From Burkholderia metallica (GTDB lineage: Bacteria; Pseudomonadota; Gammaproteobacteria; Burkholderiales; Burkholderiaceae): DNA of 64,000 nucleotides. Location of the stretch: contig NZ_CADFDB010000007.1 of the NCBI RefSeq assembly GCF_902832845.1, forward strand, positions 124,001 through 188,000. Direction: 5' to 3'. Positions 1 through 64,000 of the stretch are shown here, piece by piece; position 1 is the stretch's first letter; each line of letters begins with the position of its first letter. The notes below the pieces were generated by a model. That model was not told the DNA's origin and did no database searches. It worked only from the letters and a program-made list of their open reading frames with translations. A program made the translations under genes and the position numbers.

Positions 1-49
1 CGTCATCGAGGGCTTGAAGAAGCGGGACGATCGCGGCCCGCAGGATTGA
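1..49 (+). CDS. C-terminal end of a truncated rightward gene
   Basis: An open frame runs in from the left edge and stops with TGA at 47-49. It would encode a charged tail ending GLKKRDDRGPQD. Only 15 codons are visible, so no family can be assigned. It would be convergent with the lipoprotein gene at 92-529. Confidence 0.4.
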   Translation, partial: VIEGLKKRDDRGPQD

Positions 50-91
50 ACCGTTCGCCCGCGAAAGCTGAACGCGCGTCTGCGCAGCGCG

Positions 92-529
92 TCACTGCGG
101 CGCCGACGCCCCGCTCGCCGCGTTGCCGGGCCATGCCTTGCCGATCTCGTCGACCAGCGATTTCGCGGTGCCCGTCACGATCGCCGCGTCGACGCCGGAC
201 GTCTGCCACGAACCGTCGGCGGCCTTCACGAAGGTCAGGTTCGCGCGCGAAGGCTTGTAGTCGGCATTGCGCCACGTGACCACGACGTCGCACGCGTAGG
301 TGCGGTCTCCTAGCTTCCTGCAGTCGCCGTCGGGCTTCGCCGAGACGACGTCGGCCGACACGGGCAGCGGCTGGCCGAACAGCGCGTTCAGGCCGCCGTG
401 GTTTTCCGCTTCGAGCGCGCGCCGCACGGCGGCGTCGACGTCGCTCGATCCGGGGCCGTCGTGGAGCAGGTTGCAGGCGGCCAGCAGTGTCGATGCACCG
501 GCGAGTGTCAGCAGCGTTTGAAACTTCAT
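92..529 (-). CDS. small outer-membrane-type lipoprotein, function unknown
   Basis: The predicted protein has 145 residues. It starts MKFQTLLTLAGASTLLAAC, a lipoprotein signal peptide with lipobox LAAC and lipidated cysteine at residue 19. The mature part is a compact domain with two further cysteines, in CRKLGDRTYACD, that could form a disulfide. The internal ATG at 529 is chosen over an upstream start at 595 because it places the signal sequence at the N-terminus. I do not recognise the family beyond 'lipoprotein'. It is separated by 112 bases from the ABC transporter genes and may be its own unit. Confidence 0.75.
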   Translation of the reverse strand: MKFQTLLTLAGASTLLAACNLLHDGPGSSDVDAAVRRALEAENHGGLNALFGQPLPVSADVVSAKPDGDCRKLGDRTYACDVVVTWRNADYKPSRANLTFVKAADGSWQTSGVDAAIVTGTAKSLVDEIGKAWPGNAASGASAPQ

Positions 530-641
530 GGATTTCCGTCGATCGGGGGAACGCCGCGTAGTCTGCAACGTCCGCGTGTCGTGCGCGGTATCCATTTGTA
601 ACCAATTGCACGGCGGCCGTCGGGCGGCTCCTTCCGCGCGG

Positions 642-1565
642 CTACTGGCGCTCCTGCTTCACGCGGCTGACGAGCTGCGTCGGGCTCACGAACTGCAGCG
701 CGATCACCACCCACACGAGCGTGATGGCCATGTAGATCATCGCCATCGCGTCGATCGACTGCGGCGCGCGCACGCCGGTCGAGAACACCGCGTAATACAG
801 CGCGACGACGAGCGTCTGCGTGCTCGGCCCCGCGGTGAAGAACGTCAGCTCGAACATCCCGATCGTGCGCACCAGCACGAGCAGCCCCGCCGCGAGCATG
901 CCGGGCACGAGCAGCGGCAGCAGCACGTACCGGAAATAGCGCCACGTGTTCGCGCCGAAGATGCGCGCGGCGGCTTCGAGATTCGGATCGATCTGCTCGA
1001 TGAACGGCGTCATCACGAGAATCACGAACGGCAGCGCCGGCACGAGGTTCGCGAGGATCACGCCGGGCAGCGTGCCCGCGAGCCCGACCTTGTACATCAC
1101 GGTGGCCATCGGAATCCCGTACGTGACGGGCGGCACCATCAGCGGCAGCAGGAACACCAGCAGCGCGAAGCGCTTGCCGCGAAACTGCACGCGCGCGAGC
1201 GCATACGCGGCCGGCACGCCGAGCGCGATCGACAGCAGCACGACCGAGCCGACGACCTCGACGGTCACCCACAGCACGCTCGCGAGCTGGAAGTCCGCCC
1301 ACGCCTTCGCGTACCAGTGCAGCGTGAAGCCTTGCGGCAGCGGCGTGCCGAACCAGCGTGTCGCGATCGAGTTCACCGCGACGGTCGCGATCAGCAGCAT
1401 CACGTTCAGCAGGAAGAACGCCATCAGCCCCCAGACGAACGCCTTCCACGCGCGGCCGGCGAGATTGCCTGTCATTTTCTGCGGTTGCCTCGCGTCGACG
1501 GGCCGCGCATCGGGCGCGTCGGGGCTGGGCGGCCACGATCGCGCGGGATGATTGTCGGTCGCCAT
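642..1565 (-). CDS. ABC transporter permease (PotC/PotI-like), second of two
   Basis: This 307-residue inner-membrane protein has about six membrane segments. It carries the EAA loop typical of binding-protein-dependent permeases (PNLEAAARIFGANTWRYFRY, followed by a LLPLLVPGM segment) that contacts the ATPase. The ATG at 1565 overlaps the upstream permease stop by one base (TGATG), indicating translational coupling. Together with 1565-2434 it would form the channel of the importer encoded at 642-4767. About 30 hydrophilic residues precede the first membrane segment, and an alternative start lies at MTGNLAGR inside. The substrate cannot be read from the permease. Confidence 0.9.
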   Translation of the reverse strand: MATDNHPARSWPPSPDAPDARPVDARQPQKMTGNLAGRAWKAFVWGLMAFFLLNVMLLIATVAVNSIATRWFGTPLPQGFTLHWYAKAWADFQLASVLWVTVEVVGSVVLLSIALGVPAAYALARVQFRGKRFALLVFLLPLMVPPVTYGIPMATVMYKVGLAGTLPGVILANLVPALPFVILVMTPFIEQIDPNLEAAARIFGANTWRYFRYVLLPLLVPGMLAAGLLVLVRTIGMFELTFFTAGPSTQTLVVALYYAVFSTGVRAPQSIDAMAMIYMAITLVWVVIALQFVSPTQLVSRVKQERQ

Positions 1566-2434
1566 CAGCCCTTGCCTCCCGTCACCGCGCCCGTATAGAA
1601 GAAGCGGCGCGCGCCGAGCATCGACGCGACCACCAGCAGCTGCACGAAACCCATCACGATCGCGATCGCCGACGCGAGCGAATAGTCGTAACTTTCGAAC
1701 GCGGCTTCCGCCGCCGCGATCGAGATCACGCGCGTGGGCCCGGCCGGCGCGCCGAGCAGCACGGCCGACGGGAACACCGAGAACGCCTGCACGAACGACA
1801 GGCACGCGGCCATCGTGAGCCCCGGCACGAGCAGCGGCAGGTAGATCTGCCGGAACTGTTGCCACGGGTTCGCGCCGAGCGTCGCCGCCGCCCGCGCGAG
1901 CGTCGGATCGATGCCGCTGATGTACGACAGCATCAGCAGGAATGCGAACGGAAAGCCCGACACGATCAGCGACAGCAGCACGCCCCAGTAGTTGTGCGTG
2001 AGGCGCACTTCGTCGGTGTACAGGTGCAGCCCGTGCAGCGCCTGCGGAAACCAGCCGTTCGGCCCGAAATACGTGAGCATCCCGTCGGCGACGAGCACCG
2101 TGCCGAGCGTGACCGGAATCACGAGCAGCGTCGTGACGAACTTCTGGTACGGCGAATGGCGGCGCAGTGCGAACGCGACGGGCACCGCGATGCCGACGTT
2201 GAGCAGCGTCGCCGGCACCGCGAGCTTCAGCGTGACGAGCACGGTCGGCCACATCGCGGTGTCGGTGAAGAACTGTACGTAGTTCGCGAGTGCGCCGCCG
2301 CCGTTCGTCGGCTGGAACGACAGCACGAGGCCGTATGCGAACGGGTAGATGAACAGCGCGGCGATGAACGCGAGCGCGGGCGTGACGAGCCACGCTTTCG
2401 CGTCGCGCGGCGCGCCGGCCGGCAGCGTGCTCAT
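1565..2434 (-). CDS. ABC transporter permease (PotB/PotH-like), first of two
   Basis: This 289-residue permease starts MSTLPAGAPRDAKAW. About six hydrophobic segments follow, and the EAA loop is near residues 180-205 (PTLARAAATLGANPWQQF). It is the partner of the downstream permease, with which it shares a one-base stop/start overlap. It follows the ATPase gene after 37 bases. In the spermidine/putrescine and 2-aminoethylphosphonate importer families two such permeases form a heterodimer. That assignment is by family; the transported compound is unknown. Confidence 0.9.
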   Translation of the reverse strand: MSTLPAGAPRDAKAWLVTPALAFIAALFIYPFAYGLVLSFQPTNGGGALANYVQFFTDTAMWPTVLVTLKLAVPATLLNVGIAVPVAFALRRHSPYQKFVTTLLVIPVTLGTVLVADGMLTYFGPNGWFPQALHGLHLYTDEVRLTHNYWGVLLSLIVSGFPFAFLLMLSYISGIDPTLARAAATLGANPWQQFRQIYLPLLVPGLTMAACLSFVQAFSVFPSAVLLGAPAGPTRVISIAAAEAAFESYDYSLASAIAIVMGFVQLLVVASMLGARRFFYTGAVTGGKG

Positions 2435-2471
2435 GCGGCCTCCCGGTGTCGCCGCGCGGCAGCCGCGCCGC

Positions 2472-3551
2472 TCATGTCGGCGCTCCGGGGTAGACGAGCG
2501 TGCGTGACGGCGCCACGCGCAGCCGCAACTGCTCGCCTTGCGCGAATTCGCCGGCCGCGCGCGCCCAGATCGGGCCGAACGGCGTAAGCGCGCGGATCAG
2601 CGAATCGCGGCCGCCGTACTCGACCGTTTCGACGGTCGCATCGAACGTGTTGTCGCCGCCTTCGTCCGCGCGTTCGATGTCGTCGGGGCGCAGCGCGACC
2701 GTGACGTCCTTCGCGTCGAAGCCGGCCATCGGCACGCCGGTGACGCGAATGCCGCCGGCCACGACGTTCACGTACTCGCCGGCCGTCCCTTCGAGCGTGA
2801 ACGGCAGCACGTTGCGATAGCCCATGAAGCGCGCGACGTGCAGGTTGTGCGGGCGCGTGTAGACGTCCTTCGGCGACGCGACCTGCTGCACGACGCCCTC
2901 CTTCATCACGACGATGCGGTCGGCCATCGACAACGCTTCGTCCTGGTCGTGCGTCACGTAGATCGTCGCGCGTTCGAGCTGCGTGTGGATGCGGCGAATC
3001 TCCGCGCGCATCTCGATGCGCAGCTTCGTGTCGAGGTTCGACAGCGGCTCGTCCATCAGCACGAGCGGCGGCTCGATGACGATCGCGCGCGCAATCGCGA
3101 CGCGCTGCTGCTGCCCGCCCGACAGTTGCCCGGGCAGCTTGGCTTCGTGACCGACGAGCTGCACGAGTTCGAGCGCCTGCTGCGCGCGCCGCCGGGTTTC
3201 CTGCTTCGGCACGCCGCGCATCTTGAGGCCGAAGCCGACGTTGTCGAGCACCGACATGTGCGGAAACAGCGCATAGTTCTGGAACACCATCCCGAAGCCG
3301 CGGCGCTCGGGCGGCAGCACGTCGATGCGCGTGTCGTCGAGCCAGATGCCGCCGCGCGTGAGCGGCTGCAGCCCCGCGATGCAGTTGAGCGCGGTCGACT
3401 TGCCGCAGCCCGACGGGCCGAGCAGCGCGATGAACTCGCCGCGCCGGATCTCGAGATCGAGCCCGTTCAGCGCGGCGACCTGCGCGCCTTGCGCATTGGT
3501 GAAGCTGCGGCATACGCCGTCGAGCCGCAGCCGTTCGAAACTGTGCGTCAT
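2472..3551 (-). CDS. ABC transporter ATP-binding protein (PotA-like)
   Basis: This 359-residue cytoplasmic ATPase should power the importer. Walker A is GPSGCGKST (residues 45-53), the signature is LSGGQQQR (143-150), Walker B is LVLMDEP (163-169) and the switch histidine is at 201 (YVTHDQ). The C-terminal 120 residues form a TOBE-like regulatory domain, as in PotA and MalK relatives. The gene sits between the binding-protein gene and the two permeases on the same strand, giving the order SBP-ATPase-permease-permease. Family context points to polyamine, aminoethylphosphonate or a similar small solute. Confidence 0.93.
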   Translation of the reverse strand: MTHSFERLRLDGVCRSFTNAQGAQVAALNGLDLEIRRGEFIALLGPSGCGKSTALNCIAGLQPLTRGGIWLDDTRIDVLPPERRGFGMVFQNYALFPHMSVLDNVGFGLKMRGVPKQETRRRAQQALELVQLVGHEAKLPGQLSGGQQQRVAIARAIVIEPPLVLMDEPLSNLDTKLRIEMRAEIRRIHTQLERATIYVTHDQDEALSMADRIVVMKEGVVQQVASPKDVYTRPHNLHVARFMGYRNVLPFTLEGTAGEYVNVVAGGIRVTGVPMAGFDAKDVTVALRPDDIERADEGGDNTFDATVETVEYGGRDSLIRALTPFGPIWARAAGEFAQGEQLRLRVAPSRTLVYPGAPT

Positions 3552-3600
3552 TGCGCGAACTCCGTCGGCGCGGGCGCCGCGGCGCCCGCGGGTTCATGCG

Positions 3601-4767
3601 TCACTTCGACTTCTGCGAACCGATCTCGCGATCCCACTTCTGGAACGCGGCGACCATCGCCTGCGCGTTGAGCGGCTGCACGTGCGGACGATCGGCCAGC
3701 AGCTTCGCGTACTCGGGGCGGCCGAACTTGCGGATCACCTCCTGGCTGTGCGCGGGCGCCATCTCGAGCGTCACGCCCTTCACCGCGGGGCCCGGATAGA
3801 AGTAGCCGTCGTCGTAGGTCATCGCCTGTTGCGCCGGTTCGAGCAGGAAGTTCATCAGCTTGAACAGCACGTCGAGCTTCTCTTTCGGCACGCCCTTCGG
3901 GATCACCATGTAGTGCGCGTCGTTGACCCACGTCATGTCGTCGAACGCCTGGACCCGGAATTCGGCCGGCACGATGCCGAGCGCGCGCGGGTTGAGGTCC
4001 CAGCCGGTGACGGTCACGGTCATGTCGCGCGTGCCCTCGCCGAGTTCCTTCATCACGGCCGACGTGCCGCCCGGGTAGTACGGGATGCAGTCGTTGAGCT
4101 GTTTCAGGAACGCCCAGGTCTTGTCCCAGCCGTTGATCGGATCTTGCGGATTCTTGTCGCCGAGCACGTACGGCAGCCCCATCAGGAACGTGCGGCCGGG
4201 GCCCGAATTCGCGGGGCGCGCATAGATCAGCTTGTTCGGGTGCGCCTTGCACCATGCGAGCAGCTGATCGGGCGTCTTCGGCGGGTTGCTTACCTTGGCC
4301 GGGTTGTATTCGAGCAGCGGGCCGGCCGGCATATACGTGACTTCGAGGCCGAAGCCTTGCGCGAGATCCTGCATCTTGCGCGGGCCCGGCGCGTACTTGT
4401 CGAGCACGCCGGGGAGCGCGGCCGCGTTCTCGGGCAGCAGCTTCATCCACAGGTTCTGTTCGATGCCGGCGGCCAGCGCATCGGTGCCCGTCAGCACGAG
4501 GTCGATGTCGGCGCGCCCCGCCGCCTGCATCGCCTTGATCTTGCCCGGCAACTGCGGCGCCGGCGCATTCGTGAACGTGACGTTCGACACGAGGTTCGGG
4601 TTCTTGTCCCTGAAGGCTTCGATGGCCTTCTGCGTGAGCTGCAGATTGCCCGCGACATCGACGATGTTCAGCGACACGGGGGCGGCCACGGCGGTCGCCG
4701 CCGACAGCGCGAAACCCAGGGCGAGTGCGATCCGGCGGACACGGCGAGCGATTCGGGTGGCGTTCAT
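3601..4767 (-). CDS. periplasmic solute-binding protein, family 1 (PotD-like)
   Basis: This 388-residue secreted protein has an Arg-rich signal peptide (RRVRRIALALGFALSAAT, cleavage near AVAA/PVSL). The mature protein has the two-lobe family 1 binding-protein pattern. It is the first gene of the importer operon, 49 bases upstream of the ATPase. The single ATG at 4767 fits the signal peptide. The ligand is not predictable by eye; a polyamine or phosphonate is only a family-level guess, and the absence of nearby polyamine or phosphonate catabolic genes leaves it open. Confidence 0.88.
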   Translation of the reverse strand: MNATRIARRVRRIALALGFALSAATAVAAPVSLNIVDVAGNLQLTQKAIEAFRDKNPNLVSNVTFTNAPAPQLPGKIKAMQAAGRADIDLVLTGTDALAAGIEQNLWMKLLPENAAALPGVLDKYAPGPRKMQDLAQGFGLEVTYMPAGPLLEYNPAKVSNPPKTPDQLLAWCKAHPNKLIYARPANSGPGRTFLMGLPYVLGDKNPQDPINGWDKTWAFLKQLNDCIPYYPGGTSAVMKELGEGTRDMTVTVTGWDLNPRALGIVPAEFRVQAFDDMTWVNDAHYMVIPKGVPKEKLDVLFKLMNFLLEPAQQAMTYDDGYFYPGPAVKGVTLEMAPAHSQEVIRKFGRPEYAKLLADRPHVQPLNAQAMVAAFQKWDREIGSQKSK

Positions 4768-5079
4768 GTCTCCTCACTTCGGTCGGTGGATGGGACCTTT
4801 CTTTTCAGGAAATCATGACGGCGTTATACGATGTCGGTCAACAAAAAACCACGGCGCGCGGGGCGGGACTTTCCCTGACAAATGCCTTCCGTTGGTTGAC
4901 GATTTCTGTACCGTTCATGGCTGCGGAGGCGTGCGGCGCTGATCGCGACGCGTGTTAAGACGTCATATCTCGACGAGCGACACGCTGGAACGGGTTCGGG
5001 GCCGCATCGCGGCCGGACCGTGACGGGACGCGCGCGGGGTACCCGAACGGGCCGGCGCGGTGAAGTCCTGTTCGGTCAG
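4768..5079. promoter_or_regulatory. gene-free 312 bases upstream of the ABC importer operon
   Basis: No coding frame is convincing here. The half next to the importer is clearly more AT-rich than the surroundings (4790-4920) and, read leftward, holds a TATAAC hexamer at 4828-4823 and a T6 run. It is the likely promoter region of the leftward importer operon. I see no well-spaced -35 and no clear operator dyad. The rest, toward 5079, is GC-rich and shows nothing specific. Confidence 0.4.
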
Positions 5080-5655
5080 TCAGGCCGCGCCGAGTGCGGC
5101 CACTTCGCGGATCAACCGTTCGGCATCCTGCCACTCGCCATACCCGGACGCGGGGTTCAGGTGCCCGACCTCCCCCAGATCGACGAGCCGGCTCCCCCAC
5201 CCGGCCGCCAGCGCCTCGACGCGTTCGAAGCGCGCGAGCGGATCGTTGCGGCTCGCGGCGACGATGCTCGGAAACGGCAGCCGCCCGGTCGGAATCGGCG
5301 TCCAGCCGTTTGCGTCGATCGCATCGGGCGCCGGATAACCGGGCGGCATCGGCGACTCGAGATCGGCCGGCGCCGCGAGCAGCGCGCCGTGAATCTTGCG
5401 CGTGGCCTGCCGCGCCCAGTGCACGGTCATCATCACGCCGGCGCTGTGCGCGACGAGGATCACGGGGCCGTCGATTCGGGCCAGCGCCGCATCGAGCGCC
5501 GCGACGCGCGCGGCCCGGCTCAGCTTGTCCGCCTCGAGCGGCGCGACCGAGCGCGCGTTCGGCAGGCGCCGTTCGAGGTGCGTCTGCCAGTGGTTGTCGA
5601 CGTGATCCCGCAAGCCGGGCACGATCAGGAGGGTCGGGATGGTTGTCAGGGTCAT
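5080..5655 (-). CDS. RBBP9/YdeN-family serine hydrolase
   Basis: The protein has 191 residues and an alpha/beta hydrolase fold of the RBBP9/YdeN type. The nucleophile elbow is VAHSAGV (about residues 78-84), the acid lies in AASRNDPLARF and the catalytic histidine in EVGHLNP. The length matches this single-domain family. The ATG at 5655 (MTLTTIPTLLIVPG) is chosen because the hydrophobic first strand follows it at once. It lies 16 bases downstream of the MFS gene on the same strand, so the two are probably co-transcribed. The substrate is unknown; such enzymes are usually esterases. Confidence 0.85.
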   Translation of the reverse strand: MTLTTIPTLLIVPGLRDHVDNHWQTHLERRLPNARSVAPLEADKLSRAARVAALDAALARIDGPVILVAHSAGVMMTVHWARQATRKIHGALLAAPADLESPMPPGYPAPDAIDANGWTPIPTGRLPFPSIVAASRNDPLARFERVEALAAGWGSRLVDLGEVGHLNPASGYGEWQDAERLIREVAALGAA

Positions 5656-5671
5656 GCGGTCTCCGAAACGT

Positions 5672-7000
5672 TCAGGAAAGTGGGGACGCGCGCCGTTCGC
5701 GTTCGACGCGCGCGAGGTCGGCCACATAGCTCGCGCGTCCGACGGCGAACAGCACGGCTGCCATGAGCGGCACGACCGGAATCCATTGCAGCGCGCCGAC
5801 GAGCCCGGCGCGATCGGCGACCCACCCCGTCAGCAGCGGGCCCGGCGCCATGCCGAGCAGGTTGTTGGCGAGCGTGAGCGTGGCGAATGCCGATGCGTGA
5901 ATCGCGGCCGGCGTCAGGTTCGCGACCATTGCGCCCGACGCACCGGACGCGCCCGCGCCGACCAGCATGCCCACGCAGATCAGCGCGAGCTGCAACGGCC
6001 CGGGCGGCAGCCGGAACGCGATCGCGAGGCACACACCGGTGAGCACGCAATACGCGATCGCGGTCAGCCACTTGCGCCTGCCGTCGGTCTTGCCGACGCG
6101 GTCGGTGACGATCCCGCAGCCGACCATCCCGACGCCCGCGAGCAGCACGAAGCCGGCCGCGAGCACGGCCGCACGGTCGGGCGCCATCGCGTAGTAGCGG
6201 TTCAGGTAGCTCGGCAGCCACGCGAACAGCGCGCCGGGCACGAACAGGTGCAGCCCGCTGCCGAGATACGCGCAGATCACCGAACGCGATGCGAACAGGC
6301 CCGACATCAGCGCGCGCACGCTGCCGCGCAGGTCGCGCGGCGCGCCGGCGTCGCGCCGGCACGGTTCGATGCGATACGCGGCGAGCCGCCGCTCGGTCAC
6401 GACGCAGCGATACGCGACGAGCAGCACGATGCCGAGCGCGGCCATCACGCCGAACGACCAGCGCCAGCCGAGATGCGCGCCGACCAGCCCGCCGAGCGCC
6501 ATCCCGAACACGGAACCGAATGCGCCGCCGGCCATGAACGCGCCGGTCAGCGTCGCGCGCAGCCGGGCCGGAAAGATGCTGAGGATCAGCGCGACGCCGA
6601 CGCTGCCGTACGCGGCTTCGCCGAGCCCGACGAGGCCGCGCGCGACGAGCATCTCCGTGTAGTTGGCCGACAGCGCGCAGCCGAGCGTCGCGACGCTCCA
6701 CAGCGCGGCCATCAGCACGATGCTGCGCACGCGCCCGAAGCGGTCGGCGAGCACCGACAGCGGAAACGTGAGCAGCCCGACCAGCAGCGCGACCACGCCG
6801 GACAGCGAACCGAGCTGCGTGTCCGACAGCGCCCACGCGTGCTTGAGCAGCGGAAACACGGCGTTGAGCACCTGCCGCGACATGTAGTCCGACAGCAGCA
6901 GGCCGACGGTCAGCCCGAACACGAGCCACGCATAGGCAGGCGCGCGCCGGCCGGCGGCGGCGACGTCCTGCATCGACGGCTCGACATGATGGATCAGCAT
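5672..7000 (-). CDS. MFS transporter, organic-acid/aromatic-acid type
   Basis: This 442-residue inner-membrane carrier has twelve predicted membrane segments. The loop 2-3 motif is ADRFGRVRS, following LLTFPLSVL. The N-terminus is MLIHHVEPSMQDVAAAG and the first helix begins near AYAWLVFG. It lies directly downstream (on the minus strand) of the BKACE/TauD/oxidoreductase genes. That context suggests uptake of the compound those enzymes degrade, which is inference. The ATG at 7000 fits the usual length of 420-450 residues. Confidence 0.88.
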   Translation of the reverse strand: MLIHHVEPSMQDVAAAGRRAPAYAWLVFGLTVGLLLSDYMSRQVLNAVFPLLKHAWALSDTQLGSLSGVVALLVGLLTFPLSVLADRFGRVRSIVLMAALWSVATLGCALSANYTEMLVARGLVGLGEAAYGSVGVALILSIFPARLRATLTGAFMAGGAFGSVFGMALGGLVGAHLGWRWSFGVMAALGIVLLVAYRCVVTERRLAAYRIEPCRRDAGAPRDLRGSVRALMSGLFASRSVICAYLGSGLHLFVPGALFAWLPSYLNRYYAMAPDRAAVLAAGFVLLAGVGMVGCGIVTDRVGKTDGRRKWLTAIAYCVLTGVCLAIAFRLPPGPLQLALICVGMLVGAGASGASGAMVANLTPAAIHASAFATLTLANNLLGMAPGPLLTGWVADRAGLVGALQWIPVVPLMAAVLFAVGRASYVADLARVERERRASPLS

Positions 7001-7123
7001 GCGTGTCTCCTCCCGCACCGGAGCGGTTGCGCTCCGGCGCGGCATGCGCGGCCCCGCTCCGTTGACCGGAGTCGGCCCCGCGCGGTGCGCGGGACGGGTG
7101 CCGCGCCACAACGATCGGCGGGC

Positions 7124-7142
7124 GGCGGCCGCGACGGCCGCC
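7124..7142 (-). terminator. GC-rich hairpin downstream of the BKACE gene
   Basis: A perfect seven-base inverted repeat (GGCGGCC, five-base loop, GGCCGCC) lies 20 bases past the BKACE stop. No T tract follows, so it may act as a weak terminator or an mRNA-stabilising hairpin. A second perfect eight-base hairpin (CCGGAGCG / CGCTCCGG) lies at 7018-7037, just upstream of the MFS start. Confidence 0.3.
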
Positions 7143-7161
7143 TGCGGGGATGCGCGGCGCG

Positions 7162-8217
7162 TCAGGCGGCCCGCAGCGGCACGTTCGGCTGCCCCGGCCG
7201 GCGGTTCGGCGCCATCCCGAGGTGCGCGAGCGTCTCGTCGATGCCGTCGTACTGCACGCCGATCCGGTAGATCGCCTTCGCCTCCTTGCCGGTGGCGATG
7301 TCGCGCCCGAGCTCGCGCGCGATCCGCACGCACTGCTCGACCTGCTGCACCGACGTCATCCGGTTGCCCTTCTGGTCGATGATCGTGTCCTCGATCCCGC
7401 AGCGCGGATGCAGGCCCAGCGCCATCGCGACCGTGTTGATCGGCAGCACGTTCTTCATCAGCGATTCGAGCGTGATGCACGCGCCGTCCGGGCAGCGCCG
7501 CACGAATTCCATGAAGTTGTACGGGTTCGGGCCGTCGAAGCCGCCGCCGATGCCGACCCACGTGACGTTCAGCGGGCCGCGATAGACGCCGCGCCGGATG
7601 ATCCGCTCGAGCGTTTCCAGCGCATGCATGCCGGTGAGCTGGAAATGCGGCTGGATGCCGGCCGCCTGCAGGCGGCGCAGGTGTTCGTCGACCCAGCCGG
7701 GGCCGGCCGGCACCGTCATCTCGCGGTACGCGTTCCACAGCGCGGCTTCGTTCAGCGACGTGCCGGCGATATCCTCGCGGTTCATCAGCTCGGTGATGTT
7801 CATCTGGACGGTGTTGATCGCCACCGTCACCTGGTCGGGCTTCGGCGTCAGCTCGGCGAGCATGTGGCGCGTGTCGTCGGACAGCCACTTCGCGTCCGCG
7901 CCCTCGCCTTCCGGCGCGAACGAAATCGAGCCCCCTACCTGCAGGATCATGTCGGGTACCGCTTCGCGCAGGCGGCCGAGCAGTTCGTTGAACTTCGACA
8001 GCCGCTTGCTGCCGTGGCCGTCGAGTTCGCGCACGTGCAGGTGCAGTACCGTCGCCCCCGCGTTGTAGCAGTCGACGGCCTTCTGCACGTGCTCGTCCAT
8101 CGTCACCGGAATGTCTTCCGGAAAATCGGCGGGCATCCATTCGGGGCCGTACGGCGCGACCGTGATGACCACCTTGTCCTGGTTTTCCGGGTGCAGCGAA
8201 TCGTCGAGAAATTGCAT
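7162..8217 (-). CDS. beta-keto acid cleavage enzyme (BKACE, DUF849 family)
   Basis: This protein has 351 residues of the BKACE family, whose members condense a beta-keto acid with acetyl-CoA to give acetoacetate and a new acyl-CoA. The metal-binding pair is visible as LHLHVRE (His59 and His61). Further family segments are TWVGIGGGFDGPNP and ACITLESLMK, with the glutamate expected to complete the zinc site. At 351 residues it is longer than many family members (about 270-310). Neighbours are a TauD-type dioxygenase, a quinone oxidoreductase and an MFS carrier, suggesting a small catabolic operon. The natural keto acid is unknown. Confidence 0.85.
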   Translation of the reverse strand: MQFLDDSLHPENQDKVVITVAPYGPEWMPADFPEDIPVTMDEHVQKAVDCYNAGATVLHLHVRELDGHGSKRLSKFNELLGRLREAVPDMILQVGGSISFAPEGEGADAKWLSDDTRHMLAELTPKPDQVTVAINTVQMNITELMNREDIAGTSLNEAALWNAYREMTVPAGPGWVDEHLRRLQAAGIQPHFQLTGMHALETLERIIRRGVYRGPLNVTWVGIGGGFDGPNPYNFMEFVRRCPDGACITLESLMKNVLPINTVAMALGLHPRCGIEDTIIDQKGNRMTSVQQVEQCVRIARELGRDIATGKEAKAIYRIGVQYDGIDETLAHLGMAPNRRPGQPNVPLRAA

Positions 8218-8334
8218 GTCGTCCTCCAGTGGAAAGCGTTGTATTGCGGGCGTACGGGCGTGCGTATCCCGCCGCGCCGGGCGGCTGGCCCGGCGCGTTG
8301 CATGGGGTGCGGATCGGTTACGGCGCGGCGGCGC

Positions 8335-9183
8335 TCAGAACGGCACGTCGCCGACGATGCCCGCGCGCTCCATCCGGCGCACGCACGGCGGGTAGTCCAT
8401 CACCGCGTAGTGCTGCGTGCTGCGGTTGTCCCAGAGCGCGACGCTGTTCTTCTTCCAGCGCCAGCGCACCTGGTATTCGGGGATGGCCGCCTGGCTGATC
8501 AGGTACTGCAGCAACTGGCCGGCGCCGGGGTTCGCGTCCTGCCCGACACGCACGCGCGCGGGCGTGTGGAAGTTCGTGAAATGCGTGGTGAACGCGTTCA
8601 CGTACAGCACCTTCTCGCCGGTTTCGGGGTGCGTGCGCACGACCGGATGCTCGGCGTCCGGGTACTGCGCCTTCAGCGCGAGGCGCTTGTCGATGGGCAT
8701 CGCCGCGCCGAAGCTCGCCTCGATGCTGTGACGCGCGCGCAGGTCGTCGATCTGCTGCTTCACGTACGCGGGCAAGCGCTCGTATGCGAGCACCATGTTC
8801 GCCCACATCGTGTCGCCGCCGACCGGCGGACCGTCGACGCAACGCAGCACGCAGCCGAACGGCGGCGCCACGCGCCAGCTCGCATCGCTGTGCCACGCAT
8901 TCTCGTAGCGGTCGTTCGGCTGGTCGGGCGACTTGTAGATCCGCACGAGCCCCGGGTGCTCGGGATCGCTGCCGGCCACCGGATGATCCTCGAGCTCGCC
9001 GAAGCGCCGCGCGAACGCGACGTGCTCGGCGCGCGTGATGTCCTGGTCGCGCAGGAACAGCACGCGATGCCGCAGCAGTTGCGCGCGGATCTCGGCGAAC
9101 AGGCCGTCGTCGTGCACGGCATCGGCGAGGCTCACGTCCAGCAGTTCCGCGCCGATCGCGCAGGTCAGGGGTTCGACTCGCAT
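8335..9183 (-). CDS. TauD/TfdA-family Fe(II)/2-oxoglutarate dioxygenase
   Basis: This 282-residue enzyme carries the iron-binding HxD motif in NAWHSDASW (His98, Asp100). The distal histidine lies in RSTQHYAVMDY and the 2-oxoglutarate-binding arginine in the PPCVRRMER tail. The family oxidises taurine, aryloxyacetates and other small acids using oxygen and 2-oxoglutarate. The start at 9183 (MRVEPLTCAIG) is chosen over an upstream one at 9273 because the family begins with this strand. It is ten bases downstream of the oxidoreductase gene and probably co-transcribed with it. The substrate is not deducible here. Confidence 0.88.
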   Translation of the reverse strand: MRVEPLTCAIGAELLDVSLADAVHDDGLFAEIRAQLLRHRVLFLRDQDITRAEHVAFARRFGELEDHPVAGSDPEHPGLVRIYKSPDQPNDRYENAWHSDASWRVAPPFGCVLRCVDGPPVGGDTMWANMVLAYERLPAYVKQQIDDLRARHSIEASFGAAMPIDKRLALKAQYPDAEHPVVRTHPETGEKVLYVNAFTTHFTNFHTPARVRVGQDANPGAGQLLQYLISQAAIPEYQVRWRWKKNSVALWDNRSTQHYAVMDYPPCVRRMERAGIVGDVPF

Positions 9184-9193
9184 GGGCGTCTCC

Positions 9194-10174
9194 TCAGACG
9201 ATGAACACCGACGAACCGGTCGTCTTGCGCGATTCGAGATCGCGGTGGGCGTGCGCGGCGTCCTGCAGCGCATAGCGCTGGTTGATCCCGATCCGGATCC
9301 GGCCGGCGGCGACGTGCGCGAACAGTTCGCCGGCCAGGTCGCTCTTCTCGGCCGGATCGGCGATGTAGTCGGCCAGCGCCGGGCGCGTCAGGTACAGCGA
9401 GCCCTTCATCGCGAGACGCTGCGGATCGAACGGCGGGATCGGGCCCGACGCGGTGCCGACGCACACCATCAGCCCGCGCCGCTTCAGCGAATCGAGCGAG
9501 CCTTCGAAGGTATCCTTGCCGACGCTGTCGAACACGACGTCGACGCCCGCGCCGTCCGTCAGTTCGCGCACGCGTTTCGCGACGTCCTCGCGGCCGTAGT
9601 CGATCGTATGGTCGCAGCCGTGGGCGCGGGCGATCGCGGCCTTGTGCTCGCTCGATACGGTGCCGATCACCGTGAGCCCGAGCAGCTTCGCCCATTGCGA
9701 CACGATCAGCCCGACGCCGCCGGCGGCCGCGTGCAGCAGGATCGTGTCGCCCGGCGCGAACGCGTGGATGCGGCGCAGCAGGTAGGCCGACGTCAGGCCG
9801 CGCATCGTCATCGCGGCGGCCGTCTCGCACGAAATGCCGGCCGGCAGCCGCACGAGCGGCGTGGCGGGAATCAGCCGTTCGGTGCTGTACGCGCCGAGCG
9901 TGTTCAGAAAGCCCGTGTAGGTCACGCGGTCGCCGACGGCGACGTTCGTCACGCCGGGGCCGACCGCGTCGACCACGCCGGCCGCCTCGACGCCGATACC
10001 GGCCGGCAGCGGCACCGGATACAGGCCGCTGCGGAAATACGTGTCGGCGAAGTTCAGGCCGACCGCTTCGTGCCGCAGGCGCACCTGGCCCGGGGCCGGG
10101 TCGCCGACGTCGACCTCCTCCCAGCGCAGGACCTCGGGGCCGCCGGTTTCGTGGAATCGCACTGCATGGGCCAT
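9194..10174 (-). CDS. quinone oxidoreductase (QOR/zeta-crystallin type, NADPH)
   Basis: This 326-residue medium-chain reductase lacks the zinc ligands. The N-terminal domain begins MAHAVRFHETGGPEVL. The nucleotide-binding motif is AAAGGVGLIVSQWAK near residue 150. Such enzymes reduce quinones or enones with NADPH. It lies between the dioxygenase (10 bases downstream) and the UspA-hemerythrin gene (18 bases upstream), so an operon is likely. Length and motifs match Qor closely; its part in the pathway is inference. Confidence 0.9.
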   Translation of the reverse strand: MAHAVRFHETGGPEVLRWEEVDVGDPAPGQVRLRHEAVGLNFADTYFRSGLYPVPLPAGIGVEAAGVVDAVGPGVTNVAVGDRVTYTGFLNTLGAYSTERLIPATPLVRLPAGISCETAAAMTMRGLTSAYLLRRIHAFAPGDTILLHAAAGGVGLIVSQWAKLLGLTVIGTVSSEHKAAIARAHGCDHTIDYGREDVAKRVRELTDGAGVDVVFDSVGKDTFEGSLDSLKRRGLMVCVGTASGPIPPFDPQRLAMKGSLYLTRPALADYIADPAEKSDLAGELFAHVAAGRIRIGINQRYALQDAAHAHRDLESRKTTGSSVFIV

Positions 10175-10192
10175 CTTGTTCTCCGTAGGGTG

Positions 10193-11146
10193 TCAGTCGG
10201 ATGCGCGGCGCGCATCGTCGGGTTCGGTCGGTTCGTTTGCTTCGATTGCACGCGGCGGCGGCGCGGGAGGGCCGTCCGCCAGCGATTGATCCAGTCCGGC
10301 CCAGTCCGCGTCGGCGAGGTAGCGCCGCGCGGCCGGGAAAATCACGCCTTCCATCCGTCCCATCTGCTCGAACGCGCCGTGCGCATAGCGGGCGAGCGCC
10401 GCGTCGAACGCGGCCGACGGCAGCCCATCCGCGGCGATGCGGGCGAGCGCATCGAGTGCTTGCGCGTCGCGCTGCCGCTGGCGGTCGAGCTCGTCCAGTT
10501 CGGCCGCGACGCATTCGGCGCGCACGCGCAATGCCGCGAACAGGCGTGCTTCGGCGGCCGTAGCGACGCGGGCGCGCTGCAGTGCGGCGAGCGATGCCAG
10601 CGCATGCTGCGCGTCGGCCGCCTGCCGCTGCCGCGCGGCCGGGCCGGCGTCCGTCGTTCGCTGCGCGCCGCACGCCGTCAGCACATGCAGCAACGCGCCG
10701 ACCGCGCGATGTGCATCGAGACAACGCGCCATCACGCGCGCCTCGGCGGGCGATCGCCGACACGTGCACACGAGCACCGGCACGCCGCTCGTCGCGAGCA
10801 GGTCTTGCCGTTGCGCGCGGGCCGCCGCATCGGCGTCGGGCGGCAATGCCGCGACGCCGATCAGGTCGCAGCCGAGTTCGGCGGCCAGCGCGCCGGGCGC
10901 GGCGTCGCCGGCCCCCGGATGGCCGGCCCCCGCGATCACATGGGACAGCCCCTGCGCCCGTGCGGCGGCTTCCACTTTCGCACCGTGCTCGGGCCGCCGC
11001 GCTCCGGATAAACGCGAGTCCGGCGCGGCGCCGCACAGCATGAACGTGACCCGGGCGCCGACCGCACGCGCCAGTTCGAGCGCATGACCGATCGCGTCGA
11101 TGCCGCCGGGCGAACCGTCGACCGTCACGAGCAGATGGCGGTACAT
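10193..11146 (-). CDS. UspA domain fused to a hemerythrin-like helical domain
   Basis: The protein has 317 residues. Residues 1-130 form a universal stress protein domain (MYRHLLVTVDGSPGG at the start, SGVPVLVC at its end). The C-terminal half is helical with a hemerythrin-like pattern: LDAHRAVGALLHVL (His146, His154) and YAHGAFEQMGRMEGVIFPAARRY (split here only for description; His256, Glu260, Glu266), then DADWAGLD. Several residues of a full di-iron site are not obvious, so iron binding is uncertain. A 16-codon reading frame with a strong ribosome site ends 13 bases upstream (11160-11210). The gene is probably first in a unit with the oxidoreductase. Confidence 0.75.
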   Translation of the reverse strand: MYRHLLVTVDGSPGGIDAIGHALELARAVGARVTFMLCGAAPDSRLSGARRPEHGAKVEAAARAQGLSHVIAGAGHPGAGDAAPGALAAELGCDLIGVAALPPDADAAARAQRQDLLATSGVPVLVCTCRRSPAEARVMARCLDAHRAVGALLHVLTACGAQRTTDAGPAARQRQAADAQHALASLAALQRARVATAAEARLFAALRVRAECVAAELDELDRQRQRDAQALDALARIAADGLPSAAFDAALARYAHGAFEQMGRMEGVIFPAARRYLADADWAGLDQSLADGPPAPPPRAIEANEPTEPDDARRASD

Positions 11147-11159
11147 CGTGACGCTCCGC

Positions 11160-11210
11160 TTAGCCGGCGAGCGGCGTGCCGCGCCGCGTGCCGGTGGATA
11201 CGATGTTCAT
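11160..11210 (-). CDS. candidate 16-residue leader ORF upstream of the UspA gene
   Basis: A short frame encodes MNIVSTGTRRGTPLAG and stops with TAA 13 bases before the UspA-like gene. Its ATG is preceded by GAGGAGGGGCC, a far better ribosome site than most in this window. Either it is a small protein in its own right or a leader peptide coupling translation to the next gene. No conservation data are available here. Confidence 0.4.
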   Translation of the reverse strand: MNIVSTGTRRGTPLAG

Positions 11211-11386
11211 GGCCCCTCCTCGTTGCGTTCGTCATGGATCGGAACCCATGCTATCGACGCGGTGCCGGCGCGGCCCCACTCGTCGCGGGGGGGATTGACG
11301 CGCGAACGCGGTTCGACCGATCCTTCCCCCCACACCCACCCCGAAGCCGGCTCGCATGGCACCGCCGGATTCCGACTGCTGCCCCG

Positions 11387-14089
11387 ATGGCCCACCCACC
11401 CGATCGCGCCGACGCGCCGCCCACCGAACTGGTCCTGAAGACGACCGCACCGCGCGTGCCGGCGCAGTTGCTGGCCCGCGCGCGGCTGAGCCTCGCCGCG
11501 CCCGCGTTCGACGGACGGCCGGTCACGCTCGTGCAGGCGCCTGCCGGTTACGGCAAGACGTCGCTGCTCGCGCAGTGGCGGCGCGAGACGCTCGCGCTCG
11601 GCCGGGCGGTCGTGTGGCTGTCGGCCGACGAACGCGACGATGCGGCGCGGTTGCTGCAGGGGCTTGTGCAAGCGGTGCGGACCGGCTGCGCGCGGCCCGG
11701 CTTCGGGCGCCTGATCCCGGTCGGCGCGGCCGACGCGGCGCGCGCGCTGGAAGGCGTGACCGCGTGGCTGGCCGAGGTCGCGCAACTGTCGATCGATGCG
11801 CTGCTGATCGTCGACGATGCGGAGCGGCTGCCGCCAGCCGGCCTCGATGCGCTGACGTATGTGCTGCACAACGCGCCGCAAAACCTGCATGTCGTCGTTG
11901 CCGCGCGACGCGGGCTCGATCACGTGGCCGGCGACCTGCTCGCCGGCGGGCAATGCACGCTCGCGGGCCCCGACTGGCTGCGTTTCACGCTCGACGAGAC
12001 GATTGCGCTGGTCGGCGCGCGTTTTGCGCAGCGGGTCGACGCCGATGCGTGCGCGCGGCTGTTCGAACGCGTCGACGGCTGGCCGCTCGGCCTGCAGCTC
12101 GCGATGGCCGCGATGGCGCGCTCGGCCGATCCGCGCCAGGCGGTCGATGCGCTCGCCGCCCGCGTGGACGGCACACGCGACCGGCTCGTGGAGCTGCTGC
12201 TCACGAACCTGTCGGCCGACGACACCGCATTCCTGACCCGCACGAGCGTCGCCGATCGCCTGCATCCGTCGCTGTGCGCCGCGCTCGTCGACGACGCCAG
12301 CGCGCCCGCTCGTCTCGCACGGCTCGCACGCGACACGCCGCTGTTCATTGCGTCGGACGATTCGGACTGGTGCCGGCTGCATCCGCTCGTGCGCGACACG
12401 CTGCGCGACCGTCTGGCCGCTGACCCCACCGCCGCGCGCAGCGTGCTGCATGCACGTGCGGCCGCATGGCTCGACGCGCACGGGATGACAGAGGAAGCCG
12501 CGCGCCACGCGTACGCGGCCGGCCAGTTCGACGTGGCGTACGCGCTCGCGCAGCGGTGTCTCGAGGATGCGATCAAGCAGGGCCGCATCAACGACGTGCT
12601 CGACTGGCTCGCGCTGCTGCCCGATGCGGAACTCGACAAGCGTCCGACGCTGCGCGTTGCGGTCGCATGGGCGCTGGCGCTCGGCGAGCGCCACGTCGAG
12701 GCGCGGCGCCAGATCGCGGGCATCCTCGCGGATAGCGGCACGCCTGCGGCGATGCGCTACGAATGCGCGCTGATTCTCAGCGCGGCCGCGTACTACGCCG
12801 ACGAAATCGACCGCTTCGTCGAGCTGTTCGAGCCGTGGGCCGACTTCACGCCGCCGGCGGCGACGTGGCTCGCGCAAATGCACGCGAACCGGCTGTCGGC
12901 GCGCGCGATCATCGTCGGCGAACCGGCGCGGGCACGCCGCTTCCAGCACGCGGCGCCGCGCGGCGAGACGGCGGCCGGGTACGGCTATGTCGCGCGCTGG
13001 GGAGAGTTGATCACGGGCCTGAGCTACCTGTGCGAAGGCCAGGTCCGGCTGGCCGACGACACGCTGTCGCCGGCGCTCGCACGCGCGGAAGCCGACCTCG
13101 GGCGCCGCCATCCGCTGACCTGCATGCTCGCGGCGATGTGCGCGGCGCTCGCGTACGAGGCCGACCGCGTCGACCAGGCCGCCGCGCTGCTCGCGAACCG
13201 GCTCGACGTGCTCGAGCATGCGGGCACGCCCGATACGGTGCTGCTCGGCTACCGCACGGCCGCGCGCATCGCGCTGCTGCGCGGCGTCGAGCATCGCGCG
13301 ATCGACCTGCTCGAAGCGCTCGATGCGATGGGCGTCGCGCGCCGTCTGCCGCGCCTGTCGGTCGCGAGTCTCGCCGAGCAAGTGCGCATTCATGCGGCGC
13401 GCTATCGCGAGGCGACCTGCCATGCGCTCGTCGAGCGGATCGATGCGATCGCCGCGGCCGAGTTTCCGTCGCACGGGCCGCTGTGGCGGCGCCCGGTCGT
13501 GCTGCTGCAGGCGAGCGCGCACGCGGGCGCGGCGCTCGCCGCGCGCCGCTGGGACGACGCCGGCGCCGCGCTCGACGAAGCCGCCGTGCTGGCCCGCGAA
13601 ATGAGCCTGGGGCAGGCGCGCATCGAGATCATGGCGCTCAGCGCGTTTGCGCGCGAACAGTCGGGGGGCGGCGGTCGCGCGCTGCTCGACGAGGCGATGA
13701 ACCTCGCGGACCTGTACGGGCTCACGCGCACGCTCGTCGACGCGCATCCGGCCGTCGCCGACTGGGCGCGCCGCGCCGGCGACGAAGCCGCGGCGAACGC
13801 CGGCCCCGCGCGGCACGTGCTGCCGCAGCCGCGCATCGTGCCGCCCGCGCCGCGCGCCGCGGCCAGCCCGCGCGCGGTGCCGAGCGTCGTGCTGACGCCG
13901 AAGGAGCGCGCGATTCTCGAACTGCTCGCGCGCAACCTGTCGAACAAGGAGATCGCGGTGGCGCTCGCCGTCGGCGAGGAAACCGTGAAGTGGCACCTGA
14001 AGAACCTGTTCGGCAAGCTCGACGCCAGCTCGCGCAAGCATGCGGTGCGCCGCGCGCTGGTGCTCGGCCTGCTCGAAAGCGCGCCGTAG
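11387..14089 (+). CDS. MalT-like LuxR-family transcriptional regulator (STAND ATPase)
   Basis: This large regulator has 900 residues. Walker A is APAGYGKTSLLAQW near residues 47-60, followed by a STAND-type ATPase module, a long helical-repeat sensor region and a C-terminal LuxR helix-turn-helix (LTPKERAILELLARNLSNK, then EETVKWHLKNLFGKL). The layout matches MalT/AlkS-type regulators activated by a small ligand and ATP. The ATG at 11387 places the ATPase at the usual distance from the N-terminus; the frame stays open upstream to 11084 but would run through the intergenic region. It is divergent from the UspA/oxidoreductase/dioxygenase run and 265 bases upstream of a porin, so either could be a target. 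Confidence 0.88.
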   Translation: MAHPPDRADAPPTELVLKTTAPRVPAQLLARARLSLAAPAFDGRPVTLVQAPAGYGKTSLLAQWRRETLALGRAVVWLSADERDDAARLLQGLVQAVRTGCARPGFGRLIPVGAADAARALEGVTAWLAEVAQLSIDALLIVDDAERLPPAGLDALTYVLHNAPQNLHVVVAARRGLDHVAGDLLAGGQCTLAGPDWLRFTLDETIALVGARFAQRVDADACARLFERVDGWPLGLQLAMAAMARSADPRQAVDALAARVDGTRDRLVELLLTNLSADDTAFLTRTSVADRLHPSLCAALVDDASAPARLARLARDTPLFIASDDSDWCRLHPLVRDTLRDRLAADPTAARSVLHARAAAWLDAHGMTEEAARHAYAAGQFDVAYALAQRCLEDAIKQGRINDVLDWLALLPDAELDKRPTLRVAVAWALALGERHVEARRQIAGILADSGTPAAMRYECALILSAAAYYADEIDRFVELFEPWADFTPPAATWLAQMHANRLSARAIIVGEPARARRFQHAAPRGETAAGYGYVARWGELITGLSYLCEGQVRLADDTLSPALARAEADLGRRHPLTCMLAAMCAALAYEADRVDQAAALLANRLDVLEHAGTPDTVLLGYRTAARIALLRGVEHRAIDLLEALDAMGVARRLPRLSVASLAEQVRIHAARYREATCHALVERIDAIAAAEFPSHGPLWRRPVVLLQASAHAGAALAARRWDDAGAALDEAAVLAREMSLGQARIEIMALSAFAREQSGGGGRALLDEAMNLADLYGLTRTLVDAHPAVADWARRAGDEAAANAGPARHVLPQPRIVPPAPRAAASPRAVPSVVLTPKERAILELLARNLSNKEIAVALAVGEETVKWHLKNLFGKLDASSRKHAVRRALVLGLLESAP

Positions 14090-14354
14090 CGCCCGTTCCG
14101 CGGCTTCGTCCGGTCGGGCGTGCTGCCGCGCCCGCCTCCCTCGCCGGTCTGCCGATTTCCCCTCCGGCCTCCCGCCGATTCTCCGCAACCCTGCCCCCCG
14201 CGCGTGGGGGGGAGCGGCCGTTCGCCGTTGCGTAGTCTTTCCGCACGGCTCGCACGGGCGATGCAGGTCTCGCCCCTGCGTCAGCCTCGATGCTTCCCCG
14301 CTTTACCCGGCCGGGCTCGATCCCGTCCGGTTCAATACGACCCCTGGAGACTCC

Positions 14355-15479
14355 ATGAAGACGAAACTGGCCGCGCTCGCGGCGCTTGCCGGCTGTTCGG
14401 CGTTCGCGCACGCGCAATCCTCCGTCACGCTCTACGGCGTGATCGACTCGGGCCTGCTGTACCAGAGCACGTCGGCAGCGTCGTTCAGCCCGAGCGCGCC
14501 GAATACCGGCAAGGTATTCCGCATGAAGGACGGCGGCATCTACTCGAGCTTCTGGGGCATCAAGGGCAGCGAGGACATCGGCGGCGGCTACAAGATCAAC
14601 TTCAAGCTGCAGGGTTCGTTCGACAGCGGCACGGGCAAGCTGCAGCTGAGCGATACGCCGGGCGCTGTCGCGATCTTCAACCAGGTCGCGTCGGTCGGCA
14701 TGTCGGGCCCGTTCGGCTCCTTCACGGCCGGCCGCCAGATCGTGCCGATGATCTATGCGATGGCCGACACCGACGTGCGCAACGCGCAGTTCTTCGGCAG
14801 CGTGCTGACCGCGTGGCTCGGCCTGAATACGGCGGCCGGCTGGCCGGGCACGAGCACCAACGGCGCGATCGGCGCGCTGTACGACAGCAATGCGCTCGTC
14901 TATCAGTCGCCGGTTTTCGCGGGTGCGTCGATCGCGCTCGAATATGCGCCGGGCGGCGTGGCCGGGCAGATCCAGGGCGGCACGCGCGAATCGGTCGTGC
15001 TCAGGTATGCGAACGGCGGGCTCAACGCATCGGCCGTCTACTACAACGGGCACGACACGAACCCGGCGCCGGGCGTCGCGCCGACCGGCGTCGACAACAA
15101 CCGCTTCGTCTACGTCGGCGCGAAATACACGATCCGCGATTTTTCGGTATCGGCGTCGTACGGCAACGGCAGGAATCCGTCGCACGCGGACAGGGTGAAC
15201 CTCGACATGCTGTCGGCCGGCATCGGCTATCGCTTCACGCCCGCGCTGCAGCTGACGTCCGCGGTGTACTACCTGAAGGATCGCAACCGGTCCGAAAACC
15301 GGTCGGCGGCGGTCGTGCTCGCGGCCGACTACAGCCTGTCGAAGCGCACGATGGTCTACGCGCAGGTCGGCCACGTGAACAACCGCGGCACGATGGACCA
15401 GATGCTCGTGTACGGGCAGCCGGTCGCGCCGGGCGTCGGCACGACGGCCGCGATGATCGGGCTGCGGCACAACTTCTGA
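14355..15479 (+). CDS. Gram-negative general porin (OmpC/Opc-type)
   Basis: The protein has 374 residues. The signal peptide is MKTKLAALAALAGCSAFAHA, cleaved before QSSVTLYGVIDSG, the usual mature start of betaproteobacterial trimeric porins. It has many amphipathic beta strands and ends in phenylalanine (LRHNF), the outer-membrane assembly signal. The ribosome site CTGGAGA lies just upstream of the ATG. It follows the MalT-like regulator on the same strand after 265 bases in which I see no other gene. It should form a diffusion pore for small hydrophilic solutes; any specificity is unknown. Confidence 0.93.
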   Translation: MKTKLAALAALAGCSAFAHAQSSVTLYGVIDSGLLYQSTSAASFSPSAPNTGKVFRMKDGGIYSSFWGIKGSEDIGGGYKINFKLQGSFDSGTGKLQLSDTPGAVAIFNQVASVGMSGPFGSFTAGRQIVPMIYAMADTDVRNAQFFGSVLTAWLGLNTAAGWPGTSTNGAIGALYDSNALVYQSPVFAGASIALEYAPGGVAGQIQGGTRESVVLRYANGGLNASAVYYNGHDTNPAPGVAPTGVDNNRFVYVGAKYTIRDFSVSASYGNGRNPSHADRVNLDMLSAGIGYRFTPALQLTSAVYYLKDRNRSENRSAAVVLAADYSLSKRTMVYAQVGHVNNRGTMDQMLVYGQPVAPGVGTTAAMIGLRHNF

Positions 15480-15649
15480 CGGCTGGCGGCAGCGTGGCGG
15501 GGCGCGCACGCGGCCGTCTCCGGCACCGATCGCCGGGATCGGCTACAGTGGGCGTTTTCGGCGCGCTCCGCCCCGCTGCCGTGCCCCCGACCATGGCGCG
15601 CGGCAGCCCCGACGGAGCGCGGATCATCCACTTCGACGAGCGAACCCCC

Positions 15650-16354
15650 ATGTCCGACCTGTCCGCCTTCCCGATCACGCAAAAGTGGCCGGCCCAGCAT
15701 CCCGACCGCCTCCAGCTCTACTCGCTGCCGACGCCGAACGGCGTCAAGGTGTCGATCATGCTCGAGGAAACCGGCCTGCCGTACGAACCGCACCTCGTGC
15801 GCTTCGACACGAACGACCAGTTCTCGCCGGCGTTCCTGTCGCTGAACCCGAACAACAAGATCCCGGCGATCCTCGATCCGAACGGCCCGGACGGCAAGCC
15901 GCTGCCGCTGTTCGAATCCGGCGCGATCCTGATCTATCTCGCGGACAAGACGGGCCAGTTGATCCCGCAGGATCCCGCCGGCCGCTACGAGACGATCCAG
16001 TGGGTGATGTTCCAGATGGGCGGCATCGGGCCGATGTTCGGCCAGCTCGGCTTCTTCCACAAGTTCGCCGGCCGCGACTTCGAGGACAAGCGCCCGCGCG
16101 ACCGCTACGTCGACGAATCGAAGCGCCTGCTCGGCGTGCTCGATGCGCATCTCGCGAACCGCCAGTGGGTGATGGGCGATACCTACACGATCGCCGACAT
16201 CGCGATCTTCCCGTGGGTGCGCAACCTCGTCGGCTTCTACGAAGCGGGCGACCTGGTCGGCTTCAGCGAATTCCGCAACGTCAAGCGGGTGCTCGACGCG
16301 TTCGTTGCGCGCCCGGCCGTCGCGCGCGGGCTCAACATCCCGGCACGAGGCTGA
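15650..16354 (+). CDS. YfcG-like glutathione S-transferase / disulfide oxidoreductase
   Basis: This cytoplasmic protein has 234 residues of the Ure2p/YfcG (Nu-class) type. The N-terminal thioredoxin-like domain has the family motif LYSLPTPNGVKVSIMLEE, followed by NPNNKIPAI and the glutathione-binding ESGAILIYLA. The C-terminal all-helical domain contains WVMGDTYTIADIAIFPW. The members studied act as glutathione-dependent disulfide reductases. The ATG at 15650 gives the usual length. A perfect nine-base hairpin lies 50 bases past the stop. It is probably transcribed alone. Confidence 0.92.
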   Translation: MSDLSAFPITQKWPAQHPDRLQLYSLPTPNGVKVSIMLEETGLPYEPHLVRFDTNDQFSPAFLSLNPNNKIPAILDPNGPDGKPLPLFESGAILIYLADKTGQLIPQDPAGRYETIQWVMFQMGGIGPMFGQLGFFHKFAGRDFEDKRPRDRYVDESKRLLGVLDAHLANRQWVMGDTYTIADIAIFPWVRNLVGFYEAGDLVGFSEFRNVKRVLDAFVARPAVARGLNIPARG

Positions 16355-16403
16355 CGCGCTACGCGGGCGCACGCGGTGCGGCCCGCGACCTGCGCTTTGC
16401 CCC

Positions 16404-16426
16404 GCCCGCCGCATCGCGCGGCGGGC
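16404..16426 (+). terminator. nine-base perfect hairpin after the glutathione transferase
   Basis: GCCCGCCGC, a five-base loop and GCGGCGGGC form a perfect stem, followed by only TT and then GC. It lies between the glutathione transferase stop and the convergent MarR gene. It is a plausible transcription end site, but the missing T tract keeps confidence low. Confidence 0.35.
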
Positions 16427-16588
16427 TTGCCCGGTTCATCGCGAACTTCCGGGGCGCGCCGCGGAAAGCGGTCGGCGTTCGACGCCGGCCGGATGCGGTC
16501 GTTCGACGAGCCGCGCGCCATCGGCGAAAACCGGTCGCCCAGCTTTCTCGTCGTTATCCGCAACTGACGCCCGCCGCGTGCGTTCGCG

Positions 16589-17131
16589 TCATGCCTTCGA
16601 CGGCGTGACCTTCCCTGCGCTCCTTTCCGCCTCTTTCGGCGCACCGTCTCCCAGCCCCGCCAGCAGTTTCTCCAGCAACTGCGACAACGTCGCCTGCTCC
16701 GCATCCGACAGCACGGCCAGCACCGCGCGCTGATTGTCGATGTGCGCGACGACCGCCTCGTCGATCAGCGCGCAGCCGGCCTCCGTCAGCGCGACGAGCG
16801 TGCCGCGCCCGTCGGCCGGGTTCGGCCGGCGCTCCACCCAGCCCGCTTTCTGCAGCCGGTCGATGCGCGCGGTCATCCCGCCCGACGACATCATCAGCGC
16901 GTCGTACAGCGCCGTCGGCGTCAGCGCGAAAGGCGCGCCGCCGCGGCGCAGCGTCGCGAGCACGTCGAATTCGCCCGGCTGCATCCCGTAACGCGCGAAC
17001 AGCGGATTGAGACGGTCGCGCGCGATCACGAGCGCGGCTTCCTGCAGCCGCCCCATCACCACCATCGACGACGCGTCGAGATCCGGACGCTCGGCGCGCC
17101 ATTGCGCGAGCGCATACGCGGCTCGATCCAT
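16589..17131 (-). CDS. MarR-family transcriptional regulator
   Basis: This 180-residue winged-helix regulator has a central DNA-binding region with QPGEFDVLATLRRGG, the recognition helix area around LMMSSGGMTARIDRL, and the wing VERRPNPADGRGTLVALT. The ATG at 17131 is preceded by GAGGAGGG at ideal spacing; the upstream GTG at 17149 would overlap that ribosome site and is rejected. It diverges from an MFS carrier across two closely similar dyads (17153-17200). The simplest reading is a MarR repressor controlling itself and the exporter, released by a small ligand. Confidence 0.9.
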   Translation of the reverse strand: MDRAAYALAQWRAERPDLDASSMVVMGRLQEAALVIARDRLNPLFARYGMQPGEFDVLATLRRGGAPFALTPTALYDALMMSSGGMTARIDRLQKAGWVERRPNPADGRGTLVALTEAGCALIDEAVVAHIDNQRAVLAVLSDAEQATLSQLLEKLLAGLGDGAPKEAERSAGKVTPSKA

Positions 17132-17152
17132 TAACCCTCCTCGGCTCACCAG

Positions 17153-17200
17153 TTATCTTGACGTCGAGATAAATCGGCGTTTATCTTGATGTCGAGATAC
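17153..17200. promoter_or_regulatory. tandem MarR-type operator dyads
   Basis: Two 20-base near-palindromes, TTATCTTGACGTCGAGATAA (17153-17172) and TTATCTTGATGTCGAGATAC (17181-17200), lie 28 bases centre to centre, close to an integral number of helical turns. They fill the gap between the divergent marR and MFS genes. The sequence resembles known MarR-family half-sites (TATCTTGA / TCGAGATA). This is the probable operator for both promoters. Confidence 0.8.
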
Positions 17201-17259
17201 TTTACCTGAAAAACGCGCGGCGTCTCACGGGAGCCGCGCACCGATTTAGAGGCCTTGCG

Positions 17260-18438
17260 ATGAATCGCTTCACTTCCCCCGGATGGCGGCTCGCCGCCGT
17301 CGTGCTCGTCGGGCTGAACCTGCGGCCGGCGCTCGCGGCGGTCGGGCCGCTGCTCGACATGATCCAGCGCGCGACCGGCATCGGCGACGGCGCGGCCAGC
17401 CTGCTGACGACGATCCCGATCCTGCTGATGGGGCTCGGCGCGCTGAGTGCGCGGCGGCTGCAGCGCGTGACCGGCATCGCGGGCGGCGTCTGGCTCGGCG
17501 TCGCGCTGATCGGGCTCGCCTGCGTGTCGCGCGTCGGCGCACAGCACGCGTGGCTGCTGCTCGCCAGCGCGTGCTGTGCGGGCGTCGGGATCGCGATGGT
17601 GCAGGCGCTGCTGCCCGGTTTCGTGAAGGCGCATTTCGCGACGCGGATCGGCGGTGCGATGGGCGTCTATTCGACGTCGATCATGGGCGGCGCCGTGCTC
17701 GCGAGCGTCGTTGCACCATTCGCCGCGGCGCGCTGGGGCTGGCTCGTCGCGCTCGCGGGCTGGGCGCTGCCGGCCGCGGTGGCCGCACTCGCGTGGCCGC
17801 TGGCGAGCCGCGGCGGCCCCGCGTTCGCCGCCGGGCCGGCGTCGGCTTCGAATGCGCAGCCGTCGCGCTCGCCGCGCGCGTGGCGGCTCGCGCTGTTCTT
17901 CGGCATCGCGACGGGCGCGTACACGCTCGTGCTCGCGTGGCTGCCGCCGTACTACATGCGGCTCGGCTGGTCGCCGACCGCGGCCGGCAGCCTGCTCGGC
18001 GGCGTGACGCTCGCGGAAGTCGTCGCAGGGCTCGCGATCTCGGCGACGATCGACCGCCTGCCCGATCGCCGGCCCGCGCTGCATGTGGCGATCGCGGCGC
18101 TGTTCGTCGGCTTGCTGGCGATGCTGGCCGCTCCGGAAGCGCTCGCGTTGCCGGCCGCGCTGCTGATGGGCGCCGGGATCGGCGCGCTGTTTCCGCTGTC
18201 GCTGATCGTCACGGTCGACCATGCGACGACGCCCGCGGATGCCGCGGCGCTGACGGGCTTCGTGCAGGGCATCGGCTACCTGATCGCCGGGCTGTTTCCG
18301 TTCGCGGCAGGCATCGTGCGCCAGCATCTGGCGGACCTGACGCCCGCGTGGGGGGCGATGGCCTGCCTGTGTGTCGCGCTGTTCGCGCTGGCGGCCGGGT
18401 TTGCGCCGAAGCGGGCGCTGCATGCCGCGCGTGCGTAG
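17260..18438 (+). CDS. CynX/NimT-family MFS transporter
   Basis: This 392-residue inner-membrane carrier has about twelve hydrophobic segments. The opening segment GLNLRPALAAVGPLL is the signature of the CynX/NimT (cyanate, 2-nitroimidazole) branch of the major facilitator superfamily. A hydrophilic central loop is present near residues 185-205. It is divergent from a MarR regulator, with a tandem operator dyad in between, the usual layout of a drug- or toxin-inducible efflux carrier. The substrate is unknown; cyanate is unlikely, since no cyanase lies nearby. Confidence 0.88.
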   Translation: MNRFTSPGWRLAAVVLVGLNLRPALAAVGPLLDMIQRATGIGDGAASLLTTIPILLMGLGALSARRLQRVTGIAGGVWLGVALIGLACVSRVGAQHAWLLLASACCAGVGIAMVQALLPGFVKAHFATRIGGAMGVYSTSIMGGAVLASVVAPFAAARWGWLVALAGWALPAAVAALAWPLASRGGPAFAAGPASASNAQPSRSPRAWRLALFFGIATGAYTLVLAWLPPYYMRLGWSPTAAGSLLGGVTLAEVVAGLAISATIDRLPDRRPALHVAIAALFVGLLAMLAAPEALALPAALLMGAGIGALFPLSLIVTVDHATTPADAAALTGFVQGIGYLIAGLFPFAAGIVRQHLADLTPAWGAMACLCVALFALAAGFAPKRALHAARA

Positions 18439-18460
18439 CGTCGGCGGCCGCCCGGGCCGC

Positions 18461-19330
18461 TCAGTTGACCGGCTCGCAAAACGGGATCTTGTCGCGCAGC
18501 GCGTTGCCCGCGGCGGCCGGGCCTCGTCCGGCCGGCAGCGTGACGGTAACCGACGTATGCCCGGTCTTGCTTTGCGGTTCCTGGCCCGGCCAATGGCTCT
18601 CCTTCCAGGTGGCGATCCAGTCGAGATTGCCCTCGCTCGCGCCGGGCACGAAGCGCAGCCGCAGCGAGCCGTCGAAGTCTTCGCTGCAATGCGGCGAGTG
18701 CTGATAGTCGTGCTCGGTGAAGCAGGCGCGAATCTGCTTGCTGCAGCTGAACGGGAGCGTCGATACGCGCGGCGTGCCGGCATGCCCGCCGTTCGGCAGC
18801 AGTTCGACGAAGTCGGCGTTTTCCCAGCTTCCGCCACCGCCGGAGTAACTTTCGGACCAACCGGCCAGCACCGCGACCGCGAAGCGTTCGCCGCCCAGCG
18901 GATACAGCGCGGGGTAGATTCGAAGCGGCGGCGGCTGGCCGTCACCGTCGACCCGGTCGACGGGCCGGTAGTCGGAGAAGTCCCACTGCTGCACGATCTT
19001 CCAGCCGGCGGCGGACGCGAAACGCGCTTTCAGCAGCCGCGGGCCCGGCAGGGTCGCGTAGTAGATGCCCGACGTATCGTTCCTGGCCCGGTACAGCAAA
19101 GGCGCGTCGTCCGCGTCGCCGGACTGGCCGGTAGCGCCGCACGATGCCGACGCCAACGCGCAAAGCCGGTGCTGCCAGTCGCGATCGGGCGCGGCGGATT
19201 TCGCGACCTCGACAAAGGGCACCGCGCGGGCTTCATTCGCTTCGCCGGCGGCGCAGGCCGCGGATGCCGCCAGCAGTGCGACCGTCCATCCCGCCAGGGC
19301 GGACATGCGTGCTCGAATACGGGTACCCAT
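18461..19330 (-). CDS. secreted hypothetical protein
   Basis: The protein has 289 residues with an N-terminal signal peptide (MSALAGWTVALLAASAACAAG within the first 28 residues, cleavage near CAA/GEA). The mature part is soluble and mixed in composition, with several cysteines (RLCALASASCG, SCSKQIRACF, CSEDFDG, FCEPVN), suggesting disulfides and a periplasmic or extracellular location. I do not recognise a domain. The ATG at 19330 has an AAGGACA ribosome site; an internal ATG at 19306 is possible. It is convergent with the MFS gene, 22 bases apart. Confidence 0.7.
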   Translation of the reverse strand: MGTRIRARMSALAGWTVALLAASAACAAGEANEARAVPFVEVAKSAAPDRDWQHRLCALASASCGATGQSGDADDAPLLYRARNDTSGIYYATLPGPRLLKARFASAAGWKIVQQWDFSDYRPVDRVDGDGQPPPLRIYPALYPLGGERFAVAVLAGWSESYSGGGGSWENADFVELLPNGGHAGTPRVSTLPFSCSKQIRACFTEHDYQHSPHCSEDFDGSLRLRFVPGASEGNLDWIATWKESHWPGQEPQSKTGHTSVTVTLPAGRGPAAAGNALRDKIPFCEPVN

Positions 19331-19423
19331 TCAAAAGTGTCCTTGCAAGGGGGCTTGCGCGCCGCGCGGTGATCGCGCGACGTGGCCCAGTCTGCCTGAA
19401 AGTACCGGCGGCGCCGTGCGCAA

Positions 19424-20152
19424 TCAGCCGGCGCTCGCGTACAGCGTCGAATCCGCGAATCCTTCGGCGTCGAGCACGCGCCCGATCAGGATCAGCGCGG
19501 TGCGCTCGATCTGCGTGCCCTGCACCTTGCCGACGATATCGGCGAGTGTGCCGGTCACGCGTTCCTCGTCGGGCCAGCTCGCGCGATAGATCACCGCGGC
19601 CGGGCAATCGGCGCCGTAGTGCGGCAGCACTTCGTCGACGATGCGGGCGAGATGGCGCACCCCGAGATGGATCGCGAGCGTCGCGCGATGCGCGGCGAGC
19701 GCGCCGAGCGCCTCGCCTTCCGGCATCGTCGTCTTGCCCGCGAAGCGCGTGAGGATCACCGTCTGCGCGACGCCGGGCAGCGTCAGCTCGACCCCGAGCG
19801 TCGCCGCGCATGCGGCCGTGGCCGTCACGCCGGGCACGATTTCGTATGGAATCCCGAGTGTCTTGAGACGGCGGATCTGCTCGCCGATCGCGCCGTACAG
19901 CGACGGATCGCCCGAATGCACGCGCGCGACGTCCTGCCCTTTCGCGTGCGCGCCGGCGAGCAGCGCGACGATCGCGTCGAGGTCGAGTTCGGCCGTATTG
20001 ACGACCTGCTCCGCGCGATGGCCGTCGAGCACGGCCGCCGGCACGAGCGAGCCCGCATACAGGATCACCGGGCACGTACGCACGAGGCGCTGGCCTTTCA
20101 CCGTGATCAGCTCCGGGTCGCCGGGGCCCGCGCCGATGAAATACACCGTCAT
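19424..20152 (-). CDS. cobM: precorrin-4 C11-methyltransferase
   Basis: The protein has 242 residues. It methylates C11 of precorrin-4 with S-adenosylmethionine in the aerobic cobalamin pathway. The SAM-binding start is FIGAGPGDPELITVKG (residues 5-20), and other family segments are VARVHSGDPSLYGAI and VPGVTATAACAA. It is the last gene of the leftward run cobL-cbiD-cobK-cobM and is 43 bases from cobK. No riboswitch is visible in front of this run, unlike the divergent cobG operon. Confidence 0.95.
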   Translation of the reverse strand: MTVYFIGAGPGDPELITVKGQRLVRTCPVILYAGSLVPAAVLDGHRAEQVVNTAELDLDAIVALLAGAHAKGQDVARVHSGDPSLYGAIGEQIRRLKTLGIPYEIVPGVTATAACAATLGVELTLPGVAQTVILTRFAGKTTMPEGEALGALAAHRATLAIHLGVRHLARIVDEVLPHYGADCPAAVIYRASWPDEERVTGTLADIVGKVQGTQIERTALILIGRVLDAEGFADSTLYASAG

Positions 20153-20195
20153 CGAAAAATCTCCGTCAATTCATGGGGTGACCGGCCGCGCGGCG

Positions 20196-20927
20196 TCATG
20201 CGCGCGCGGCCGGGTCGAGCGCGTCGACGAGCGCCGCGACCGAATCGAACGTGCGGTCGGCGTCGGGCAGCGGCGGGCGGCGCAGCATCACGACCGGCAG
20301 CCGGCGTTCGCGCGCGACGTCGAGCTTCGCTTCGGTGGCCGCGCCGCCGCTGTTCTTGCTGACGACGACGTCGATGCCCGTCAGCGCGAACAGCGTGCGC
20401 TCGCCGTCGAGCGTGAACGGCCCGCGCGCGGCGATGATCTGTGCCCGCGCGTGGCCGGGATGCGCGTCGAGGCAGCGCACGAGCCAGAACTGGTGCGGCG
20501 GGATCGCGTCGAGATGCGCGAGCGGTTCGCGGCCGAGTGTGAACAGCGGCCGCCGGAACGGCGCGAGCGCGGCCTCGATGCCCGCCCAGTCGTCGACCAT
20601 GCGCCAGTCGTCGCCGGGTTGCGGCACCCACGGCGCGCGGCGCAGCGCCCACAGCGGCACGCCGGCTTCGTGCGCGGCGGCAGCGGCATTCGCGCTGATC
20701 CGCGCGGCATACGGATGCGTCGCGTCGATCACGAGTCCGATGCCGGCGCGGCGCAGATACGCGGCCAGCCCGGCGGCACCGCCGAAGCCGCCGACGCGCA
20801 CGTCGCAGCGCAGGTCGTCGGGTACCTTGCCTAGACCGGCGAGGCTATACCCGTGACCGGGCCCGAGCGCGCGCGCGATCTTCAGTGCGTCGCCGGTGCC
20901 GCCGAGCAGCAGGATGCGCGCGCTCAT
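20196..20927 (-). CDS. cobK: precorrin-6A reductase
   Basis: This 243-residue NADPH-dependent enzyme reduces precorrin-6A to 6B. The N-terminal nucleotide motif is [17 protein letters not shown] and the substrate-binding segment is [34 protein letters not shown] near the C-terminus is also typical. The ATG at 20927 overlaps the cbiD stop by four bases, so the two are translationally coupled. It is cytoplasmic. Confidence 0.95.
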
Positions 20928-22015
20928 CGCGCCTCCCCGACGAAGCGGCCCTGCCGGTCGATCGCGAACATCTCGACGGCGACCGACGGCGGCACGATGT
21001 CGCGCGCGACGCGCAGCGCGTGTGCGCAGACCCGATCGCCGAGCGGCACGCCGTCGGCGTGCGCGAGCGCCAACGCTTCCTGGCTCGTGTTCGCGGCGCG
21101 CATCGCGGCCTGCAGCGCTTCGCTTGCGCCGGCCTCGGCCGCCCATTGCGCGAGCAGCGGCAGGTCGATGCTCGAATGGCGGCTGTGCAGGTCGAGATGG
21201 CCGGCCGCGAGCTTGCTGAGCTTGCCGAAGCCGCCGCACATCGACAGCCGCCCGACCGGCGCGCGCCGCAGGTGCTTGAGCACCGCGCCCGCGAAATCGC
21301 CCATCTCGATCAGCGCCATGTCCGGCAGGCGGTAGTGCGCGCGCATCGCGTCCTCGCTTGCGTTGCCCGTGCACGCGGCGATGTGCGCGATGCCGTTCGC
21401 CCGCGCGACGTCGATGCCCTGATGGATCGACGCGATATAGGCCGAGCACGAGAACGGCCGCACGATGCCGGTCGTGCCGAGAATCGACAGCCCACCGACG
21501 ATGCCGAGGCGCGGGTTCATCGTCTTCAGCGCGAGCGCTTCGCCGCCTTCGACGCCGATCGTCACGTCGAAGCCGCCCGCATAGCCGTGCTCGGCCGCCA
21601 GCGCCTGCAGGTGCGTCGTCATCATCTGGCGCGGCACCGGGTTGATCGCCGGTTCGCCGACCGGCAGCGTCAGCCCCGCGCGCGTGACCGTGCCGACACC
21701 CGGCCCCGCGTGAAACCGCACGCCGGGCGCCGCCGCGAGTGCGACGCGCGCGAAGATCAGCGCGCCGTGCGTGACGTCCGGATCGTCGCCGGCGTCCTTG
21801 AGCGTGCCGGCTTCCGCGCCGTCGGGCGTGGTGCGGCAGAATTCGAGCCGCATCATCACGTGCTGCCCCTTCGGCAGCACGATCTCGACCGCGTCGTCCG
21901 CGCGGCCCGCCAGCAGCAGCCGTGCGGCGGCGAGCGACGTCGCGGTCGCGCAACTGCCGGTCGTGTAGCCGAAGCGTAGCGGCGCAGGCTGTTCGGGGGT
22001 TTCGTCGCGCATCAT
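20924..22015 (-). CDS. cbiD: cobalt-precorrin/precorrin C1-methyltransferase CbiD
   Basis: This 363-residue CbiD-family protein is recognised by [18 protein letters not shown] near the N-terminus, [13 protein letters not shown] and [13 protein letters not shown]. CbiD methylates C1 and deacylates the ring in the oxygen-independent pathway, where it does the job done by CobF in classical aerobic strains. Here it lies among aerobic-route genes (cobG, cobK, cobL, cobN) and no cobF is visible, so it probably fills that step. It is coupled to both neighbours by ATGA-type overlaps. The start is at the first of two tandem ATGs. Confidence 0.93.
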
Positions 22016-23274
22016 GCGTCCGTCGGGTTCGTCGTGGCCGACGATGCGGTGGCGGCGGTCGGGTCGGCGGCTTCGGGCTTGCGCGCGTCGTACAGCGTCA
22101 CCGGCAACGGTTGCCGCCACGTATCGAAGCGACCGAGCGGCTCGGCGTGCGCGAGCGACACGCGCGTGAGCGTGCCGCCGTGCGCATCGCGCCATGCGGC
22201 GAGCGCGATCTCGCCTTGCAGCGTGACCGCGTTCGCGACCAGCCGGCCGCCGGGTTTCAGCGACGCCCAGCAGGTGTCGAGCACGCCGGGTGCGGTCGCT
22301 CCGCCGCCGATGAAGACCGCATCGGGCGCGGCGAGCCCCGCGAGCGCATCGGGGGCGCGGCCCGTCACGAGTTGCAGGCCCGGCACGCCGAGCGCGTCGC
22401 GGTTGTGCTCGATGAAGCGCTGGCGCTCCGCGTGCGCTTCGATCGCGATCGCCTGGCACGACGGATGCGCGCGCATCCATTCGATGCCGATCGAGCCGCT
22501 GCCGGCGCCGACGTCCCACAGCAGTTCGCCGGGCGCGGGCGCGAGGCGGCCGAGCGTCATCGCACGCAGGTCGCGTTTGGTGAGCTGGCCGTCGTGACGG
22601 TACGCATCGTCGGGCAGGCCGGGCGTGAGCGCGCGGCGCGGTGCGTCGGGGCCGGCCCGGCAGTCGAGCGCGACGAGATTGAGCGCCGCCGTCTCGTCGA
22701 TGCGCCAGTCCTGCGCGAGACCGTCGAGACGCCGCTCGAGCGGGCCGCCCAGGTGTTCGAACACGCTGATGCGCGTCGGCCCGAAGCCGCGTGCGACGAG
22801 TTCGGCCGCGACGGCGGCCGGCGTGCGGCCGTCGGCGCTCAGCACGAACAGGCGTCGGCCGGGCAGCAGGTGACGCGCGAGCGTCGCCAGCGGGCGGCCG
22901 ACGAGCGAGACCGCGCCGACGTCCTGCAGCGCCCAGCCGAGACGCGCGGCCGCGAGCGACAGCGACGACGGCGCGGGCAGCACGCGCCATTCGTCGGGGG
23001 CCAGTGTGCGCGCGAGCGTGGCGCCGACGCCGAACAGCATCGGGTCGCCACTCGCGAGCACGCACACGGGCGCCGCGCGCCGCGCGAGCACGCCGGCGAG
23101 GTCGAACGGCGACGGCCACGTTTCGCGTGCGGCCGGCAGCCGCGCGGGCAGCATGTCGAGATGCCGCTTCGCGCCGACGACGAGCGTCGCGTCGAGCAGC
23201 GCGCGGCGCGCGCTGCGGCCGAGCCCCGCGTAACCGTCGTCGCCGATGCCCACTATCGTCAGCCACGCCGTCAT
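22012..23274 (-). CDS. cobL: precorrin-6Y C5,15-methyltransferase (decarboxylating)
   Basis: This 420-residue bifunctional enzyme methylates C5 and C15 and removes the acetate carboxyl at C12. The N-terminal CbiE-like domain starts [13 protein letters not shown]; the C-terminal CbiT-like domain (from about residue 235) has the SAM motif [16 protein letters not shown]. The ATG at 23274 is chosen because GGGGAAGGG precedes it; the alternative at 23301 has no ribosome site. It is the first gene of the leftward cobL-cbiD-cobK-cobM run. The promoter should lie in 23275-23397, where I see no riboswitch. Confidence 0.95.
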
Positions 23275-23397
23275 GCACCCTTCCCCATCGTTCGATTTCA
23301 TCCAGTTTGTTGCGATGCGCGGCGATCGTGCCGCCGCGCGTTGATCCGTCGATTGCCGTCGGCGCGGCCCGTCCGGACGCAGAGCGTGGCAGCGAGG

Positions 23398-23697
23398 TCA
23401 GCCGAGCGGTATGCCCACGATATGAGTCAGCAAGATCGAATACACGCCGACGACCGATGCGACCAGCAGCCAGCCGAGCAGCAGCCATGCCAGCGGTTGT
23501 CCGCCGCCTCGCCTGAACAGCCAGGTTCCGCCCGCCACGATCGGCACGCCGAGGCTGGCAAGCGCGACATGCGTGGGCCACGCTGCGGACGGCGCAAACG
23601 GAATCAGCAGGCTTTCGAGCACCTCCGATGCAGCGATGCCCGACATGGCCAAAGCGATCCCCATGCCAAACAGCTCCGTCCTGCCGAGTTTCATCAT
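23398..23697 (-). CDS. small three-segment membrane protein, unknown
   Basis: The frame gives 99 residues starting [13 protein letters not shown], with three hydrophobic stretches ([47 protein letters not shown]). There is no charged catalytic motif and no recognised family. No good ribosome site precedes either ATG and the frame is open further upstream, so the start is uncertain. It sits between the cobL promoter region and the cobG riboswitch, on the same strand as cobL. A link to cobalamin or cobalt transport is possible but unsupported. Confidence 0.5.
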
Positions 23698-23844
23698 CGC
23701 GGATATCGGCTCGCGCCGAGCGTACGTCGAGCCGACAATCGTACCATTCGCGCGACCGCGCGAAGCGCGCCACAGCCATGCTGCGACACGGTTGCAGCGC
23801 AACCGCTGATGTCGGAGCGGTGCCGAAATCGGGTATCCTACGGC

Positions 23845-24015
23845 CGTTCGTTCGCCGGTGCCCTTCGGGGCCGAAGAGGGAACACAGGGCGCGCCGCGCG
23901 CCGCTGTGGCTGCCCCCGCAACTGTAGACAGCGAGCCGATCCCCCTCACGCCACTGGTTCGACCGGGAAGGCCGGGAGCCGGCGCCGACCTGTCAGCCAG
24001 GAGACCTGCCGGCCA
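23845..24015 (+). ncRNA. cobalamin (B12) riboswitch upstream of cobG
   Basis: The adenosylcobalamin riboswitch core is clear: GGTGCCCTTCGGGGC at the 5' side, AAGAGGGAACACAGGG, GCTGTGGCTGCCCCCGCAAC (the conserved junction), and the B12 box AGCCAGGAGACCTGCC at 23995-24010. It precedes cobG-cobH-cobI-cobJ and should shut the operon off when the coenzyme is abundant. The outer boundaries are approximate. Confidence 0.93.
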
Positions 24016-24095
24016 GAAAGTGCGTGCGTGCCAGTCGGCGTCGGGCGGGGTGTACCGATGCGTTGGCCGCGGCGCGACACTGCCCCGGTATCCCG

Positions 24096-25499
24096 TTGAG
24101 TTCCGCCCCCGTTTCGATTCCTGCGTCGCCCGCCGCACGCCCGTCGGCCTGCCCGGGGCTCGTGCGCGTGGTCGCGGCCGCCGACGGCGGGCTGTGCCGG
24201 ATCAAGCTGCCGGGCGGCCGGCTCGATGTACGCCAGGCGCGCGCGATCGCCGCCGCCGCGCGCGCATTCGGCTCCGGCGCGATCGACGCGACCAATCGCG
24301 CGAATCTCCAGTTGCGCGGTATCCGCGACGGCGCGGCCGACGCGCTCGCGCGCGCGCTCGTCGACGCAGGGCTTGGCCCGCGCATCGACGCCACCGGGCA
24401 TCCAGCGGCCGATGCGGCCGCCGTCGCCCTGAGCGACGACGTCCGCAACGTGATGCTCAGCCCGCTCGCCGGCCACGATCCCGCCGCGCTCGTCGACAGC
24501 CGTGCGCTCGCCGCGCCGCTGTTCGACATGCTGGCGCGCGAGCCGCGCCGCGGCGAGCTGTCGCCGAAATTCTCGATCCAGCTCGACGGCGGCGAATCGG
24601 TCGCGGCGCTCGATCATCCGCACGACATCTGGCTGGCCGCGTGGCGTCGCGGCGACGGCGCGGTGCGCGTCGCGGCAGGGCTTGCCGGCTGCCCGCCGGT
24701 CGCGCGCGACGATCGACCCGCGTCGGTCGATGTCGCGCCCGATCAAGTCGTCGCACTCGCGCGCGCGTGGCTGCTCGCGTTCGTCGATCTCGCGCCGGCG
24801 GACGTCACGCGCATGCGCGCGCTGCTCGCCACCCGCGGCGAGCGCGCGTTGTTCGAACGCGCGCAGCACCATCTGCCCTTCCCGTTCGCGGCCGATCCGG
24901 CGCTCGCCGGCTGGCGTCGCGCCCGCACCGACCCGGCGCTGCGTTTCGGCGCGCATCCTTCGCGCGATGCGGTGCGCTGCAACGTCGGCGCGCAATTCGT
25001 GCTCGGCCGGCTCGACGCAACGCAACTGGAACGGCTGGCCGCGCTGGCCGAAACCGACGGCGACGGCACGCTGTCGATGACGCCGTGGCAAGGCGTGTTT
25101 CTGCACGGCGTGCCGAACGAACGCGCTTCGGCCACGCTCGATGCGCTCGCGTCGCTCGGCCTCGTCTGCGTGCCGTCGGACCCGCTCGCGTCGCTCGTCG
25201 CGTGCGCCGGCAGCGTGGGCTGCGCGAAGGCGCGCGCCGACACGAAACACGATGCGCTCGCGCTCGCCGCGCGCCTCGGCCATGCGGCCGACGTCCACCT
25301 GAGCGGCTGCGAGCGCCACTGCGCGCTGCCGCATCCCGCGACGCACACGCTCGTCGCGGTCGCGCCCGCGCACTACGACCTTTACCGGCGCGACGCGGCC
25401 GCGGGCCTCGGCGCCCCGCTCGCGCGCCATCTGACGATAGACCAGGCCGCGGCCCGACTGACGGGCGCGCGGCACAGCCAGGACACCACCGATGCTTGA
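24096..25499 (+). CDS. cobG: precorrin-3B synthase (monooxygenase)
   Basis: This 467-residue enzyme of the sulfite/nitrite reductase fold uses oxygen to hydroxylate C20 of precorrin-3A and form the gamma-lactone, so its presence marks the aerobic route. The iron-sulfur/heme-type cysteines are in CAGSVGCAKA and SGCERHCALP near the C-terminus. The start is uncertain: the frame opens at a GTG at 24024, too close to the B12 box to leave room for the riboswitch switch region, so the TTG at 24096 (SSAPVSIPASPAARPSACPG) is preferred. It overlaps cobH by eight bases. Confidence 0.9.
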   Translation: MSSAPVSIPASPAARPSACPGLVRVVAAADGGLCRIKLPGGRLDVRQARAIAAAARAFGSGAIDATNRANLQLRGIRDGAADALARALVDAGLGPRIDATGHPAADAAAVALSDDVRNVMLSPLAGHDPAALVDSRALAAPLFDMLAREPRRGELSPKFSIQLDGGESVAALDHPHDIWLAAWRRGDGAVRVAAGLAGCPPVARDDRPASVDVAPDQVVALARAWLLAFVDLAPADVTRMRALLATRGERALFERAQHHLPFPFAADPALAGWRRARTDPALRFGAHPSRDAVRCNVGAQFVLGRLDATQLERLAALAETDGDGTLSMTPWQGVFLHGVPNERASATLDALASLGLVCVPSDPLASLVACAGSVGCAKARADTKHDALALAARLGHAADVHLSGCERHCALPHPATHTLVAVAPAHYDLYRRDAAAGLGAPLARHLTIDQAAARLTGARHSQDTTDA

Positions 25500-26118
25500 C
25501 TACATTCGCGACGGGCAGGAAATCTACCGCCGGTCGTTCGCGACGATCCGCGCCGAGGCCGACCTGTCACGGGTTCCGCCCGACCTCGAAAAACTCGCGG
25601 TGCGCGTGATCCACGCGTGCGGGATGGTCGACATCGTCGGCGACCTGCGCTTCTCCGTCGGCGCCGGCACCGCGGGCCGCACGGCGCTCGCGGCCGGCGC
25701 GCCGATCCTGTGCGACGCGCGGATGGTCGCCGAAGGCATCACGCGGGCGCGGCTGCCGGCCGGCAATCGCGTGATCTGCACGCTCGGCGAGCCCGAGGTG
25801 CCCGATCTCGCGCGGCATCTCGGCAATACGCGTTCGGCCGCCGCGCTCGAACTGTGGCGTCCGCACCTCGCCGGCAGCGTCGTCGTGATCGGCAATGCGC
25901 CGACCGCGCTGTTCCACCTGCTCGACATGATCGACGCCGGCGCGCCGCGCCCCGCGCTGATCCTCGGTTTCCCGGTCGGCTTCATCGGCGCGGCCGAATC
26001 GAAGGCGCTGCTCGATGCCGACAGCCGCGGCGTGCCGTACGTCGCGCTGCTCGGCCGGCGCGGCGGCAGCGCAATGGCGGCCGCGGCGGTCAATGCGCTC
26101 GCGACGGAGGTCGAATGA
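25492..26118 (+). CDS. cobH: precorrin-8X methylmutase
   Basis: The protein has 208 residues. It moves the C11 methyl to C12, giving hydrogenobyrinate. The catalytic histidine is in [11 protein letters not shown] (His41), followed by [11 protein letters not shown] and [14 protein letters not shown], all characteristic of CobH/CbiC. It is the second gene of the riboswitch-controlled operon, overlapping cobG by eight bases and cobI by four, which implies coupled translation. Confidence 0.96.
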
Positions 26119-26849
26119 CGACCGCACGTGGACGCCTGTTCGGGGTCGGCGTCGGCCCCGGCGATCCCGAACTGATGACGATCAAGGCGCTGCGCGTGCT
26201 GCAGGCCGCGCCCGTGGTCGCGTATTTCGTCGCGAAGGGCAAGAAAGGCAATGCGTACGGCATCGTCGAAGCGCACCTGCACGACACGCAAACGCAACTG
26301 CCGCTCGTCTACCCGGTGACGACCGAGGCGCTGCCGCCGCCGCTCTGCTACGAGACGGTGATCGCCGATTTCTACGATACGGCCGCCGAGATCGTCGCCG
26401 CGCACCTCGATGCGGGGCGCGACGTCGCGGTGATCTGCGAAGGCGACCCGTTCTTCTACGGCTCGTACATGTACCTGCACGACCGCCTCGCGCCGCGCTA
26501 CGACACCGAGGTGATTCCCGGCGTGTGCGCGATGCTCGGCGGCACGGCCGTGCTCGGCCAGCCGCTCGTCTATCGCAACCAGAGCCTGTCGGTGCTGTCG
26601 GGCGTGCTGCCCGAGCATGAATTGCGCACGCGGCTCGCGCAGGCCGACGCGGCCGTCGTGATGAAGCTCGGCCGCAATTTCGACAAGGTGCGGCGCGTGC
26701 TCGACGAACTGGGCCTCGCGAAGCGCGCGCTATACGTCGAACGCGCGACGATGGCGAGCCAGCGCATCGTGCCGCTCGACGAAGTCGATCCGATGGCGTC
26801 GCCGTACTTCTCGCTGCTCGTCGTGCCGGGGGAAAAATGGCAAGGATGA
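26115..26849 (+). CDS. cobI: precorrin-2 C20-methyltransferase
   Basis: The protein has 244 residues. It adds the C20 methyl to precorrin-2 with S-adenosylmethionine. The motifs are [19 protein letters not shown] at the N-terminus, [16 protein letters not shown] and [13 protein letters not shown]. The ATG at 26115 overlaps the cobH stop by four bases and the cobJ ATG overlaps its own end by thirteen. It is cytoplasmic. Confidence 0.96.
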
Positions 26850-28573
26850 CGACGCCGCCCGCGATCGTGATTCTCGGCGCGGGCGCGCTGGACACCGCGC
26901 GGCGCATCCAGGCGCGCTATCCGGGCGCGCGCGTGCACGGCCTCGCGTCGCGCGTCGAGGCCGACGTGCCGTTCGACGAACTCGGCGCGCACCTGCGCGA
27001 ACTCTATGGCCGCGGTTTGCCGATCGTCGCGCTGTGCGCGGCCGGCATCGTGATCCGCTGCATCGCGGCCGCGCTCGCCGACAAGGGCGTCGAGCCGCCC
27101 GTGCTCGCGGTGGCGGAGGACGGGTCGGCGGTCGTGCCGCTGCTCGGCGGGCTGACGGGCGTCAACGCGATGGCGCGCGAAATCGCCGCATGCGTTGGCG
27201 TTGCGCCGGCGATCACGACGAGCGGCGAGCTGCGCTTCGGCGCGTGCGTGCTCAATCCGCCGGAAGGCTATGCGCTCGCCGATCTCGCACAGGGCAAGCG
27301 TTTCGTGTCCGATCTGCTCGCGGGCGCGTCGACGCGCATCGACGGCGCGGCGCCGTGGCTCGACGATGTCGCGCTGCCGCGCGACGATACCGCCGCGCAT
27401 GCGATCCGCGTGAGCCCCGACGCATGGCGCGGCGCGCGCGACGAACTCGTGATTCATCCGCGCAGCGTGGTGATCGGCGTCGATGCGCACGCGCTTCACG
27501 CGGATGGCGCGCTTGCCGCACGTATCGATGCCGCACTCGATGCGCAAGGTCTCGCGCGGCTCGCGCTCGCGGCCATCGTCGCGCCCGCGTCGGCAATCGG
27601 CGACGCGGTGCTGGAGGACGCGGCGCAAACGCTCGACGTGCCGCTGCGTTTCGTCGATGCCGATGTCGATGCCGACGGCAATGATGAAGCAACCGCCGAT
27701 GCCGCCGCGCTGCTCGGCCGCGCGTTGCGGGTCGCGCACACGCTGCGCGCAACGACGAACGGCATCGCCTGCGCGGTCGCGTCGCACCCGGTCGATCCCG
27801 CCGCGCTCGGCCGCGCGCGCGGCCGCCTCACGGTGCTCGGGCTCGGCCCGGGCGGCGCCGCGTGGCTCACGCCGGCCGCGCGGGCCGCGCTCGCGCAAGC
27901 GACCGACATTCTCGGCTACACGACCTACGTGAACATGGCCGGCCCGTTCCGCGACGACCAGCGCGTCCACGGCACCGACAATCGCGAGGAGATGCAGCGC
28001 GCGCGCCATGCGTTCGAACTCGCGGCCGAGGGCCGGCGCGTCGCGGTCGTGTCGTCGGGCGACCCGGGCGTGTTCGCGATGGCCGCGGCCGTGCTCGAAG
28101 CGCTCGACGAAGCGCGCGATCCGCGCTGGGCCGCGGTCGACCTGCGCGTGGAACCCGGCATCTCGGCATCGCTCGCGACGGCCGCGCAGGCCGGCGCGCC
28201 GCTCGGTCACGACTTCTGTGCGATCTCGCTGTCGGACAACCTGAAGCCGTGGGACGTGATCGAGACGCGCCTGCGGCATGCGGCGCGGGCCGATCTGGTG
28301 ATGGCGTTCTACAACCCGATCTCGCGGGCGCGGCCGTGGCAGCTCGATCGCGCGCTCGATGTCGTGCGCGCGCACCGCACGGCCGAGACGGTGGTCGTGC
28401 TCGGCCGCGACATCGGCCGGCCTGGCGCGACGCTCACGACGACGACGCTCGGCGCGCTGCGCAGCGACCAGGTCGACATGCGCACGATGGTGATCGTCGG
28501 CTCGTCGACGACGCGCCGCTTCACGATCGGCGACGGCCGCGAATGGGTCTATACGCCGCGCTGGTATCGCTGA
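26837..28573 (+). CDS. cobJ: CbiG-CobJ fusion: precorrin-3B C17-methyltransferase
   Basis: This 578-residue fusion has two parts. Residues 1 to about 320 are CbiG-like (N-terminal [19 protein letters not shown], central [15 protein letters not shown]-terminal part around [12 protein letters not shown]). From about 325 follows CobJ ([45 protein letters not shown]), which makes precorrin-4 with ring contraction. CbiG opens the lactone in the anaerobic pathway. Here the segment usually written GGHxGAN reads GGLTGVN, so the histidine is missing and the domain may be non-catalytic. It is the last gene of the riboswitch operon. Confidence 0.92.
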
Positions 28574-28579
28574 AGCCGG

Positions 28580-29788
28580 TCATCGCGTCGGCGTGACGCC
28601 GCGCGCGCCGGCAGGCGCGGTGCCGGCCGTGCCGCCGCCGCGCCAGAAGCGGTACACGAGCACGCCGACGATGGCCTGGGCCGCGACCACGAACGCGACG
28701 CATCCGGCCCATCCCCACCGGTGCCAGCCGGGCACCGGCAGGATCGAGCCGAGGCTGCCGCCGAAGTAATAGCAGGACAGGTAGATGCCGATCGCCGTCG
28801 AGCGCGCGCCCGACGCGGCCTGCGAAATGAACGTGTTGGCCGACGCCTGTTCGACGAACACGGCGGTCGAGCTGAGCGCGAGGCCGGCCAGGATCACCGG
28901 CACGTCGTCGGACAGCGTGAGCAGCGCCCCGCCGATCGCGAGCGCGGCCGCGGCGAGGCCCGGCGCGCGCGGGCCGCGATGCCGCGCGAGGCGTCCGGCC
29001 AGCGGCGTCACGACCACCGCCACCAGGAACACCGCATAGATCGCGCCGATCCCGACCGTGCCGAAGCCGAACGGCGCGCGGGCGAGACGCAGGCCGACGA
29101 ACGTGAACGTCGCGACCTGCGACGCGAGCACGCATGCGCCGATCGCGAACGACGCGAGCAGCGGGCCGCGCGTGACGATGCGCCACGATGGCTCGGCCCC
29201 GGCCTCTGCCGCGTGGTCCACGCGTCGCGCGATCGCGCCGGATGCCGGCAGGCTCGCGTAGATCGCGACGCCCGTGACGACGCACAGCGCCCCGACGACG
29301 TCGAGCGCATGCCGCCAGCCCCACATCGACGTCATCAGGTTGGTCGCGAAGCGGCCGGCGAAACCGCCGAGCGTCGTGCCGGCGACGAACAGCGCGCTGA
29401 TCTCGGCCGACGTGCCGCGATCGAAGCGCTCGGCGACGTACGCGATCGACAACGCGAAGACGAACGGCATCACGAGACCGGCCGCGAAGCGCGCGCCGAG
29501 AAACGACGCGAAGCTGCCCGCATGCGCGGACCACACGACCGGCAGCGCGACGGCCACCGCGGCCAGCGAGATCGCGACGCGCCGCTCGATGCGCGCGGCC
29601 AGCACGCCGACGAACGGCGCGATAATGGCGACGGCCGTCGTCGTGGCGCTCACGCCCTGCCCCGCGCGCTCCGCGCTGACGCCGAAGGTGGCCGCGAGTT
29701 CGTGCAGGATGCCCTGCGTCGAATACAGATTGAGAAACGCGGCGAAGCCGCAGAGAAAGAACGCGATGCGCGTGGTCCTGTCGTTCAT
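28580..29788 (-). CDS. YnfM-like MFS transporter
   Basis: This 402-residue carrier has twelve predicted membrane segments and opens FFLCGFAAFLNLYSTQGILHEL (given in two overlapping parts in family alignments), a pattern of the YnfM arabinose-efflux-like branch. The ATG at 29788 is preferred over one at 29857 because the first helix then starts near residue 9. It diverges from a LysR gene 94 bases away, so the LysR protein is the likely regulator. It is convergent with cobJ, six bases apart. The substrate is unknown. Confidence 0.88.
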   Translation of the reverse strand: MNDRTTRIAFFLCGFAAFLNLYSTQGILHELAATFGVSAERAGQGVSATTTAVAIIAPFVGVLAARIERRVAISLAAVAVALPVVWSAHAGSFASFLGARFAAGLVMPFVFALSIAYVAERFDRGTSAEISALFVAGTTLGGFAGRFATNLMTSMWGWRHALDVVGALCVVTGVAIYASLPASGAIARRVDHAAEAGAEPSWRIVTRGPLLASFAIGACVLASQVATFTFVGLRLARAPFGFGTVGIGAIYAVFLVAVVVTPLAGRLARHRGPRAPGLAAAALAIGGALLTLSDDVPVILAGLALSSTAVFVEQASANTFISQAASGARSTAIGIYLSCYYFGGSLGSILPVPGWHRWGWAGCVAFVVAAQAIVGVLVYRFWRGGGTAGTAPAGARGVTPTR

Positions 29789-29844
29789 CGGAGCTGCCCG
29801 GTCGTCGATGCCGACAGTCTGACGAGCGCGCCGTGTGCACGCCA

Positions 29845-29871
29845 ATACCGTTTTCATCGCGATTGATACCG
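29845..29871. promoter_or_regulatory. candidate LysR binding region between divergent genes
   Basis: Direct repeats ATACCG occur at 29845-29850 and 29866-29871, 21 bases (two helical turns) apart, with the palindrome ATCGCGAT (29856-29863) between them. The element lies in the short gap between the MFS gene and lysR, where an autoregulating LysR protein would bind. No single T-N11-A box stands out. Confidence 0.4.
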
Positions 29872-29882
29872 GAACGACAACA

Positions 29883-30785
29883 ATGCTCGACCTGCGCCGC
29901 CTCCGCTATTTCGTGGTCGTCGCCGACGAACTGCACTTCGGCCGCGCGGCGTTGCGCCTGCGGGTCGCGCAGCCGCCGCTGACGCGCCATATCGCCGCGC
30001 TGGAAAGCGAGCTCGGTGTGCGGCTGTTCGAGCGCTCGACGCGCGCGGTGCGGCTGACGCCGGCAGGCACCGCGTTTCTCGAACACGCGCGCAACGTCGT
30101 GAGCGCGGCCGCCGAGGCCGAGGCGAGCGCGCGCAAGATCGCGCAAGGCGTCGCCGGGCGGATCGTGATCGGCTATGCGAGTTCGATCCCGATGTCCGAC
30201 ACGTTCCCGGACGTGATCCGCGTCGCGAGCCGCACGATGCCCGACGTCGAACTCGTGTTCCGCGAGGCGGCGACCGCCAGCCAGCGCCGGCAGATCGCGG
30301 ACGGCACGATGGACATCGGCTTCGGCTGGGCATGGGACGGTGCGCCCGGCGTGCCGGTGGCGTCGCTCGTCGTGTCGCGCGAACCGCTCGTCGCGGCCGT
30401 GCCGGCCGGAGACCCGCTCGCGGGCCGGGCGAGCGTCGACGTCGCGGAGCTTGCGAACGCCACCTTCGTCACTTTTCCGCCGGGCTTCGGCTCGGCATTG
30501 ACCGCGGCGCTGGACGACCTGTGCGCGCGTGCCGGCTTCGCGCCGCGCATCGGGGCGACCGCCGCGCAGATCACGACGCTCGTCTCGCTGGTGGCCGCCG
30601 AGCGCGGCATCGCGATCGTGCCGGGCTTCACGGCCACGCTGCAGCGTCCGGGTGTCGTGTACGTGCCGCTCGCCGGCACGCGCGCGGTCGAGCAGATCGT
30701 GTCGTGGAACGCGCCGTTCGCATCGGCATGCGTCGAGCGCTTCGTCGCGCTGGCGCGCACGCTGGCACGGCCGGCGCCGGCCTGA
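29883..30785 (+). CDS. LysR-family transcriptional regulator
   Basis: This 300-residue regulator has an N-terminal helix-turn-helix (MLDLRRLRYFVVVADELHFG, then RVAQPPLTRHIAALESELG and LFERSTRAVRLTPAG). The effector domain begins near residue 90 (GRIVIGYASSIPMS). The ATG at 29883 starts right at the canonical LysR N-terminus; the longer frame from 29835 would add 16 residues. It probably controls the divergent MFS gene and itself. The inducer is unknown. Confidence 0.93.
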   Translation: MLDLRRLRYFVVVADELHFGRAALRLRVAQPPLTRHIAALESELGVRLFERSTRAVRLTPAGTAFLEHARNVVSAAAEAEASARKIAQGVAGRIVIGYASSIPMSDTFPDVIRVASRTMPDVELVFREAATASQRRQIADGTMDIGFGWAWDGAPGVPVASLVVSREPLVAAVPAGDPLAGRASVDVAELANATFVTFPPGFGSALTAALDDLCARAGFAPRIGATAAQITTLVSLVAAERGIAIVPGFTATLQRPGVVYVPLAGTRAVEQIVSWNAPFASACVERFVALARTLARPAPA

Positions 30786-31044
30786 ATCATCGCGAGCGAT
30801 GCGCATCGGGCGGCGTCGGGCATCGCGCAATCGATCGGCAAAATCGCCCGTCACGCCGTTGCGCAACCGTGTCGAATCGGCAAGATCGTTACGTATCGGG
30901 AATCAAATAACAAAAAGAACTCCTGACTATTCACTATTCGGCGCGAATCCTCCAAGATGAGCACGCCGTCGGCCGGGCACGCCCGGTCGCCCGACCGGCG
31001 GCGATACGCGGGCCAGCGTATCCCTCTTCCACTTGGAGAACACA

Positions 31045-32400
31045 ATGAACAACAATGTGTTGCCGCGTTTCATCCCGCGCGCCCTCGCCGCGGGTTGTCT
31101 GCTCGCCGTGGCGAGCGTGTCCCAGGGCGCCGGCGTCTATGCGCCCTATGTCGACGTGACGCTTTATCCGACGCCGCTCGTCGACCAGATCGGCGTCCGG
31201 CAAGGCATCCAGCAGTTCACGCTCGCGTTCGTGGTCGCGGGCAGCGGCTGTACGCCGTCGTGGGGCGGCGTACAGCCGATCGGCAACGGCGCGAGCGGCG
31301 GCCTGCTGACCGCGCTGTCGACGTCGATCGCGAGCTATCGCGCGAAAGGCGGTGAAGTCGCCGTATCGTTCGGCGGCGCGAACGGCACGCCGCTGATGCA
31401 GGCGTGCTCGACGGTCCCCGCGCTCGCGAGCGCGTACCAGACCGTGATCGACACGTACGGCCTCACGCACGTCGACTTCGACATCGAGGGGGCGTCGCAG
31501 ACGGACACGGCCGCGATCGCGCGCAACTTCCAGGCGGTCGCGCAGCTGCAGGCGAGCTATGCGGCGAAGGGCAAGCCGCTGCACGTCACGCTGACGCTGC
31601 CGACGATGCCGACCGGGCTCACGCAGGACGGCCTGAACGTCGTCAACGCGGCGATCTCGAACCGGACCGTGTTCGACGCGGTGAACGTGATGGCGATGGA
31701 CTACGGCCCCGCCAACATCGACATGGGCGCCGCGGCGATCAGCGCCGCGCAGGCGCTCTATTCTCAGCTCGATACGGCCTTCAAGTCGGCCGGTCAGCCG
31801 AAGACCGATGCGCAGCTCCGGCAGATGGTCGGCGTCACGCCGATGATCGGCGTGAACGACGTGCAGGGCGAAACCTTCACGCTCGCGAATGCGCAAAGCG
31901 TGCTGAACGCGGCGCTCGCCAACGGTTACGGCTTCTTCGGCAACTGGTCGGTCGGCCGCGACCAGGCGTGCCCGTCCGGCGGCGCTTATGCGTCGCCGAC
32001 CTGCTCGGGCGTCGCGCAGCAGCCGTACGCGTTCGCGACGATCTTCAAGCAGCTCGGCGGCAAGTGGGGCGCGGGCGTCACGCAGGACCCGAACTACGGC
32101 GGCGGCTCGGACGGCGGCACGCCGCAGCCGGGTGCGCCCTGGGCGGCCGGCCAGGTCTACACGGCCGGCGCGACGGTCACCTACCAGGGCACGACGTATC
32201 AGGCGCAATGGTGGACGCAGGGCGACGTGCCCGGCCAGGCCGCCGTGTGGAAGCCGGTCGGCGGCGGCACGGCCACGTGGTCGGCGACTACCGCGTATTC
32301 CGGCGGCACCTGCGTGATGTACCAGGGCGCGAAATACTGCGCGAAATGGTGGACGCAGGGCGACAACCCGAGTGCGGGCGGTGTGTGGGTGAAGTCGTGA
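31045..32400 (+). CDS. secreted GH18 chitinase with two C-terminal chitin-binding modules
   Basis: The protein has 451 residues. The signal peptide is MNNNVLPRFIPRALAAGCLL followed by AVASVSQGA. The GH18 barrel (about 30-345) has the catalytic motif THVDFDIEG with the proton donor Glu148; the first aspartate of the usual DxxDxDxE is replaced by threonine. Substrate-binding VMAMDYGP follows. Two CBM5/12-type modules end the protein (WAAGQVYTAGATVTYQG and WSATTAYSGGTCVMYQG, each followed by a KWWTQGD- or QWWTQGD-like loop). The ribosome site TTGGAGAA precedes the ATG. It should hydrolyse chitin outside the cell. Confidence 0.93.
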   Translation: MNNNVLPRFIPRALAAGCLLAVASVSQGAGVYAPYVDVTLYPTPLVDQIGVRQGIQQFTLAFVVAGSGCTPSWGGVQPIGNGASGGLLTALSTSIASYRAKGGEVAVSFGGANGTPLMQACSTVPALASAYQTVIDTYGLTHVDFDIEGASQTDTAAIARNFQAVAQLQASYAAKGKPLHVTLTLPTMPTGLTQDGLNVVNAAISNRTVFDAVNVMAMDYGPANIDMGAAAISAAQALYSQLDTAFKSAGQPKTDAQLRQMVGVTPMIGVNDVQGETFTLANAQSVLNAALANGYGFFGNWSVGRDQACPSGGAYASPTCSGVAQQPYAFATIFKQLGGKWGAGVTQDPNYGGGSDGGTPQPGAPWAAGQVYTAGATVTYQGTTYQAQWWTQGDVPGQAAVWKPVGGGTATWSATTAYSGGTCVMYQGAKYCAKWWTQGDNPSAGGVWVKS

Positions 32401-32520
32401 TGCGGCACGGCCGTCGTTAGGCCCGCGCATCGGGGGGCCGTTCACGGCGATCGCTTGCCGAACGCCGGCGGACGGCCCCGTCGCGCGGCGGGCGCGGCCC
32501 GCTCGCCGTCAGCCGCCGGC

Positions 32521-33264
32521 TCAGCCGCGCGCGTGCTCGGCCAGCAGCCGCGCCTTCGCGTCGACCAGCAGCGCCGCATGCGTATCGCGATACTGGCGGA
32601 TGCGCTCGGTCGGCCCGACCACCGACAGCCCGTACCAGTCGCCGTCGAGCGTCAGCGCGACCGCGATCGCCGACAGCTCGGGCGCGCTCTCGCCGAAGTT
32701 CTCGGCCCAGCCGAGATCGCGAAACCGCGCGGTCTGCGCGACGAGCGCGGGAAGATCGGCCACCGTCGCGCCGGTGAGGCGCTCGAACGGCAACTGCGCG
32801 CCGAGCGCCTGCTGCGCGTCGCCCGCCAGTTCCGCGAAGATCGCCTTGCCGATCGAGTTCGCGTGCAGCGGGCGCAGTTCGCCCGGCGCGCGCGTATAGC
32901 GGATCGCCTGCTCCGATTCGACGACGTCGAGGTACGTGACCGACACGCCCTGGATCTTGCCGAGCACGGCCGTCTCGCGGCTCGCGTCGCGCAACGCGAC
33001 GAGATGCGGATGGACGATGTCGACGACCGGGTCGGTCGCGTCGATCGCCGCGGCGATCGTTTGCAGGCGGCGCGTCGGGTAATAGCCACCGCGCTTGCGC
33101 ACTTCGTACAGGTAGCCGCGGCTCACGAGCGTGCGCGCCATCGCGAGGCAGCTCGACGCCGGCACATTGAGCAGGCGCGCGAGTTCGGTCAGCGGCAGCG
33201 GCCGCCGTTCGGCGGCGAACAGCTCGAACAGGTCGAGCGTGCGGGCAACGAGTTTGACGTCCAT
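32521..33264 (-). CDS. IclR-family transcriptional regulator
   Basis: This 247-residue regulator has an N-terminal winged helix (LDLFELFAAERRPLPLTELA, then SSCLAMARTLVSRGYLY) and a C-terminal ligand-binding domain starting near residue 75 (IVHPHLVALRDASRE, ending with the typical RIRQYRDTHAALL). It is the last gene of the run CaiB-CitMHS-dehydrogenase-iclR and lies 60 bases from the dehydrogenase gene. It most likely senses the acid that this operon degrades. A palindromic element upstream of the operon (37324-37345) is a candidate operator. Confidence 0.92.
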   Translation of the reverse strand: MDVKLVARTLDLFELFAAERRPLPLTELARLLNVPASSCLAMARTLVSRGYLYEVRKRGGYYPTRRLQTIAAAIDATDPVVDIVHPHLVALRDASRETAVLGKIQGVSVTYLDVVESEQAIRYTRAPGELRPLHANSIGKAIFAELAGDAQQALGAQLPFERLTGATVADLPALVAQTARFRDLGWAENFGESAPELSAIAVALTLDGDWYGLSVVGPTERIRQYRDTHAALLVDAKARLLAEHARG

Positions 33265-33324
33265 GACGAGCGCTTGAATCGGAACGGGAAACCGCGCACC
33301 GGGCCGGCGGCCGGGTCGATACGG

Positions 33325-34491
33325 TCAGTACGACTTCGGCAGCCCGAGCACCTTCTCCGCGATGTAGCAGAGGATCAGTTGCGGGCTCACGGGCGCGAGC
33401 CTCGGAATCATACACTCGCGCAGATAGCGCTCGACATGGTATTCCTTCGCATAGCCCATTCCGCCGTGCGTCGCGACCGCCGTCTGGCACGCGTGGAACG
33501 CGGCTTCCGCGCCGAGGTATTTCGCGGCGTTGGCCTCCGCGCCGCACGGCTGCCCCGCGTCGTAGCGGGTGGCCGCCTTCATCACCATCAGCCACGCAGC
33601 CTCTAGCTGCATCCACGCGAGCGCGAGCGGATGCTGGATCGACTGGTTCTGCCCGATCGGCCGGCCGAACACGACGCGCTCGCTCGCATACTGCGTCGCG
33701 CGGCGCAGCGCGGCCTGCCCGAGCCCGATCGCTTCCGCGGCGATCAGGATCCGTTCGGGATTCAGCCCGTGCAGCAGATAGCGAAAGCCGTCGCCTTCGT
33801 TACCGATCAGGTCGTCGCGCGACACGCGCAGGTTGTCGATGAACAGCATGTTCGAATCGACCGCCTTGCGGCCCATCTTCTCGATCTCGCGCACTTCGAC
33901 GCGGGTGCGGTCGAGGTCGGTATAGAACAGGCTCAACCCGTCGGTCGGCTTCGCGACCTGGTCGAGCGGCGTCGTGCGCGCGATGATCAGCATCTTGTTC
34001 GCGACCTGCGCGGTCGAGATCCAGATCTTGCGCCCGCTCAGCACGTAGTGGTCGCCGTCGCGGCGCGCCTGCGTGGTCAGATGCGTGGTGTCGAGGCCCG
34101 CGTCGGGCTCCGTCACCGCGAAACACGCCTTGTCGCGCCCGGCGATCAGCGGCGGCAGGAAGCGCGCCTTCTGCGCGTCGTTGCCGAACACCTGCACCGG
34201 GTTCAGCCCGAAGATGTTCATGTGGACGGCCGACGCGCCGGACAGGCCGGCGCCCGATGCGCTGATCGTGCGCATCATCAGCGCGGCCTCGGTCATGCCG
34301 AGCCCGGCGCCGCCGTGGGCCGGGTCCATCGCGATGCCGAGCCAGCCGGCCTCGGCGAGCGCCGCGTGGAAATCGGCCGGAAACCCGCCCGCGCGATCGC
34401 GTTCGAGCCAGTAGTCGTCGCCGAAGCGCGCGCAGATTTTCTCGATCGCGCTTTCGATCGCGCGCTGGTCATCGGTCAGGTCGAACTGCAT
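33325..34491 (-). CDS. acyl-CoA dehydrogenase with isovaleryl-type catalytic glutamate
   Basis: This 388-residue flavoenzyme has the usual FAD motifs CFAVTEPDAGLD (residues 123-134) and KIWISTA. The position that carries the catalytic Glu in most family members (YEGT near the C-terminus) reads LAPVS here. Instead GLNPERIL (Glu246) aligns with the segment holding the base of isovaleryl-CoA dehydrogenase. It should introduce a double bond in an acyl-CoA. Co-transcribed CaiB and CitMHS genes suggest the acyl group comes from a di- or tricarboxylic or branched acid. The exact substrate is unknown. Confidence 0.9.
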   Translation of the reverse strand: MQFDLTDDQRAIESAIEKICARFGDDYWLERDRAGGFPADFHAALAEAGWLGIAMDPAHGGAGLGMTEAALMMRTISASGAGLSGASAVHMNIFGLNPVQVFGNDAQKARFLPPLIAGRDKACFAVTEPDAGLDTTHLTTQARRDGDHYVLSGRKIWISTAQVANKMLIIARTTPLDQVAKPTDGLSLFYTDLDRTRVEVREIEKMGRKAVDSNMLFIDNLRVSRDDLIGNEGDGFRYLLHGLNPERILIAAEAIGLGQAALRRATQYASERVVFGRPIGQNQSIQHPLALAWMQLEAAWLMVMKAATRYDAGQPCGAEANAAKYLGAEAAFHACQTAVATHGGMGYAKEYHVERYLRECMIPRLAPVSPQLILCYIAEKVLGLPKSY

Positions 34492-34633
34492 GGATTGCTC
34501 TCCTGGAAAAACGTGAGCGGTCGCGCCGCTCTCAAGAAAATGTCGGGCGGCGACAGGACTTTCGCCACGAGCGCCGTGCCGGTGCGAAACGGTGCGCCCG
34601 GCACGCCGAAACGAAGCGGCGAGTCGGCGGCGC

Positions 34634-35935
34634 TCATAGCGGAAACACGCCGACGATCACCGCGGCGAACACCATCAGCACCGTCGCGGCGAACAGGAAC
34701 GGAATCGTGAATTTCTGGTGTTCGGCCAGTTCGACGCCGGTCAGGCCGACGATCAGGAACGTCGCGGGCGTGAGCGGGCTCACCGGGAAGCCGGTCGTCA
34801 TCTGGCCGAGCAGCGCGGCCTGCGCCATCTGGATCGGCGGCACGCCCAGCAGCTTCGCGCTTTCCGCGAGCACCGGCAGCACGCCGAAATAGAACGAATC
34901 GGGGTCGAACAGCAGACTGAGCGGCATCGACAGCAGCCCGAGCACGAACGGCATGTGGCGCGCGTGCTCGACGGGCACGTGCGCGACGACCACTTCCGCC
35001 ATCGCCTTCAGCATCCCGGTGCCGGACATGATGCCGGTGAACGCGCCGGCCGCGAGCAGCACGCTCGCCATCATCAGCGCAGCCTTCGCATGCGCGTCGA
35101 TCCGCTCGCGCTGGGCCTGCACATCCGGGTAATTGATCACGAGTGCGGCGACCGTGCCGAGCATGAACATCACCATCGGGTCGACGATGCCCGATACGAG
35201 CGTGACGAGCACGACGAGCGTCAGCGCGACGTTGATCCGGAAGCGCTCCGGCCGGCGCAACGCGCGCTCGGCATCGGTCAGCGCGCGCGGGGTAATCGCG
35301 AGCGACGCCGCGCCGGCACGATCGAGCCCGAGCCGCCTCGCCTCGCGCGCGCCGAGCACGTACGCGGTGCCGAACACGAATACGAGCCCGACGATCTGCA
35401 CCGGAATCATCGGCATGAAGATCGCGGAACCGGGAATGTGCAGCGCCGCCGACGCGCGCAGCATCGGCCCGACCCACGGCAGGAAGTTGACGCCGGCCGC
35501 CATCGACGCGATGCACGCGAGGATGCGGCGATCCATCCCGAGCCGCGTATAGAGCGGCATCATCGCGGGCAGCGTGACGAGAAACGTGACGGCGCCCGAG
35601 CCGTCGAGATGGATCAGCAGCGCGAGCAGCGCCGAGCCCATCACGATGCGCGGCGGATGACAGCCGATCACGCGCAGCACGCCCGCGATGATCGGGTCGA
35701 GCATCCCCGCGTCGGTGAGGATTCCGAAAAAAAGAATCGCAAAAACGAACATCCCGGCGATCGGGCCGATGTTCTGTACGCCGTGCACGATGAACTTGCC
35801 GGTCTGCAATCCGAAACCGGCCGCGAGCGAGGCGGCCACCGGCACGACGATCAGCGCGACGAGCGGCGACAGCCGCTTCGCGATGATCAGGCCGAACAGC
35901 GCGACGATGGCGATCGCGCCGATCCATGCAAGCAT
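34634..35935 (-). CDS. CitMHS-family organic acid:cation symporter
   Basis: This 433-residue inner-membrane protein has about twelve membrane segments. Recognisable CitMHS segments are FAILFFGILTDAGMLDP, LIHLDGSGAVTFLV and LPWVGPMLRA. Characterised relatives take up citrate with protons or metal ions. The gene lies between a CoA-transferase and an acyl-CoA dehydrogenase, so the carrier probably imports the acid that is then activated to its CoA ester. Citrate itself is an unlikely substrate in that setting. Spacing is 142 bases to the dehydrogenase and 124 to the CoA-transferase. Confidence 0.88.
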   Translation of the reverse strand: MLAWIGAIAIVALFGLIIAKRLSPLVALIVVPVAASLAAGFGLQTGKFIVHGVQNIGPIAGMFVFAILFFGILTDAGMLDPIIAGVLRVIGCHPPRIVMGSALLALLIHLDGSGAVTFLVTLPAMMPLYTRLGMDRRILACIASMAAGVNFLPWVGPMLRASAALHIPGSAIFMPMIPVQIVGLVFVFGTAYVLGAREARRLGLDRAGAASLAITPRALTDAERALRRPERFRINVALTLVVLVTLVSGIVDPMVMFMLGTVAALVINYPDVQAQRERIDAHAKAALMMASVLLAAGAFTGIMSGTGMLKAMAEVVVAHVPVEHARHMPFVLGLLSMPLSLLFDPDSFYFGVLPVLAESAKLLGVPPIQMAQAALLGQMTTGFPVSPLTPATFLIVGLTGVELAEHQKFTIPFLFAATVLMVFAAVIVGVFPL

Positions 35936-36059
35936 GATGCGTCTCCTCTTGCGCCGGTGCGGCCGTGGGCGGCCCGGCGTGGCGTTCGAATAGTCGTGCG
36001 GTATGCACGGCCGTGCGGCGGCGTCGGGCGCGCGGCACGGCCGGCGCCCGCGCTGGCGG

Positions 36060-37232
36060 TCAGCGCCGGTGCGGTTCGGTGTCGCGCTCGCCGCCGACTG
36101 CGTCGGCGAACACCTGCGCCGCGTGTTCGTTCAGCGCGGGCGGCGGCCGCCGGTACGTGGCCGGCGTGCGGCCGAGCTTGATCGGCGACGCGATCCCGCG
36201 ATGCCGGCCCAGCTCCACCTTCATCCGCCGATGCGCGACATGCGGATGGTCGAGCGCCGCGTCGAGCCCGAGCACCGGCGCGCACGGCACGCCGCGACGC
36301 ATCAGCTGCTCGGCGAGCGCGGCGCCGTCGTGGCCGGCCAGCGCCGTTTCGAGCCGTGCGCGCAGCGCGGCGCGGTTCGCACTGCGCGCGCGGTTGTCGG
36401 CGAAGCGCGGATCGTCGAGCCAGTCGCGCGTGCCGAGCACGTCGCACAGCGCCGCGAACTGCCCGTTGTTGCCGACCGCGAGAAAGATGTCGACGCCCGC
36501 GGTCGGAAAGCTGTCGTACGGCGTGATGTTCGGATGCGCATTGCCGGTACGCACCGGCGCGCGACCCGAATGAAAGAAGTTCGGCGTATGCGGATGCAGG
36601 ATCGACAGCGCGCAGTCGAACAGCGTCGATTCGACGAACTGGCCGCGGCCGCTCACGTCGCGCTCGCGCAACGCCATCAGCACGCCGAGCGCCGCGTTCA
36701 GCCCGGTGACGAGGTCGACGATCGGCACGCCGACCCGCAGCGGTGCGCCGCCGGCTTCGCCATTGACGCTCATCAGCCCCGCGAGCGCCTGCACGGCCGC
36801 GTCGTAACCGGGCAGCCCGCCGAGCGGGCCGTCCGCGCCGAAACCCGACACGCGGCAGTGGACGAGGCGCGGAAAGCGCGCATGCAGCGCGTCGAAGCCG
36901 AGCCCCCAGCGCTCCATCGTGCCGATCTTGAAGTTCTCGACGATCGCGTCCGCGTGTTCGAGCAGGCCGAGCAGCCGCTCCCGGTCGGCCGCCTGCGTCA
37001 AATCGAGCGCGATGCCGAGCTTGTTGCGGTTCACGCCGAGGAAGTACGACGCGGTATCGCCGTCGAACGGCGGCCCCCACGTGCGGGTTTCGTCGCCGGA
37101 CGGCGGCTCGACCTTGATCACCTGCGCACCGTGGTCGGCCAGGATCTGCGTCGCGTACGGGCCGCCCAGCACCCGCGACAGATCGATGATGCGCAATCCC
37201 GCCAGCGCGCCCTGCTGCGCGTGTTCCGCCAT
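36060..37232 (-). CDS. CaiB/BaiF-family (type III) CoA-transferase
   Basis: This 390-residue enzyme transfers CoA between carboxylic acids. The N-terminus is LAGLRIIDLSRVLGGPYATQ. The catalytic aspartate is in VPIVDLVTGL (Asp173), and WGLGFDALHARFPRLVHC with GYDAAVQALAGLM is typical of the family. It is the first gene of the leftward operon with a CitMHS carrier, an acyl-CoA dehydrogenase and an IclR regulator. The expected role is activation of the imported acid using another acyl-CoA as donor. The identity of donor and acceptor is not visible. Confidence 0.92.
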   Translation of the reverse strand: MAEHAQQGALAGLRIIDLSRVLGGPYATQILADHGAQVIKVEPPSGDETRTWGPPFDGDTASYFLGVNRNKLGIALDLTQAADRERLLGLLEHADAIVENFKIGTMERWGLGFDALHARFPRLVHCRVSGFGADGPLGGLPGYDAAVQALAGLMSVNGEAGGAPLRVGVPIVDLVTGLNAALGVLMALRERDVSGRGQFVESTLFDCALSILHPHTPNFFHSGRAPVRTGNAHPNITPYDSFPTAGVDIFLAVGNNGQFAALCDVLGTRDWLDDPRFADNRARSANRAALRARLETALAGHDGAALAEQLMRRGVPCAPVLGLDAALDHPHVAHRRMKVELGRHRGIASPIKLGRTPATYRRPPPALNEHAAQVFADAVGGERDTEPHRR

Positions 37233-37323
37233 GCGTCCCGCTCCTGGTTCCGGTTGATCGGACTGCCGGCTCCGGCGGCCGCGTGCTCCGCGGCGCGATC
37301 GTCCGGATTCGACGAATAATTCT

Positions 37324-37345
37324 TGTGCATGAATTTATATTCACA
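37324..37345. promoter_or_regulatory. candidate IclR operator upstream of the CoA-transferase operon
   Basis: A 22-base imperfect palindrome of the form TGTG-N14-CACA, containing the perfect core TGAAT-TTAT-ATTCA, lies about 95 bases upstream of the CaiB start, in the only AT-rich patch of the intergenic region. IclR-type proteins bind such elements. Assignment to the operon's own IclR is inference. Confidence 0.45.
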
Positions 37346-37365
37346 CTCGGGAATTTCGTTGTCAA

Positions 37366-37392
37366 CCCCGGCTGCACCCTGATCAGCCGGGG
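37366..37392. other. perfect nine-base inverted repeat without T tract
   Basis: CCCCGGCTG, a nine-base loop and CAGCCGGGG lie between the CaiB operon promoter region and the small secreted protein gene. No gene ends here, so a terminator role is not obvious. It could be an operator or an mRNA 5' hairpin for the gene at 37512. Confidence 0.35.
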
Positions 37393-37511
37393 CGGACAAT
37401 GCGGCCGTGCGCAAGTGGGGGCGACACCGAATACCGGCCGGTTGCGGTCGCGCCCCGCGTTTCGCTAAGCTGGCGGGCAATCTTCATCTCAAAAAATCGG
37501 GCGGATCATTC

Positions 37512-37760
37512 ATGAAACGGATGTTGCTGGCAGTTTTCATCCTCGCGTCGACGCTGGGCACCGGACACGCGCAAACGCAGACGTTCCATTTCGGCGAAGG
37601 ACAGACGCAGATGCCCGGCGCAGCCGCGCCGACCGCACGGCCTGCCCCCGCGCGCCGGCACGCGACGCCGCCGGCGCGCCACCACCGGCGTGCCGTTCAC
37701 AAGCGCCGCCAGCCGCGGCACGCGAAGCCGGCGCGCAGCGGGATCTATACGCACGCGTGA
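37512..37760 (+). CDS. small secreted basic His/Arg-rich protein
   Basis: The protein has 82 residues. Its signal peptide MKRMLLAVFILASTLGTGHA is cleaved before QTQTFHF. The mature peptide of about 60 residues begins with an acidic-neutral stretch (FGEGQTQMPGA) and turns strongly basic (ARRHATPPARHHRRAVHKRR), rich in His, Arg and Pro, with no cysteine. Such small periplasmic proteins are often unannotated; metal or nucleic-acid binding is conceivable, but no family is recognised. It stands alone, 151 bases before the Nudix gene. Confidence 0.7.
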   Translation: MKRMLLAVFILASTLGTGHAQTQTFHFGEGQTQMPGAAAPTARPAPARRHATPPARHHRRAVHKRRQPRHAKPARSGIYTHA

Positions 37761-37911
37761 CCCGGCGCGCGGCCCGCGACGCGGTTGCACGGAACTGTCA
37801 CGAACGGCCGGTATGATCGCTGCGGCTGCCTGCACACCGTCGCGGCCCGCCGCCCGGCAGCGCGCCGCCGACGTGCATTTTCTCCACGATTGAGCACCTG
37901 TTTTGCCGAAC

Positions 37912-38334
37912 ATGAGTACCGGGCCGGACATTCTCGACGTCATCAAGGAACGCGCCACGATCGTGTGCCGTCAGCGCAGCAGCGTGCTGCTGGTCGCCCG
38001 CACCGCGTCGCGCTGGTCGCTGCCGGGCGGCACGATCCGGCGCGGCGAGACACCGCTCGATGCCGCGCTGCGGGAGCTTGCCGAGGAAACGCGGCTGGAG
38101 GGGCTCGCGCTCGACTACGCGGTGCAGTTCGGCGGGCTGACGAAGCTCCATCACGTGTTCGTGGCCGACGTGCCGGCGCACCTGACGCCGCGCGCGAGCA
38201 ACGAGATCGCCCGCTGCAAGTGGTTCGCCGTCGACCGGCTCGACACGCTGCGTGCGAGCGTGCCGACGCGCAAGATCATCGAGTTGCTGCGGCTCGACTG
38301 CTTTTCGGCGATCGCGAACGGCCGGCTGCGCTGA
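37912..38334 (+). CDS. Nudix hydrolase
   Basis: The protein has 140 residues and a complete Nudix box (GGTIRRGETPLDAALRELAE followed by ETRLEG), the metal-binding catalytic loop that hydrolyses nucleoside diphosphate derivatives. The length is that of a minimal single domain. The ATG at 37912 (MSTGPDILDVIKE) is preferred to an upstream TTG. The substrate (nucleotide sugar, oxidised nucleotide, cap-like) is unknown. It is convergent with the phosphatase gene, 21 bases apart. Confidence 0.9.
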   Translation: MSTGPDILDVIKERATIVCRQRSSVLLVARTASRWSLPGGTIRRGETPLDAALRELAEETRLEGLALDYAVQFGGLTKLHHVFVADVPAHLTPRASNEIARCKWFAVDRLDTLRASVPTRKIIELLRLDCFSAIANGRLR

Positions 38335-38355
38335 GCCCGCTATCGCCCGCAACGG

Positions 38356-38682
38356 TCACGCGTGCAGATACGGGCCGACCTTGCGCTCGAGCAGCGTGAC
38401 GAGTTCGGGCTGCATGTAGGTGTAACGGTCGGGAATGTCGAGGCACACGATCTTCTTGTGCCGCAGCTGCGCGCCGAACTGCGCCGCCAGCCGCGCCTTG
38501 TGCGCACGCTCCATCACGAACACGACGTCGGCCCAGTCGAGCTGCTCGGCGGACACGCGTGTATCCGCATCGGGGGCGAGGCCCGCCGAGTCGGCTTCGA
38601 CGTCCGGCCACGCGGCGAATACCGCTTCGGCGGTCGGGCTGCGCAGCCGGTTGCGACTGCAGATGAAGAGCGCGCGCATCAT
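38356..38682 (-). CDS. predicted low-molecular-weight protein tyrosine phosphatase (COG4551)
   Basis: The protein has 108 residues. The phosphate-binding loop CSRNRLRS (Cys8 to Arg14) is a CX5R(S) signature close to the N-terminus, as in low-molecular-weight phosphatases. The C-terminal LDIPDRYTYMQPEL supplies a likely acid aspartate. The short length and this C-terminal motif match the COG4551 group rather than Wzb/YwlE. The physiological target is unknown. It may be co-transcribed with the DUF1993 gene 31 bases upstream. Confidence 0.85.
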   Translation of the reverse strand: MMRALFICSRNRLRSPTAEAVFAAWPDVEADSAGLAPDADTRVSAEQLDWADVVFVMERAHKARLAAQFGAQLRHKKIVCLDIPDRYTYMQPELVTLLERKVGPYLHA

Positions 38683-38713
38683 GTCGTTTCGACGTGGCCC
38701 GACACGGGCCTGC

Positions 38714-39286
38714 TCACCCTTGCGGAATCGTGCCCGGCCGGACGTACGCGAGCATGTGCGGCACGTAGTCGGCCTTGCCGAGTTCGACGCCGTGGTGGCG
38801 CAGGATCGCGTAAGCGGCGATCGCGTGGAAGTAGAACTGCGGCAGCGCCCAGTCGCGCGCGTACTGTTCGCCCGTCATGTCGAACGCGATCCCGTTCGGC
38901 AATTCGAGCGCGATCGGCAGCGCGACGCCGCCGTCGAGCGCATCCGGCGCGAGTTCGCCGAGAAAGGCGAGCGTGCCGGCGATGATCGCCTGCGCGTCGG
39001 CGAGCGTGCCGGGCTGCGCATCGGCATTCCATCCGGCCTCGCGCAACGCCAGCAGCGCGGCCGGTAACGGTTCGCCACGCAAACGGTGGACGGGCTCCAT
39101 CGCCTGGAAGCACGAGAAGCGCACCTGTGCCGCGAGCGGATACATGTCGGGCGCGAGCTTCAGCGTCATCGCCGTGTCGGGCGTGTCGCCCGCGGCCTGC
39201 CGGTGCGCGGCCGCCTTGTCGAGCCACGCGGTCTGCGCGCGCAGCATCTGGGTGAAGGTCGGAACGAGAAGTTGGGTCGGTGACAC
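38714..39286 (-). CDS. DUF1993 family protein
   Basis: This 190-residue soluble helical protein belongs to DUF1993, a DinB-like group with no firm function. Recognisable segments are LVPTFTQMLRAQTAWLDKA, LAPDMYPLAAQVRFSCFQA and LPQFYFHAIAAYAILRHHG. The start is a GTG at 39286 preceded by AGGAG at seven bases, a good ribosome site. It is cytoplasmic. It is likely in one unit with the small phosphatase gene. Confidence 0.85.
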   Translation of the reverse strand: MSPTQLLVPTFTQMLRAQTAWLDKAAAHRQAAGDTPDTAMTLKLAPDMYPLAAQVRFSCFQAMEPVHRLRGEPLPAALLALREAGWNADAQPGTLADAQAIIAGTLAFLGELAPDALDGGVALPIALELPNGIAFDMTGEQYARDWALPQFYFHAIAAYAILRHHGVELGKADYVPHMLAYVRPGTIPQG

Positions 39287-39430
39287 GCGTGCGCTCCTGT
39301 GTTGTGGTTTGCGCCACGATAGCAGCGTCGGTACGAACCTGCATCCTCGCCGGGGCCATGCGCGCGATTCGATGCGGATCAGGCCGCGCGTGTCGCGAGA
39401 TGCGCGGCGCGCGTCCGCGTCAACGCATCG

Positions 39431-39883
39431 TCAAGGCTTGCCGTGTCGCGCCAGAAACCGGTCGAGCTGCGACGCAAACGCCTTGCCGTCGCGCGCGCTG
39501 AACGGCGCCGGCCCGCCCGTGTCGATGCCCGCGCTGCGCAGCTGATCCATCATCGCGCGCGTCGACAGGCGTTCCTCGATGTTCTCGCGGCTGAACCAGT
39601 TGCCGCGCGGGTCGAGCGCATGCGCGCCCTTGTCGAGCACGGCGGCGGCCAGCGGAATGTCGGCGGTGATCACGAGGTCGCCCGCTTCCACCAGCTCGAC
39701 GATGCGCGCGTCGGCCACGTCGAAGCCGGCCGGCACCTGCACCGCCTTGATGAACGGCGACGGCGGCGTACGCAGAAACTGGTTCGCGACCAGCGTCACG
39801 CAGATTTCGGCACGACGCGCGGCGCGAAACAGCATGTCCTTGATGACGGCGGGACACGCGTCGGCATCGACCAGTACTTGCAT
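39431..39883 (-). CDS. YaiI/YqxD (DUF188) family protein
   Basis: This 150-residue protein opens MQVLVDADACPAVIKDML, the hallmark of the YaiI/YqxD group, a PIN-like nuclease-fold family of unknown role. Conserved acids lie in GDLVITADIPLAAAVLDKGA. The ATG at 39883 is chosen over one at 39940 because the family begins exactly here. It lies 70 bases downstream of the VWA chelatase gene and may be read through with it. Confidence 0.9.
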   Translation of the reverse strand: MQVLVDADACPAVIKDMLFRAARRAEICVTLVANQFLRTPPSPFIKAVQVPAGFDVADARIVELVEAGDLVITADIPLAAAVLDKGAHALDPRGNWFSRENIEERLSTRAMMDQLRSAGIDTGGPAPFSARDGKAFASQLDRFLARHGKP

Positions 39884-39953
39884 GGCGGGTTTTTCCAGTG
39901 GGTTGAAGCAGAAGCAGCAGAAGCCGCGATCATAGCGCACCGCCGGCCGGCGA

Positions 39954-40637
39954 TCAGCCGGCGCGACCCGTGCACAGCGCGTCGGCCGTCACCCACTGCG
40001 CGCCCCACGCCGCGGCCAGCCGCGCGCCCTGCCCGATCCGCACGGCCGCGTCGTCGAAGTCGACGAACACGACGTGATCGGCCGCCGCGGGTTTCGCGGG
40101 CGTCTCGCGCGTGCGTCCGTCGGACAGCACCCACAGCCAGCGCTGCGCGCCGGGTTCGCGCCGTGCCGCGCGCGCGAGCAATTGCGCGGCGGCCGCGATG
40201 CCGTCCGCGAGCGGCGTGCCGCCGCCGCCTTCGACCGGTTCGAGCCAGCGCGCATTCCACCAGCGCGGTACGGCCGGGCCGAAGCGCCGCACAGCGCCGT
40301 TGCCGCCGAAGCAGATCAGCGCGGTTTCGACCCGGTCGCGCGCAGCCTGGTCGAAATACGCGACGATCAGCCCCTTCGCCAATGCGAGCCGCTCGTGCGA
40401 CAGCATCGATGCCGAACAGTCGAGCACGAAGCAATGCAGCGCGTGCGGCGCGCCCGCGCGTTTCCGCAAGCGCAGATGATCGCGCTGCAGCGGGCCGCCG
40501 CGTTTCGCTGCGAGCGTCGCGGGCCACGCCACGGCCGTGCCCGCGCGTGCCGTACCCGGCACGTGCGCGGCGGCGCCTGCTTGCCATCGAGGACCGCGAA
40601 CGGCGTTCGCGGCGGCGCGGGCTCGATGGCTCAGCGT
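39954..40637 (-). CDS. chlD: VWA-domain chelatase subunit, probably made by -1 frameshift as ATPase-VWA fusion
   Basis: This frame encodes a von Willebrand A domain with a complete metal site: FVLDCSASML (DxSxS), the threonine in GGGGTPLAD and the aspartate in WVLSDGRTR. It has no convincing start of its own; the first start-like codon is a GTG at 40562 with no ribosome site, and coding-like sequence (LSHRARAAANAVRGPRWQAG) continues upstream to the slippery run at 40637-40643. A -1 shift there would join it to the upstream ATPase, giving about 584 residues, the layout of ChlD/BchD-type medium subunits that work with CobN or ChlH in metal chelation. Confidence 0.8.
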   Translation of the reverse strand, partial: TLSHRARAAANAVRGPRWQAGAAAHVPGTARAGTAVAWPATLAAKRGGPLQRDHLRLRKRAGAPHALHCFVLDCSASMLSHERLALAKGLIVAYFDQAARDRVETALICFGGNGAVRRFGPAVPRWWNARWLEPVEGGGGTPLADGIAAAAQLLARAARREPGAQRWLWVLSDGRTRETPAKPAAADHVVFVDFDDAAVRIGQGARLAAAWGAQWVTADALCTGRAG

Positions 40638-40643
40638 TTTTTT
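40583..40643 (-). promoter_or_regulatory. candidate -1 programmed ribosomal frameshift signal
   Basis: Read on the minus strand, the ATPase frame is CTA AAA AAA CGC TGA. The heptamer A-AAA-AAA (40643-40637) is followed by six bases (CGCTGA) and then by an RNA structure: an outer perfect nine-base stem (GCCATCGAG at 40630-40622 with CTCGATGGC at 40591-40583) enclosing an inner perfect eight-base hairpin (CCGCGAAC / GTTCGCGG, loop GCC, 40612-40594). A -1 shift continues as ACG CTG AGC into the VWA frame. AAA and CTA codons are rare in the surrounding genes. Confidence 0.82.
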
Positions 40644-41707
40644 AGCGGCAGCGGCATCACGCCTTTCACGTCGCGCAGCCCGGCCGGCTCGGGCGGCAGG
40701 TAGCCCCAGTCGCCTTGCGGTGGCGTGGCATCGTTCTGCGCCGCGCCCGATGGCTCGCCGGGGCGCTCGCGCGCATCGGGCGAAGCGTGACCGCCGCGTT
40801 CGTCGTCGGGTTGCGGCGCGCCGGACGACGGCGGCATGCCCGCATGGCGCCGGTGCCGCAGCACCGCGTCAGCCACCCGCTCCACGTGCGACACCGCCAC
40901 TGCGTCGGCCTGTTCCAGCGCGGCCAGTGCGCGCGCCGCGCGCAGCATCACGAGATCGGCGCGCAACCCGTCGACGGCCGCGTCGATGCACAGCGCGCTG
41001 ACGCGCGCATGAACCGCATCGTCGAAATCGAGCGCCGCGAGCCGTGCGCGCGCCGCGTGAATCCGGTCGCCGAGTGCGCGCTGCGCGGCGGCATGACGCG
41101 CGCGAAACGCATCCGGATCGAGATCGAACGCGAGCCGCGCCTTCACGATCCGCTCACGCTGCGCGGCGTCGAAGCAGTTCTCCAGTTCGATCATCAAGCC
41201 GAAGCGGTCGAGCAGTTGCGGCCGCAGTTCGCCTTCCTCGGGATTCATCGTCCCGATCAGCACGAAGCGCGCGTCGTGCGCATGCGACACGCCATCGCGC
41301 TCGACGATGTTCACGCCGCTCGCGGCGACGTCGAGCAGCGTATCGACGAGCCCGTCGGCGAGCAGGTTCACCTCGTCGACATACAGCACGCCGAGATGCG
41401 CGCGCGCCAGGAGGCCCGGCTGGAAGCGCACGCCGTTTTCGGCGAGCGCGTGCGCGAGATCGAGCGTACCCGTCACCTGTTCGTCGCTCGCCGACAGCGG
41501 CAGCGTGACGAACTGCCCTTCCGGCAGCAGCTCCGCGAGGCCGCGCGCGGCGGTCGACTTCGCGGTGCCGCGCGGCCCGCTCACGAGCACGCCGCCGAGC
41601 GACGGGTCGATCGCGGCGAGCAGCAGCGCCTGCTGCAGCGCGTCCTGCGCGACGAGCGCCGCAAACGGAAAAACCGCGCGGGCGCGGTGCGTCGTCGGAC
41701 CGGTCAT
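40631..41707 (-). CDS. chlI: AAA+ ATPase subunit of magnesium/cobalt chelatase (ChlI/BchI-like)
   Basis: This 358-residue ATPase has Walker A SGPRGTAKSTAARG (about 43-56), Walker B GVLYVDEVNLL (Asp111, Glu112) and the sensor region IGTMNPEEGELRPQLLDRFG. The last 60 residues are a Pro/Asp-rich linker like the one joining the ATPase and VWA parts of ChlD. The zero frame ends at TGA directly after an A7 run, so this is the short form; see 40583-40643. The ATG overlaps the cobN stop by four bases, tying it to cobaltochelatase. It probably replaces CobS/CobT in cobalt insertion. Confidence 0.9.
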   Translation of the reverse strand: MTGPTTHRARAVFPFAALVAQDALQQALLLAAIDPSLGGVLVSGPRGTAKSTAARGLAELLPEGQFVTLPLSASDEQVTGTLDLAHALAENGVRFQPGLLARAHLGVLYVDEVNLLADGLVDTLLDVAASGVNIVERDGVSHAHDARFVLIGTMNPEEGELRPQLLDRFGLMIELENCFDAAQRERIVKARLAFDLDPDAFRARHAAAQRALGDRIHAARARLAALDFDDAVHARVSALCIDAAVDGLRADLVMLRAARALAALEQADAVAVSHVERVADAVLRHRRHAGMPPSSGAPQPDDERGGHASPDARERPGEPSGAAQNDATPPQGDWGYLPPEPAGLRDVKGVMPLPLKKR

Positions 41708-44700
41708 CGCCGTCCTCCTTCCTGGAATTGTTCGCTCGCGAGCCAGACCGCTTCGATCCGTTCGCGATAGTCGCCCGGCTGCTGCCACAGGCCGCGCTGC
41801 ATCGCCTCGACGAAGCGTTCGCAGATGCCGTGCAGCGCCTTCGGGTTGTACCGTTCGAGGAACGCGCGGGTCGCATCGTCGAACAGGTAGGCGTCGGCGA
41901 CGAGCGCGTACTGGTGGTCGGACAGCACGCGCGCGGTCGCGTCGTAGCCGTACAGATAATCGACGGTCGCGGCCATTTCGGCCGCGCCCTTGTAACCGTG
42001 GCGCTTCACGCCGTCGAGCCATTTCGGGTTGATCACGCGCGAGCGGATCACCCGCGCGATTTCCTCGCGCAGCGTGCGCATCTTCGGCGCGGCCGGGTTC
42101 GCGTGGTCGCCGTGGTAGAGGCTCGGCTGCTGCCCGGACAGATGCCGCACGGCCGCGGTCATCCCGCCCTGGAACTGGTAGTAGTCGTTCGAATCGAGGA
42201 TGTCGTGCTCGCGGCTGTCCTGGTTCTGCACGACGACGTCGATCGTCGCGAGCCGCTCGCCGAACACGTCGGCCGCCGCGTCGCCCGCGCTGTTCTGCGC
42301 ATACGCGTGGCCGCCCCACTGGCGATATGCGTCGGCGAGGTCGGCGTCGGTCTGCCAGCGGCGCTGGTCGATCAGGTCCTGCAAGCCCGCGCCGTAGCTG
42401 CCCGGCCGCGCGCCGAACACGCGCCAGCCGGCGCGGCGCCGCGCCTCGTCCGGCGCGACGCCCTGCGCGATCCATTTTGCGCGTTCGCGCTCGATGCGCG
42501 CGCGGATCGGGTTCAGTGCCTCGGGCTCGTCGAGTGCGGCCACCGCCTGCACGGCCGCATCGAACAGGTGCATCAGGTTCGGGAACGCGTCGCGGAAGAA
42601 GCCCGACACGCGCAGCGTCACGTCGATGCGAGGCCGGTCGAAGATCTCGATCGGCAGGATCTCGAAGTCGGTCACCCGGTGGCTGCCGTGCGCCCATTTC
42701 GGCCGCACGCCGAGCAGCGCGAACGCCTGCGCGATGTCGTCGCCGCCGGTACGCATCGTCGCCGTGCCCCAGACGGACAGCCCGATCGCGCGCGGATAGT
42801 CGCCGTGATCCTGCAGGTGGCGCTCGATCAGTTGCTGCGCGGATTTCAGGCCGAGCGACCACGCGGCCTGCGTCGGCACCGCGCGGGTGTCGACCGAGTA
42901 GAAGTTGCGGCCGGTCGGCAGCACGTCGGGGCGGCCGCGCGACGGCGAGCCGCTCGGCCCCGGCGGCACGAAGCGGCCGTCGAGCCCGCGCAGCAGCTGG
43001 CGCATTTCCTCGCCGCCGCACGCGTCGAGCGCGGGCAGCAGCGTCGCGCGCACGCGTTCGATCACGGCGAGCGTGTGCTGCCATTCGCCGGGAGGCGTCG
43101 CGTCGGTGCCCGTGTCGCCATCGTCCGCCGCGCACAGCGCGTCGAGCCATTGCTGCGCGAGCCGTTCGAGCCGCTCGCGCGTATCGCCCGCATGGCGCCA
43201 CGGCGACGCGTCGAGCGCCTGCAGGATCGCCGGGCGCGGGCCGACCCACGGCGCGGCCCAGTCGGCCGCGAGCGGATCGAAGTCGTCGCCGAGCGCGAGA
43301 TCGCGCGCGAGCGCACCGATCAACCCTGCGCGGCCGCCCTTGCCGTCGCCCAGCGGAAAGCGCGCGAGCGCGAGCAGCGTGTCGCGGCGCTGCCGATCGG
43401 CCGGCGACAGGCCGAACACGTGCAGCCCGTCGCGGATCTGCGCTTCCTTCAGTTCGCACAGCCATGCGTCCACGCGCGTGAGCAGCGCATCTTCGTCGCC
43501 CGTATCGCGTGGCGGCGACACGCTCAGTTCGTCATGCAGACGATGCTCGGCGATCGTCGCGAGGATCGTCTTGCGCAGCAGCTTCGCGCGCCGCGCATCG
43601 ACCATCAGCGCTTCGTAGTATTCGTCGACCTGCCGTTCGAGATCCTGCAGCGGGCCGTAGTTTTCCGCGCGCGTGAGCGGCGGCATCAGGTGATCGACGA
43701 TCACGGCCTGCGCGCGGCGCTTCGCCTGGCTGCCCTCGCCCGGATCGTTGACGATGAACGGATACAGGTGCGGCAACGGCCCGAGCGTCAGGTCGGGCCA
43801 GCACGCGTCGGACAGTGCGACGCTCTTGCCCGGCAGCCATTCGAGGTTGCCGTGCTTGCCGAGGTGGATGACCGCGTCGATGCGGTACGCATCGCGCAGC
43901 CAGAAATAAAACGCGAGATACGCGTGCGGCGGCACGAGATCCGCATCGTGGTAGCTCGCGTAGTCGTTCTCGCCGCGCGAGCGCGACGGCTGGATGCCGA
44001 CGAACACGTTGCCCGCGCGCCAGCCGGCGATCGTGAAGCGGCCTTGCCGCAGCGTCGGGTCGGCTTGGGGCGGACCCCAGCGTGCGTTCAGCGCATCGCG
44101 CACCGCCGCCGGCAGCCGCGCGAAACGCGCGACGTAGTCGGCCAGCGGGTAGCTCTGGAACGCGGGGCGCAATGTGTGCACGGCCGGGTCGTTGGTCACG
44201 CCTTCGGTGAGGCGCGCGATCAACGCGTCGCCGTCGGGCGGCAGGTCGGCCACCGCGTAGCCCGCGTCGCGCAGCGCCGCGAGCACGCGCAGCGCGGACG
44301 CCGGCGTGTCGAGGCCGACGCCGTTGCCGATCCGCCCTTCGCTTTGCGGATAGTTCGCGAGGATCAGCGCGATGCGCTTGTCGGCGTTGTCGAGCGTGCG
44401 CAGCCGGCACCAGCCGCGCGCGAGCGCCGCGACGAACGCGATCCGCTCGGCGTCCGGCTGGTAGCGCACGACGTCGACTTCGGTATGCGGGCAGCGATAC
44501 GCGAGCCCCTTGAAGCTCACCGCGCGCGTGACGATGCGGCCGTCGACCTCGGGCAGCGCGATGTGCATCGCGATGTCGCGCGCATGCAGCCCCTGGTTGT
44601 CGGCGACCCACGCGTCGCGATTGCCGCCGGACAGGATCACCTGCAGCACCGGCGCGTCGCCCGCGAGCACGTCGTGTTCGGGGCTGTCGATCGCGCCGGC

Positions 44701-45513
44701 CGCGAACGCGGTCGTATTCAGCACGAGCGCGACCTCGTGCGTGTCGCAAAGCTGCGTGATGACTTCGCGGCTCACCGCGTCCTTCAGCGACGTGACCGCG
44801 ATCGGCAACGGATTGAGCCCCTGCTCGACGAGCGCATCGCCCAGCGCATCGAACACGGCCGTGTTCGCGGCCTGCCAGTGCGCGCGATAGAACAGGATCG
44901 CGACGACGGGCGCACCGGGCGTCCAGCGCGGCCGCCAGTCGTCGACGCTCGCGCGGTCGCGCGCCGGGTGATACAGCGCCGCGGCCGGCAGCGGGCGCGG
45001 CAGTTCGGGGGCGTCGCCGAACCCGAGCGTATGGAACGCAATGCTGCGCAGCAGCGCGTCGGCGTTGTGCACGCCGCCTTCGCGCAGATAGCGCCACCAC
45101 AGCCGGCACAGGTCGGGCGCGACGGTACTCTTCGCGACGAGGTTCGGGTCTTCCTGCAGGTCGCCCGAGAACATCGCGAGCTGCTGCCCGCGCTTCGACG
45201 CGAGCGACACGGCCTGCTCGATCCCGTACGGCCAGTACGCCTCGCCGCCGAGATGGTCGATCACGACCGCCTTCGCGTGCCGCAGCACGTCGTCGACATA
45301 GAAATCGACCGACGCCGGCTGCCGCAGGAACGTGACGTTCGCGAGCCGCACGCTCGGGAAACCGGCCGGCAGCCGCGGCACGACGCTCGCGAGTAGCGAC
45401 AGCGTCGTGTCGGCCGAACTCAGGATCACGATGTCGGCCGGTTGCTGATCGATCCGGACGACGCCCTGCGTATCGTCGACGAAGCCGCCCGGCGTGGTGC
45501 GCAGGAGATGCAT
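41704..45513 (-). CDS. cobN: aerobic cobaltochelatase large subunit
   Basis: The protein has 1269 residues, the normal size for CobN. It binds hydrogenobyrinate a,c-diamide and inserts cobalt with help from an ATPase and a VWA subunit. Family segments include LEWLPGKSVALSDACWPDL, FEILPIEIFDRPRIDVTLR (close to the C-terminal third) and ALHGICERFVEAMQRGLW near the end. It is cytoplasmic. It lies six bases downstream of cobW and overlaps the ATPase gene by four bases, so cobW-cobN-chlI/chlD form one leftward transcript, probably under the riboswitch at 46940-47165. Confidence 0.96.
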   Translation of the reverse strand: MHLLRTTPGGFVDDTQGVVRIDQQPADIVILSSADTTLSLLASVVPRLPAGFPSVRLANVTFLRQPASVDFYVDDVLRHAKAVVIDHLGGEAYWPYGIEQAVSLASKRGQQLAMFSGDLQEDPNLVAKSTVAPDLCRLWWRYLREGGVHNADALLRSIAFHTLGFGDAPELPRPLPAAALYHPARDRASVDDWRPRWTPGAPVVAILFYRAHWQAANTAVFDALGDALVEQGLNPLPIAVTSLKDAVSREVITQLCDTHEVALVLNTTAFAAGAIDSPEHDVLAGDAPVLQVILSGGNRDAWVADNQGLHARDIAMHIALPEVDGRIVTRAVSFKGLAYRCPHTEVDVVRYQPDAERIAFVAALARGWCRLRTLDNADKRIALILANYPQSEGRIGNGVGLDTPASALRVLAALRDAGYAVADLPPDGDALIARLTEGVTNDPAVHTLRPAFQSYPLADYVARFARLPAAVRDALNARWGPPQADPTLRQGRFTIAGWRAGNVFVGIQPSRSRGENDYASYHDADLVPPHAYLAFYFWLRDAYRIDAVIHLGKHGNLEWLPGKSVALSDACWPDLTLGPLPHLYPFIVNDPGEGSQAKRRAQAVIVDHLMPPLTRAENYGPLQDLERQVDEYYEALMVDARRAKLLRKTILATIAEHRLHDELSVSPPRDTGDEDALLTRVDAWLCELKEAQIRDGLHVFGLSPADRQRRDTLLALARFPLGDGKGGRAGLIGALARDLALGDDFDPLAADWAAPWVGPRPAILQALDASPWRHAGDTRERLERLAQQWLDALCAADDGDTGTDATPPGEWQHTLAVIERVRATLLPALDACGGEEMRQLLRGLDGRFVPPGPSGSPSRGRPDVLPTGRNFYSVDTRAVPTQAAWSLGLKSAQQLIERHLQDHGDYPRAIGLSVWGTATMRTGGDDIAQAFALLGVRPKWAHGSHRVTDFEILPIEIFDRPRIDVTLRVSGFFRDAFPNLMHLFDAAVQAVAALDEPEALNPIRARIERERAKWIAQGVAPDEARRRAGWRVFGARPGSYGAGLQDLIDQRRWQTDADLADAYRQWGGHAYAQNSAGDAAADVFGERLATIDVVVQNQDSREHDILDSNDYYQFQGGMTAAVRHLSGQQPSLYHGDHANPAAPKMRTLREEIARVIRSRVINPKWLDGVKRHGYKGAAEMAATVDYLYGYDATARVLSDHQYALVADAYLFDDATRAFLERYNPKALHGICERFVEAMQRGLWQQPGDYRERIEAVWLASEQFQEGGRR

Positions 45514-45519
45514 CGTCCG

Positions 45520-46608
45520 TTACGCCTGTTGCGGCTCGGCCGCGCAAGCGGCGTCGAACGCACGCTGCAGCGCGGCCGCGTCGAGATCCTCGCCGATCAG
45601 CACGAAGCGGCTCGCGCGCGTTTCGCCGTCCTGCCAGCGACGGTCGAAATAGCTGTCGAAGCGGCGGCCGACGCCCTGGATCACGAGCCGCATCGGCGCA
45701 TCGGGCAGCGCCGCGAAGCCTTTCGCGCGGTAGATCGTGTGCGCTTCGACCACACGCTGCAGCGCGGCGATCGTCGCTTCGCGCGTGCCGGCGTCGCCGG
45801 ACACGACCACCGAGTCGAAATCGTCGTGATGGTGGTCGTGATCGCCGTCGTCGGCCGAGCCGTGATGATCGTGACGCAGGTGGATCGTTTCTTCCGATGC
45901 CGATTCGAGCCCGAGCAGCATCGCGAGATCGAGTTCGCCGCGCGTCGCGCGCACGATCTTCACCTGCGGCGGGATCTCGTCGCGGATCGCGGTTTCGATC
46001 TGCGCGAATTGCGCGTCGCCGACGAGATCGGCCTTGTTCACGATCACGAGATCGGCGGACGACAGTTGATCGGCGAACAGTTCGTGCAGCGGCGATTCGT
46101 GATCGAGGTTCGGGTCGGCGCGTCGCTGCGCGTCGACGGCCTGCGGGTTTTCCGCGAACTGGCCGCTCGCGGCCGCCGGCCCGTCGACGACGGTCACCAC
46201 CGCGTCGACCGTGAAGCTGTTGCGGATCGTCGGCCAGTTGAACGCCTGCACGAGCGGCTTCGGCAGCGCGAGGCCCGACGTCTCGATCAGCACGTGGTCG
46301 ATGTCCGCGCGGCGCTCGACGAGCGCCTCCATCACCGGATAGAACTCTTCCTGCACGGTGCAGCACAGGCAGCCGTTCGCGAGTTCGTACAGCTGGCCCG
46401 ACGCTTCGCCCTGCGCGCCGTCGGCATCCTCGCAGCCGATGCCGCAGCCCTTGAGGATTTCGCCGTCGATGCCGAGTTCGCCGAATTCGTTGACGATCAC
46501 CGCGATGCGGCGGCCTTCGGCGTGCTGCAGGATGTGGCGCATCAGCGTCGTCTTGCCGCTGCCGAGAAAGCCCGTGACGATCGTGACGGGAAGCTTGCGT
46601 AGGGTCAT
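45520..46608 (-). CDS. cobW: CobW GTPase, metal chaperone-like
   Basis: This 362-residue G3E-family GTPase has a P-loop GFLGSGKTT (residues 13-21), the metal-binding CxCC motif in NGCLCCTV (Cys79, Cys81, Cys82) and the base-recognition segment IVNKADLV. A His/Asp-rich stretch (LRHDHHGSADDGDHDHHHDD, about 230-255) is typical of metal-handling members. It is thought to deliver cobalt to cobaltochelatase. It is immediately upstream of cobN and 24 bases downstream of a Cys-containing small ORF. Confidence 0.95.
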   Translation of the reverse strand: MTLRKLPVTIVTGFLGSGKTTLMRHILQHAEGRRIAVIVNEFGELGIDGEILKGCGIGCEDADGAQGEASGQLYELANGCLCCTVQEEFYPVMEALVERRADIDHVLIETSGLALPKPLVQAFNWPTIRNSFTVDAVVTVVDGPAAASGQFAENPQAVDAQRRADPNLDHESPLHELFADQLSSADLVIVNKADLVGDAQFAQIETAIRDEIPPQVKIVRATRGELDLAMLLGLESASEETIHLRHDHHGSADDGDHDHHHDDFDSVVVSGDAGTREATIAALQRVVEAHTIYRAKGFAALPDAPMRLVIQGVGRRFDSYFDRRWQDGETRASRFVLIGEDLDAAALQRAFDAACAAEPQQA

Positions 46609-46632
46609 GGTAGGTCCTGTGTCGGAAATGGA

Positions 46633-46740
46633 TCAGCGCGGGATCGTCGCGTCGAGGGCGGCGTGGCAGTTCGGCTGGCGGATCGCGCGCATGCCGCCGC
46701 GCGGACAGCCGCGGCACGGGCGGAACGACGAATCGGACAT
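46633..46740 (-). CDS. candidate 35-residue Cys-containing microprotein ahead of cobW
   Basis: A 35-codon frame starts MSDSSFRPCRGCPRGGMRAI and ends with QPNCHAALDATIPR. The ATG is preceded by AAGGA at seven bases, one of the better ribosome sites in the region. The CRGCP and NCH motifs put three cysteines and one histidine in a tiny basic peptide, compatible with metal binding. It would be the first gene behind the leftward riboswitch, directly before cobW. No family is known to me. Confidence 0.55.
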   Translation of the reverse strand: MSDSSFRPCRGCPRGGMRAIRQPNCHAALDATIPR

Positions 46741-46939
46741 GGTGCTTCCTTGCGAACGGTCGACATCGTGAATGCCAACACGGCTGCCGCCGGCCCGGCT
46801 CGCGCTGCCTGCCGTTCGCCGCGCCGGCCGGCGCGCGCTCGCGCGGCGGCAGATCGGCGGAGGCAGCGTGCAACGCGCGGGCGTCGGGCCTGCTGCGGCC
46901 GTGGACGATGCGCCGCCTCCCCGCGGCGCTGTACCCCAA

Positions 46940-47165
46940 TGTTCGGGCCGGTATCCGGGCTGACGAACACGCCGCTTCGCCTTCCCGGATGCGCGCGGCA
47001 TCCAGTGGCGGTCGTCCGCATGCATCGGCATGCGGCGAAGCGGCGTTGCGTGGCGCTTGCGCGCGACGCGTTCGCTTACCGTTGCGGGGGCAGCACAGGT
47101 TGGCTCGACTGCGGCGCAGGCAGGCTCCCTGTTTCCCGTTTAACTGCGCGCACCGGAGCGGCGCG
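46940..47165 (-). ncRNA. cobalamin riboswitch upstream of cobW-cobN
   Basis: Read leftward the element has GGTGCGCGCAGTTAAACGGG, GAAACAGGGAGCC, the core TGCTGCCCCCGCAACGGTAA and the B12 box AGCCCGGATACCGGCC (46961-46946). It precedes the small Cys-containing ORF and cobW. About 200 bases without another convincing gene separate the B12 box from the first start. It is closely related to the rightward copy at 47318-47535. Confidence 0.93.
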
Positions 47166-47317
47166 CGCGAGCACCAAAACGCGTGCGAGTGTAGGCGGCG
47201 GTGCGGGGAGCGTCAAGGCGAACGGGGCCGCCGGGCCGCATCCGGCACGGCCGTCGCGCCGCGCCGCAGGCCACGCGCGGCGGTTCGCGCGGGCGGATCG
47301 CTGTGCTATCGTATGCG

Positions 47318-47535
47318 CCGCGTTCGGTGCTCGCAGGCGCATTCCGCGCCCGCAGTTAAACGGGAAACAGGAGGCGGCTCCCCGCCCGGCCTGTGCTGTC
47401 CCCGCAACGGTACGCCGCCCGCGCGACGCGCTTCCCCGCGCACGCGCCCATGCCGCCCACGATGCCACTGCCCTTCAGCCGGGCGGGAAGGCCGCGGCCT
47501 GGCAAGCGGCCAGCCCGGATACCGGCCGACGCAAG
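47318..47535 (+). ncRNA. cobalamin riboswitch upstream of cobA-cobE-cobO-cobB
   Basis: The element begins near CGTTCGGTGCTCGC, carries GCAGTTAAACGGGAAACAGG (47352-47371), the core CTGTGCTGTCCCCGCAACGG and the B12 box AGCCCGGATACCGGCC (47512-47527), identical to that of the divergent copy. The approximately 180 bases between the box and cobA hold the switch region. It probably represses the rightward operon when coenzyme B12 is plentiful. Confidence 0.93.
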
Positions 47536-47714
47536 GGGCGAGCCCGACGCTCGCCGAACGCCCGATCCGCGGGGAACGGATGGGGTGCGCCTTCCGCCCG
47601 CGTTCGCGCGGGCTTCGTTCGATCCGTGATGCGTGACTTCCTAGCTGGCCGCCGCCGTGCCGGCCGCCTGCCCTTTTCCACTGTTTCGACACGGTGCGCG
47701 CCGTGCCGCGCCCG

Positions 47715-48464
47715 ATGAGCCGCGCGTGGCTCGTCGGCGCCGGCCCCGGCGACGCCGACCTGCTGACGCTCAAGGCCGTGCACGCGATCGGCGCGGCGGA
47801 CGTGCTGCTCGTCGACGATCTCGTGAATCCCGACGTGCTGCGCCATGCGCGTGCCGATGCGCACATCGAGTACGTCGGCAAGCGCGGCGGTCATGCGTCG
47901 ACGCCGCAGGAGGCGATCGTCGCCGCGATGCTTGCGCACCTGCGCGCGGGCCGCAGCGTCGCGCGGCTCAAGGGCGGCGATCCGTTCGTGTTCGGCCGCG
48001 GCGGCGAGGAGCTCGCGGCGCTCGGCGCGGCGGGATTCCCGGTCGAGGTCGTGAACGGCGTCGCCGCGGGCATTGCCGCGCCGGCCGCACTCGGCATTCC
48101 GGTCACGCAGCGCGGCGACGCGCAGGGCGTGATCTTCGTCACGGGCCACGGCGCGGGCGCCGACGAGCCCGACTGGCGCGCGCTCGCGGCCACCCGCATG
48201 ACGATCGTCATCTACATGGGCATCCGCCGGCTCGACACGATCGCAGCGGCGCTGCGTGCTGGCGGCCTGCCCGGCGACACGCCGTGCGCGGCGATCGAGC
48301 ATGCGACGCGCCCCGAACAGCGTCACGTACTCGCGACGCTCGATACGCTCGTCGCGCGCATCGGCGCGGCCGGCATCGGCTCACCGGCCATCGTCGTAAT
48401 CGGCCGCGTCGCGGCGCTCGCCGACGATCCCGCGGTACGCGCCGCGCTCGGCGGCAACGCATGA
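47715..48464 (+). CDS. cobA: uroporphyrinogen-III C-methyltransferase
   Basis: The protein has 249 residues. It methylates C2 and C7 of uroporphyrinogen III, making precorrin-2 and committing the tetrapyrrole to B12 or siroheme. The motifs are RAWLVGAGPGDADLLTLKAV at the N-terminus, VARLKGGDPFVFGRGGEEL and IPVTQRGDAQGVIFVTGH. The ATG at 47715 starts where the family does; a GTG at 47694 is possible. It lacks a CysG oxidase domain. It is the first gene of the rightward riboswitch operon and overlaps cobE by four bases. Confidence 0.95.
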   Translation: MSRAWLVGAGPGDADLLTLKAVHAIGAADVLLVDDLVNPDVLRHARADAHIEYVGKRGGHASTPQEAIVAAMLAHLRAGRSVARLKGGDPFVFGRGGEELAALGAAGFPVEVVNGVAAGIAAPAALGIPVTQRGDAQGVIFVTGHGAGADEPDWRALAATRMTIVIYMGIRRLDTIAAALRAGGLPGDTPCAAIEHATRPEQRHVLATLDTLVARIGAAGIGSPAIVVIGRVAALADDPAVRAALGGNA

Positions 48465-48838
48465 TGCGCGTCGCGCTGGGCGTCGGTTTCCGCGCGGGCG
48501 TGACGGCCGCGCAGCTCGATGCCGCAATCCGTGCGGCGCTGGTGCGGTATCCGGCCGCCGAACCGGCGCTCGTCGCCACGCTCGCCGACAAGGCGCGCGC
48601 CCGCGCACTGCGCACGCTGTGCGCGCGACGCGGCTGGCCGCTCGTCGCATTCGACGCGGCGCAACTCGCAAGCCGCCCCGAACTGGCCGCGAGCGGCCCG
48701 TCGGATGCCGCGCTCGCGCGCTTCGGCGTCGCGGGCGTGGCCGAGCCGTGCGCGCAGCTCGCGGCGCCGCGCGGCCGGCTGCTGGGCCCCCGATCCATCC
48801 GGGACGGCGTGACGGTCGCGCTCGCCGGCCCGCTGTGA
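48461..48838 (+). CDS. cobE: CobE / CbiG C-terminal-domain protein
   Basis: This 125-residue protein matches CobE, equivalent to the C-terminal domain of CbiG (VALGVGFRAGVTAAQLDAAI at the start, LAAPRGRLLGPRSIRDGVTV at the end). Its precise reaction in the aerobic pathway is not settled. The start ATG overlaps the cobA stop (ATGA). A second, fused CbiG-like region exists in cobJ, so this strain has two related domains. Confidence 0.85.
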   Translation: MMRVALGVGFRAGVTAAQLDAAIRAALVRYPAAEPALVATLADKARARALRTLCARRGWPLVAFDAAQLASRPELAASGPSDAALARFGVAGVAEPCAQLAAPRGRLLGPRSIRDGVTVALAGPL

Positions 48839-48875
48839 ACCCTTTGTTCCGCTTTCTTTCGACAGGACGAATCCG

Positions 48876-49478
48876 ATGAAAACCGACGCCGAATCCCATC
48901 AACGGATGACCGAACGCCGCCGCGCGGGCCACGAGAAGAAGCAGGCCGCCGCCGTCAACGAAAAGGGCCTGCTGATCGTCAACACCGGCAACGGCAAGGG
49001 CAAGAGCACCGCCGCGTTCGGCATGGCCGTACGCGTGCTCGGTCACGGCATGCGGCTCGGTGTCGTGCAGTTCATCAAGGGCGCGCTGCACACGTCCGAG
49101 CGCGACTTCCTCGGCGCGGTGGCCGAATGCGATTTCGTGACGATGGGCGATGGCTATACGTGGAACACGCAGAACCGCGACGCCGACATCGCGACCGCGC
49201 GCAAAGGCTGGGACGAGGCGCGCCGGATGATCGAAAGCGGCGACTACCGGATGGTGATCCTCGACGAGCTGAACACGGTGCTGAAGTACGAATACCTGCC
49301 GCTCGACGAAGTGCTCGCGACGCTCGCCGCGCGGCCCGCTTCGGTGCACGTCGTCGTGACCGGCCGGCATGCGCCCGATGCGCTGATCGACGCGGCCGAC
49401 CTCGTCACCGAAATGCGGCTCGTCAAGCATCCGTACAAGGAACAAGGCGTGAAGGCGCAGCGCGGCGTGGAGTTCTGA
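48876..49478 (+). CDS. cobO: cob(I)yrinic acid a,c-diamide adenosyltransferase (CobO/BtuR type)
   Basis: The protein has 200 residues. It adds the adenosyl group from ATP to the corrinoid cobalt. The P-loop NTGNGKGKSTAAFG spans residues 36-49; FIKGALHTSERDFL, the metal/ATP site VILDELNTVLKY and VTGRHAPDALIDAADLVTE are CobO hallmarks. The length equals the CobO/BtuR norm. It is 37 bases after cobE and two bases before cobB in the rightward operon. It is cytoplasmic. Confidence 0.96.
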   Translation: MKTDAESHQRMTERRRAGHEKKQAAAVNEKGLLIVNTGNGKGKSTAAFGMAVRVLGHGMRLGVVQFIKGALHTSERDFLGAVAECDFVTMGDGYTWNTQNRDADIATARKGWDEARRMIESGDYRMVILDELNTVLKYEYLPLDEVLATLAARPASVHVVVTGRHAPDALIDAADLVTEMRLVKHPYKEQGVKAQRGVEF

Positions 49479-49480
49479 GC

Positions 49481-50785
49481 ATGCCGGACTGCCCCGCGCT
49501 GTTCGTCAGCGCGCCCGCGTCGGGCCAGGGCAAGACGTCGGTGACGGCCGGCCTCGCGCGGCTGCACCGCCGGCTCGGCCGCCGCGTGCGCGTGTTCAAG
49601 ACCGGGCCCGATTTTCTCGATCCGATGTTGCTCGAACGCGCGAGCGGCGCGCCCGTGCATGCGCTCGACCTCGGGATGGTCGGCGAGGCCGGCTGCCGTG
49701 CACTGCTGGCCGACGCCGCGCGCGACGCGGACCTGATCCTGATCGAAGGCGTGATGGGGCTGTTCGACGGGACGCCGAGCAGTGCCGACCTCGCGGCCGC
49801 GTTCGGCGTGCCGGTCGTCGCCGTGATTGCCGCGAAGGGGATGGCGCAGACGTTCGCGGCGATCGCATTCGGGCTCGCGCGGTTCCGGCCGGGGCTGCCG
49901 TTTCACGGTGTGCTCGCGAACCGGGTCGGCTCGGTCCGGCATGCGGAACTGCTGCAACAGGCGCTGCCCGACGACCTGCGCTGGCTCGGGCACGTACCGG
50001 CCGACGCTGGCATCGCACTGCCCGAGCGGCATCTCGGCCTGCACCAACCGGCCGACATCGACGATCTCGATGCGCGGCTCGAGCGGGCGGCCGACGTGCT
50101 CGCGCACACGGCGCTCGCCGCATTGCCGCCGGCCGTCGCGTTCGCGGAACCGGACGCCGCGGCGCCGCTGCCGCGCGCGCTCGCCGGCCAGCGGATCGCA
50201 GTGGCGCACGATGCGGCGTTCTCGTTCATCTATCCGGCCAATCTTGCGTTGCTGGACACACTCGGTGCGCAGTTGCGGTTTTTCTCGCCGCTCGCCGACG
50301 AACCCGTGCCGGACGATTGCGACGCGCTGTTCCTGCCGGGCGGCTATCCCGAGCTGCATGCGGCGACGCTCGCGGCGAATGCAGCGACGGCGCGAACGAT
50401 TCGCGCACACGCGGCGGCCGGCCGGGCGATCGTCGCGGAATGCGGGGGGATGGTGTATCTGTGCGAATCGCTGACCGATGTGGACGGCGTGACCACGCCG
50501 ATGCTGGGTGTGCTGCCGGGTCATGCGACGATGCAGCGAAGGTTCGCTGCGCTCGGCATGCAGCAGCTCGACACGCGCACCGGGCCGATGCGCGGCCATA
50601 CGTTCCACTATTCGCGGCTCGCGACGACGCTGGAGCCGGTCGCGTTCGCCGCGCGCCCCGACGGTGGGGCGGGCAGCGGCGAAGCCGTCTATCGCCACGA
50701 CGCGATCGTCGCGACGTACATGCACATGTACTGGCCGTCGAATCCGCAGGCGGTCGTGGCGCTGTTCAGCGGGGACGCGTTCTAG
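49481..50785 (+). CDS. cobB: hydrogenobyrinic/cobyrinic acid a,c-diamide synthase
   Basis: This 434-residue amidating enzyme uses glutamine and ATP on the a and c side chains. The N-terminal ATPase has SAPASGQGKTSVTAGLAR (residues 10-27) and LIEGVMGLFDG; the glutamine amidotransferase domain has the nucleophile in VAECGGMVYL (Cys321) and FHYSRL near the end. The product is the substrate of CobN. The start ATG at 49481 is two bases past cobO. It is the last gene of the rightward operon; 120 bases of gene-free DNA follow before the convergent M20 gene. Confidence 0.95.
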   Translation: MPDCPALFVSAPASGQGKTSVTAGLARLHRRLGRRVRVFKTGPDFLDPMLLERASGAPVHALDLGMVGEAGCRALLADAARDADLILIEGVMGLFDGTPSSADLAAAFGVPVVAVIAAKGMAQTFAAIAFGLARFRPGLPFHGVLANRVGSVRHAELLQQALPDDLRWLGHVPADAGIALPERHLGLHQPADIDDLDARLERAADVLAHTALAALPPAVAFAEPDAAAPLPRALAGQRIAVAHDAAFSFIYPANLALLDTLGAQLRFFSPLADEPVPDDCDALFLPGGYPELHAATLAANAATARTIRAHAAAGRAIVAECGGMVYLCESLTDVDGVTTPMLGVLPGHATMQRRFAALGMQQLDTRTGPMRGHTFHYSRLATTLEPVAFAARPDGGAGSGEAVYRHDAIVATYMHMYWPSNPQAVVALFSGDAF

Positions 50786-50905
50786 ATTCGGGACGGCTCA
50801 GGTCATGCCGGGATTGCCTGCCCAGTCGCAACGATCCCGTGCGTGCTTGCTTCTGCGGCAAGCTTGTCGATGTCCCGCCTCGCGCCATATGCGGTGTTTC
50901 CCCGG

Positions 50906-52069
50906 TCAAACCAGGAACGTCTGCGCGAGCTCCACCCAGTAAGACGCGCCGGTGGGCAACACCGCGTCGTTGAAGTCGTAGCCGGGGTTGTGCACCATGC
51001 AGCCGCCCTCCCCGTCGCCGTTACCGATGATCAGGTAGCAGCCCGGCCGCTTCTCGAGCAGGAACGCGAAATCCTCGCTGCCGGTGAGCGGCACCATCTC
51101 GTCGATCAGGTTGGCGTCGCCCACCCACTCGCGCGCGACGCCGCGCGCGAACGCGGTCATGTCCGCATCGTTGACGAGCACCGGGTAGCGGCGCTGGTAG
51201 TCGATCGTCGCGCTCGCGCCGAACACGGCCGCCTGCGCATGCACGACCTCCTTGATGCGCGTCTCGAGCAGGTCGCGCACCTCGGGCTTCAGCGCGCGCA
51301 CCGACAGGCGCATCTGCGCGCGATCGGGAATCACGTTCGGCGCGTCGCCCGAGTGGATCGCGCCGACCGTGACGATCGCCATGTCGAGCGGCGACACGTT
51401 GCGCGACACGATCGTCTGCAGCGCAATGACGATCTGCGCGCAGACGACCACCGAATCGACCGCCTTGTGCGGCACCGCGCCGTGACCGCCGCGGCCCTGC
51501 ACGTCGACGATCACCGTATCCGACGATGCCATGAACGGCCCCGGCAGGAAACCGAACTTGCCCGTCGGGAAGCCGGGCATGTTGTGCATCGCGAAGATCG
51601 CGTCGCACGGGAACAGGTCGAACAGCCCTTCGTCGAGCATCCTCTTCGCGCCGCCGAGCCCTTCCTCGGCCGGCTGGAAAATCAGGTTCAGCGTGCCCGA
51701 GAAGCGGCGCTCGCGCGCGAGGTGCTTCGCGGCCGCGAGCAGCATCGCCGTGTGGCCGTCATGGCCGCATGCGTGCATCTTGCCGGCGATCCGGCTCTCG
51801 TACGGCAGGCCCGTCGTTTCGTGGATCGGCAGTGCGTCCATGTCGGCGCGCAGGCCGAGGCGCCGCGTGCCGTCGCCGACCCTCAACTGCGCGACGACGC
51901 CTGTGCCGCCAAGCCCGCGATGCACCGTGTAGCCCCACGACTGCAATTGCTCCGCGACGAGGTCGCTCGTCGCGAATTCCTCGAAGCCGAGCTCGGGGTG
52001 GGCATGGATGCGGTGCCGGATCTCGATCATTTCGTCGGCGAGGCCTGCGGGAATCACGCTGTGCGTCAC
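50906..52069 (-). CDS. M20-family amidohydrolase (hippurate hydrolase type)
   Basis: This 387-residue zinc peptidase-like hydrolase has the N-terminal HAHPELGFEEFATSDLV, the metal-ligand segment GLRADMDALPIHET and HACGHDGHTAMLL with the two histidines and the aspartate; FQPAEEGLGGAKRML adds the catalytic glutamates. The family removes acyl groups from N-acyl amino acids, including hippurate. It is cytoplasmic. It appears transcribed alone, with the AT-rich AbiE promoter region behind it. Confidence 0.93.
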   Translation of the reverse strand: MTHSVIPAGLADEMIEIRHRIHAHPELGFEEFATSDLVAEQLQSWGYTVHRGLGGTGVVAQLRVGDGTRRLGLRADMDALPIHETTGLPYESRIAGKMHACGHDGHTAMLLAAAKHLARERRFSGTLNLIFQPAEEGLGGAKRMLDEGLFDLFPCDAIFAMHNMPGFPTGKFGFLPGPFMASSDTVIVDVQGRGGHGAVPHKAVDSVVVCAQIVIALQTIVSRNVSPLDMAIVTVGAIHSGDAPNVIPDRAQMRLSVRALKPEVRDLLETRIKEVVHAQAAVFGASATIDYQRRYPVLVNDADMTAFARGVAREWVGDANLIDEMVPLTGSEDFAFLLEKRPGCYLIIGNGDGEGGCMVHNPGYDFNDAVLPTGASYWVELAQTFLV

Positions 52070-52304
52070 GGTGTCGTCTCCTGATGTGCGGGGGTACTGC
52101 CGGGATGTGCAGGCAAGGATAGTCGGTTCAACGGCAACCGGGCAGACGGAAAGTCGTCACGGTAGCAACTCGCAGTTGCCATATTGGGAACGGTGTGCGC
52201 CCCGCGCAAGCTGGCTGTCCGGACGACTGCCGCGCCAGGGCCGGACACGCGAAACTGTGCGCTACCTGTCGAATTCTTCTGTACGAGGACTGCCGTGACT
52301 ATCG

Positions 52305-52333
52305 CTCGACATCTTGAAATAGCTACTTATAAT
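52305..52333 (+). promoter_or_regulatory. promoter of the AbiEi/AbiEii pair
   Basis: A perfect TATAAT -10 (52328-52333) lies 17 bases after a poor -35 (CTCGAC, 52305-52310) in an AT-rich patch that stands out from the GC-rich surroundings. The 350-base gap from the M20 gene to the AbiEi start otherwise shows no gene; 52070-52300 holds nothing I can name. Confidence 0.6.
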
Positions 52334-52350
52334 CAAAGGTTTGCGAATAT

Positions 52351-52407
52351 TTGTTCACTTTTTGACGCTCGTACATTTTTTGTGTACGATGGCAAAAAGG
52401 TGAACAA
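52351..52407. promoter_or_regulatory. nested inverted repeat, likely AbiEi operator
   Basis: The outer arms TTGTTCACTTTTTG (52351-52364) and CAAAAAGGTGAACAA (52393-52407) are complementary except for one extra base. Inside are the perfect arms TCGTACA (52369-52375) and TGTACGA (52383-52389). The structure lies just downstream of the TATAAT. AbiEi-type antitoxins repress their own operon through inverted repeats in this position. Confidence 0.65.
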
Positions 52408-52420
52408 CCGATTGCCTTCG

Positions 52421-53494
52421 ATGCCCGCGAACCCTCCCCTCTCCCTGTCGGAACAGCAGGTGCTCGACGAAGCCTGCGCCGCGTTCGAACGCGCGACCCG
52501 GCGCTTTCGCGCGCGGCCCGTACGCGTGCCGGCCGCCGGCCGCGCGCGCGCCGACGCAATGATCCGCTTCGACGTTGCCGGGCACGCGTTCGAGATGCCG
52601 GCCGCCGTCAGCCTGCGCGTCGAATCGCTGGCGGGCGCGCTCGCGACACTGCGCCGCAGCGGCGCGGATACCGCGACGCCCGGGGAGCGGCCGCTGATGC
52701 TCGTCGCGCCATACCTCTCGGCCGAACTGGCCGCCGGCCTGACCGATCAGGGCATCCCGTATCTCGATACCGCCGGCAACGCGTGCCTGATTCAGCCGGA
52801 GGCGACCGTGATGATCGCGGGCCGGCCGAAACCCGCACGCGCACCACGCCGGCAGGCATCGCGCGCCACGACGCCCAAGGGGCTGGCCGTGATGTTCGCG
52901 CTCGCGACGCAGCCGGGCCTCGTCGCCCAACCGTACCGTGCGATCGCGGCCGCATCGGACGTCGCACTCGGCACGATCAATCTCGCGATGGACGATCTGA
53001 TCGCGCGCGGCCTCGTCGGGCAGCGCCGCAACGGCGAACGCCTGATTCCAGACTGGCCGCGTTTCGTGCAGGAATGGGTCGCGCTCTACCCGAGCCGCTT
53101 GCGCGCGAAACTGCCGAGCCGGCGATTTGCCGCGCTCTCGCCCGACTGGTGGCGCGGCTTCGATTTCGCCGCATTCGAAGCGCGGCTCGGCGGCGAGCCT
53201 GCGGCCGACCTGCTGACACACGATCTGAAGCCGGCCGCGATCACCGTCTATATGCACGGCACCGCATCGAACAAGCTGCTGCTACAAGGCCGCCTGCGCG
53301 CTGACGAGCACGGCGACGTCGAGCTCGTCGAAGCGTTCTGGCCGCCGCCGGCGGCGCTCGCGTGGCGCGAGCAGGACGTACCGGTCGTGCCGCCGCTGTT
53401 GATCTACGCGGATCTCGTCGCGTCCGGCGACAGTCGCAATCTCGCCATCGCCGAGCGCATCCATGACCGATACCTCACCCACCCGCCCGCTTGA
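52421..53494 (+). CDS. AbiEi-like antitoxin/transcriptional regulator
   Basis: The protein has 357 residues. It resembles AbiEi-type regulators of type IV toxin-antitoxin pairs: a winged-helix region lies around residues 145-205 (PKGLAVMFALATQPGLVAQP, LGTINLAMDDLIARGLVG), followed by a C-terminal domain ending in a PLLIYADLVASGDSRNLAIA segment. The ATG at 52421 is preferred; a GTG at 52400 lies inside the operator dyad. It overlaps the nucleotidyltransferase gene by 32 bases, so the two are co-translated. Relatives act as autorepressor and antidote; defence activity here is untested. Confidence 0.75.
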   Translation: MPANPPLSLSEQQVLDEACAAFERATRRFRARPVRVPAAGRARADAMIRFDVAGHAFEMPAAVSLRVESLAGALATLRRSGADTATPGERPLMLVAPYLSAELAAGLTDQGIPYLDTAGNACLIQPEATVMIAGRPKPARAPRRQASRATTPKGLAVMFALATQPGLVAQPYRAIAAASDVALGTINLAMDDLIARGLVGQRRNGERLIPDWPRFVQEWVALYPSRLRAKLPSRRFAALSPDWWRGFDFAAFEARLGGEPAADLLTHDLKPAAITVYMHGTASNKLLLQGRLRADEHGDVELVEAFWPPPAALAWREQDVPVVPPLLIYADLVASGDSRNLAIAERIHDRYLTHPPA

Positions 53495-54368
53495 GGTCGA
53501 CGCACGCCGGCCGCTGGCGCCCGCCGCGATCACGCTGCTGCAGAGCGTGTGCTCGACCTGCGCACGCCTCGACGCGGCGTTCGTGGTCGCCGGCGCAACC
53601 GCGCGCGACATCCTGATGTGGCACGTTCACGGCATCCAGCCGGTGCGCGCGACGCGCGATGTCGACATTGCGGTGTGCGCGGTAAGTTGGCCGTTTCACG
53701 CGCGACTCATCGACGCGCTCGTCGCAACCGGACAGTTCAGCCGCGCGCCGAAACAGCAGCAGAAACTGCTGTTCGACAGCGGCACACACGGTTTTCGCAC
53801 GGAGCTGGATCTCGTGCCGTTCGGGCCGCTCGAAACGCCGCCCGGCGAGATCGCGTGGCCGCCCGGCGGTGAATTCGTGCTGAACGTGCTCGGTTTTCAG
53901 GAAGCGGTGGACACCGCGCAGCCGGTGTCGATCGACGCGCACACCGTGGTGCCGGTGGCCAGCCTGCCTGCGCTCGCGCTGCTGAAGCTGCTCGCGTGGA
54001 AGGATCGGCGCGCGCGCCAGAACAGCGACGCGTACGACCTGCTGTTCCTGCTCACGCATTTCCACGACGCCGGTAATCGCGAGCGCATCTGGGATGTCGC
54101 ACCGGACCTGCTCGAAATGCACGCGTTCCAGCCGGCACTCGCCGCTGCCGCGCTGCTCGCGCGCGACGCGCAACGGATTGCGTTGCCGCATACGCGGGAC
54201 GCGATCCGCGCGCTGCTGTCGGACGAAGCGACTTATGCCGCGCTCGGCCAGGATCTGCTGGCACGCGCGTTCGCGCTGTTGCCCGGCGAATTCAGCGATG
54301 ACGCAGACCGGTATCTCGACGCATTCCGCACCGCCTTTCTCGCAGATCGCCCCGCACCGCGCACGTGA
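53463..54368 (+). CDS. AbiEii-like nucleotidyltransferase (putative toxin)
   Basis: The protein has 301 residues. The nucleotidyltransferase signature is present as VVAGATARDILM and TRDVDIAV (the acidic pair), with the downstream KDRRARQNSDAYDLLFLL typical of AbiEii/AbiGii proteins. Relatives transfer nucleotides to RNA, often a tRNA acceptor end, and block growth until neutralised by AbiEi. The gene overlaps the AbiEi gene by 32 bases. No phage or mobile-element genes are visible nearby. It is convergent with vapB, 48 bases apart. Confidence 0.78.
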   Translation: MTDTSPTRPLEVDARRPLAPAAITLLQSVCSTCARLDAAFVVAGATARDILMWHVHGIQPVRATRDVDIAVCAVSWPFHARLIDALVATGQFSRAPKQQQKLLFDSGTHGFRTELDLVPFGPLETPPGEIAWPPGGEFVLNVLGFQEAVDTAQPVSIDAHTVVPVASLPALALLKLLAWKDRRARQNSDAYDLLFLLTHFHDAGNRERIWDVAPDLLEMHAFQPALAAAALLARDAQRIALPHTRDAIRALLSDEATYAALGQDLLARAFALLPGEFSDDADRYLDAFRTAFLADRPAPRT

Positions 54369-54416
54369 CGCGTCGCGGCAGCACAGCCGCGCGACCGTGC
54401 GGACGGCATGCCGCGC

Positions 54417-54665
54417 TCAGGCCGCCCAGTCTTCGAGCGGCAACCCGGCGACGCGGCCGAACTCGACCACAGCCGGGCGTTCGGCGAGAAAGTCGGCGTC
54501 GGCCAGCGGTTCGCTCGCGAACGACAGCCACGTGGGCCGCATCGGCAGCAGCAGCGTGTCGCCTTCGCGGCGGATCTCGAGTTCCGTCACCCCCTCGAAC
54601 TCCATGTCCTTCGGGATGCGGATTGCCTGGTTACGGGCATTCTTGAAAATGGAAACGGTGCGCAT
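54417..54665 (-). CDS. VapB-type antitoxin (AbrB/MazE fold), no toxin partner seen
   Basis: This 82-residue protein opens MRTVSIFKNARNQAIRIPKD, the beta-hairpin DNA-binding fold of VapB/VagC antitoxins, followed by VTELEIRREGDTLLLPM and a toxin-binding tail ending GLPLEDWAA. The ATG at 54665 has GTGGAG at seven bases; an upstream start at 54779 is rejected as it would precede the promoter. A VapC gene normally follows by a few bases, but the next 48 bases reach the end of the AbiEii gene on the other strand, with no PIN frame. Confidence 0.85.
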   Translation of the reverse strand: MRTVSIFKNARNQAIRIPKDMEFEGVTELEIRREGDTLLLPMRPTWLSFASEPLADADFLAERPAVVEFGRVAGLPLEDWAA

Positions 54666-54700
54666 GAGCCACTCCACGGGAGTACGATGCACCCAGTCTG

Positions 54701-54722
54701 GACATATGCTGGCATATGTCAA
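54701..54722 (-). promoter_or_regulatory. VapB operator overlapping a consensus -35
   Basis: GACATATGC and GCATATGTC form a perfect nine-base palindrome with a two-base spacer (54701-54720). On the minus strand a consensus TTGACA (54722-54717) overlaps its edge, with a poor -10 (CAGACT, 54700-54695) sixteen bases on. This is the expected layout for an autoregulated antitoxin promoter. Confidence 0.75.
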
Positions 54723-54873
54723 TATGGGCGTACGTAACCCGAAGGTCGCGCCCCATGCTGCGGAAGATATTTTCGCCATGGTTGCGGGCCTGCCGTCGAT
54801 GAGGAGAACGATCCATTCTTCACGACGCAGGCCGCGCGATTCATACGCCGGACGGCTTATGCCGGCACGTCAG

Positions 54874-54896
54874 GGCGCGACGCGCACCGTCGCGCC
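54874..54896 (-). terminator. hairpin past the end of the ornibactin run
   Basis: GGCGCGAC, a seven-base loop and GTCGCGCC form a perfect eight-base stem 20 bases past the orbL stop. No T tract follows. It may mark the end of the leftward siderophore transcript. Confidence 0.35.
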
Positions 54897-54915
54897 GCCC
54901 CGCGCATCCGCCCCG

Positions 54916-55929
54916 TCACGGCAACCGGAAAGTGTCGAAGAATGTGTCGCGCTCGATCACGGTGAGCGCCGCGCGCTTGTGCGGGAAATCGAATTCCTTC
55001 AGCGTGTAGAACCCGAGCCGGTGCATGTACGCGATGTGCCGCACGTGATCGACGCGCGGCTCGCCGACGAGCCGCTGCGTGCGCGGCTCGTCGACGAACA
55101 TGTAGTGCAGCACCCCGCTCCACCATGCATGCAGCTTGCCGGCACTCTGGAAGCGCGAGTCGCCGATCAGCAGGTGCAGCCCGCGGTCGTAGTCGTGCGC
55201 ATCGTAGAACGGCGCGAGACGGTCTTCCTTCGCCCAGTAGAACTCGAAATAGCCGAACGGCGTGTCGTCGAAATAGCCGATCATCGGATGCATGTGCGGA
55301 TCGGCTAGCCGCTCGGCGAGATACGTCGCGTGCTCGTCGCGCGTGCCGCGCTGGTCCCAGAAATGCGCGACGCGATCGAGGTTCATCCAGCCGCTGAACA
55401 GGTCCGCGTGCGCGCCGATGTCGACGGTGCGCAGGCTGAACGTCATCCCGACCTGCGGCATGTAGCGCGCGTAGATCTCGCCGGCCGGCGACGGCGGGCG
55501 CACCGGGTGCCGGTGGCCGTTCGTGATCGCATGGCGCAGCGGCATCCCGCCCGATGCGGGCGCCTTCAGCCAGGGCCGCGGGTTCTGCCAGAACGTCGCG
55601 CGCGACACGGTGGCGCGCAGCGTGTCGCCGGCCGTCTGTGCGCCGTCGATCACACCTTCGCGCACCGCGCGCGCGACGTACGACGCGACAGCGGCCGCAT
55701 CGGCGCCGCCGAGCGGCACAGTGATCGTCGCCGCGTCGTAGCGCGTGTCGGTGTTGAAGAGCGCGACGAACGCGTCGAGCAGGAGGTCCGGCGCGTCGTC
55801 GGGCCGCCACGCGTCGAGCGTGCGCTCGGCGATCGCCAGCGGCGCGGGGGTGGCGCCGTCGAGCGCGACGGCCACGTGCCCTTCGATCGCGTCCGCTGCG
55901 CCGGCCGGTTTCGTCAGCGTGTCTTCCAT
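54916..55929 (-). CDS. orbL: ornibactin acyltransferase OrbL (IucB-like)
   Basis: The protein has 337 residues. The C-terminal half is an IucB/AlcB-type N-acyltransferase domain (GYFEFYWAKEDRLAPFYDAH, DYDRGLHLLIGDSRFQSAG, the ending RAALTVIERDTFFDTFRLP). It is homologous to OrbK at 60539-61573. In Burkholderia it is assigned to acylation of hydroxyornithine with a 3-hydroxy fatty acid for ornibactin. The start ATG overlaps the pvdF stop by one base. It is the last gene of the leftward siderophore run. It is cytoplasmic. Confidence 0.88.
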   Translation of the reverse strand: MEDTLTKPAGAADAIEGHVAVALDGATPAPLAIAERTLDAWRPDDAPDLLLDAFVALFNTDTRYDAATITVPLGGADAAAVASYVARAVREGVIDGAQTAGDTLRATVSRATFWQNPRPWLKAPASGGMPLRHAITNGHRHPVRPPSPAGEIYARYMPQVGMTFSLRTVDIGAHADLFSGWMNLDRVAHFWDQRGTRDEHATYLAERLADPHMHPMIGYFDDTPFGYFEFYWAKEDRLAPFYDAHDYDRGLHLLIGDSRFQSAGKLHAWWSGVLHYMFVDEPRTQRLVGEPRVDHVRHIAYMHRLGFYTLKEFDFPHKRAALTVIERDTFFDTFRLP

Positions 55930-56771
55930 CACAGTGCTCCCGCGTCGTGGCGGTCGGCGAGGACGTGCAGCCCGCGCTCGAGTGCCGGAAACAGGCTGCG
56001 CTGGAAGTTGTTCCAGCGCAGTTCGAGAATCGTGTCGTCCGGCGCGATCGGCGTGTCGAGCACGTCGCAGATCACTTCGCCGGAATCGATGCCGTTGTCG
56101 ACGTAGTGGAACGACGCCCCGGTCATCGTCACGGGTTCGACGCGCGACGTCGTGCCGCTCGCCCAGTCGACCCGTTCGCCGCGCGCGCCGTGCAGCGCGT
56201 CGAGCGTCGCCCATGCGCCGCGCCGCTGGTACGGCGAATCGTCGGCGGTGATGCCCGGGTGGATGTTGGCGATGCGCCGGTGAAAGCGCGCACCGGGCCG
56301 CACGAGTTCGTCGAGGATCACGAGCAGCCCGTCGAGCACGACGACGTCGGCGTCGAGTTCGAGCAGGCGCTCGAGCAGGCGGCGCTCGAACGCCTGCTTG
56401 CCGGCCACGCGCTGCTCGCGTGCGTCGCGCGGCAGCCGCCGGTACGTCGACGCAATCGTGCAGAACAGTTCGTCGACCGGCCGGCCCCGCACGGTCAACC
56501 CGTCCGGCAGGATCCACGGGCGGCCCGGCGTGCGTGCGAAGCCGTAGTCGGCGACTTTCGCGCGGTCGGCCGGCGAGCCTTCGTCGTCGTCGACGATCAC
56601 GCCCTGCAGCGTGTAGCGCTCGCCTAGCGGCGAGTCGTTCAGGCGTTCGACGAGGAATTCGAGCGGCGCCTTCATGTAGCGCGTGCCGCCCCGATAGGCG
56701 ACCGGCTGCCCGGCACGATCGGCCGCGCCGTTGCGCAGCGACTGGATGTAGACGAGATTTTTCTTCGGCAT
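55929..56771 (-). CDS. pvdF: N5-hydroxyornithine transformylase
   Basis: The protein has 280 residues. It formylates N5-hydroxyornithine with 10-formyltetrahydrofolate, giving a hydroxamate iron ligand of ornibactin. The formyltransferase core shows RRIANIHPGITADDSPYQRR (the conserved Asn and His) and HYVDNGIDSGEVICD (the catalytic Asp). It lies between orbA (86 bases upstream, with a hairpin) and orbL (one-base overlap). The ATG at 56771 (MPKKNLVYIQSLRNG) matches the family start. Confidence 0.92.
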   Translation of the reverse strand: MPKKNLVYIQSLRNGAADRAGQPVAYRGGTRYMKAPLEFLVERLNDSPLGERYTLQGVIVDDDEGSPADRAKVADYGFARTPGRPWILPDGLTVRGRPVDELFCTIASTYRRLPRDAREQRVAGKQAFERRLLERLLELDADVVVLDGLLVILDELVRPGARFHRRIANIHPGITADDSPYQRRGAWATLDALHGARGERVDWASGTTSRVEPVTMTGASFHYVDNGIDSGEVICDVLDTPIAPDDTILELRWNNFQRSLFPALERGLHVLADRHDAGAL

Positions 56772-56816
56772 GGATGCGTGGTGAAAAAGCGGACGAAGGC
56801 GCGGCGACCCGCCCGC

Positions 56817-56835
56817 GCCGGCCGCGAAGGCCGGC
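56817..56835 (-). other. intercistronic hairpin between orbA and pvdF
   Basis: GCCGGCC, a five-base loop and GGCCGGC form a perfect stem in the 86 bases between the orbA stop and the pvdF start. No T tract is present. It may stabilise the receptor mRNA end or reduce read-through, so that receptor and enzyme levels differ. Confidence 0.35.
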
Positions 56836-56857
56836 CGGCGGGCCGCGGCGCGCAGCG

Positions 56858-59107
56858 TCACCAGTTGTATTTCGCGGTGGCGATCACGGTACGGTCGGTA
56901 CCGAACACACAGACGTTCGCCGACTGGCAACCGCTGATGTAGTGGCGGTTGAACAGGTTCGTGCCGTTCACGGCGAAGCGCCAGTTGCGCGTGTCGTAAT
57001 GCACGCCCGCGTCGAACAGCGTGACGCTCGATACCGTCAGCGAGTTGTCGGCCGCACCGGCCGACGCGCTCTGGTAGCGAATGCCGCCGCCGAGGCCGAA
57101 GCCCGTGAGCGGCCCCGTGTGCCACGTCCAGTCGGTCCACAGCGACGCCATCTGGCGCGGCCGCGGAATGTCGACCGGCCAGTTGTTCAGCGACACGTCG
57201 TTGGCCTTCACGTTCTTCACGTCCTGATACACGTACGACGCGATCACCGACAGGTTGCGCGTGACCTTGCCGGTCGCGCTCAGCTCGATCCCGCGCGAAC
57301 GCACCTCGCCCGCCTGCACCGACTTCGTGCCGGTCGGGTCCTGGTCCGGCAGCGCGTTCGTGAGCACGTTGGTCTGGTTGATCTGGTAGATCGCCGCGTT
57401 CAGCATCAGGTTCTTGCCGGGCGGCTGCCAGCGCAGGCCGGCCTCGATCTGCTTGCCGCGCGTCGGCTGCGGCAGCCCGCCGCCGAGCAGGTTCACGCCG
57501 ATCAGCGGGTTGAACGACGTCGCGTAGCTGACGTACGGCGACAGCCCGTAATCGCCCTGGTACGTGAGGCCGACGCGGCCGGTGAACGCCGTGACGTCCG
57601 CCTTCGTCGACGTGCCGCCCGCGCGATCGTCCATCCGCATGTTGACCCAGTCCTCGCGGCCACCGAGCGTCAGCGTCCAGCGGTTCCACTTGATCTGGTC
57701 CTGCGCGTACAGGCCGAACGTGTTCATCGTCGTGTACATATTGGTGCGGAACGTCGAATCGGGCGTGAACACCGCCGTCGTGACGGGCTGGTAGACCGGG
57801 TTGTAGATGTTCAGCGGCGGCGCGGCGGCGAGCCATTCGCTGTCGGTCGCGGTCTGGCGGTTGTACTGGAAGCCGAGCAGCAGCGTGTGCTGGAGCGGGC
57901 CCGTCGCGAAGCGGCCTTCGAGGTTGTTGTCGATGTCGAAGCGGCTGTAGTTCATCTGGAACACGCCGGCCCAGCGCGACACGTCGGTCGTGCTGCCGTC
58001 GACGAAGCCGTTGCCGAACACCGAGCCGTTGTCGAGCGACAGGTGCATCAGGCGCGTGTTCTGGCGGAACGTCCACGCCGGCGTCAGGTTCCGCTCGAAC
58101 TGGTAGCCGACCGACCACTGCTTCTTGCGGTAGTAGTTGAAGTTCGGGTCGCCCTCGTACACGTCCTTGTTGATCTGGCCGTTCGGGTTCGGCAGCACGG
58201 TGCCGACCGCGGGCAGGAAGTTCGACGAGATGTCGCCCCAGTCCTGCAGATAGGTGGCCGACAGCGTCAGCGACGTATCCGCGTCCGGGCGCCAGCGGAA
58301 CGACGGCGCGAGCGCGACGCGCTGGTCGTTGTTCGGGCCGGTCAGCGCATTGCCGTCGCGCGCGACGCCGACGAACCGGTACGCGTACTTGCCGTCCGGG
58401 TCGAGCTTGTCGCCGACGTCGATCATGAACTGCTTGCGCGCGTAATTGCCGATCTGCACGCCCGCTTCGCGCACGCGCTCGCCGTCGGCGAGCTTGGTCT
58501 GCACGTCGACGATCGCGCCGGGGTCGCCCGCGCCGTACAGCACCGAGGTCGGCCCGCGCAGCACGCTGATGCTGTCGATCATGTACGGATCGACGCGCCA
58601 GCTCGCGAGGTTGATCGTGTTGGGCACCTGCAGCCCGTTCACGTACGCGGTCGGCGTGAAGCCGCGCAGCGCCGCGTACCAGTCCGAACGGTTGTCCGAC
58701 CCGTACGACGAGAAGCCCGGCACGTAGCGCAGCGCCGCGTTCACGTCGGTCGCGCCGGTCATCTCGATCTGCTGCGCGGTGACGACGTTGATCGTCTGCG
58801 GGATCTCGTTGATCGACGTATTGGTCTTCGTACCGGTCCGGCTGCGCTTCGCGACGAGCCCGACCGTGCCGTCGCCGTCCGAGGCCGCGTTGACGTTGAT
58901 CGTCGGCAGCGTGCCGGTCGACGTACCGGCCGCCGCACCGTTCTGCGCACTGCTGGCCGGCGCCGCGGCGCCTGCGTTCACGGCGGGCGCCGTCTGGGCG
59001 TATGCATGCCCTGCCGCCGCACCGAACGCCACGCTTGCCGCGGCTGCGATCGCACGCAAACGCGTGCCTGTTGCCCACTCCATCTTTCTCTGCTCCACTT
59101 TTTTCAT
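56858..59107 (-). CDS. orbA: TonB-dependent ornibactin receptor
   Basis: The protein has 749 residues. The signal peptide runs from MKKVEQRKM to AGHAYAQ; the mature N-terminus has no STN signalling domain. The plug domain follows (INEIPQTINVVTAQQIEMTG, VLRGPTSVLYGAGDPGAIVD) and then a 22-strand barrel ending in tryptophan (TAKYNW). It imports ferric ornibactin across the outer membrane with TonB energy. GGAGACC precedes the ATG at 59107. Position between pvdA and pvdF matches known ornibactin clusters. Lack of an STN domain fits control by a cytoplasmic sigma factor rather than surface signalling. Confidence 0.95.
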   Translation of the reverse strand: MKKVEQRKMEWATGTRLRAIAAAASVAFGAAAGHAYAQTAPAVNAGAAAPASSAQNGAAAGTSTGTLPTINVNAASDGDGTVGLVAKRSRTGTKTNTSINEIPQTINVVTAQQIEMTGATDVNAALRYVPGFSSYGSDNRSDWYAALRGFTPTAYVNGLQVPNTINLASWRVDPYMIDSISVLRGPTSVLYGAGDPGAIVDVQTKLADGERVREAGVQIGNYARKQFMIDVGDKLDPDGKYAYRFVGVARDGNALTGPNNDQRVALAPSFRWRPDADTSLTLSATYLQDWGDISSNFLPAVGTVLPNPNGQINKDVYEGDPNFNYYRKKQWSVGYQFERNLTPAWTFRQNTRLMHLSLDNGSVFGNGFVDGSTTDVSRWAGVFQMNYSRFDIDNNLEGRFATGPLQHTLLLGFQYNRQTATDSEWLAAAPPLNIYNPVYQPVTTAVFTPDSTFRTNMYTTMNTFGLYAQDQIKWNRWTLTLGGREDWVNMRMDDRAGGTSTKADVTAFTGRVGLTYQGDYGLSPYVSYATSFNPLIGVNLLGGGLPQPTRGKQIEAGLRWQPPGKNLMLNAAIYQINQTNVLTNALPDQDPTGTKSVQAGEVRSRGIELSATGKVTRNLSVIASYVYQDVKNVKANDVSLNNWPVDIPRPRQMASLWTDWTWHTGPLTGFGLGGGIRYQSASAGAADNSLTVSSVTLFDAGVHYDTRNWRFAVNGTNLFNRHYISGCQSANVCVFGTDRTVIATAKYNW

Positions 59108-59129
59108 GCGGTCTCCGACCGCGCCTTTG

Positions 59130-60506
59130 TCAAAGAGCGAAAGCCATCCGGCCCGCGCTCACCCCGTTGTCCTTTCGTTTTTCCTGTGTTGCCCGGGCCG
59201 CCCCTTCGTCATGGGCGGGCGCGATCCCGCTTTCGAGCGACGCGCAGATCTCGTCCGCCCGGCGCGCCAGTACCGACAGCAGCGTGTCGGACAAGCCGTG
59301 GCTGTCTTCGCAGCAGCCTTGCAGGTAGATGCGCGGCGTGAAGTGCTCGGGCGTCGCGAGCAGGTAGTCGCGCGCGACGTCGCCGCGCACGAGCGCATCG
59401 CCCAGGTGCGGCGCGAGCCCGTCGAGCAGCGCCGAATGCGTGTCGCGGCGGTAGCCGGTCGCCAGCACGAGCGCGTCGAAGCGCTCGACGCGCGTGTCGC
59501 CGTTCAGCCGGTCGCGCAGCGTCAGTTCGACGCGGCCGTCGGCGGTACGCACCGCGGCCTCGATCGCACTGTTCGCGAGCAGCGCGTGACGTGCGGTGCC
59601 GTCGACGCGCTGCAGGTACAGCATTTCGTAGATCTGTTCGATCAGCGGCCGGTCGACCACCGCGTAGTTCGTGTCGCGGTAGCGCTCGAGCAGCGCGCGG
59701 CGCGCGTCGTGCGGCTGCGCATAGACGACGTCGGTGAACTCGGGGCTGAAGATCTCGTTGACGAACGGGCTGTCGTCCGCCGGCTTCAGTGCGCCCGCGC
59801 GCATCACGAGGCTTGCGTCGACGTGCGGGAAGCGGCGCGCGAGATCGATGAACACCTCGGCCGCGCTCTGCCCCGCGCCGATCACCGCGACGCGGCGGCG
59901 CTCGCCGTCGGGCGACGCGACGAGCCGGTCGATGTCGGTCAGGTACGACGACGAGTGGATCACGCGGTCGCGGCCGAGCGCGGCGAACGCGTCCGGAATC
60001 GCAGGCGTGCCGCCGACGCCGACCGACAGCGCGCGCGTGACGCGCTGGCGCTCGCGGCCGGTCGCGTCGCGCGACAGCACGCGCAGCGCGTCGATCTTCG
60101 CGCCGTCGCCGCGCACGGGTTCGATCCCGAGCACGGTCTCGCTGTAGTGGACGCGATCGTCGAACGCTTCGGCCACCCAGCTCAGGTAGTCGTGGAATTC
60201 GACGCGGGTCGGATAGAAGTTCTTCAGGTTGACGAATTCGTTCAGCCGGCCGCGTTCGAACAGGTAGTTGATGAACGTGTAGCGGCTCTTCGGATCGCGC
60301 ATCGTGACGAGATCCTTCAGAAACGAGATCTGCATCCGGCAATCGTCGAGCAGCATCCCGCGATGCCAGCCGAATTCAGGCTGGCGTTCGACGAAGCAAT
60401 GGGCGAACGCCCGCGTGCCGCTGCGCTCCGCGAGGCGCACGGCCAGCGCCAGATTCGACGGCCCGAAGCCGACGCCGATCAGGTCGAATACGGTTTCTCT
60501 TTGCAT
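59130..60506 (-). CDS. pvdA: L-ornithine N5-monooxygenase
   Basis: This 458-residue flavoprotein hydroxylates the side-chain nitrogen of ornithine, the first step to the hydroxamates of ornibactin. The FAD site is LIGVGFGPSNLALAV (residues 9-23), the NADPH site is VAVIGAGQSAAEVFIDLA, and the substrate motifs are DDSPFVNEIFSPEF and LATGYRRD. It is cytoplasmic. It lies 22 bases before orbA and 32 bases after orbK. Length and motifs match PvdA/SidA-type enzymes. Confidence 0.96.
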   Translation of the reverse strand: MQRETVFDLIGVGFGPSNLALAVRLAERSGTRAFAHCFVERQPEFGWHRGMLLDDCRMQISFLKDLVTMRDPKSRYTFINYLFERGRLNEFVNLKNFYPTRVEFHDYLSWVAEAFDDRVHYSETVLGIEPVRGDGAKIDALRVLSRDATGRERQRVTRALSVGVGGTPAIPDAFAALGRDRVIHSSSYLTDIDRLVASPDGERRRVAVIGAGQSAAEVFIDLARRFPHVDASLVMRAGALKPADDSPFVNEIFSPEFTDVVYAQPHDARRALLERYRDTNYAVVDRPLIEQIYEMLYLQRVDGTARHALLANSAIEAAVRTADGRVELTLRDRLNGDTRVERFDALVLATGYRRDTHSALLDGLAPHLGDALVRGDVARDYLLATPEHFTPRIYLQGCCEDSHGLSDTLLSVLARRADEICASLESGIAPAHDEGAARATQEKRKDNGVSAGRMAFAL

Positions 60507-60538
60507 GTCTCAGCTCCCTTGTCGATGAATCCGGCCCG

Positions 60539-61573
60539 TCAGACGTGACGGCCGGAGAAGAACGTCTCGCGCAGCGTGCACATCCACAGCGGCTGCGCGT
60601 CGGCCAGCGCGAGACGGCGCCGGCGCGCGAAGCCGTGCCGCGCGAGATGGTCGGCAACCCGTGCATGGCCGGCCGGAACGGCACAGCCGACCGCTTCGGT
60701 GCGCGGGTCGTCGAGAAACAGGTAATGCACGACGGACGGCAGCCAGCCCGCCACGCGATGCGGGCCGCGCCAGCGAGGCTCGCCGACCAGCATCCGCAGC
60801 CCGCGGTCGTAGTCGCGCGCCGCGACGTGCGGCCCGAGCGCGTCTTCCTTCAGCCAGAACGCCTCGAAATACGCGAACGGTTCGCCGTCGAAGCAGCCGA
60901 CGAGCGGCGTCACGTGCGGATCGGCATCGGGTGCGGCGCCTTGCGGGCCCTGCGCGCCGGGCTGTGCACCCGGCCAGCCGTCGCGCACGCGCGGCGCGTC
61001 GAACCAGCGTGCGAGCCGAGCGGCGTCCTCGGCCGGCTGCCAGCCGCGCAGCGTGAAGCGCACGCCGAGCGCCGGCAGGTCGCGTGCATAGACGTCGCCG
61101 CGCGGCGCGGGCGGACGGCGCGGATGACGGCGGCCGTCGGTGAGCATCGGCAGCGTCGCGCACGGCAGATGCGGGCCGACGCGCCACAGATCGGCCTGCT
61201 GAGCCCAGCCCTCGCGCATGCAGCGGCCGGCGTCCGCCAGCACGCCGCTCGCGCGCAGCGCATCGAGCGCGACCGCCGGCCACGCGGCCGGGTCGATCCG
61301 GATCGCCGCGTGGCGCGCGCTGTCCGAAAACGCCGCGGCCAGCGCGGCGAGCAGCGCACGCCGCTGGTCGGCCGGCGCCGCGCGATGGTTGTATGCGACG
61401 ACGCGCAGCGCGCCGTCGTCGCCGAGTTGCGCGCGCAGCAGCTGCGCGCCGATGCTGTCACCCTGCGCGACGCGGATCTCCGCGCCGTCGCGCACCGCGA
61501 ACAGGCCGTCCGCGAACGCGAGGCGGTAGGTATCGAGCATCGTGAATCCGTCCGGACGCACTTCAGCCAGCAT
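60539..61573 (-). CDS. orbK: ornibactin N-acyltransferase OrbK (IucB-like)
   Basis: The protein has 344 residues. The C-terminal acyltransferase domain parallels OrbL (DVYARDLPALGVRFTLRGW, AYFEAFWLKEDALGPHVAA, DYDRGLRMLVGEPRWRG), though the ending (LWMCTLRETFFSGRHV) differs. An N-terminal extension of about 150 residues shows weak conservation. Its likely role is acylation of the N5-hydroxyornithine building block. The ATG at 61573 overlaps the orbJ stop by eleven bases, coupling it to the synthetase. It is cytoplasmic. Confidence 0.88.
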   Translation of the reverse strand: MLAEVRPDGFTMLDTYRLAFADGLFAVRDGAEIRVAQGDSIGAQLLRAQLGDDGALRVVAYNHRAAPADQRRALLAALAAAFSDSARHAAIRIDPAAWPAVALDALRASGVLADAGRCMREGWAQQADLWRVGPHLPCATLPMLTDGRRHPRRPPAPRGDVYARDLPALGVRFTLRGWQPAEDAARLARWFDAPRVRDGWPGAQPGAQGPQGAAPDADPHVTPLVGCFDGEPFAYFEAFWLKEDALGPHVAARDYDRGLRMLVGEPRWRGPHRVAGWLPSVVHYLFLDDPRTEAVGCAVPAGHARVADHLARHGFARRRRLALADAQPLWMCTLRETFFSGRHV

Positions 61574-64000
61574 GGCGCGCCTCCTGTCCCGTTTCCGTGT
61601 GGGCATCGAGCCGCGCGCCGAGTGCCGCGAGCGTCGGCGCCGCGAACAGGTCGGCCACCGTCAGCGCGTGACCGGCGCGGTTCGCCGCATCGACGAAGCG
61701 CACGACGTCGAACGAGGTCGCGCCGGCTTCGAACAGGTTCGCGTCCGGGCCGGGCGCGGGCGTCGCGAACGTGTCGGACCACAGCGCCGCGAGCACGGCG
61801 GCCGCATGCGGAGCGTGCGGCGGCGTGGCAGCGGGTGCGCTGCGTTGCGCGTGCGCGCGCGGCGACGCGTGCGCGACGGCAGCCTTGTCGGGTGCGCCGA
61901 GCGCCGCTTCCGGCGCGCCGGCAAAGCGCGCGACCTCGTCGTGATAGACGTCGACGAGCGTGTCGACGAAGCCGCGCTCGAGCAGTTCGTCCGCATACGA
62001 GAACGCGGCGCTCACGCGACCGTCCGGATGCTCGACGACGTCCAGCTCCAGCGTGAACACGACGCGGTGGCGCACGTCGTCGAATCCGGCCAGCGACAGG
62101 CCGGCCCAGTCGCGGGCGGCGGCGCCGGTCGGGCGCAGGTAGTTGAACATCACCTGGAACAGCGGATTGGCCTGCGCGGCGCGCGGCGCGCGCAGCGCCG
62201 CGACGACGTCCGCGAACGGCACGTCGGCGTGCGCATAGGCGGCCAGCGCCGTGTCGCGCACGTGCGCGAGCACGTCCGCGCGACGCGCGGCCGGGTCGAT
62301 CCGCGTGCGCACGACGACCGAATTGATGAAGAGGCCGAGCGCATCGCGGGCCGCGTCGCCCGTCAGCTCGCGCGTCGACGCGAGCACGCCGACCGGCTGG
62401 TCGGCCGCCCCCGTCGTGCGAAACAGCGCGGTGTTGAGCGCCGCGTGCAGCAGCATCGGCAGCGTTGCATGCGCGGCCGACGCCGTGTCGCGTGCCGCAC
62501 GGACCAGCGCGCCGTCGAATTCGAACGCGATGCGCGCCGCGCGCCATTGCGGGACGGCCGGCGCATCGGCGCGCAGCGGCAGCACGCGCGCCGGCAGGTC
62601 GGCCAGCGCGTCGCGCCAGTACGCGACGCGGGCCGAATGGCACGGCGCGGGCAGCACGATCGGCCGGACGGCTGCGTCGGCCGGTGCGGCGCCGCCCTGC
62701 ACGCGAGCGACGTAGCACGCGCGAACCGCGTCGAGCCACAGCTCGATCGATTCGCCGTCCGACACGATGTGATGGATCGTCACCGACAGCACGTGATCGT
62801 CAGCGCCGAGCCGCAGCACGCGCGCACGCCACAGCGGCGCATCGGCCGCGAGGTCGAACGGCGCGAGCGCGTCTTCGTCGGTCAGCGCCGCCGCCCGTGC
62901 GAGCGCATCGGCATGCGCCGACAGGTCGATCACCGGCAGGTCGACGGCTACGTTCGCGTCGATCCGCTGGCCCGGCAGTGCGCCGTCACGCGCGACGAGC
63001 CGCGCGCGCAGCGCCGGATGCACGGCCGCGACCTCCGAAAACGCGGCACGCAGCGCGTCGACGTCGAGCGGGCCGCGCACGCGCAGCGCGACCGGAATGT
63101 TGTACGCGGCGCTGTCCGGCTGCGCGCGCCACAGGAACCACAGGCCGAGCTGCGCGGGCGACAGCGGCCACACGCCGTGTGCGTCCGGTCTGGCCACCGC
63201 GACGCCGGGCGCCGCGGCACCGGCATGCGCGGCGCGCGGTGCATCGGCCACCTGCTGCGCGTACTGCGCGAGCACCGGCGCTTCGAACAGCGCACGCACC
63301 GGCACGTCGCGGCCGAGCCGTTCGGCCACGCGCGTCGCGACGCGCACGGCGGCGAGCGAATGGCCGCCGAGATCGAAGAAGTGATCGCCGCGGCCCACCC
63401 GTTCGAGATTCAGCACGTCGCACCAGATCGCCGCGAGCGCGGCTTCGTCGCCGTCGTGCGGCGCTTCGTACGTGCGTTCGACCCGCACCGGCGCCGGCAG
63501 CCGCGCACGGTCGACCTTGCTGTTCGCGTTGCGCGGCAGCGCGTCGAGCACGATCAGTTGCGCGGGCACCATGTAATCGGGCAGCGTGCGGCGCAGGTGC
63601 GCGTCGAGCGTCGCGGCTTCGACGGGTTGCGCGGCCGCCTGCGCATCGGCCGTCAGCTCGACGTACGCGACGAGCTGCGCGAGCGCGCCCTGCCCGTGCA
63701 CGACCGCGCACGCTTCGCGCACCGCGTCGTGCGCGGCGAGCTGGGCCTCGATCTCGCCGAGTTCGATGCGCAGCCCACGCAGTTTCACCTGATGGTCGAC
63801 GCGGCCGATGAAGTCGAACACGCCGTCCGCGCGGCGCCGCACGAGGTCGCCCGTGCGGTACAGCCGCGCGCCCGGCGCGCCGTACGGATCGGGCACGAAG
63901 CGCTCGGCCGTCAGCGCCGGACGGTCGAGATAGCCGCGCGCGACGCCGATCCCCTCGCCGCCCAGGTACAGCTCGCCGATCACGCCGACCGGCAGCGGAT
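61563..64000 (-). CDS. orbJ: ornibactin non-ribosomal peptide synthetase, C-terminal part
   Basis: Only the last 810 or so residues are in the window; the frame runs off the right edge. In order: the end of an adenylation domain (YLGGEGIGVARGYLDRPALT, RLYRTGDLVRR, LPRNANSKVDR), a carrier domain (FFDLGGHSLAAV), a condensation domain with TIHHIVSDGES, and a final carrier domain (NLFEAGATSFDVVRF). There is no thioesterase. In ornibactin the chain ends in putrescine, so the last condensation domain could release the product by amide formation. The placement before orbK fits orbJ. Confidence 0.92.
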   Translation of the reverse strand, partial: PLPVGVIGELYLGGEGIGVARGYLDRPALTAERFVPDPYGAPGARLYRTGDLVRRRADGVFDFIGRVDHQVKLRGLRIELGEIEAQLAAHDAVREACAVVHGQGALAQLVAYVELTADAQAAAQPVEAATLDAHLRRTLPDYMVPAQLIVLDALPRNANSKVDRARLPAPVRVERTYEAPHDGDEAALAAIWCDVLNLERVGRGDHFFDLGGHSLAAVRVATRVAERLGRDVPVRALFEAPVLAQYAQQVADAPRAAHAGAAAPGVAVARPDAHGVWPLSPAQLGLWFLWRAQPDSAAYNIPVALRVRGPLDVDALRAAFSEVAAVHPALRARLVARDGALPGQRIDANVAVDLPVIDLSAHADALARAAALTDEDALAPFDLAADAPLWRARVLRLGADDHVLSVTIHHIVSDGESIELWLDAVRACYVARVQGGAAPADAAVRPIVLPAPCHSARVAYWRDALADLPARVLPLRADAPAVPQWRAARIAFEFDGALVRAARDTASAAHATLPMLLHAALNTALFRTTGAADQPVGVLASTRELTGDAARDALGLFINSVVVRTRIDPAARRADVLAHVRDTALAAYAHADVPFADVVAALRAPRAAQANPLFQVMFNYLRPTGAAARDWAGLSLAGFDDVRHRVVFTLELDVVEHPDGRVSAAFSYADELLERGFVDTLVDVYHDEVARFAGAPEAALGAPDKAAVAHASPRAHAQRSAPAATPPHAPHAAAVLAALWSDTFATPAPGPDANLFEAGATSFDVVRFVDAANRAGHALTVADLFAAPTLAALGARLDAHTETGQEARHAG

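What the first reader, a model, noticed from the sequence alone, without database searches (positions are those of the whole stretch)
40583..40707. Textbook -1 frameshift signal joining chelatase ATPase and VWA subunits
Sequence shows: an A-AAA-AAA heptamer in the ATPase frame, a six-base spacer containing the zero-frame TGA, then a perfect nine-base stem enclosing a perfect eight-base hairpin. The -1 frame flows into a VWA domain that lacks its own start. Two gene products, an ATPase (358 residues) and an ATPase-VWA fusion (about 584 residues), would come from one gene, setting the ratio of the two chelatase subunits that assist CobN. Frameshifting has been reported for chlD-type cobaltochelatase genes; this instance combines slippery site, spacer and a two-tier structure in a very GC-rich gene next to cobN.
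Basis: partly seen in the sequence, partly recalled or inferred. Interest (0 to 1): 0.88.

Follow-up and report, generated by a model that had tools for sequence, protein, structure and literature searches.

The report
Known chelatase frameshift signal, in Burkholderia
One gene next to cobN appears to make two parts of the vitamin B12 cobalt-inserting enzyme by letting some ribosomes slip back one base at a run of seven A's in front of an RNA stem; the signal looks genuine and strongly conserved, but this kind of switch has been published, with Burkholderia named among its carriers.

Summary
On the minus strand the ATPase frame reads CTA AAA AAA CGC TGA (40645-40631). A 9-bp stem right after the stop encloses an 8-bp hairpin, and the -1 frame runs into a VWA domain. 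The sizes, 358 and 584 residues, are right. One detail is overstated: the VWA frame does hold candidate GTG starts (40562, 40532), but they are not conserved. In 63 of 65 Burkholderia genomes the gene was found, and all 63 have the -1 arrangement with A_AAA_AAR, one codon, TGA. So do 71 frameshifted loci of other genera and, by eye, 4 of a class-wide sample. The outer stem is pinned to the stop codon (131 of 133 loci pair at 8 or 9 of 9 positions) and covaries within the genus. The genome gives no cobS or cobT match. Best explanation: programmed -1 ribosomal frameshifting yielding small and medium cobaltochelatase subunits. This is known: a 2013 study names Burkholderia in this cluster and reports 10% frameshifting for an A_AAA_AAA cassette in E. 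coli (PMC3711429). Details added here are the invariant heptamer-codon-stop-stem geometry and the stem covariation in Burkholderia.

The parts
40631..41707 (-). zero-frame ORF, 358 aa: ChlI/BchI-like AAA ATPase, proposed small chelatase subunit
   Evidence: TIGR02442 375 bits and TIGR02030 316 bits, both below those families' curated cut-offs; Pfam AAA_5, Mg_chelatase, AAA_lid_2 over their cut-offs
40637..40643 (-). slippery heptamer A_AAA_AAA
   Evidence: A_AAA_AAR in 63 of 63 genus loci and 71 of 71 frameshifted loci of other genera
40631..40636 (-). spacer CGC TGA holding the zero-frame stop codon
   Evidence: exactly one codon between heptamer and stop in 134 of 134
40583..40630 (-). two-tier stem-loop: outer 9 bp (40630-40622 with 40591-40583), inner 8 bp (40612-40605 with 40601-40594)
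   Evidence: fold; covariation; position test
39954..40637 (-). -1 frame coding region read after the slip, with a VWA domain (C-terminal part of the proposed medium subunit); stop codon at 39956-39954
   Evidence: Pfam VWA_2 over its cut-off; TIGR02442 positions 457-589
41704..45513 (-). cobN, large cobaltochelatase subunit; its stop overlaps the ATPase start as ATGA, with AAGGAGG six bases before the ATG
   Evidence: Pfam CobN-Mg_chel 1333 bits; junction printed
45520..46608 (-). cobW-type GTPase gene upstream of cobN
   Evidence: Pfam cobW and CobW_C
46929..47193 (-). cobalamin riboswitch upstream of cobW, same strand as the chelatase genes
   Evidence: RF00174, 53.5 bits, gathering score 31.5

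Best explanation
This is a programmed -1 ribosomal frameshift. Ribosomes that stay in frame stop at TGA one codon past the A run and make the 358-aa ATPase, the small chelatase subunit. A minority slip back one base on A_AAA_AAA, helped by the stem-loop six bases downstream, and make a 584-aa ATPase-VWA fusion, the medium subunit. Both work with CobN in aerobic cobalt insertion. Shown here: the frames, the conserved heptamer, stop and stem, the covariation, and no cobS or cobT model match in the genome. Inferred: the slip itself, its efficiency (an A7 cassette of this family gave 10% in E. coli, PMC3711429), the stimulating effect of the stem, and the roles of the two products.
For: All 63 genus loci are -1 with A_AAA_AAR (61 A7, 2 A6G), one codon, TGA. 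All 71 non-Burkholderia frameshifted loci among the 80 have the same order, as do 4 of the 18 other loci of a class-wide sample (heptamers read by eye). The base before AAA AAR is A in 63 of 63, in codons CTA, TCA, TTA or CCA, although CTA is only 8 of 2736 Leu codons elsewhere in the gene. In the genus alignment (57 of the 63 loci, 49 distinct rows) 97.4% of cells pair and 7 of 17 pairs change on both sides (1 of 500 shuffles as many; slid versions at most 4). The outer stem starts at the stop in 131 of 133 loci (8 or 9 of 9 pairs with G-U, 124 of 133 without), against means of 13% and 2.4% at shifted positions and 20% when arms are swapped between loci (shorter reach, 126 of 133 observed there). 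The frame overlap that must hold the shift is only 28 nt in 14 loci and 22 nt in L160 and L161, and holds the heptamer. TIGR02442, a single-protein cobaltochelatase family, matches here in two frames. No cobS or cobT match. Measured frameshifting in this family.
Against: No expression data. GTG starts exist in the VWA frame of this window. The genes are so GC-rich that a 50-nt fold at the site is in the local top 5% in only 32 of 62 genus loci and the best in only 4 (57 and 35 of 71 in the others). AAA is not rare for Lys in this gene across the genus (103 AAA, 104 AAG; 4 to 17 in the window's cobN), so the AAA codons alone show little. In one search one measure is less clear (further pair types, 35 of 500 shuffles as high), its shuffles do not allow for relatedness, and the inner hairpin's top pair is broken in 16 of 49 rows.
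Confidence: 0.95

Rival explanations
1. The VWA part is a separate gene started at an internal GTG, coupled to termination of the ATPase.
For: In-frame GTG at 40562 and 40532 in the window; a GTG at +71 from the stop (the 40562 position) in 37 of 63 genus loci.
Against: The GTG is missing in 26 of 63 genus loci (one of them has ATG there, L136). 4 of 63 genus loci (L108, L145, L149, L155) and 2 of 71 others (L029, L075) have no ATG, GTG or TTG in the open -1 frame up to 60 nt past the start of VWA homology. No Shine-Dalgarno-like run is seen just before the window's GTG (by eye). It does not explain the conserved heptamer.
Confidence: 0.03
2. RNA polymerase slips on the A run (transcriptional slippage), giving a mixed mRNA pool.
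For: A homopolymer A7 is present in 61 of 63 genus loci and 25 of 71 others; L158 has ten A's.
Against: 2 of 63 genus loci and 46 of 71 others have A6G, which suits tandem tRNA slippage but is a poor run for polymerase slippage (recalled). Phase, stop and stem position are fixed.
Confidence: 0.03
3. Sequencing error or a decaying gene.
For: The genome is a 37-contig draft.
Against: The same frame break and heptamer occur in 63 of 63 genus loci and 71 others.
Confidence: 0.005

Closest known systems
fs-chlD (magnesium/cobalt chelatase) -1 programmed frameshifting: PMC3711429 (passages seen), PMC9227772 (abstract, introduction, results, discussion read); a 2020 Mol Biol Evol paper by Antonov is recalled only
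   Same: Overlapping ATPase and VWA frames, -1 shift, A_AAA_AAR, downstream structure, proposed small and medium Co-chelatase subunits from one gene; Burkholderia is named in the 2013 cluster
   Different: Nothing essential differs; Burkholderia has a two-tier stem with a median 30 nt between the outer arms, against 18 in the Pseudomonas loci
Pseudomonas chelatase shift site in the 2016 recoding review (PMC5009743, passages seen)
   Same: A_AAA_AAR and a stem beginning at the stop codon
   Different: [quoted passage not shown] the 5' arm is 44% pyrimidine over 9 nt and 48% over 14 nt in Burkholderia, 57% and 64% in the Pseudomonas loci, so that polarity is not general
dnaX frameshifting in E. 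coli
   Same: A-rich slippery heptamer plus downstream hairpin, two subunits of one enzyme from one gene
   Different: dnaX has an upstream Shine-Dalgarno-like stimulator (figure legend of PMC3711429); 0 of 63 genus loci have any of six SD-like motifs 4-22 nt upstream. In dnaX the shifted product is the short one (recalled)

Membership tests
fs-chlD programmed -1 frameshift genes | ATPase and VWA parts in overlapping frames, VWA in -1 | tested here: met
fs-chlD programmed -1 frameshift genes | conserved A_AAA_AAR at the overlap | tested here: met
   63 of 63 and 71 of 71
fs-chlD programmed -1 frameshift genes | downstream RNA structure | tested here: met
   structure and covariation; its stimulatory effect was not tested
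fs-chlD programmed -1 frameshift genes | cobN present, no separate small-subunit gene | tested here: met
   cobN adjacent; the CobS and CobT models find nothing; the BchI/ChlI model finds only this gene; TIGR02442 gives one further weak hit of 24.8 bits on another contig. Tested by these models only
fs-chlD programmed -1 frameshift genes | measured frameshifting producing both proteins | not testable with these tools
   needs a reporter or proteomics

The most novel reading that the evidence does not exclude
The stop codon is itself a working part of the signal. It sits exactly one codon after the heptamer and at the foot of the stem in every frameshifted homologue seen (134 of 134 by script; 4 more by eye), and in 34 of the 36 TAG carriers its G can form the first stem pair. 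Termination speed, or metal binding to the stem, could then tune the subunit ratio, beside the B12 riboswitch upstream.
Probability: 0.12. Interest if true: 0.5.

Novelty: already known. Interest (0 to 1): 0.25.

Why it matters
It backs with dense comparative data the published view that aerobic B12 makers of this group obtain two chelatase subunits from one gene; calling two separate genes or a pseudogene here would be a mistake (PMC3711429 reports that RefSeq annotated such genes as two adjacent genes). The fixed stop-in-spacer geometry is a clear, testable detail. The purine/pyrimidine-polar stem noted for Pseudomonas is not seen in Burkholderia.

Tried and rejected
Internal initiation, transcriptional slippage and sequencing error were weighed and put low (see rivals). 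A terminator role for the stem: the scan finds no minus-strand terminator at 40583-40630; its one hit overlapping that stretch is on the other strand, where the T run is the complement of the slippery A run. Rfam finds no family in 39900-41800 at E 1. An upstream Shine-Dalgarno stimulator was looked for with six motifs: 0 of 63 in the genus, 6 of 78 in the set. Local fold energy alone was a poor marker in these GC-rich genes. My first outer-stem count (126 of 133) used too short a reach; five loci with a longer loop (L152-L156) pair at 8 or 9 of 9 when it is widened (131 of 133). The two left, L029 and L049, have 7 of 9. In one search the slid control is highest (73 of 133) at +16, where the inner hairpin of Burkholderia lies.

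Of 65 genus genomes, G016 has no match and G057 only a weak 33%-identity one (82% complete assembly), so 63 were examined. L148 (run of N) was dropped from the stem count, leaving 133 of 134. Alignment A1 used 57 of the 63 loci, leaving out L148 and the five with longer loops. Class-wide sample (276 genomes, 19 with a match at E 1e-40, the window's own among them): of the 18 other loci, 4 are frameshifted, 9 fused in one frame and 5 organised otherwise.

Full report
What is there. The minus strand at 41707-40631 encodes a 358-aa ChlI-like ATPase that starts in an ATGA overlap with cobN. Its last codons are CTA AAA AAA CGC TGA. The -1 frame is open through this point and encodes a VWA domain, ending at 39954. 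The 51 nt after the stop fold into a 9-bp stem around an 8-bp hairpin (-28.9 kcal/mol, z -4.2); a wider 141-nt stretch does not stand out (z -0.83). The coordinates and sizes in the finding check out. The only overstatement is that the VWA frame lacks a start: GTG codons exist at 40562 and 40532.

Comparative evidence. I compared 63 Burkholderia loci (of 65 genomes searched) and 80 named loci from a genome scan (analysed). In all 63, and in all 71 non-Burkholderia frameshifted loci of the scan (Paraburkholderia, Caballeronia, Trinickia, Pandoraea, Cupriavidus, Variovorax, Rhodoferax, Hydrogenophaga, Thauera, Denitromonas, Pseudomonas and others), the order is A_AAA_AAR, one codon, stop. Heptamers are 61 A7 and 2 A6G in the genus, 25 A7 and 46 A6G outside; stops are TGA in 63 of 63 in the genus, and TAG 36, TGA 34, TAA 1 outside. 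The codon that supplies the first A varies (CTA 54, TCA 4, TTA 3, CCA 2) but always ends in A. CTA is 8 of 2736 Leu codons in the rest of the gene, so the base itself appears to be under selection; the AAA Lys codons alone would show little (103 AAA, 104 AAG elsewhere). In 14 loci the -1 frame opens only 28 nt before the end of the ATPase frame, and in L160 and L161 only 22 nt, which confines the shift to a stretch holding the heptamer.

Structure. In the 57-row Burkholderia alignment (49 distinct rows) the outer stem is paired in 100% of cells, with both-side changes at three pairs, and the inner in 94.4%, with both-side changes at four. The whole structure exceeds the slid versions on every measure and the shuffles on most; further pair types is the weakest measure (35 of 500 shuffles as high), and the shuffles do not allow for relatedness. 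Across genera the stem sequence changes widely (27 distinct 5' arms) but still begins at the stop codon: 131 of 133 loci have 8 or 9 of 9 pairs, against a mean of 13% at shifted positions, and 124 of 133 without G-U against 2.4%. Arms swapped between loci reach 8 or 9 in 20%. Local fold energy is less telling: the site is in the local top 5% in 32 of 62 genus loci and 57 of 71 others.

Genome context. Upstream on the same strand lie cobN, a cobW gene and a cobalamin riboswitch at 46929-47193. The genome gives no hit to the CobS or CobT models, and the ChlI model finds only this gene. If the aerobic chelatase works here, this gene has to supply both small and medium subunits.

Mechanism. The best reading is programmed -1 ribosomal frameshifting with tandem slippage on A_AAA_AAA, stimulated by the stem. 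Internal initiation is disfavoured because the GTG is not conserved (37 of 63) and 4 of 63 genus loci have no candidate start at all. Transcriptional slippage is disfavoured because many homologues have A6G. The slip itself is not shown here.

Comparison with what is known. The 2013 survey PMC3711429 (passages seen) lists a -1 cluster of 23 chelatase genes from six genera, Burkholderia among them, and reports 63, 40 and 10% frameshifting in E. coli for cassettes with 11, 9 and 7 A's. The 2016 review PMC5009743 (passages seen) describes the A_AAA_AAR site and the Pseudomonas stem, and suggests a purine/pyrimidine-polar stem with possible triplex formation relevant to divalent cations. The 2022 paper PMC9227772 (abstract and main sections) gives the evolutionary model and states that a frameshift in chlD may supply both subunits of the Co-chelatase. 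A 2020 paper on this point is recalled; the DOI I tried was not held. The finding is thus a known kind in a genus already named. The exact geometry (always one codon, then stop, then stem) and the covariation in Burkholderia are details I did not see in the passages read; I searched only this library and no supplements, so I do not claim that they are unpublished.

Noticed in passing
window 46929-47193 (-), 47307-47544 (+), 23839-24027 (+): Three cobalamin riboswitches; two are divergent, facing cobW-cobN-chlD on one side and cbiG-, cobO- and cobB/cobQ-like genes on the other.
   Followed up: partly
L031, after about 3553: In Cupriavidus basilensis OR16 the heptamer and stop are intact, but the VWA frame breaks off after its first residues and the DNA runs into reading frames that look like a PrlF/YhaV toxin-antitoxin pair (names recalled, by eye), possibly an insertion.
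   Followed up: no
L077; L162-L169, L175: An alphaproteobacterial MAG and nine loci of the class sample carry ATPase and VWA in one frame, so the frameshift is not universal in the family.
   Followed up: partly
G016 and G057 (genus search): Two Burkholderia genomes have no good match to this gene (G016 is 99% complete with 5.8 Mb, G057 is 82% complete); in G016 this may mean loss of aerobic B12 synthesis.
   Followed up: no
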